Translations under genes and position numbers: made by a program
Notes under the pieces: model-generated
Seen by the model: only the letters and a program-made list of their open reading frames with translations
What the model was told of the DNA's origin: nothing
Database searches by the model: none
Source of the DNA: a virus
Virus record (IMG/VR): IMGVR_UViG_3300042401_000652
Span: 1-22,102 of that record
Length of the DNA stretch: 22,102 nt
Strand: one strand, 5' to 3'
Part shown: positions 1 to 22,102 of the stretch, one piece after another
Position numbering within the stretch: position 1 is the first letter of the stretch
How the letters are laid out: each line of letters starts with the position of its first letter

Positions 1-565
1 AGATTGCCTTGTTGATCAATTGTTTCTTCTTGAAGATTACAGCATTTTCGATATCATCATCTACAACGTAGAATTGTGTATCTGCTGGATAGTCACCTCT
101 TTCCCATGCTTGGTAAGAACTAGCAACTGTTGGATGAACTCTCAACCAAGAGAACGCAAGTTCTTGAAAAGGTACTGTTAAATCGAAGTAGTTATCACCA
201 TCAAGAAGTTTTACAGTTTGCACATGAGTAGTGTCATCTGTAGACTTTGATAAGCCGTAGTTCCAGAAAATAGCTCTTGGTCCAAGATCTATTCCTCCTA
301 GAGCATCTTCAAGCTTCTTTCTTAGCTCTGTTACACGTTCAACTTCTAGCTCACGCTCTGTAGGATCAGCAATTCTTTTGATGTAAGCAGCATCAGCATC
401 TAAGCCTGTTCTGTATCTTCCATCAAGTTCCTTGTAAGGATATTTAAAAACTCCAGTTCCTGGAATTCTAGATAGCCCTCTTTGTGATAATCCTCCTTGC
501 ATGGTTTGCATGCCAGAACTGTTGTACTCCTTCTTAATCGTGGAGATTTTCCCTAATTTACCCAT
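1..565 (-). CDS. Probable virion protein downstream of the capsid gene (3' end cut off)
   Basis: The gene runs off the left edge; 188 codons are visible from the ATG at 565. I do not recognise the family. The protein starts with a basic, glycine- and serine-rich segment (MGKLGKISTIKKEYNSSG), followed by a charged helical stretch around residues 60-95 and a mixed region with VDDD near residue 165. It has no signal peptide or membrane segment. It is the next gene after the major capsid protein on the same strand, and in crAss-like phages that neighbourhood encodes head and tail structural or auxiliary proteins, so a virion role is inferred from position only. It is separated from the capsid gene by a terminator and a structured leader, so its expression is probably set apart from the capsid gene. 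Confidence 0.75.
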   Translation of the reverse strand, partial: MGKLGKISTIKKEYNSSGMQTMQGGLSQRGLSRIPGTGVFKYPYKELDGRYRTGLDADAAYIKRIADPTERELEVERVTELRKKLEDALGGIDLGPRAIFWNYGLSKSTDDTTHVQTVKLLDGDNYFDLTVPFQELAFSWLRVHPTVASSYQAWERGDYPADTQFYVVDDDIENAVIFKKKQLINKAI

Positions 566-598
566 TACGTAGTTATTTGATTATTATTGGTTTGTTTG

Positions 599-643
599 CA
601 GAGTGTGCCAATCAAATGGCTAGGCTCACTGACCTACACTCTG
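599..643 (-). ncRNA. Compact three-way-junction RNA leader element
   Basis: On the minus strand these 45 nt fold with almost no unpaired bases outside the loops. An 8-bp closing helix (CAGAGTGT with ACACTCTG) encloses two 4-bp hairpins, AGGT/GCCT (one G-U pair) and GCCA/TGGC, each with a 6-nt loop, and one unpaired A between them. It lies between the capsid-gene terminator and the next start codon. It could be a 5'-leader regulator or an RNA processing site. The G-U pair works only in the minus orientation. No known RNA family is recognised. Confidence 0.45.
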
Positions 644-654
644 TTTTAAAGGGG

Positions 655-680
655 AAAAAGTGCCCCTCGTTTTGAGGGGC
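655..680 (-). terminator. Intrinsic terminator after the major capsid gene
   Basis: On the minus strand a perfect 7-bp GC-rich stem (GCCCCTC/GAGGGGC, 5-nt loop) is followed by AC and five T. It begins 9 nt after the capsid stop codon, the standard place for limiting read-through from a very highly expressed gene. Confidence 0.85.
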
Positions 681-689
681 TCTTTCCTA

Positions 690-2243
690 TTAGAACTGTG
701 GAATTTCTTCGATGAGAACAGTTCGTGACAAGTCTTCGATGAATACATCGCAACGATCTTGCATCCAGATTTCGTAGCCTGGGAATTTGTTGGCAGAAGA
801 CATACCCTGAGACTTAGCAAAGCCTAAGTGGTGTCTACGTCCATCAATGTAACCCCAAGTCATAGAAGGAGCACCCTTCATACGTACTTCACGAATGTTG
901 TTAACCATAGAGCCATCAGACATTGGAGATACGTCAAATACCATGAACACAGGAGTTGATTTCTTGTTCTGTCCAAATTCCAAGTTGGATTGAGGAAGAT
1001 CAAGTTCTTTCAAGTGGATAAGTTCAACACGACCAGTCTCACGAGTTACCATTGCATCGAATGCAAAGTTGTAAGTGATGTGCTGTCCTTCTCCTTGCAT
1101 ATATCTGTTTCCAGAATCTGCCATGAAAGTAAGACCAGAGTTCAAAGCATCTGCTTTAAGAGCCTGCTGGAACACATCGAAGCCAGCTTCGTTAGTGTAC
1201 ATTTTAACTCTTCTATCCTTAACATCCACACGTCTGTAGAACAAGTCTCCAAATACGGAACGGATAAGGTTTGCGGAGAATTCTCCACGATTGTATTGTA
1301 CCAAGTTACCATTGTTACGCATTCTGTGGTAAACACCAGCAGATACACGCTTCAATTCTTGCTTAGATCCATTAGTTTTTACAGTGCCTGGCTTAGACCA
1401 GATCATTCGCTTCACCTTAAGTTCAAGCATTGCTTTTCTCAACATGAATTCTACGAATGGCTCCCACTTAACATCATTACGAGTTAGAGGAAGTTGGTTT
1501 CTACGCTGAGGAGCGTATACCAAGATATCAAGAGGTTTGCCAGAAGCATCACGCATAGTCTTATCATCAGCCCATGCAGTAACTTGGTGCTCGAAACCAT
1601 ATCCAGAACCAAGAGATTCGAACATAGTGATTTTCTCACCAAGTCTTGGTAAACCAAGAAGGTCCTGATCAAATTCACCAATTGCAGCATCAACCAATTC
1701 TAGTTCGATACCAATTTGCAAGAAGGTAGAGCTTACGAAATCCAAGATTGGGTTATCAGACACCAATGTGAAAGTGTAAAGAAAACCTGCATTCCATGGA
1801 ACTGGATCTTTTACAGCATACCATCTTGGACCATACTGACGAGAACCTACAGAAACGATAGCGTTCTTAGAGAATTCGTTAGTGTCCAATACCACCTGAA
1901 ACTCCTGGCCATCAATACCTGGCTTGCTCAACTCAGCAGTAGAGCTAGGGATGTCGATGATTTTAGGGAATTTGTAAGGAACTTGAACGTCCCACTTCCA
2001 AGAATCGCTGTTGTTGTCGATGTAATAAGGAGTGGACTTGTTGATCATATCAAGGAAGTCATTGCTGTATAATGAGCTCTGAGTGTACAAGGAGATGATC
2101 TTCTTGTCATAGTCAGCTGGCTCAGTAGAGTGGAATGACTCCAAGTGATTTGAATCAGTTAGCTTTCCTACTGCACGCTTGTCCATTGACGCAACACGGG
2201 CATAGGTAAAGCCAGTTAAACCTGGGATTGTTTGAATTGCCAT
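690..2243 (-). CDS. Major capsid protein (crAss-like, HK97 fold expected)
   Basis: This 517-residue protein forms the icosahedral shell. The call rests on recognising the N-terminus (MAIQTIPGLTGFTYARVAS) and the following SLYSNDFLDMINKSTPYYID segment as typical of crAss-like major capsid proteins, on the usual length for that family (about 490-520 aa), and on its place after portal and scaffold. No HK97 sequence motif is diagnostic by eye, so the fold is inferred from the family. The start is the ATG at 2243; its leader is A-rich (AAAGTAAAAAACA) with no Shine-Dalgarno site, as expected in Bacteroidota. The gene is 25 nt downstream of the scaffold gene, so the two are probably co-transcribed, and it is followed at once by a strong terminator. 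Codon use is noticeably richer in G and C than in neighbouring genes, consistent with high expression. Confidence 0.9.
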   Translation of the reverse strand: MAIQTIPGLTGFTYARVASMDKRAVGKLTDSNHLESFHSTEPADYDKKIISLYTQSSLYSNDFLDMINKSTPYYIDNNSDSWKWDVQVPYKFPKIIDIPSSTAELSKPGIDGQEFQVVLDTNEFSKNAIVSVGSRQYGPRWYAVKDPVPWNAGFLYTFTLVSDNPILDFVSSTFLQIGIELELVDAAIGEFDQDLLGLPRLGEKITMFESLGSGYGFEHQVTAWADDKTMRDASGKPLDILVYAPQRRNQLPLTRNDVKWEPFVEFMLRKAMLELKVKRMIWSKPGTVKTNGSKQELKRVSAGVYHRMRNNGNLVQYNRGEFSANLIRSVFGDLFYRRVDVKDRRVKMYTNEAGFDVFQQALKADALNSGLTFMADSGNRYMQGEGQHITYNFAFDAMVTRETGRVELIHLKELDLPQSNLEFGQNKKSTPVFMVFDVSPMSDGSMVNNIREVRMKGAPSMTWGYIDGRRHHLGFAKSQGMSSANKFPGYEIWMQDRCDVFIEDLSRTVLIEEIPQF

Positions 2244-2268
2244 TGTTTTTTACTTTGTTTTATTTAAT

Positions 2269-3504
2269 TTATAAGAACCATGAGTTCGCTTTTCCAGGAT
2301 TGCCACCAGAACCAGGTTTTTTACTGGTCTGCCTTGCAACTTCCTCAAACAACTGGGTTGACTTCTTAGTCACTCCTGTTCTTTGTATGGTAGATAGCGT
2401 AGGATCTTTTTCCAAAATCTTAAGGAGAAGTCCCAGCTTAACTTTCATAGCGTGGTTCTCAGGTCTCTTAAGTTCCAGGATAGTCTTGTCAAAATCTGTC
2501 AGGGTTTCGCCTGAAGGAGTTTTGTACTTGTCTACCAAAAGGAAGTCTTGTAGTTCTGATGCCAATTTGGGGTTTAATGGAATTCCATCAAACTCCTTTG
2601 TTTTCAATTTGTCTTGTAGGACAGACTGAACGTTTTGTATATACTGATTTCGAATCATTGCTTTCTGCTGAAGATGTTGTTCAGCTTGTTGCTCCATCTG
2701 TTGCAACTTCACTGCTTCCTTCTTGACAAGCACTTTGTGATGCTTGCTAGCAACTGTTTCTAAATCACCGTAGTTTCTAAGCCTTTCAACTTCTGTAGTG
2801 ATATCTTCATCATCGAATCCCTGGTCTGCTAGAGCTTGTTTGATTACTCTCACTTGATTGTCTTCGCTAGAAAGATCTAACTCAGCAAAGTTTACCACAC
2901 TGTTATATACACCAAAATAATCTCTAGGGCTTACACCCTTTACAAATATGGCATCAAACGCTTTCTGGTAATCTTCTCCAAATTGACCTATGAAGTTGTC
3001 AACAATTTCAATTGCACCTTTTTTCTTTTCTGAATTGAACTTCTCCAAAAATTGTTCAGGAGTTTCAATTACAGCATCCTCTTCATCATCATCTTGTGTA
3101 AAAACACCAAGTTTGAAAAGGTCCTTTGATAAAGAAACAAATGGTGATTCTGCAACATCATCCTCTTCTTCCTCAGCTGCTGCTTTGGCTGGTGGTGTTA
3201 CAACATCGTCTTCTGCTTCTTCTTCATCATCGTCATCTCCAAGAAAGTTTTTCAAAACATCTTGTTGAGTGGGTTCCTCACCATCTAGCTTCTGGACAAC
3301 TTCTTTACCTTTTGATACTTCTGGTTTCTTAGGAGCTTTTGGTTCTTCTGCTGTCTTTACGATTGTCTCTAGTTTGTCAGGATCTTCTGTAGAAGTTTCT
3401 GGAGAGAATAAATCGTCCAACAGCTGCGTGTTACCTACTCCCATCTCCATAGTATCTTCAATACCAAAGTTACCAAATGACGGAGTGTCTAGGTTGTCTG
3501 CCAT
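2269..3504 (-). CDS. Head scaffolding protein
   Basis: This is a 411-residue, strongly acidic protein lying between portal and major capsid protein, the standard position of phage scaffolds. It has low-complexity acidic blocks near residues 88-100, 109-117 and 138-143, a Lys/Pro-rich linker near 50-70, and a Gln-rich, probably coiled-coil helix around 265-300 (QLQQMEQQAEQHLQQ). The C-terminus is Gly/Lys/Ser-rich (KKPGSGGNPGKA), and basic C-terminal tails are how many scaffolds contact the capsid protein. No protease motif is seen. The function is inferred from position and composition, since scaffolds share little sequence. The start at 3504 has a leader with AAACCAAT and a possible promoter about 65 nt upstream. 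Confidence 0.75.
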   Translation of the reverse strand: MADNLDTPSFGNFGIEDTMEMGVGNTQLLDDLFSPETSTEDPDKLETIVKTAEEPKAPKKPEVSKGKEVVQKLDGEEPTQQDVLKNFLGDDDDEEEAEDDVVTPPAKAAAEEEEDDVAESPFVSLSKDLFKLGVFTQDDDEEDAVIETPEQFLEKFNSEKKKGAIEIVDNFIGQFGEDYQKAFDAIFVKGVSPRDYFGVYNSVVNFAELDLSSEDNQVRVIKQALADQGFDDEDITTEVERLRNYGDLETVASKHHKVLVKKEAVKLQQMEQQAEQHLQQKAMIRNQYIQNVQSVLQDKLKTKEFDGIPLNPKLASELQDFLLVDKYKTPSGETLTDFDKTILELKRPENHAMKVKLGLLLKILEKDPTLSTIQRTGVTKKSTQLFEEVARQTSKKPGSGGNPGKANSWFL

Positions 3505-3566
3505 ATATGTAGTTAATTATTTGATTGGTTTGTATGATATAAATGTACTTTCGTTTGTAAAATAAT

Positions 3567-3574
3567 CAAATATA
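3567..3574 (-). promoter_or_regulatory. Possible -7 element for scaffold and capsid genes
   Basis: On the minus strand this reads TATATTTG, a full match to the Bacteroidota -7 consensus TAnnTTTG, in the 133-nt gap between portal and scaffold. A matching -33 TTTG at normal spacing is not present. Two direct repeats of AATAATCAAA (plus strand, 3561-3570 and 3576-3585) overlap and flank it and could be operator half-sites. This would let scaffold and capsid protein be made in excess over portal and terminase. Confidence 0.4.
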
Positions 3575-3637
3575 GAATAATCAAAATTGTTGTTTTTTTG
3601 ACACGTATAGCATTAACATCAATTTTTCCATATTTTA

Positions 3638-6232
3638 TTATTTATTATTGTTTTTAGACGCTCTGTTTGAAGCATTTATCTTAGCCACTTCAACATCATT
3701 TTTCATATTCTCTCTAGCAACATTTATTTTTTCTTTTTCAACCTGTAGCTTCTGCATAGATTGTAAGTTTTTAGATTGAATATCTTGCATCTTAAATTGA
3801 TAATCTTGAGCTGCTTTGGTTTGTTGCATAGATAGATTAGAAATCTCTAATATATCAGCAGTTCCTGATTGATCAACATCTTGTGTTGCAGCTTCACCTT
3901 TTGCAGCAGCATTAATGAGAGCTATTTCTTTCTTATTAATTCTATCAAGTTCTTTCTGATAGTTTTCATTAGCCACTGCTTCTTGAGCTTGCTGTTGTTG
4001 AGCTTGTAGCTGAGCACTTGCAATTTGTTGTTGTTGCTCAAGCTGCTGCTGCTGCATTTGCATCTGCTGGTCTTGCAATTGTTGCTGACGATCTTTGAGA
4101 TTTTTGAATGTCTTCTTCATCTCTCTCATAGACTTAGTAGAATACAATTCTATTACATCATATAGTGTGCCACCATTCTGAATGACAGCTTGAGATAGCT
4201 GACGAAGTTCATTAAACATTTGTGTATCTTCTGGTCTGTTAGTTACAAACACTTTAAGATCACGAAGCTTCAAATCATTACCATTAACTTGTATAAATGC
4301 GGATTCTCCCTCAGATGTAATGTATGATAGTGTAGACATGGGTTTAGCACTTTCTACATACTGTGCAGCATCTACAATAGCTTGATATAATTGACCTAAT
4401 ACATACTCGTGTGCAATAAATAGAGGCTCTGTCTGGGCGTATGACTGACTGACAGCTGTGTTGACACCTGTGGCAGATTCGCTCGCTTGTACAGTCCCTA
4501 AACGCTGTCTAGAGATGCCTATAAGTTCCCAACATTCATTCTTCAGTTGTAGAGCAAGATTATATCTAGACTGGATTTCACTAGTTCTAGTCAAATCTAT
4601 GTTTCTTGCAATGGTAGTGTTCGAGACAGCAGCCTTTGTGTTCTCTGGGCTATCATCATCAAATATAATACCACGCTCTCTTGCTTCCATTTCCCATACA
4701 TCTAGAGCATCTTGATCATCTCCATCTTTCAATCTAGGAACACGTCTAATGTTTACAGAAGCTACGTTACCAATTTCTTTTTCTAGTAGTTTGTAGAGCT
4801 GATTCATGCAAATGTTGTATAACACCTGGAATGGCTTCATTAAATCCACTAGTGATTTGGCTTCTGTGTTCTTCACCTCGTACGTAGTGCCTATAATAGG
4901 ACAATAGTTAAGGATTTTAAGAGGTTTGATGTGGTAGATGTCTGGGCCAATCTTTGTTCCTTGATACCATTGGTTAATCCAACCCCATTCAAGAGAGATT
5001 TGTGTAGGAATGGTTCCTGATTTGTAGTTTTCATCTACAAGAACAGTTTGATCATTGCCCATTTCATCTGTATAGGTGAGCTTACCAATCTTTCTTTTAC
5101 TAATCCAATATGATCTAACAACAACATACTTGTATCCAAATGTAGACACGTTTGTTGTTAGTCCTAAAAAGTCTTTTAGCCCATCATTATTCTCTTTCAT
5201 CTCACTTTCAATCATCATTCTTGTCTGAAGAACAAGAGGATCAAATGTGTCATATTGAATAGAGTCAATGCCATCAGCAGCATTAGGATTACCAAGGTTG
5301 GATTCACGAACATTGATGAGTCCATAGTCTTGTAATGAGCTTCTTAGGTGATCAATCTCTTCTTTAGTGAGATCAGGGATAGATTCAATGATTTCAGAAA
5401 GTTCCATAACTTGCACAGTACCAGCAGCATACGCTCCTTGGTTTCTTCCTGTTGGATCAGAAATCCACTTTCTATCTGGTGTAGTGAGGAACCATGTATT
5501 CTTTGGGTTGGCCACTTCTATGTTAAATCCAAGCTTAGAGTTGTCTTCATAAATGTGATAGAACTCTCTAGCAGAGATAAGAAGATCTCTGAATGCATCT
5601 TCACTCTTTTCTTTGAGGTTGAATTCAGCTTTCTGGCATGTTAGAATGTGGTTAGCCCACTTTTCTGCTACAGAAGTGTAAGAATCTAGCTGATCCTTCA
5701 CTTGCTCCATTGTCATTTGGTTAAGCTGCTCTTCGTCAATCTCCTCACCCTGCATAGCTACCTTCTGCATTATCTTCTGTCTTGCCTGAGAAAGAATAAA
5801 TTCCTGAAGAACATCTGTTTTGAATTGCAGTTCTTCAGCTTGACTATCATCATCAAATGCCTTTACACGAAATGTATCTGGACGCTTAGATATTTCACCT
5901 ACAAGGTTATTGATGGGAGTAGTTACAATAGAATAATGCTTAACATATGCTGGCAAACCTAAATCTGCTTGAAGCATCTCTGTAAAAGATTTTACATCTG
6001 GCTCCTGGTAAAAGTCTTCCATTCTCAGAATGCCTTTTACAAGGTCATAGTTTTTAACAAACGTGTCACGACTCTTCATGTATTCTGCATACGACTTGTT
6101 TGCAAAATAATCCATCGTGTTTTTTACCCAGCTCTCATCCTGCTTTTCTTTCTCTGTCTTAAATTGATCAGGGAAAATGTTAAGGTAGGCATATCGTATG
6201 GTTGCGTCCTTTGTATATCTAATGATTGCCAT
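3638..6232 (-). CDS. Portal protein
   Basis: This 864-residue protein would form the dodecameric ring at the packaging vertex, the docking site of the terminase motor. It directly follows the large terminase gene with a 1-nt stop/start overlap (TAATG), the usual terminase-portal coupling. Sequence features fit a long podovirus-type portal: a mixed alpha/beta wing and stem region through about residue 700, including VRSYWISKRKIGKLTYTDE and the helical LMKPFQVLYNICMNQLY, then an extremely Gln-rich helix at about 715-760 and a long Lys/Gln-rich helical tail to the end. The tail could form a coiled-coil barrel inside the head, as known for P22-like portals. The length is at the upper end for portals, normal for crAss-like phages. 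I am confident from position and overall pattern; there is no short diagnostic motif. Confidence 0.88.
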   Translation of the reverse strand: MAIIRYTKDATIRYAYLNIFPDQFKTEKEKQDESWVKNTMDYFANKSYAEYMKSRDTFVKNYDLVKGILRMEDFYQEPDVKSFTEMLQADLGLPAYVKHYSIVTTPINNLVGEISKRPDTFRVKAFDDDSQAEELQFKTDVLQEFILSQARQKIMQKVAMQGEEIDEEQLNQMTMEQVKDQLDSYTSVAEKWANHILTCQKAEFNLKEKSEDAFRDLLISAREFYHIYEDNSKLGFNIEVANPKNTWFLTTPDRKWISDPTGRNQGAYAAGTVQVMELSEIIESIPDLTKEEIDHLRSSLQDYGLINVRESNLGNPNAADGIDSIQYDTFDPLVLQTRMMIESEMKENNDGLKDFLGLTTNVSTFGYKYVVVRSYWISKRKIGKLTYTDEMGNDQTVLVDENYKSGTIPTQISLEWGWINQWYQGTKIGPDIYHIKPLKILNYCPIIGTTYEVKNTEAKSLVDLMKPFQVLYNICMNQLYKLLEKEIGNVASVNIRRVPRLKDGDDQDALDVWEMEARERGIIFDDDSPENTKAAVSNTTIARNIDLTRTSEIQSRYNLALQLKNECWELIGISRQRLGTVQASESATGVNTAVSQSYAQTEPLFIAHEYVLGQLYQAIVDAAQYVESAKPMSTLSYITSEGESAFIQVNGNDLKLRDLKVFVTNRPEDTQMFNELRQLSQAVIQNGGTLYDVIELYSTKSMREMKKTFKNLKDRQQQLQDQQMQMQQQQLEQQQQIASAQLQAQQQQAQEAVANENYQKELDRINKKEIALINAAAKGEAATQDVDQSGTADILEISNLSMQQTKAAQDYQFKMQDIQSKNLQSMQKLQVEKEKINVARENMKNDVEVAKINASNRASKNNNK

Positions 6233-8256
6233 TATGAAAATAATTTATTTTTCCTCGTATTGAACATATTTTTAGAGCTGCTAAACAGCTTCCCACTCTT
6301 TAACTTTTTTGAATATAACGATTTAACTCGTTCATCACTAGTTCCTCCAATCTTTCCTAATATGGGGTCCATCTTAAGTGCCTGAGCTATAGCAAGTTCT
6401 GCTGCTACAATCCTATCGAAGTTTCCCTCATCGTTGTATTGGATGATTTCTTCAAGAAGCATTGGGTCAAATATCTTACTCACCCCTGTAACTTCTCTAG
6501 TTACAATGCCATTATCATCTTTCTCAGAATAAATAACATCTTCCATATATCTTTTCAACGATGTATGTAGATAGTCAATTATTTTCTGAGCTGATCTGTG
6601 AATTCCATACTCTCGTTTCACAGTAGTATTAGGAATCACTTCTAACAACCATTGTGGTTGCTTCTCTAGATAGTGTGCGTCACCTTTGCTTTTCATGTAT
6701 TCAATGAACGAAATATCGTCATTTTCACAAAGAGCTCTAGCGTTGTAATATTTAATCAGTAATCTAGCCTGTTCTTCCCACGTTTCCTTCTTATCAGGTC
6801 TTGCACAATACGAAGCTACGAACATATCCTGATATTTTTCACCAGTGAGATCGTGCATTCTCTTGTAAATATACACAGAACCTAGTGAAGTTGAATACTT
6901 TGCCTGTCCTTGTCTATAGGGGTCAACTCCTGCAACGTATAATCCATAAGGAGGATTCTCTATAGGAAACTCATATATCACTACAGGAGCATCTTTTCTA
7001 TCTGTACTCTTGAGAGGAAAGTTTGTAATAGGTAGGTTGTCTGTGAACTCATGTCCTATCTTTCCTTCGTCACTAAATAATATAACAGGTGTTCCTGTTC
7101 TTTCGTTCTGCAATAGTCTGATTTTCTGTCTCTTAGCAGCTTCTATATCAAAGATGTTAGTGTCTTCGTTTAGGAATATGTCATCCACCTTCTGTGGATA
7201 GTACATCTTCTCTTTTAGAAACGCCACTCTATCGCCAGCTTTCTTTAATCTTTCTAAGTTATCAGTGGTGATTTTGTCAGCTTTCTCTTCATTAGAAACC
7301 AACATCTTCACATTATGAAGATCGCTATTCTTAGAAGCTTTTACATATTCTCCTAATGTAGAATCTTCTTTGGCTTCCATTCTATATTTGTTAGAAATGA
7401 ATAGCCCATGTACACGTTTTGTATCCTCTTCGTTATTGTATGTTAGGAAGTTGTAATTGTCAACATCAAACATCAATGACTTAGCATCCATAAACCGCTT
7501 CATATCACCACCTGTACCTGTAAGAATAGGGGAACAGCCCCATCCAAATGGCGTTGTAAAACCAGGAACAGCAGCCTGTAAGCCTCTCAAGAAAGATCCT
7601 TTACCAATCTCATCAATAATGAGCTTACGTGGCTTTGTACCAGCAATAGCTTCTTCGTTATTACCCTCATCTAAGTTACGAATAAGAATTTGAGAGAATG
7701 GTATTCTCTCTCCTCCCTTTGTCTTTATTCCTAACGTCACCTGATTCTTCCAATTATCCTCTACACGCTGCCATCTAAAGTATTCAGGAAGGAAGTTGAG
7801 GCCCTTGTCAAGCTTGTCTGTAATTAGTTTAATATCTGGAGCATTCAAGCCAGCAATAACGTTCTGTGAGTTCTCATCGAATGTAGCTCCCCAAGCAATG
7901 TAACTAGCCTCAAGCACAGACTTAGCAAAACGTCTAATACCCAAAATAACCAACCCACGCTTCTCAGCATGGGCTCTGTCTATTTCATTCGTAACTAACC
8001 ATTCATTGTCTCTGAGTGAGGGATTGGCATATTTCTGATAGATGCGTCCTCTGTCATCTATAACATCCACTTCTGTATGCCAAAGATTCAAATGCCAATA
8101 CAGAAAAGGATTGATGAACACACCATCCATCATAAATCCATCAAGACACAGCTTCTTATGAAAGTCAAAGAAGGGCTTGTATTCCTCTGATGTCTTATCA
8201 GGAAGACGTGTTTGGTTAATCAACCACTCACTGTATTTAACATTTTCTAGATTCAT
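6232..8256 (-). CDS. terL: Terminase large subunit (packaging ATPase and nuclease)
   Basis: This 674-residue motor protein cuts concatemeric DNA and drives it into the prohead. Visible motifs: a Walker A-like loop GIRRFAKS at residues 106-113, Walker B KLIIDEIG at 211-218 with D215/E216, and a coupling-motif-like TGTGG at 246-250. The RNase H-like nuclease half has an acidic metal ligand in YVAGVDPYR (D445) and further acidic candidates in LCENDD (511-513) and in FDRIVAAE near 628. The P-loop carries Ala where most have Gly before the Lys-Ser. The C-terminus is very basic. The gene starts inside the stop codon of the upstream small gene (ATGA overlap) and ends in the start of the portal gene, so all three are probably translationally coupled. 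Confidence 0.93.
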   Translation of the reverse strand: MNLENVKYSEWLINQTRLPDKTSEEYKPFFDFHKKLCLDGFMMDGVFINPFLYWHLNLWHTEVDVIDDRGRIYQKYANPSLRDNEWLVTNEIDRAHAEKRGLVILGIRRFAKSVLEASYIAWGATFDENSQNVIAGLNAPDIKLITDKLDKGLNFLPEYFRWQRVEDNWKNQVTLGIKTKGGERIPFSQILIRNLDEGNNEEAIAGTKPRKLIIDEIGKGSFLRGLQAAVPGFTTPFGWGCSPILTGTGGDMKRFMDAKSLMFDVDNYNFLTYNNEEDTKRVHGLFISNKYRMEAKEDSTLGEYVKASKNSDLHNVKMLVSNEEKADKITTDNLERLKKAGDRVAFLKEKMYYPQKVDDIFLNEDTNIFDIEAAKRQKIRLLQNERTGTPVILFSDEGKIGHEFTDNLPITNFPLKSTDRKDAPVVIYEFPIENPPYGLYVAGVDPYRQGQAKYSTSLGSVYIYKRMHDLTGEKYQDMFVASYCARPDKKETWEEQARLLIKYYNARALCENDDISFIEYMKSKGDAHYLEKQPQWLLEVIPNTTVKREYGIHRSAQKIIDYLHTSLKRYMEDVIYSEKDDNGIVTREVTGVSKIFDPMLLEEIIQYNDEGNFDRIVAAELAIAQALKMDPILGKIGGTSDERVKSLYSKKLKSGKLFSSSKNMFNTRKNKLFS

Positions 8257-8585
8257 CGTCTACCTTTAAGAAAATCTTCAGCCATTGAGCCAAGCTCACC
8301 ATTACCACGTATTTCCACCTTAGATTCTTCTTTCTCTCTCAGCTTATCCACCACCTCAAGAAGAGCTAGATAGTTCTTCATGGTTTCCTGAATAAACTTT
8401 CCTTGAGATTCAATACTAGCAATCACCATAGGCAGCATTCCACCCTTAGCTGTAGGTTTCCACTCAATCCTATCTTTAAGCTCATGCATGGGATTGGCAT
8501 CAACATATTGCTTCCAGCTAGAAAGTTGCTGCTCTGCCCAATCGAGCTCAGTGTTTATGTATGTAGTTTTCTTTGGAGCAGCCAT
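8253..8585 (-). CDS. Candidate terminase small subunit
   Basis: This 110-residue, mostly helical protein is encoded immediately upstream of the large terminase with a 4-nt ATGA overlap, the usual place of TerS. The N-terminal half is charged (ELDWAEQQLSSWKQYVDANP), the middle has a predicted long helix (FIQETMKNYLALLEVVDKLREKEE) that could oligomerise, and the tail is basic. No clear helix-turn-helix can be seen, so DNA binding is not shown. It could instead be an accessory head protein. The function is inferred from position and size. Confidence 0.55.
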   Translation of the reverse strand: MAAPKKTTYINTELDWAEQQLSSWKQYVDANPMHELKDRIEWKPTAKGGMLPMVIASIESQGKFIQETMKNYLALLEVVDKLREKEESKVEIRGNGELGSMAEDFLKGRR

Positions 8586-8779
8586 TACGATAGGGTTACA
8601 ATACCAGCAGCAGCTGTCTTCAGCTCTGTGACAGAGGTTTGTATTGGACCACTGAGCAGCTCCTGAATTTGCTTGTTAGCAATCTCCTTGGTTTTGTCAT
8701 CAATCCCAGGTGTGGCACACAACGCTGCCAATCTTTCAATTACGGACATTGATTCTTGTCCAACCATAGCTCTATTCAT
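8585..8779 (-). CDS. Small helical protein of unknown function
   Basis: This 64-residue protein is not recognised. It is predicted to be helical throughout (SVIERLAALCATPGIDDKTKEIANKQIQELL), with no Cys pair, signal peptide or membrane segment. It overlaps the acidic gene upstream by ATGA and the candidate TerS gene downstream by 1 nt, so it is translated as part of the late packaging operon. The tight coupling argues that it is a real gene. Confidence 0.65.
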   Translation of the reverse strand: MNRAMVGQESMSVIERLAALCATPGIDDKTKEIANKQIQELLSGPIQTSVTELKTAAAGIVTLS

Positions 8780-9024
8780 ATTAAATTGTTTATATCCTCA
8801 TCAGAAAGTGTGTCATTGTCATTGTCTTCCTCTTCTTCATCGTACACATCATTGTCTTCTTCTGACATGTATTCTTCTTTCACGACAATATTAATGACAT
8901 CTTGATCTTCTCCCTGAATACCAATGATGTCAACATAATCAGCTCCAGAGTCCCATATATGTGTCAACGTATCTAGGAGCAGCTGCAAGCTGATTTTTCT
9001 AAACCTCACCTCTTTATTCTCCAT
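8776..9024 (-). CDS. Small acidic protein of unknown function
   Basis: This 82-residue protein has an N-terminal mixed alpha/beta half (RKISLQLLLDTLTHIWDSGADYVDIIG) and a C-terminal half that is almost entirely Asp/Glu/Asn (residues about 53-82). Such tails are seen in DNA mimics and histone-like-protein partners, but no function can be assigned. I chose the ATG at 9024 over the TTG one codon upstream. Unusually for this genome, AGGAGG stands 6 nt before that ATG; it also encodes the EEE of the upstream gene, so it may be a coincidence. The gene overlaps the upstream gene by 11 nt and the downstream one by 4 nt. Confidence 0.65.
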   Translation of the reverse strand: MENKEVRFRKISLQLLLDTLTHIWDSGADYVDIIGIQGEDQDVINIVVKEEYMSEEDNDVYDEEEEDNDNDTLSDEDINNLI

Positions 9025-9292
9025 CAATTTCCTCCTCTTGTTCTCTTGTCATCACTGATTTCCATTTCTCTGTAGGACACGCACAAGACAAGCATTTTGT
9101 TTTAGCTGACAGCGTACATCCACAATGTGTACAATGTTCGTCAAAACGTATTGTCTTATGGTTTTTAGAATGAAACTTGCATTCATTACAAATGCTCATT
9201 CTCTCCGCTGACACTTGATCAATCTGTTCCTTTAGTTTTTCTTCTGGAAGCAGATTGTTTTTCCAACCTTCGTAAATCTGTGTTAAGCTCAT
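9014..9292 (-). CDS. Small zinc-ribbon-like protein
   Basis: This 92-residue protein contains three closely spaced Cys pairs and a C-terminal Cys: CNEC (residues 35-38), CTHCGC near 53-58, and CLSCAC near 68-73. The arrangement fits a double zinc-binding knuckle. The N-terminus is a helical segment (IYEGWKNNLLPEEKLKEQI). Small zinc-ribbon proteins of this look occur in structural operons of Bacteroidota phages; their job is not known to me. Starting at the ATG at 9292 makes a 74-nt overlap with the HU-like gene. An internal ATG at 9199, with GGAGAGA just upstream, would avoid the overlap but drop the helical N-terminus. I prefer the long form. Confidence 0.75.
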   Translation of the reverse strand: MSLTQIYEGWKNNLLPEEKLKEQIDQVSAERMSICNECKFHSKNHKTIRFDEHCTHCGCTLSAKTKCLSCACPTEKWKSVMTREQEEEIDGE

Positions 9293-9632
9293 TTATCTTA
9301 TTCATTAATATTTTACGCTTCAACAACATCTGATCAATATCCTCATCCCACTTCTCTGTTCTAACATCACTGTCAGAGTTAGAAATCATATCTCTCAAAC
9401 TCATGATTTTACCATCCATAGCATCAAGCTTTTTCTGAGCAGCTCTATCATTCCACTTTAGCGTACCAAACCCAGAAATCTCCACTGTCTTATTTTTCTG
9501 TAGGGCTGCCAGCACACTATCAAACTGATGCCTTATCACTTGATCAACAATCTTCACATCCATGTTCAAGGAATGGGCAAGCTGTTTAACAAACCAATCC
9601 CTATGGGACATTGAATTAGGCTTTTCCTTCAT
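9219..9632 (-). CDS. HU/IHF-like DNA-binding protein with coiled-coil tail
   Basis: This is a 137-residue protein. The first part (residues about 10-60) looks like the HU/IHF dimerisation half: two helices (WFVKQLAHSLNM, VDQVIRHQFDSVLAAL) and the family signature KTVEISGFGTL at 48-58. After it, the usual beta arms with RNP are absent; instead there is a charged linker and a predicted coiled coil near 100-130 (MLLKRKILMNKINELNTDLRRLE). IHF-like genes are a recognised part of crAss-like structural blocks. It may compact the genome in the head, act in packaging, or regulate the divergent region upstream. The ATG at 9632 overlaps the wHTH gene by 17 nt. Confidence 0.75.
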   Translation of the reverse strand: MKEKPNSMSHRDWFVKQLAHSLNMDVKIVDQVIRHQFDSVLAALQKNKTVEISGFGTLKWNDRAAQKKLDAMDGKIMSLRDMISNSDSDVRTEKWDEDIDQMLLKRKILMNKINELNTDLRRLEKQSASRRKTKGTD

Positions 9633-9963
9633 GCAAAATCTTTATCTCTAATGTAATGTCACTGGAGAAATCTAGGGAAATTAAAGGATTGACAACAATC
9701 TTTCCATCCTTCTTAAGCAAGAGGTTACGCTTCTTGAGCTTGCTCACCATATTGTTCACTGTCGCTCCTGTGGTTTCATACGTAGAACAAAACTTTTCTC
9801 TATTACTAGGAATAGAAATACTTCCAGAAACAGCAATGAAAGACATCAACTGAACTTCTCTTGTCGTAAGCTCCAAATCGTTCAATGCAGAAAGAACAGA
9901 ATAATATCTGTACGACACATCCGTGTCATTCTGTAATCCCTTCTTTAATCGTTGTACAATCAT
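9616..9963 (-). CDS. Winged-helix-like DNA-binding protein, first gene of late operon
   Basis: The 115-residue product has the pattern of a winged helix: helix LTTREVQLMSFIAVSG, a likely turn and recognition helix STYETTGATVNNMVSKLKKRN, then a strand pair LLLKKDGKIVVNP. MarR- and replication-protein-like winged helices look similar. As the first gene after the late promoter, and next to the divergent control region, it is a good candidate regulator of the late/early switch; this is inference. I chose the ATG at 9963 over an upstream TTG at 9984 because the TTG lies inside the -7 element of the predicted promoter. Its leader contains AAACCAAT, shared with two other late genes. Confidence 0.7.
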   Translation of the reverse strand: MIVQRLKKGLQNDTDVSYRYYSVLSALNDLELTTREVQLMSFIAVSGSISIPSNREKFCSTYETTGATVNNMVSKLKKRNLLLKKDGKIVVNPLISLDFSSDITLEIKILHEGKA

Positions 9964-9981
9964 TTTCCTATTGGTTTCTAA

Positions 9982-10014
9982 CAAATATAAAACATCCTCC
10001 TTGAAAATAACAAA
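9982..10014 (-). promoter_or_regulatory. Bacteroidota-type promoter for the late operon
   Basis: On the minus strand TTTG (10011-10014) is followed by a 21-nt spacer and TATATTTG (9982-9989), a full match to the -33 TTTG / -7 TAnnTTTG promoter of Bacteroidota primary sigma factor. It would start transcription near 9976, leaving a leader of about a dozen nt before the ATG at 9963. Confidence 0.7.
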
Positions 10015-10053
10015 TTTTATTATTTCTGTTTTTATTTGAGCACCCCTCCCTTA

Positions 10054-10070
10054 TTGATTGTAATAATCAA
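10054..10070. promoter_or_regulatory. Inverted repeat in the divergent region, possible operator
   Basis: TTGATT and AATCAA form perfect 6-bp arms around GTAAT. It lies about 40 nt upstream of the late promoter and about 135 nt before the first rightward gene. It could bind a dimeric repressor such as the neighbouring winged-helix protein; this is inference. Confidence 0.4.
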
Positions 10071-10112
10071 GCCCCCCTGTTCCATGAGAATTTGGAAAAG
10101 TTTTTTGTGCAT

Positions 10113-10175
10113 GGGGGAGTAGGTTACTTCCAACAGAAACCCCACGTAGAATTGGGGAAGTCGAGGGACTCCCCC
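10113..10175 (+). promoter_or_regulatory. Structured GC-rich leader of the first rightward gene
   Basis: In otherwise AT-rich sequence, GGGGGAGT (10113-10120) pairs perfectly with ACTCCCCC (10168-10175). Inside it, ACTTCC (10126-10131) can pair with GGAAGT (10156-10161), or CCCCA (10140-10144) with TGGGG (10153-10157); these two inner pairings exclude each other. No T-run follows, so it is not a terminator. It could be a 5'-UTR switch or part of a replication origin. Confidence 0.5.
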
Positions 10176-10206
10176 GTTTGCCAAAACACACAAACTAAAA
10201 ACGAAA

Positions 10207-10617
10207 ATGGCACTACAATTTAAAGTTTATGAACCATCCAACACGTTGGAATCTCTTGGAACAGTTAATGACATTATCCCTAACGGGAAATTGAAATTTG
10301 TTCCTGGAACTATTGACCGTTATAACAACGGTGTCATCAAGTCAATGAACATGATCCTCATTGACAAGACAGGTGCTAGCGCAACCTGTCCTTTGTCAAA
10401 GAGAGTTAGTGCAACCATCAAGAAGGCTCTTGACACTGGTTCCACTAAAGAGGAAGTTGCCTCTGTTATCTTCAACCTAGAAATTGGTGAAGATGAAGAT
10501 GGCAGAATGTTCATCATGGCACCTCGTGGTTCTTCTGGTGAGGAGGAAGAATTCTCCTTCACTCAACTAAAGAAGGATAAGGTTAAGACTACCTACGAAG
10601 ATCTAGTGGCTTTTTAA
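10207..10617 (+). CDS. Conserved-looking small acidic protein, first rightward gene
   Basis: This 136-residue protein has an N-terminal half rich in beta strands (LQFKVYEP, GKLKFVPGTIDRY, SMNMILIDKTGASATCPLS), a helix (STKEEVASVIFNLEI), an acidic stretch GEDEDG, a second acidic run SSGEEEEF and the tail KTTYEDLVAF. The compact beta domain plus acidic tail ending in Phe resembles the layout of single-stranded-DNA-binding proteins, but I see no family motif and call this only a guess. It has its own leader and its own terminator, so it is a single-gene transcription unit, as expected for an abundant early protein. The ATG at 10207 is preceded by AAAAACGAAA. Confidence 0.8.
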   Translation: MALQFKVYEPSNTLESLGTVNDIIPNGKLKFVPGTIDRYNNGVIKSMNMILIDKTGASATCPLSKRVSATIKKALDTGSTKEEVASVIFNLEIGEDEDGRMFIMAPRGSSGEEEEFSFTQLKKDKVKTTYEDLVAF

Positions 10618-10640
10618 GCCACTATTTCTTCTTTTATATA
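10605..10640 (+). terminator. Intrinsic terminator overlapping the stop codon
   Basis: AGTGGCT (10605-10611) and AGCCACT (10617-10623) form a perfect 7-bp stem around TTTTA, followed by the T-rich ATTTCTTCTTTT. The stem includes the last codons and stop of the 136-aa gene. Confidence 0.75.
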
Positions 10641-10969
10641 CAGGGTGGGAGTACTAACGTTTGGGTGGGCTTGTTACGCAGTCAATGCATCTGTGCAAAT
10701 CAGACATATACATAAATACAGTTGCGTATGTATATGGTGTGAGACTGTGTAATTAGTCCATCCTTACTAAAGTACAATGGTTTTATGGTAATGTACAATT
10801 TAATAAAGTTTTACACGGGAAAACTAAAACTTCATGTTGTACTTTACAAAGAATTTGTTGAGTGAATAAGAGTAGGAGTGACACCACACACATTATAATG
10901 AGGTGTTTTCGTAAGTGTCGTTTTTACTATTCACTATTTTATATAGCATTAACTAACAAACTAGTTGTT
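10618..10969 (+). other. Gene-free stretch with three long hairpins
   Basis: No convincing gene lies in these 350 nt. Three successive perfect inverted repeats are present: CATATACATA/TATGTATATG (10705-10714 with 10727-10736, 10 bp), TAAAGTACAA/TTGTACTTTA (10768-10777 with 10837-10846, 10 bp, enclosing AGTTTT/AAAACT) and AGTGAATA/TATTCACT (10861-10868 with 10928-10935, 8 bp, enclosing GACAC/GTGTC). They may belong to a leader for the ORF at 10970 or to a separate RNA. Confidence 0.55.
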
Positions 10970-11194
10970 ATGGAACTGATAATCTCTCCATCATTAATGA
11001 ATGCATTGATTGATAGTAGTATTGATAATGCTAATACTAAAGACTATTCTTTTGTTGATGAAAGATCGCAAAAGATGAAAGATTGTATTAGCATTATGGA
11101 AAATATGGGTGTTAGATCTATTGAATTAGATTTATCTGCTGATGATGATTCATTATTAGATGGATATAGTCTAGATGATCTTTGTTCATTTTAA
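10970..11194 (+). CDS. Small acidic protein of unknown function
   Basis: This is a 74-residue ORF between two structured non-coding stretches. It is helical at the N-terminus (SPSLMNALIDSSIDNANTK), has a central segment DYSFVDERSQKMKDCISIME, and ends with an acidic tail (LSADDDSLLDGYSLDD). The reading frame continues upstream to 10862, but the earlier residues lie in hairpin-forming sequence and look non-coding, so I start at the ATG at 10970. It could be the product of a structured-leader-controlled gene. It is unrecognised, and its isolation lowers confidence somewhat. Confidence 0.6.
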   Translation: MELIISPSLMNALIDSSIDNANTKDYSFVDERSQKMKDCISIMENMGVRSIELDLSADDDSLLDGYSLDDLCSF

Positions 11195-11387
11195 TAATTG
11201 TATGTGGCCACGTAGTGCCTTAATCCATCCGTGATGCATGTGAAAGCATGTAGGATGGACATACAATTTATACACACTCTCATCCAATTGTAGGTGTTTG
11301 CCTCTAGATCTAAATATTCTAGTATTCAATGGACATCAGGCTAAGGATAACCAACATTCAAGGATTACAGCCTTGTGAGAGTAATAA

Positions 11388-11534
11388 TGCGTCAAACCTG
11401 TTTCCCAAGGACAGGCAGTTGTAGTTGGTTATGTCCTTACTAGTTAGGATATAATCTGTAGACCTACTGTCACATAGATGACAGCATGTATAACATCGCC
11501 AAAGATGTGGGGCTACAACTGAACGCAGAGGGAT
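11388..11534 (+). repeat. Three-way-junction core, copy 1 of the large RNA
   Basis: P1 is TGCGT (11388-11392) with ACGCA (11523-11527). P2 is CCTGT/ACAGG (11397-11401, 11411-11415) with the loop TTCCCAAGG. P3 is CAGTTGTAG (11416-11424) with CTACAACTG (11513-11521), capped by internal hairpins including CTGTCA/TGACAG (11467-11472, 11479-11484). The unit ends in GCAGAGGGAT. TCCC in the loop could pair with GGGA of that ending as a pseudoknot. Confidence 0.75.
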
Positions 11535-11799
11535 AATGATATTCTAGTTATAATCTAACTGGTAAAACTTGCACTGATATGCAGGTAATCCTATACTAGA
11601 TAGGTTCTTGAATCCACGGGTTGACCACCGTGTAAAATAAAAAGGTTACATGAACAACTAAAGAATTCCTGTAAATGGCTTCTCAAATTGTAGGTTTATG
11701 AGTGTAAGAAAACTAGAACCTTCTGATGATACTAAAAGTATTAACCCTAGAAGCGGGGTTTAGTAGAGATATAATGCGAAGTGAAACTCTACTATTTAA

Positions 11800-11935
11800 T
11801 GCACCATAACTCACTTCCCAAGGGTGAGCAGTTGTAATAAACTAACTACAGACTAATATCTATAGGAGAACTATGTTCCTTGGCTCTGGTAAATAGAACC
11901 CAACCATGAGTAATTACAACTGAGTGCAGAGGGAT
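11800..11935 (+). repeat. Three-way-junction core, copy 2 of the large RNA
   Basis: P1 is TGCAC (11800-11804) with GTGCA (11924-11928). P2 is CTCAC/GTGAG (11810-11814, 11824-11828) with the same loop TTCCCAAGG. P3 is CAGTTGTAAT (11829-11838) with ATTACAACTG (11913-11922). It ends in GCAGAGGGAT. Relative to copy 1, four of five P2 pairs, two of five P1 pairs and one P3 pair are changed on both sides. CCTTGG at 11878-11883 could pair with CCAAGG of the loop. Confidence 0.75.
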
Positions 11936-11957
11936 TTGGAGGGTCAGATGCTCCCAA

Positions 11958-11990
11958 GCAGGTGCAAAGCCTGCATTTATTTATTCATTT
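11958..11990 (+). terminator. Probable 3' end of the large RNA
   Basis: GCAGG/CCTGC (5 bp, 7-nt loop) is followed by ATTTATTTATTCATTT, a T-rich but interrupted tract. It lies 15 nt before the next start codon, so some read-through into the accessory genes is likely. Confidence 0.5.
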
Positions 11991-12004
11991 AAACGCACAA
12001 CAAC

Positions 12005-12196
12005 ATGTTAAAATCAATTTTAATTTTCTTGTTTCCTAAGACTATTTCTTCTATTAAACAAGACACCATCAATGAGTATTTTGCTAATGAGGACAGACGT
12101 TACTTCGAATCAGATGAAGAACTATGGAAAGAAATCCATGAGTATGAAGAGAGCATGCGTCTTGAATACGAACAATTAAATCAATCAGAGTTATGA
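12005..12196 (+). CDS. Small protein with hydrophobic N-terminus
   Basis: This 63-residue protein has a short hydrophobic N-terminus (MLKSILIFLFPKTIS) and a long, strongly charged helix (DEELWKEIHEYEESMRLEYEQL). It could be membrane-associated by the N-terminus, but the hydrophobic part is short. The start at 12005 follows AAACGCAC plus a short A/C-rich stretch, the leader seen before other genes here. It is the first gene after the large RNA and overlaps the next gene by ATGA. Unrecognised. Confidence 0.7.
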   Translation: MLKSILIFLFPKTISSIKQDTINEYFANEDRRYFESDEELWKEIHEYEESMRLEYEQLNQSEL

Positions 12197-12315
12197 TTAC
12201 AGTATGTGTAATGCCCAATTTCAAGGGCACAGGAAAAGAGACATTGAAAGCATTTGTTACATGTCTCATATTAGATAGTATTTATTGTTTACCAATCTTA
12301 TATCATTATTTATGA
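12193..12315 (+). CDS. 40-residue micro-gene
   Basis: The product, MITVCVMPNFKGTGKETLKA and a further 20 residues, is mildly hydrophobic in its second half (LILDSIYCLPILYHYL). The evidence for a real gene is purely positional: its ATG overlaps the previous stop by ATGA, and its stop overlaps the next ATG in the same way, filling the gap exactly. The second half might insert in a membrane. Unrecognised. Confidence 0.55.
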   Translation: MITVCVMPNFKGTGKETLKAFVTCLILDSIYCLPILYHYL

Positions 12316-12914
12316 AAACATTTAAAGATTTATCATTTAATATAGTGGACGATGATAGTAATTGGATTCGTGCATTTATGAAGTTTGACAATGGATATGG
12401 TGTATCTGTTGTCAAGGGTCCTTACAGTTATGGTGGGAAAACAGGTTTATATGAACTTGCTGTCTTAGATAGTGATGGTGAAATCACTTATGGTACACAT
12501 ATAACAGATGATGTGTTAGGTTTTCTCACACCTGAGGATGTAACACGTCACATGATTGAAATTCAAGAATTACCAATTGAAAAAATAGAAAAACAAACAA
12601 ACCAAAGTACAAACAAAATGAGCACACTAAAATTAGTTAGAGGAATAGCGTTCAGCACTGCTATCCTCGCAGCAGTAGGAATGATTTTTATAATGATTTA
12701 TGGGCTCCAGGTGGGTCTTAATGATTATAATCTTCTTGGTTCTCTTGCAATCTTCTGTTTATCATCATTGTATGCTATTGCAGTTGATGCAGAGATTAGT
12801 AAAAGAAGCACTGAATCAGAAGCGATGAAGAAAGTTCATCAAACAACTATCAAACAGTGTATCTGGATGATGGTATTTCTGTTAGGTATGTCAACTCTTT
12901 GTCTGTTTCTATGA
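12312..12914 (+). CDS. Two-part protein: soluble phage domain joined to a three-segment membrane domain
   Basis: This 200-residue protein starts at the ATG overlapping the preceding stop. Residues 1-90 (FDNGYGVSVVKGPYSYGGK, GLYELAVLDSDGEITYGT, ITDDVLGFLTPEDVTRHM) match a small soluble protein type I know as a stand-alone gene in many phages, function unknown. Residues about 91-103 are a Lys/Gln/Asn/Thr linker. From residue 103 (MSTLKLVRGI) there are three hydrophobic segments, roughly 108-128, 135-152 and 182-199. The linker is encoded by A-rich sequence like the leaders before other genes, so an internal start at 12618-12620 could yield the membrane part separately. Confidence 0.75.
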   Translation: MKTFKDLSFNIVDDDSNWIRAFMKFDNGYGVSVVKGPYSYGGKTGLYELAVLDSDGEITYGTHITDDVLGFLTPEDVTRHMIEIQELPIEKIEKQTNQSTNKMSTLKLVRGIAFSTAILAAVGMIFIMIYGLQVGLNDYNLLGSLAIFCLSSLYAIAVDAEISKRSTESEAMKKVHQTTIKQCIWMMVFLLGMSTLCLFL

Positions 12915-13126
12915 AATGGGCAAGGAGTTGTTCTATTACAGGTGAAGGGATGAATCAAGGATGGGTTGGAGATGATGGATGTGTGTATTTCAAATATGAA
13001 AAAGATGCACGCAAATGGTGTGTAAGCAGAGGATATAGAGATATAGACGATGCTTACGCTGATGATGTAATCTACTACACAGAATGGGAAGATTTTGAAC
13101 AAGACGCTGAAGATTATGATAATTGA
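12911..13126 (+). CDS. Small acidic protein of unknown function
   Basis: This 71-residue protein starts at the ATG overlapping the previous stop (ATGA). It begins with WARSCSITGEGMNQGW and ends in a very acidic tail (WEDFEQDAEDYDN). Two of its Cys (C6, about C22) and a third near 34 are not in a metal-binding spacing. The middle (CVYFKYEKDARKWCVSRGY) suggests a small mixed fold. Unrecognised, but its coupling to both neighbours supports it. Confidence 0.7.
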   Translation: MKWARSCSITGEGMNQGWVGDDGCVYFKYEKDARKWCVSRGYRDIDDAYADDVIYYTEWEDFEQDAEDYDN

Positions 13127-13325
13127 AAGACAGAGTATTGTATCTGGTAAGACTTATCAGATGGAATTAGATGTCACTCAACAGCAGTTGAATGATTTCT
13201 TTAATGGAAGACTTGGATTGATTCAAGAAGCATTTCCTCATTTGTCTATTGATGAACGTGAGTTTATCATATCTGGTATCCATCCAACAGAATGGAGAGA
13301 GTTATTTGGTGAATTAGAAGATTAA
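13116..13325 (+). CDS. Small conserved phage protein of unknown function
   Basis: This 69-residue protein has a strand-rich start (ERQSIVSGKTYQMELDVTQQQ) and a helical half with LNDFFNGRLGLIQEAFPHLS, DEREFIISGI and EWRELFGE. This pattern (FF.G...Q.AFP.L..-EREFI..GI...EW) is one I associate with a widespread small phage protein of unknown role. The ATG at 13116 overlaps the previous gene by 11 nt; an upstream TTG at 13095 is less likely. Confidence 0.75.
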   Translation: MIIERQSIVSGKTYQMELDVTQQQLNDFFNGRLGLIQEAFPHLSIDEREFIISGIHPTEWRELFGELED

Positions 13326-13339
13326 AAATAAAAACGCAC

Positions 13340-13651
13340 ATGAAAAAATCATTTATTGCAGTCCTATTCTTAGGACTAATTAGTGCATGTACTCCAGAGT
13401 ACATCACAAAAGATCCTATTGATGGAACACCAATAGAGATTAGAGATAGGCAAGGTATCATTGAAGATGCTTTAAGAATTGGTACAGACAGTATATGTAT
13501 TGTCACAAATGGAAGAAGCGAGTATTATCCAATAAGGTGGATGAATGAGAATACTACAACCTACTGGCAAGACACATTGAAGGATGGAAGTGTGAAAGCT
13601 GGAAGTATTACATATCGTGTAGTTTATACAAAAAACCTCATTGAGAAATGA
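13340..13651 (+). CDS. Small phage lipoprotein
   Basis: The 103-residue precursor has a classic lipoprotein signal: basic MKKS, a hydrophobic stretch IAVLFLGLISA and the lipobox LISAC with Cys17, followed by TPEYITKDPID. The mature part (about 86 aa) appears to be a small beta-rich domain ending in SITYRVVYTKNLIEK. Phage-encoded lipoproteins often act in superinfection exclusion by blocking receptors or DNA entry; that is a possible role, not shown. The ATG follows AAAACGCAC directly. It overlaps the next micro-gene by ATGA. Confidence 0.8.
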   Translation: MKKSFIAVLFLGLISACTPEYITKDPIDGTPIEIRDRQGIIEDALRIGTDSICIVTNGRSEYYPIRWMNENTTTYWQDTLKDGSVKAGSITYRVVYTKNLIEK

Positions 13652-13779
13652 AAAAACAAATTGACAAAAAAGCACTCAGTAGAGCCATTGTGTTCTACAG
13701 TTTGTTAGCAGCTCTAGCCATCACACTCACTGTGTGGTGGATTGAGTTCATTAAGTATTTTCCAGAAATTATATTTTAA
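13648..13779 (+). CDS. 43-residue single-span membrane protein
   Basis: The protein begins with a basic MKKQIDKKALSR and has one membrane segment (AIVFYSLLAALAITLTVWWI), then a short tail EFIKYFPEIIF. The positive-inside rule puts the N-terminus in the cytoplasm. Its ATG overlaps the lipoprotein stop by ATGA, and the next gene starts 3 nt after its stop. Tiny membrane proteins beside a lipoprotein could act together in the envelope, or it could be a holin-like protein, but there is no direct evidence. Confidence 0.7.
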   Translation: MKKQIDKKALSRAIVFYSLLAALAITLTVWWIEFIKYFPEIIF

Positions 13780-13781
13780 GA

Positions 13782-14162
13782 ATGAAAACGCATAGATTTT
13801 ATAAAGAAGAAGGTATATGGTATATAGATCTTCCAGAGTTTCTCATGTTAGGACTTGGAACAAAGGCTAACTTGATGATGGTTGGAGGATCTGATACATA
13901 TTTAGATAGACTATCAAACAATACTGGTGAGGTGACTGTGTCATTCTCAGATGTAAACTTTGAAGGTTCTACAGACACGTTGGATAGAACAAAACTAGGT
14001 CATGATGATATGTACTTAGACTCAGTGGGTCACGCAAGAGTTGATGGTGGTGCATACTACAAATCAATCATTGATGGTCATGAGTTATGGCTTTGTCCTG
14101 TTACAAAGTATGTATTTCAAGCAGATTATCCTCAACGTATCTACATAAAGAAAGAGAAATGA
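13782..14162 (+). CDS. Conserved phage protein (DUF6717-like)
   Basis: This 126-residue protein has a recognisable layout: N-terminal RFYKEEGIWYIDLPEFL, then LGLGTKANLMMVGGSDTYLD, a beta-rich middle (GEVTVSFSDVNFEGSTD), and a C-terminal GAYYKS, WLCPVTKYVFQADYP and RIYIKKE. This matches my memory of a small phage/bacterial family labelled DUF6717; the label is from memory and should be verified. Function is unknown. The next gene starts within its stop codon. Confidence 0.8.
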   Translation: MKTHRFYKEEGIWYIDLPEFLMLGLGTKANLMMVGGSDTYLDRLSNNTGEVTVSFSDVNFEGSTDTLDRTKLGHDDMYLDSVGHARVDGGAYYKSIIDGHELWLCPVTKYVFQADYPQRIYIKKEK

Positions 14163-14437
14163 GTTTAGTAGAAAGTATTGATCATCATTTTAATGAAATA
14201 ATCAAGGATAGAATGGTGTCTGAAAAGGACACCTTCTTTCTTTTATTAGGACCAAACGAGTTTCACTATTGTGAACCACAAACCAATGACTTCAAGTGTA
14301 AGTTTGGTGAAGCAGTTATCAAAAGAGATGCTTTACCTGAAGGATTTACACTAGCAAAGTGGAAGGTTACTTCTGTAAACAATGAAGAAGAAATGTTGAG
14401 TGCTTATGATGAATTCATGAGTAACAGGGAACAATAA
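14159..14437 (+). CDS. Small phage protein, possible paralogue of the gene at 14542
   Basis: This 92-residue protein starts at the ATG overlapping the previous stop. It has an N-terminal helix (VESIDHHFNEIIKD), a strand TFFLLLGPNEFHYCEP, a middle FKCKFGEAVIKRDALPEGFTL and a C-terminal helix NEEEMLSAYDEFMSNRE. The order of segments and their spacing match the 91-aa protein encoded about 380 nt further on. Unrecognised family. Confidence 0.7.
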   Translation: MSLVESIDHHFNEIIKDRMVSEKDTFFLLLGPNEFHYCEPQTNDFKCKFGEAVIKRDALPEGFTLAKWKVTSVNNEEEMLSAYDEFMSNREQ

Positions 14438-14541
14438 CATTGATTATTGTGCGCCTGCTGAGCATCAGAATAAACTGCTCAATTATTATAGCATTAAGTA
14501 AAATTAAAGCAAATAAACACACAATTAAAGCAAAAACGCAC

Positions 14542-14817
14542 ATGAAAGCACACCAAACAATTGCAGACGTGTTGATGGACATCAATACACCTGAAGCAAC
14601 AAAGAGGTTCGTTGTGATTACAGATCACGAGAACAGTTTTTATTATTCCTATCCAGGAGAAGATGAATTCACTTCTCTAAAAGGACAGGCTTTTCTTACA
14701 CGTACATTTATTCCTTTTGCAATAAGTGTACATCAAGAAGTGGGATCTCATTTTGTTTACAAATGGGATACAATGAATGAAGTGGTTGATCATTTTGACT
14801 TACTATTCAACTCTTAA
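14542..14817 (+). CDS. Small phage protein, possible paralogue of the gene at 14159
   Basis: This 91-residue protein starts at an ATG preceded directly by AAAAACGCAC; the frame stays open upstream to 14440 but without a good start. Segments: helix TIADVLMDINTPEATKRF, strand VVITDHENSFYYSYPGED, middle SLKGQAFLTRTFIPFAISV and C-terminal helix TMNEVVDHFDLLFNS. Compared with the protein at 14159 the aligned points are a hydrophobic strand then aromatic E/N..F.Y, a middle FGEA/KGQA with a following PEGFTL/IPFAIS, and the final helix. Function unknown. Confidence 0.7.
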   Translation: MKAHQTIADVLMDINTPEATKRFVVITDHENSFYYSYPGEDEFTSLKGQAFLTRTFIPFAISVHQEVGSHFVYKWDTMNEVVDHFDLLFNS

Positions 14818-14822
14818 TAGCC

Positions 14823-15086
14823 ATGAAAGTGAAGAATAAAGAACAACTCGACAACTTAATCATTACAATGGTTAAGCTTTATCCCACAAACCTCACTTAC
14901 GCTTTTAAACGTGTTAGTGATGTCACTGGGGTTAAACCTTTGGTTATATCAAACAGATGGTACACCAATATTAGACATCGTTCTGAGGTGGTTTATAGAA
15001 TAGTTACAGATGAGGTGGAAATTAAGAACACTAGAGTGATGAGGTCAGATATGATTGAGAAACTTATGAAAATCTTTAGGATATGA
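14823..15086 (+). CDS. Small basic protein, possibly HTH
   Basis: This 87-residue basic protein contains LTYAFKRVSDVTGVKPLVISNRWYTNIR near residues 24-51, whose helix-turn-helix-like spacing and basic second helix suggest nucleic acid binding. The family I recall with this layout is a phage protein in which that segment is followed by a short strand pair (VVYRIVTDEVEIKNTRV). No solid domain call is possible. It is 5 nt after the previous stop and overlaps the next gene by ATGA. Confidence 0.7.
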   Translation: MKVKNKEQLDNLIITMVKLYPTNLTYAFKRVSDVTGVKPLVISNRWYTNIRHRSEVVYRIVTDEVEIKNTRVMRSDMIEKLMKIFRI

Positions 15087-15337
15087 AACCACAACTGAAA
15101 GAACATATGAAAAATATGACAAGTTTTATTGCAATGATCTTAGCGTTTTACATATTTGTGTATTACATGATTACGCTAGTGTTGATAATAACGTGTAGAA
15201 CATTGGAATTACACCCATCTTTGGGATTTCTAGCTCATGTAATAGCTTCGTTGACGATTCTATTAACAATATACATGTATGAGCCACGTAAAGACCAAAA
15301 CAATAAAACTCACAGAAGAGGAGATAGAGAACTTTAG
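15083..15337 (+). CDS. Small two-span membrane protein
   Basis: This 84-residue protein has two hydrophobic segments, about residues 13-37 (SFIAMILAFYIFVYYMITLV and following) and 47-64 (GFLAHVIASLTILLTIYM). Both ends are basic (KPQLKEHMKN; RKDQNNKTHRRGDREL), placing both in the cytoplasm. Holins of some classes have two spans, but it is far from the lysozyme gene (2.2 kb), so that role is only a possibility. The 3' end overlaps the next micro-gene by 59 nt in another frame. Confidence 0.7.
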   Translation: MKPQLKEHMKNMTSFIAMILAFYIFVYYMITLVLIITCRTLELHPSLGFLAHVIASLTILLTIYMYEPRKDQNNKTHRRGDREL

Positions 15338-15446
15338 AGCAATTGCTGACAAGTTCAATGTCAAATTTCATGTTAAACAAGTAAAAAACAATTATCATGT
15401 TACAGCCCCTGAGGATAAACTAATCCAATGGGGCTATTACGAATAG
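15279..15446 (+). CDS. 55-residue basic protein
   Basis: The ATG at 15279 lies inside the previous gene. The product (TIKLTEEEIENFRAIADKFN, then VKFHVKQVKNNYHVTAPEDK) looks like a helix followed by a beta hairpin and ends in LIQWGYYE. Fold-like order and a well-placed stop (4 nt before the next ATG) support it, despite the 59-nt overlap. A later start is not available, since the frame has no other ATG. Unrecognised. Confidence 0.6.
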   Translation: MSHVKTKTIKLTEEEIENFRAIADKFNVKFHVKQVKNNYHVTAPEDKLIQWGYYE

Positions 15447-15450
15447 AGTT

Positions 15451-15594
15451 ATGAGCGCATTCACAGAAGAAGAAATAGACACTCTCATAGAATTGTGGCG
15501 TGATAAGCTTACAATAAAAGAGATGGCATGGACAATGAAGAAAAAGCCTACACAAGTGTATTATCAGCTTAAGAAGCGTTCATTAGTAGGGTAA
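15451..15594 (+). CDS. 47-residue SANT/Myb-like DNA-binding protein
   Basis: The whole protein fits a three-helix SANT/Myb or GcrA-like unit: FTEEEIDTLIELWRDK (helix 1), LTIKEMAWTMK (helix 2), KPTQVYYQLKKRSLV (helix 3, recognition). Short proteins of this pattern occur in phages, sometimes linked to homing endonuclease DNA-binding parts. It would act as a small regulator or DNA-binding accessory. It starts 4 nt after the previous stop. Confidence 0.7.
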   Translation: MSAFTEEEIDTLIELWRDKLTIKEMAWTMKKKPTQVYYQLKKRSLVG

Positions 15595-15644
15595 ATATTG
15601 GGTTTGATGTTAATTAAGTCGCCAGTGCTTTCCAGTGGCAAACT

Positions 15645-15748
15645 AGTCAGGTGGTGGAATGGAGACACACATTGGAACTGCTTGTAAAAGTAATGGCACA
15701 TTGAGATAACCTTAGATGTGCGTGTAGGTTCAAATCCTACCCTGACTA
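15645..15748 (+). tRNA. Class II tRNA-like gene with abnormal anticodon arm
   Basis: The acceptor stem is a perfect 7 bp (AGTCAGG 15645-15651 with CCTGACT 15741-15747). D arm: GTG/CAC (15654-15656, 15666-15668) with a GG-bearing loop of leucine/serine type. T arm: GTAGG/CCTAC with loop TTCAAAT (15724-15740). Long variable arm: GCACAT/ATGTGC (15696-15701, 15716-15721), extended by TGAG/CTTA. The anticodon stem CATTG/TAATG (15670-15674, 15691-15695) closes a 16-nt loop, not 7. An alternative gives CATT/AATG plus ACT/AGT around GCTTGTAAA with a GGA bulge; its centre would read TGT. Amino acid therefore not assigned. No CCA is encoded. At 104 nt it is 15-20 nt longer than normal. Confidence 0.75.
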
Positions 15749-15767
15749 CACACTAAAAACAAAACAC

Positions 15768-15929
15768 ATGGAACTACTAATTAGCATATTAATTGTCACC
15801 AGCATTTCTACATTCATTGCTGTATTTTGGGTGAGAGGCATAAATTACATGCATGAGAATCATCCTGATTACAAAGGAGAAGATTTGTTTGATGAAGATT
15901 TGAATAAAAATAAACAAACGCACACATGA
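15768..15929 (+). CDS. 53-residue single-span membrane protein
   Basis: An N-terminal membrane segment (LLISILIVTSISTFIAVFWV) is followed by an acidic tail (GEDLFDEDLNK). Few charges precede the span, and RG follows it, suggesting the C-terminus is cytoplasmic. It starts 19 nt after the tRNA with an A/C-rich leader (AAAAACAAAACAC). Its last codons are formed by the AAACGCACAC leader of the next gene, with which it overlaps by ATGA. Unrecognised. Confidence 0.65.
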   Translation: MELLISILIVTSISTFIAVFWVRGINYMHENHPDYKGEDLFDEDLNKNKQTHT

Positions 15930-16132
15930 AACAGACAGCAGTAGATTGGTTGTTCAACAGATTATGGGAAACACCAAAAGATAAGTTTGCATGGCAAAGC
16001 ATTTTGAAAGAAGCCAAGGAAAGAGAGAAGATGCAAATTGAGAGGGCAAATTTAAACGGTGCATCTGCTACTCTTTTGCACAAATTTGAATTAGGAAAGT
16101 ATTATAACGAAACATACGGAGAAAATGCCTGA
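15926..16132 (+). CDS. Small phage protein of unknown function
   Basis: This 68-residue, mostly helical protein has the pattern TAVDWLFNRLW, then a segment with KFAWQSILKEAKEREKMQIE, typical of a common small phage protein (T.V.WL...L....-..I...AKE.EK.QI). It ends in GKYYNETYGENA. The function of that family is not known to me. The start is preceded directly by AAACGCACAC, and the gene overlaps the next by 8 nt. Confidence 0.75.
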   Translation: MKQTAVDWLFNRLWETPKDKFAWQSILKEAKEREKMQIERANLNGASATLLHKFELGKYYNETYGENA

Positions 16133-16325
16133 CATAACAATGTGCCCAGGGACAAATTGTCCCCAGAAAGAAAAATGCTATAGATTTACAGCAAAACCTA
16201 GCGAATATATGCAATCATACTTTATGGAAGCTCCAATTAAGGATGGTAAGTGTGATATGTATTGGGGAGAGAACGCAGAGAGAATCTGGAATCAACTCAA
16301 AGATATTGTTGAAGGAAAAGAATAA
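16125..16325 (+). CDS. Small Cys-rich protein
   Basis: This 66-residue protein begins with MCPGTNCPQKEKCYRFTAKP and has a fourth Cys in DGKCDMYW. The spacing C-x4-C-x5-C and a fourth 24 residues on suggest one metal site, zinc or possibly iron-sulphur. The C-terminal half is a helix (ERIWNQLKDIVEGKE). Similar tiny Cys-rich proteins recur in phage early regions; role unknown. A terminator follows its stop codon at once. Confidence 0.7.
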   Translation: MPDITMCPGTNCPQKEKCYRFTAKPSEYMQSYFMEAPIKDGKCDMYWGENAERIWNQLKDIVEGKE

Positions 16326-16360
16326 ATGTCCAGTTTTAATCGCTGGACATTTTTATTTTA
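16324..16360 (+). terminator. Intrinsic terminator in the accessory gene run
   Basis: AAATGTCCAG (16324-16333) and CTGGACATTT (16343-16352) pair over 10 bp around a 9-nt loop, with a T-rich tail TTTTATTTTA. It overlaps the stop codon of the Cys-rich gene. Confidence 0.8.
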
Positions 16361-16365
16361 GCATT

Positions 16366-16590
16366 ATGGAAGTCTATTTAGGAAAACAAGCGAAGAGCCT
16401 ATTCTATGGCAGAGATATTCCCATTGATTCAATAGGAGTGTTTCAGTCACATGTAGGAGAATGGTTGTATTGGTTCAACGATGGTTGGACGTATGATACA
16501 GGGTTTGCTGACACAGAAGTGGAGGCAATGGAAACAGCAAAAAGAAATTTTAAAGCACGTAAAAAAGAAAACGATGAAGAAACTATTTAA
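16366..16590 (+). CDS. Small protein of unknown function
   Basis: This 74-residue protein starts at the ATG at 16366, after the terminator. It is beta-rich and aromatic in the middle (GVFQSHVGEWLYWFNDGWTY), then has a helix TEVEAMETAKRNFKARKKE. It may bind nucleic acid through the basic helix. The frame is open farther upstream, but that would run through the terminator and the previous gene. It overlaps the next gene by 17 nt. Confidence 0.65.
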   Translation: MEVYLGKQAKSLFYGRDIPIDSIGVFQSHVGEWLYWFNDGWTYDTGFADTEVEAMETAKRNFKARKKENDEETI

Positions 16591-16732
16591 AGCACGAGAA
16601 ATTCAAAGAACAGGAGACTTAGCACCAAGAGGCGTAAAAAGCACAATTAGAGGAACCTACGGGTTCAATGAAGTATTTGAACATATATTCACTGAAGCAA
16701 GAAAACCAGATCCATCATGGAAAAACAACTAA
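16574..16732 (+). CDS. 52-residue conserved phage protein
   Basis: Sequence pattern: KKLFKAREIQRTGDLAPRG, then KSTIRGTYGFNEVFEHIFTE. The short block (K.LFKARE, PRG.KS, GTYG.NEVF.HIFTEAR) is one I recognise from small, uncharacterised phage proteins. The longer reading frame starting at 16481 begins in the previous gene and is unlikely; the ATG at 16574 gives the conserved block at the start. It overlaps both neighbours by 16-17 nt. Confidence 0.65.
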   Translation: MKKLFKAREIQRTGDLAPRGVKSTIRGTYGFNEVFEHIFTEARKPDPSWKNN

Positions 16733-16959
16733 ACACTTACAAGCATTGGGCAAATTCATATCTGGACAAGGACAATGCAGACAAATTCTTTGCTAATATG
16801 GCAAATCAAGAAGTATCAATAGATCCTTCAACTGTGAATGTATTCGAGAATGAATTTCTTTATTCTGCATTCGTTTGGGAGAAATCAAACGAAGGTCATA
16901 ATTATTGGATGGATATTCAAGATAAACTAGACAAAGACAATGGCTGGGTCATTATTTGA
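16717..16959 (+). CDS. Small protein of unknown function
   Basis: This 80-residue protein has a helical, aromatic N-terminus (YKHWANSYLDKDNADKFFAN), a middle EVSIDPSTVNVFENEFL and a C-terminus HNYWMDIQDKLDKDNGWVII. No membrane segment or motif. It is embedded in the run of overlapping genes, and its end overlaps the next gene if that starts at 16940. Unrecognised. Confidence 0.65.
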   Translation: MEKQLNTYKHWANSYLDKDNADKFFANMANQEVSIDPSTVNVFENEFLYSAFVWEKSNEGHNYWMDIQDKLDKDNGWVII

Positions 16960-17458
16960 TATGAGACATCTCATGTGGTTAGAGGCTAACTTAAAGGTTA
17001 GCTTCTACCAACCTGAGAAACTTGAGCAGGGTATGATCTTTATGAATAGTTTATATCCAGGAACAGACAAAGAGTTTGTTGAGCTATGGTTGCTTGAAGA
17101 AGACATAGTTGAAGAAGAGTATGACAACTTTGTCAACAAGAATGGTTTTCCTGTTGAGATAATGGTTACATTAGAGATGAACAATCCTGATGAGCCTGAT
17201 TACATCGTTGCATATTTTCCAGAAATAGGATGGATTCATCAGGATGATGACTCAATCAGAGAGTTTGATATTGATGATGCTAACTGGATTATTCAGAATA
17301 ATAATGGTGTGGTGCATGTACTAATTGATGAACAAGCTTATGATCAAGATGGTACAATCTACACCATCACAGAAGACCAAGAAGTTATCATGAAGTATCA
17401 ATTTGACGATGATATATATGAAGATGATCATGATTGGGATGAATACTTGGAAGACTAA
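16940..17458 (+). CDS. Acidic protein of unknown function
   Basis: This 172-residue, very acidic protein has two parts: residues about 1-60 helical (LYPGTDKEFVELWLLEEDIV), and a beta-rich rest with repeated DDD/DEQ stretches (FPEIGWIHQDDDSIREFDID, EDQEVIMKYQFDDDIYEDD). Low pI acidic early proteins are often anti-host or DNA-mimic proteins, but nothing specific points there. The start could also be the ATG at 16961, 1 nt after the previous stop; I keep 16940 for its A-rich leader. Unrecognised. Confidence 0.65.
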   Translation: MAGSLFDMRHLMWLEANLKVSFYQPEKLEQGMIFMNSLYPGTDKEFVELWLLEEDIVEEEYDNFVNKNGFPVEIMVTLEMNNPDEPDYIVAYFPEIGWIHQDDDSIREFDIDDANWIIQNNNGVVHVLIDEQAYDQDGTIYTITEDQEVIMKYQFDDDIYEDDHDWDEYLED

Positions 17459-17466
17459 TTAAAATT

Positions 17467-17553
17467 ATGTATTTTACTAACGGAAAAAGTTATGAATTTA
17501 TACTTGTCAACATTTCTAATATTTCTGATTCCCACTGTACAATTGAATATTAA
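17467..17553 (+). CDS. Possible 28-codon micro-ORF overlapping the lysozyme start
   Basis: This ORF (MYFTNGKSYEFILVNISN, then 10 more residues) lies in the other frame over the first codons of the long lysozyme form. Its ATG follows AAAATT and comes 8 nt after the previous stop. If translated, the lysozyme would more likely start at 17564, 10 nt after its stop. It may be a remnant or chance. Confidence 0.3.
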   Translation: MYFTNGKSYEFILVNISNISDSHCTIEY

Positions 17554-18031
17554 CAGTGAGACAATGTCCTTTCAATACATCTATGAAAGTGATCAAACAA
17601 CAAGGTCATTAATTGAGAAGTTTGAGGGAATAAAGTTAACTGCTTATAAATGTCCATCAGGAATTCCAACAATTGGAATGGGTTCTACTCGCTATGAGGA
17701 TGGGACAAGAGTGAGAATGGGAGATGAAATCAGTAGGAATAGAATGAATGAGCTTTATAATTTTCATGTAAATCAAACAAGAAGACAGTTAGAAAACTTA
17801 GTAGAAACTAAACTTAATCAGAATCAAAAATCTGCATTAATTAGTCTTTTGTACAATGTTGGATATGGAAATTTTAAAAAGTCAAAACTTTTAAGAATGA
17901 TAAACACAAATCCTAATGATCCTAGAATTCAAAAAGAATTTATGCATTTTACGACATCAAGAGGAAGAGTGTTAAAAGGATTAAAAAAAAGAAGAATCGA
18001 AGAATTAAAATTGTATTTCACAAAAAACTAA
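17492..18031 (+). CDS. Lysozyme (GH24 muramidase, endolysin), possible signal-anchor form
   Basis: This 179-residue protein would cleave peptidoglycan at host lysis. The catalytic pattern is E45-x8-C54-x5-T60 within FEGIKLTAYKCPSGIPTIG, that of T4- and P1-type lysozymes (Glu, Asp/Cys, Thr), with the expected GxGxT-like region (TIGMGST) and later conserved helices (NQKSALISLLYNVGYGNFKKS). An N-terminal hydrophobic stretch (LYLSTFLIFLIPTVQ) could be a signal-anchor-release segment; no other Cys is present to cage the active site. A start at Met25 (17564) would give a cytoplasmic enzyme needing a holin. It sits between accessory and replication genes, away from virion genes. Family certain, start uncertain. 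Confidence 0.85.
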   Translation: MNLYLSTFLIFLIPTVQLNINSETMSFQYIYESDQTTRSLIEKFEGIKLTAYKCPSGIPTIGMGSTRYEDGTRVRMGDEISRNRMNELYNFHVNQTRRQLENLVETKLNQNQKSALISLLYNVGYGNFKKSKLLRMINTNPNDPRIQKEFMHFTTSRGRVLKGLKKRRIEELKLYFTKN

Positions 18032-18035
18032 AATT

Positions 18036-18644
18036 ATGGCAGTAGAAATTTATTTAGAACCTGAACTAGAAGAGATGGTTGGTTCTGTAGAAGTAACAGA
18101 AGAGTGGAAACAGCTTGCTGAAGAACTTGGTATGGAAGGTCAGTTGAAACTGATTACACCAAAGTCAGGAGAAGAGAGTGATAAGAATCCTTCTCCATAC
18201 ATCCACATGAACGCTAAAGCAGAGCGTGTATTTGCAATCCTTTGTCCAGAAGTGGTTGATTACAAGAAATATGACAAGTCTACCATCCCAAGAGATGTAT
18301 TGAGAGAAATTGCTATGGCTGAAAGACTGAAATTCTTTGATAAGATTTGTATTTGGTATGATGACGCTTCTCCAGATCCTCTTGTAGTTGGTTACATCAA
18401 GGTAGGAACCTATGAGTATGTAAAACACATGATTGCTAGATTTGGTGATGAGCTTCTTCCATTTGAAGAATTAGAACGTAAGTCCATCAATAGACTCAAG
18501 AAGAGAATGACAGATAAGCTGAAATCTAGCCTGTCTGCAATTGATTCTACAGTGGATGAATTCTTCAATCCTACTAGATATAATTCAGAAGTTTTGAGAA
18601 TTGAGTTTACAGGTGTTACATACAACCATAGATGTGGTAGTTAA
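18036..18644 (+). CDS. Conserved-looking protein upstream of DNA polymerase
   Basis: This 202-residue soluble protein has an acidic N-terminus (EPELEEMVGSVEVTEEWKQL), then a region PSPYIHMNAKAERVFAILCP that looks structured, KICIWYDDASPDPLVVGYI, and a basic helix ERKSINRLKKRMTDKL. It overlaps the polymerase gene start by 1 nt (TAATG), so it is probably co-translated and may serve replication. I do not recognise the family. Its codon use matches the highly expressed-looking genes of the window. Located after the lysozyme with 4 nt between. Confidence 0.75.
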   Translation: MAVEIYLEPELEEMVGSVEVTEEWKQLAEELGMEGQLKLITPKSGEESDKNPSPYIHMNAKAERVFAILCPEVVDYKKYDKSTIPRDVLREIAMAERLKFFDKICIWYDDASPDPLVVGYIKVGTYEYVKHMIARFGDELLPFEELERKSINRLKKRMTDKLKSSLSAIDSTVDEFFNPTRYNSEVLRIEFTGVTYNHRCGS

Positions 18645-20611
18645 TGAATGTCTTAATCTATGACATAGAAACTCTAAAAGAAATGTTTCTCGTGGGGATT
18701 TATATTCCTCACGAGAACACATATCATGAGTTTGAGGTGAGCAAAAGCAAATACGATCTAGATAGGTTTGTGGAGTTCTCAGAGAGGTATAAAGACTTCT
18801 ATTGGGTGGGTTACAACAATCTAAGATTTGATAGCCAGGTAGTTGAATGGATCTTGAGAAAGTGTCATGACTGGGGAGAAAAATCTAATCTAGAAGTAGC
18901 AGGTATGATTGCTCAGAAAGCGCAGGATGTTATTCATGATGCTAATTATGATGTGTTTGCTGAATATCGTGAAGAAGATCTTACACTCAAGCAGATTGAT
19001 TTGTTCAAGATACATCACTTTGACAATAAGAACAGGCGTGTTAGTTTGAAGAGACTAGAGTTTGAAATGGATCTTGAGAACATTGAAGAGATGCCAATTC
19101 ACCACACAAAAGTGGGAATGACTCTAGAAGATAGAAAGCTCACACGTCAGTATTGTAAGAATGATGTTATGGCCACTTATGAGTTTTACAAGGTGACCAT
19201 AGGTGAAACAGATCATCCGTTGTACAAGGGTAATGATCAGATACAGCTAAGACTTGATATAGAAAAAGAGTTTGATATTCCATGTATAAACTATTCAGAT
19301 AGTAAAATTGGTGATGAGATCATCAAGAAATACTATTCTGAAGAGAAGAAGATTGATATCAAAACACTTCCTAGAAAAGGTCACTTTAGAAAATATATCT
19401 TCATTAGCCAGTGCATAGCTCCGTATGTACAGTTCAAGACTGTCCAACTCACAGAGTTTCTTAAGAAGATTAAGAAGATGCGTCTGGAGCTCACAGATGA
19501 TTTCAAGGAACATATACACTTCTATGACAACGTGTATTCGTTCATGAAAGGTGGATTGCACACAGAAAACAAACCAGAAGTTTTTGAGGAGGATGAAGAT
19601 CATCTAATCATTGACTGGGACGTTTCTAGCTACTATCCTGCCATTATCATCAACAATAAGCAGTATCCATATCATTTAGGTAAAGAGTTCCTTACAGGCT
19701 ATAAAAAGATGTATGAGAAACGTCTTGAACTAAAGCCCTTTGCAAAGAATGATAAGAAGATTAAAGGTATTGTTGGTGCGTTGAAGCTTGCTGTAAACTC
19801 TGTGTATGGTAAATCTAGTGACATGAATAGTTGGATATATGATAGACAACTAACTATGTTTACAACCATCACAGGAGAATTGTCCTTGATGATGCTTATT
19901 GAAGCGTATGAAACTAAAGACATACGTGTGATATCAGCAAATACTGACGGTGTTACAATCCATATTCATAAAAGCAAACTCGCTGAGATGAATAAGATTA
20001 ATGACTGGTGGTGTAAGATTACAGGATATGAGCTTGAGAGAGCTGATTACAAAAAGATTATATTCTCAACAGTTAATGACTACATAGCAATCAAAACAGA
20101 TGGAGAAATTAAAAAGAAAGGGGATTTTCTCACGGATTTTGAACTTCATAAAAACAAATCCGCCAGAATTGTCCCTCTTGCTCTTGAGTCTTACTTTGTT
20201 AGTGGTGTTCCTATTTCTGAAAGTATTATTCTTCATAGAAATCCTTTTGATTTTTGTATAAGACAGAAATCAACCAGTGATTTTCATTATGAGGGATATA
20301 GAAAAGGAATGGAGCCATCCATTTACAATAAGCTCATTCGTTACTATGTAACAAGTGGTAGCGATGGTGAGAAACTATTGAAAATCAAGAACCAAGATTC
20401 ACAGTCAACTGCACCAAACAGTTCACAAGTAGAGGCTGGTGATTGGTTATGCAAGGTGGTGAATAATCTTCCTGCAAACACAGATGTCAAATCAATGAAT
20501 ATCAATTATCAGTATTACATTGATAAGGCTGAAAGTCTTGTGTTGAAGATTGTTACAAAAGGTAAAAAGCGGAAAGTAGAAAGAATAGCTAATCAAATTT
20601 CTTTATTTTAA
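18644..20611 (+). CDS. Family B DNA polymerase with 3'-5' exonuclease
   Basis: This is a 655-residue replicative polymerase. Exonuclease: Exo I YDIET (D7, E9), Exo II YNNLRFD (D63), Exo III YCKND (Y170, D174). Polymerase: motif A DVSSYYP (catalytic D326), motif B KLAVNSVYG (K381-G389), motif C ANTDGVTI (D435), where the usual DTD has Asn first; NDYIAIK near 478 stands for the template-binding KxY region. All essential metal ligands appear intact. The last five residues, QISLF, resemble the beta-clamp-binding motif. The protein is short for family B, without an N-terminal extra domain; crAss-like phages carry either A- or B-type polymerases. It overlaps the preceding gene by 1 nt and is followed 2 nt later by the next. 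Confidence 0.95.
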   Translation: MNVLIYDIETLKEMFLVGIYIPHENTYHEFEVSKSKYDLDRFVEFSERYKDFYWVGYNNLRFDSQVVEWILRKCHDWGEKSNLEVAGMIAQKAQDVIHDANYDVFAEYREEDLTLKQIDLFKIHHFDNKNRRVSLKRLEFEMDLENIEEMPIHHTKVGMTLEDRKLTRQYCKNDVMATYEFYKVTIGETDHPLYKGNDQIQLRLDIEKEFDIPCINYSDSKIGDEIIKKYYSEEKKIDIKTLPRKGHFRKYIFISQCIAPYVQFKTVQLTEFLKKIKKMRLELTDDFKEHIHFYDNVYSFMKGGLHTENKPEVFEEDEDHLIIDWDVSSYYPAIIINNKQYPYHLGKEFLTGYKKMYEKRLELKPFAKNDKKIKGIVGALKLAVNSVYGKSSDMNSWIYDRQLTMFTTITGELSLMMLIEAYETKDIRVISANTDGVTIHIHKSKLAEMNKINDWWCKITGYELERADYKKIIFSTVNDYIAIKTDGEIKKKGDFLTDFELHKNKSARIVPLALESYFVSGVPISESIILHRNPFDFCIRQKSTSDFHYEGYRKGMEPSIYNKLIRYYVTSGSDGEKLLKIKNQDSQSTAPNSSQVEAGDWLCKVVNNLPANTDVKSMNINYQYYIDKAESLVLKIVTKGKKRKVERIANQISLF

Positions 20612-20613
20612 TT

Positions 20614-21123
20614 ATGGAAGAAGAAAAATCTTACACACAAATAGAAACACTACCTCCTGTTAACTTTATTCCTGTACATTTAAGATCAATGAAAATTCCA
20701 ATAACAAGAGGAAGCAGATACTTCGATCTGTATGGTGTAGTGCATGTAGTGATATACTCTAAGCCAGATGTGATTAAGTTGATGCCGCTCAAGGACAATG
20801 CAATGATTGACGTTTGGGATGTTGATGAGTTTAAGAACCAAGTGAGGCTTCTAAAGTTCACACATGTCCCACATCCTCCAATAAGTAGAGCAAATGTTTC
20901 AGAACATCTTCTGGAATATCAATTCAATATTATTGGTAAGACGATGGCTAACACTGTTACAGAAACAGAATGGAAGAAAGAATGGAAACTGACTAAGAAG
21001 CAAAAGGAAATATTCAAAAGTTATGCCCTTGGAATATTAAAAAAAGTTTTTAGATTCAACGGTGCAAAGGCTCGCGAAACATACGAGTTTTTTGATAAAA
21101 ACTTTGGACTTCTAACACTTTGA
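20614..21123 (+). CDS. Replication-region protein of unknown function
   Basis: This 169-residue protein has a beta-rich first part (YFDLYGVVHVVIYSKPDVIK, MIDVWDVDEFKNQVRLLKF), then a helical, basic part (TEWKKEWKLTKKQKEIFKS, ALGILKKVFRFNGAKARETY). The basic second half could bind nucleic acid. It is in a run with the polymerase (2 nt gap) and the DnaB-like gene, so a replication role is likely by position only. The family is not recognised. Confidence 0.75.
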   Translation: MEEEKSYTQIETLPPVNFIPVHLRSMKIPITRGSRYFDLYGVVHVVIYSKPDVIKLMPLKDNAMIDVWDVDEFKNQVRLLKFTHVPHPPISRANVSEHLLEYQFNIIGKTMANTVTETEWKKEWKLTKKQKEIFKSYALGILKKVFRFNGAKARETYEFFDKNFGLLTL

Positions 21124-21126
21124 GTC

Positions 21127-21219
21127 ATGGCCAGTTTTCTTCTGATCTATTTTTTGTTTAGCACTGCATCATTAATTGCATTAGTAGAATTTATAATTAA
21201 ACATGATAGAAAACGATGA
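21127..21219 (+). CDS. 30-residue single-span membrane peptide
   Basis: Product: MASFLLIYFLFSTASLIALV followed by EFIIKHDRKR. One membrane segment, basic C-terminus, start 3 nt after the previous stop, and an ATGA overlap with the next gene. Position and overlap are the evidence; such peptides are easily missed. Role unknown. Confidence 0.5.
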   Translation: MASFLLIYFLFSTASLIALVEFIIKHDRKR

Positions 21220-21392
21220 ACACGAACGAAGATTACGAACACGAACACGTTAGAGAAGCTGCTATCATACGATTGCAGCTGAGAGAAGAAGTGGAACAAG
21301 CAAACCACGAGTATGAGAAAATAAAACCTGCAAAAATCATCGTAACCACAGAGAAGAACAATGAAGTTCAATGTGACACCCTCCCATTTTGA
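21216..21392 (+). CDS. 58-residue charged helical protein
   Basis: A probable single long helix (YEHEHVREAAIIRLQLREEV, then EQANHEYEKIKP) precedes a short basic strand region (AKIIVTTEK). The ATG overlaps the previous stop by ATGA; the 3' end overlaps the next gene by 32 nt. The next gene's ATG lies within it, so either it is a real overlapping gene or translation of it is only a route to the next start. Unrecognised. Confidence 0.55.
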   Translation: MNTNEDYEHEHVREAAIIRLQLREEVEQANHEYEKIKPAKIIVTTEKNNEVQCDTLPF

Positions 21393-21984
21393 ACAACTTC
21401 TCAAACAATCCTATAGTCTAGATCACATTTTCTTATTGAAGCTTGTAGAGGCCAATGTTGACATGCAACCATTAACAGATGGAAGTATGAAAATAGCTGG
21501 CCTCTATCAGTCTTTGATCAGGAAAGGTCTTGTCTCTGATGTAACACAAGAAGTTACTCAGCTAGGAAGAGAGTTGTTAACATTTGCTGATTCAGAAGTT
21601 AAACAGCCTATGAAAAAACTGAAGCAAAAATCATCAGACTTTGAAAGCTGGTGGAATGCATTTCCATCTACAGATAACTTTGAGCACAAAGGAAAGAAGT
21701 TTCCTGGATCAAGAGCGTTGAAGAGAGCTAGAGAAGATTGTAGAATCAAATTCAATAAGATTCTTGCTGAAGGGGAGTATGTTGCACAAGACATCGTTGA
21801 TGCTACTAATCTAGATGTATATCTAAAGAAGGAAGCTTCTTTACGAAGTGGTGATAATAAGCTTAGCTTCTTACAGAATAGTCTCACCTATCTTGTACAG
21901 AGAAGTTTTGAGCCGTTTATAGAGATGATTAAAACAGGAGTGGAAATACCTAACGCACAAACAAAAAGATCAGTGGATATATGA
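21361..21984 (+). CDS. Replication protein with winged-helix-like N-terminus, next to DnaB-like helicase
   Basis: This 207-residue protein has a winged-helix pattern in residues 1-75 (SLDHIFLLKLVEANVD, KIAGLYQSLIRKGLVSD, QLGRELL) and a helical C-terminal domain with FESWWNAFPSTDNFEHKGK, SRALKRAREDCRIKFNKIL and LSFLQNSLTYLVQRSFEPFI. The layout (DNA-binding N-terminus, aromatic FexWW.aFP linker, helical domain) fits phage replication initiators or helicase loaders encoded just before DnaB. Its stop overlaps the helicase ATG (ATGA). Which of the two roles it has cannot be told from sequence alone. Confidence 0.75.
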   Translation: MKFNVTPSHFEQLLKQSYSLDHIFLLKLVEANVDMQPLTDGSMKIAGLYQSLIRKGLVSDVTQEVTQLGRELLTFADSEVKQPMKKLKQKSSDFESWWNAFPSTDNFEHKGKKFPGSRALKRAREDCRIKFNKILAEGEYVAQDIVDATNLDVYLKKEASLRSGDNKLSFLQNSLTYLVQRSFEPFIEMIKTGVEIPNAQTKRSVDI

Positions 21985-22102
21985 GTTTTGACGCACTTAA
22001 GAAAGAAGTAGACAATGGTCTAAATGGTAGGAACAATGGTATTCCTATGGGATTTCATCGTCTTAATAGATACATAGGCATTCGTAAGAGAATGTACTTT
22101 GT
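21981..22102 (+). CDS. DnaB-like replicative helicase (5' end only)
   Basis: 40 codons plus part of another are visible from the ATG at 21981 to the window edge. The text MSFDALKKEVDNGLNGRN, then NGIPMGFHRLNRYIGIRKRM and YF, matches the segment just before the P-loop of RecA-like DnaB helicases (GIPTGF..LN...GI..+..Y). The start with no N-terminal primase-interacting domain visible fits phage helicases that lack the full N-terminal domain. The ATPase core is outside the window. Confidence 0.75.
   Translation, partial: MSFDALKKEVDNGLNGRNNGIPMGFHRLNRYIGIRKRMYF

Follow-up and report, generated by a model that had tools for sequence, protein, structure and literature searches.

A three-way-junction RNA module with variable, exchangeable inserts in phage noncoding arrays

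The noncoding array and its genomic setting

The window analysed here is a stretch of 22,102 nucleotides, positions 1 to 22,102 of IMG/VR virus record IMGVR_UViG_3300042401_000652. Its major head protein, portal, terminase and polymerase genes all match PHROG families, and the terminase is nearest to that of Leptolyngbya phage Lbo-JY46 (40% identity), followed by those of Cellulophaga phages and crAss-like gut phages. From these comparisons we infer that the virus, a freshwater phage, is distantly related to the crAss phages; any assignment of its host would likewise be a matter of inference. At the place where the window has RNA modules on the opposite strand, upstream of the terminase region, the isolated phage Lbo-JY46 (locus L131; PP438436.1, positions 106973-124847) carries small ORFs and 17 tRNA genes. 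Lbo-JY46 itself lacks the RNA module called B below (best E 0.04). The features of the window are as follows, with related loci designated by L and a number.

10604-10624: intrinsic terminator, preceding module U and the array region
10640..10960, + strand: module U, conserved noncoding stretch after the terminator (82% in L053 over 381 aligned columns)
10970..11194, + strand: small ORF, 74 aa from ATG, between modules U and C; no PHROG family
11198..11267, + strand: module C, branched hairpin domain with conserved GTAGTG-CTTAA-CCGTGATG
11276..11382, + strand: module A, with closing stem ACTCTCA/TGAGAGT, hairpin CAAGG-ATTACAG-CCTTG and a variable insert between
11388..11533, + strand: module B1, three-way junction
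11388-11392/11523-11527, + strand: B1 stem P1
11397-11401/11411-11415, + strand: B1 stem P2
11416-11424/11513-11521, + strand: B1 stem P3
11404-11406 (CCC) with 11530-11532 (GGG), + strand: B1 pseudoknot
11425..11512, + strand: insert D, held by B1
11545..11660, + strand: module E, about 115 nt (GGTAAAACTTG...GGTAATCCTATACTAG...), recurring in at least nine other loci
11680..11796, + strand: module F, linker leading to B2, in which hairpins are predicted; parts occur in L042, L005, L079, L112 and L012
11800..11934, + strand: module B2, three-way junction
11800-11804/11924-11928, + strand: B2 stem P1
11810-11814/11824-11828, + strand: B2 stem P2
11829-11837 (CAGTTGTAA)/11914-11922 (TTACAACTG), + strand: B2 stem P3
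11817-11819 (CCC) with 11931-11933 (GGG), + strand: B2 pseudoknot
11937..11976, + strand: module J, two small hairpins, recurring in L053, L068, L069, L109 and L135
12005..12196, + strand: next gene, 63 aa; L053 likewise keeps its start after B-J
15645..15748, + strand: tRNA-Leu-like element, keeping acceptor, D and T arms (AGTCAGGTGGCGGAATTGGTAGACGC...ACAGGTTCGAATCCTGTCCTGACTAC)

As part of an overall reading that we consider the best explanation, with somewhat better than even confidence, this array would sit in an early-gene region of a distantly crAss-related freshwater phage. The small ORF at 10970-11194 is missing at the corresponding place in L053, a pattern as if it had been inserted with or beside the RNA modules. 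Upstream of it, the conserved stretch at 10640-10960 is probably structured as well.

Module B folds as a three-way junction with a loop pseudoknot

A first-pass annotation had described 11196-11974 as a single structured RNA of roughly 780 nt, built from two covarying tandem units. All the sequence words that it named are present in both units at the positions given. The loop TTCCCAAGG lies at 11402-11410 and 11815-11823, and the composite TTCCCAAGG-N4-GCAGTTGTA occurs twice in the window compared with 0.01 expected from shuffles; no third copy was found in the window at up to three mismatches. The three helices of each junction pair as claimed, and the differences between unit 1 and unit 2 are compensatory, with CCTGT/ACAGG replaced by CTCAC/GTGAG in the hairpin, TGCGT/ACGCA by TGCAC/GTGCA in the closing stem, and CAGTTGTAG/CTACAACTG by CAGTTGTAA/TTACAACTG in the long stem. 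The reported lack of a credible ORF was likewise borne out, there being none of 60 aa or more between 11195 and 12005. The region as a whole folds better than shuffled sequence (z -2.8), as do unit 1 (z -4.1) and the 5' domain (z -3.4), whereas unit 2 does not do so significantly (z -1.5).

Homology between the two units is confined to their 3' portions (11388-11533 and 11800-11934), which constitute module B; the 5' parts are different modules, A (11276-11382) and F (11680-11796), which have the 10-mer AATTGTAGGT in common. The first reading also overlooked a pseudoknot between the hairpin loop and a 3' GGG(A): the CCC of the P2 loop is able to pair with GGG just 3' of P1. Both window copies have P1, P2, P3 and a pseudoknot of the CCC/GGG type, and both are recognised by model R1 (E 1.8e-21 for B1 and 8.4e-24 for B2, each copy belonging to the training set of the model). 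When B1 and B2 are folded thermodynamically, the same three-way junction results, except that two U-G pairs shorten the loop to CCCAA. P2 and P3 abut without a linker and therefore probably stack.

Comparison among phages supports both the fold and the pseudoknot. Across 35 aligned B copies, 96.9% of cells are paired and 13 pairs have changed on both sides, a level of covariation reached by none of 500 shuffles and by no slid register; with the pseudoknot variants included, none of 500 shuffles reached it on four of five measures, although kinship among the sequences inflates these controls. The loop and one strand of P3 were themselves part of the discovery pattern, which accounts for some of their invariance; outside the fixed part, pairing in helix 4 is less regular. 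P1 appears as TGCAC/GTGCA, TGTAC/GTACA, TGCGT/ACGCA, TGTAT/ATACA and TGTGT/ACACA, and P2 takes many forms.

The pseudoknot occurs as CCC/GGG, CAC/GTG and CCA/TGG, thus covarying at the middle pair and at an outer pair. A scan for the altered 3' side GAGHG, with the loop left free, returned nine loci. Five of these have GTG, in every case with the loop TTCACAAGG, and the other four have GAG, with left arms that are other or unclear. All the TTCACAAGG loops found pair off with GTG (L067, L094, L136, L137, L138, L141, L142 and L271); the loop TTCCAAAGG with TGG is a single case, in L067. Some variants, denoted B', have lost the loop pseudoknot and instead extend P1 to 8-13 bp, and one B in L067 is empty, its P3 being capped by a short loop. 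The claim of a real structured RNA whose shape is under selection is supported, and the covariation now extends across many phages.

Module B is widespread in viral contigs and matches no Rfam family

The exact 18-base pattern TTCCCAAGG-N4-GCAGTTGTA places B in at least 120 viral contigs of IMG/VR. In 84,980 prokaryote genomes (257 Gb, two strands) the same pattern was matched nine times, compared with 7.5 matches expected by chance. One of the nine is a contig of a lake metagenome bin in which the left arm of B runs to the contig end; the others were set aside as chance matches, the count being near expectation. In searches of whole records, the number of strong B copies in a record ranged from one to three and was most often one; all copies lay at a single locus.

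Rfam gave no credible match to the window at gathering score or to the region at E up to 5, and BLAST of the region against 50,697 phage records returned chance matches only. No family or described system of the B design was found in Rfam or in the open-licence papers searched, and searches of such papers on crAss-like noncoding RNA, phage tRNA-like elements and phage three-way junctions gave no earlier description, which may exist elsewhere. B is a widespread, previously uncatalogued three-way-junction scaffold.

GOLLD and ROOL are large structured phage RNAs that often lie near tRNA islands (PMC12286853), and the first-pass annotation had taken the region for a member or an analogue of such giant ornate RNAs, some of which form multimeric cages, with an internal pseudo-twofold layout. 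The array resembles them in being large, elaborate and phage-encoded, with conserved and variable parts, and a tRNA-like element lies 3.7 kb downstream. However, membership was not upheld, since neither unit is matched by any Rfam family, with E values of up to 5 allowed, and the ROOL covariance model finds nothing in the window, the region or 24 related loci. GOLLD has a universally conserved 3' region and a less conserved 5' region; here it is B that is conserved, with varying position and copy number and with variable inserts inside it, and the window holds small, shuffled scaffold modules whose inserts can be swapped. Nor do relatives keep one arrangement, differing in the order and number of their modules. 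We consider a GOLLD- or ROOL-type RNA very improbable.

STAXI is described as two or three tandem copies of a pseudoknot structure, located near genes for DNA-handling proteins (PMC2864571). Of the B modules, the window has two and most relatives have one, and B precedes many gene families. The STAXI covariance model matched neither the window at gathering score nor the region at E up to 5.

The array is one permutation of shared modules

In the window the modules follow the order C-A-B(D)-E-F-B-J. The order is U-C-B-J in L053, from which the A-B1-E-F block is wholly missing; B(D) followed by C-J in L284; and C-B-E in L287, where B holds the insert of the window's B2. Since module order and number vary between relatives, there is no constant giant fold, and the stretch at 11196-11976 is, by sequence comparison, one permutation (C-A-B1-E-F-B2-J) of shared modules and not a fixed giant RNA. 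The proposed twofold layout is incidental, because most relatives have one B, some having two or three.

Module A, another junction, is represented by about 44 instances. Its hairpin loop can also pair outside the hairpin, with TTGTAG at 11288-11293 in the window. The combination of loop ATTACAG with TTGTAG occurs in the window, L039, L066 and L096, and as the arrays of L066 and L096 do not differ from that of the window, these amount to two independent sequences; most instances combine the loop GTTGCAA with TTGCAG or GCAG. The second hairpin of module J (11958-11974) looks like a weak intrinsic terminator.

Inserts are exchanged between phages and reused in unlike stems

The insert in P3 of B is about 29-239 nt long and differs from phage to phage. 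L034 and L114 have upstream flanks that are 98.5% identical over 206 nt and yet hold unrelated inserts. The converse also occurs, the same insert being found between flanks that are not alike and in stems that differ in sequence. With near-identical contigs grouped, 20 pairs of phage groups have the insert in common but not the upstream flanks, and 20 have the upstream flanks in common but not the insert.

Insert D, which is also held by B in L034, L262 and L284, occurs in three different stems overall, the others being CTTGCAG/CTGCAAG (L086 and L286) and TGTTATG/CATAACA (L261 and L265). The B2 insert recurs in B of L287. The insert of L085 is found in L086 within the stem AATGGTAA/TTACCATT, that of L120 in L045 within the stem AAATTGTA/TACAATTT, and the B insert of L101 is the insert of another scaffold, K, in L034. 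Module C stands free in the window, L053, L082, L284 and L287, but in L015 and L064 it is carried by a B as its insert. These comparisons show that inserts are exchanged and reused in unlike stems, and they show where modules begin and end. Judging by the rate at which inserts repeat, the pool may number on the order of 200, a rough figure that assumes equal frequencies.

Scaffold K (GGNCACCAGTTTCTTTGATA ... TATCAAAGTTTTAGGTG), seen in 21 stretches, has variable inserts, one of them in common with a B module; copies lie at L034:6736, L039:2057 (- strand) and L114:6802.

The exchange could also be that of an element acting as DNA, either a recombination hot spot or a small mobile element with inverted repeats at its ends. 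The P3 arms are indeed inverted repeats around variable DNA, and the inserts move between phages. This reading is, however, largely refuted by the covariation of pseudoknot and hairpin, G-U pairs included, and we give it hardly any weight: B shows a strong strand bias with respect to the next gene (81:2), there is about one locus per record, and inserts reach other stems that lack the B arms.

Genes and ribozymes adjacent to module B

In 81 of 83 cases (81:2), B shares its strand with the first ORF of 100 aa or more downstream. B often ends 30-50 nt before the next gene on that strand, and an ATG-started ORF begins no more than 60 nt past the end of B in 43 of 94 loci. The ORFs that follow belong to 65 families among the 94 loci, so B does not serve one gene.

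These positions would also fit a structured element acting in cis, either a 5' leader or an intergenic element, that protects the next gene's mRNA by stabilising or insulating it, for example as a block to ribonucleases, with the inserts as tolerated filler. The strand agreement, the ATG 30-50 nt beyond the end of B in many loci and the intrinsic terminator ahead of the region are all in keeping with such a leader, as is the closeness (within 60 nt) of B to a start codon in the 43 loci. RNA-virus exonuclease-resistant RNAs, which stop a 5'-3' exoribonuclease by means of a ring-like fold, contain a three-way junction whose hairpin loop pairs 3' of the closing stem, and B has a similar outline. 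The likeness is in outline only, as in B it is the 5'-proximal hairpin that forms the pseudoknot, and the third arm varies. Filler would not be expected to recur with 85-100% identity in scaffolds and phages that are not alike, the downstream genes are of 65 families, and the B' variants do without the loop pseudoknot. We regard a leader as possible but rather unlikely.

Hatchet ribozymes lie about 0.9-1.5 kb upstream of B, in the same orientation, in 7 of the 89 viral records. In addition to records L014, L105 and L109, they lie at the following positions.

L001:5635-5767: hatchet ribozyme
L004:6387-6553: hatchet ribozyme
L108:10327-10463: hatchet ribozyme
L139:3088-3239, - strand: hatchet ribozyme

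In 2015 hatchet ribozymes were known from metagenomic DNA only (PMC4604424); they are now placed in phage-like contigs, beside B RNA. In some relatives the upstream hatchet could cut the transcript and so define the 5' end of the RNA. The hatchet (RF02678) is a neighbour of B in seven relatives and not the same RNA, and it has no match in the window.

B itself might be a self-cleaving ribozyme or a metabolite riboswitch with a variable peripheral stem, given its small conserved core with a pseudoknot and the hatchet upstream in 7 of 89 records. Against this, the loop-pseudoknot core is swapped for a longer stem in B', no gene is constant downstream, and no ribozyme or riboswitch family matches, all of which makes the idea extremely doubtful. 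Taken together, insert reuse, the empty B and the B' variants are in keeping with a structural frame and not with a core that catalyses or binds a ligand.

A tRNA-Leu-like element carries a hypervariable stretch in place of two arms

In the tRNA-Leu-like element at 15645-15748, the anticodon and variable arms are replaced by a hypervariable stretch, of 26-196 nt among copies. Other copies begin at L058:7977, L040:10332 and L086:9572 (all + strand), and there are many more; within the examined loci, 135 of 165 copies lack an anticodon-arm-like start. The 5' pattern of the element occurs in at least 120 viral contigs, and in 8 of 39 records searched, ordinary tRNA-Leu being among these matches. 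None of its inserts was found in common with B inserts, and one match between inserts of module A and of this element spans 17 nt only. General tRNA mimicry by inserts was considered and dropped, because T-arm-like hairpins outside recognised tRNAs are few and all lie within the tRNA-like elements.

Engineered tRNA scaffolds keep acceptor, D and T arms as a stable frame and hold foreign RNA in one arm (PMC3753655), and engineered three-way-junction aptamer scaffolds are built on the same plan (PMC7395781). The anatomy of the tRNA-Leu-like element and of B is alike. Those are laboratory constructs, whereas the present ones are natural, and stabilisation would be carried over by analogy.

A possible role as an RNA display scaffold

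We favour, with somewhat better than even confidence, a reading of the array as a co-transcribed RNA display scaffold with exchangeable payloads, made of independently folding modules on the strand of the next gene. B would be the holder, with P1 closing the junction and the P2 loop clamping the 3' side of P1 through the pseudoknot, and P3 would present an insert domain that folds on its own. By analogy with the engineered tRNA scaffolds (PMC3753655), the scaffold may isolate and stabilise the insert. B would be transcribed together with the next gene, and the inserts would be the payload that is swapped between phages.

The exchange and diversity of inserts suggest conflict with hosts or other phages, and payloads may target, perhaps as decoys, factors of the host or of competitors that change fast. 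More tentatively, and as a proposal that we would call speculative, the natural display scaffolds (the three-way junctions A, B and K and the tRNA-Leu-like frame lacking an anticodon arm) might trade a pool of payloads that serve as decoys or effectors, RNAs that evolve fast and are directed at host defences or competing phages. A display scaffold as favoured above would be a natural counterpart of the aptamer-holding scaffolds of engineers, and an instance of RNA domain shuffling in viruses, in which autonomous domains move between unlike stems and phages. The B model provides a handle for finding such loci, each of which holds ready-made structured RNA domains.

Further recurrent noncoding sequences

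About 40 recurrent noncoding families were listed around B, some of which are coding or promoter or terminator sequence. Small stems in which a WCAGCA bulge is conserved (GGCTACTWCAGCA...AGTAGCCTGG) recur at L035:471-588 (array coordinates) and in L103, L080 and L094. These stems have a larger relative (GTGTGAAGAATACTTCAGCACAAAA...), and both are apparently further RNA motifs.
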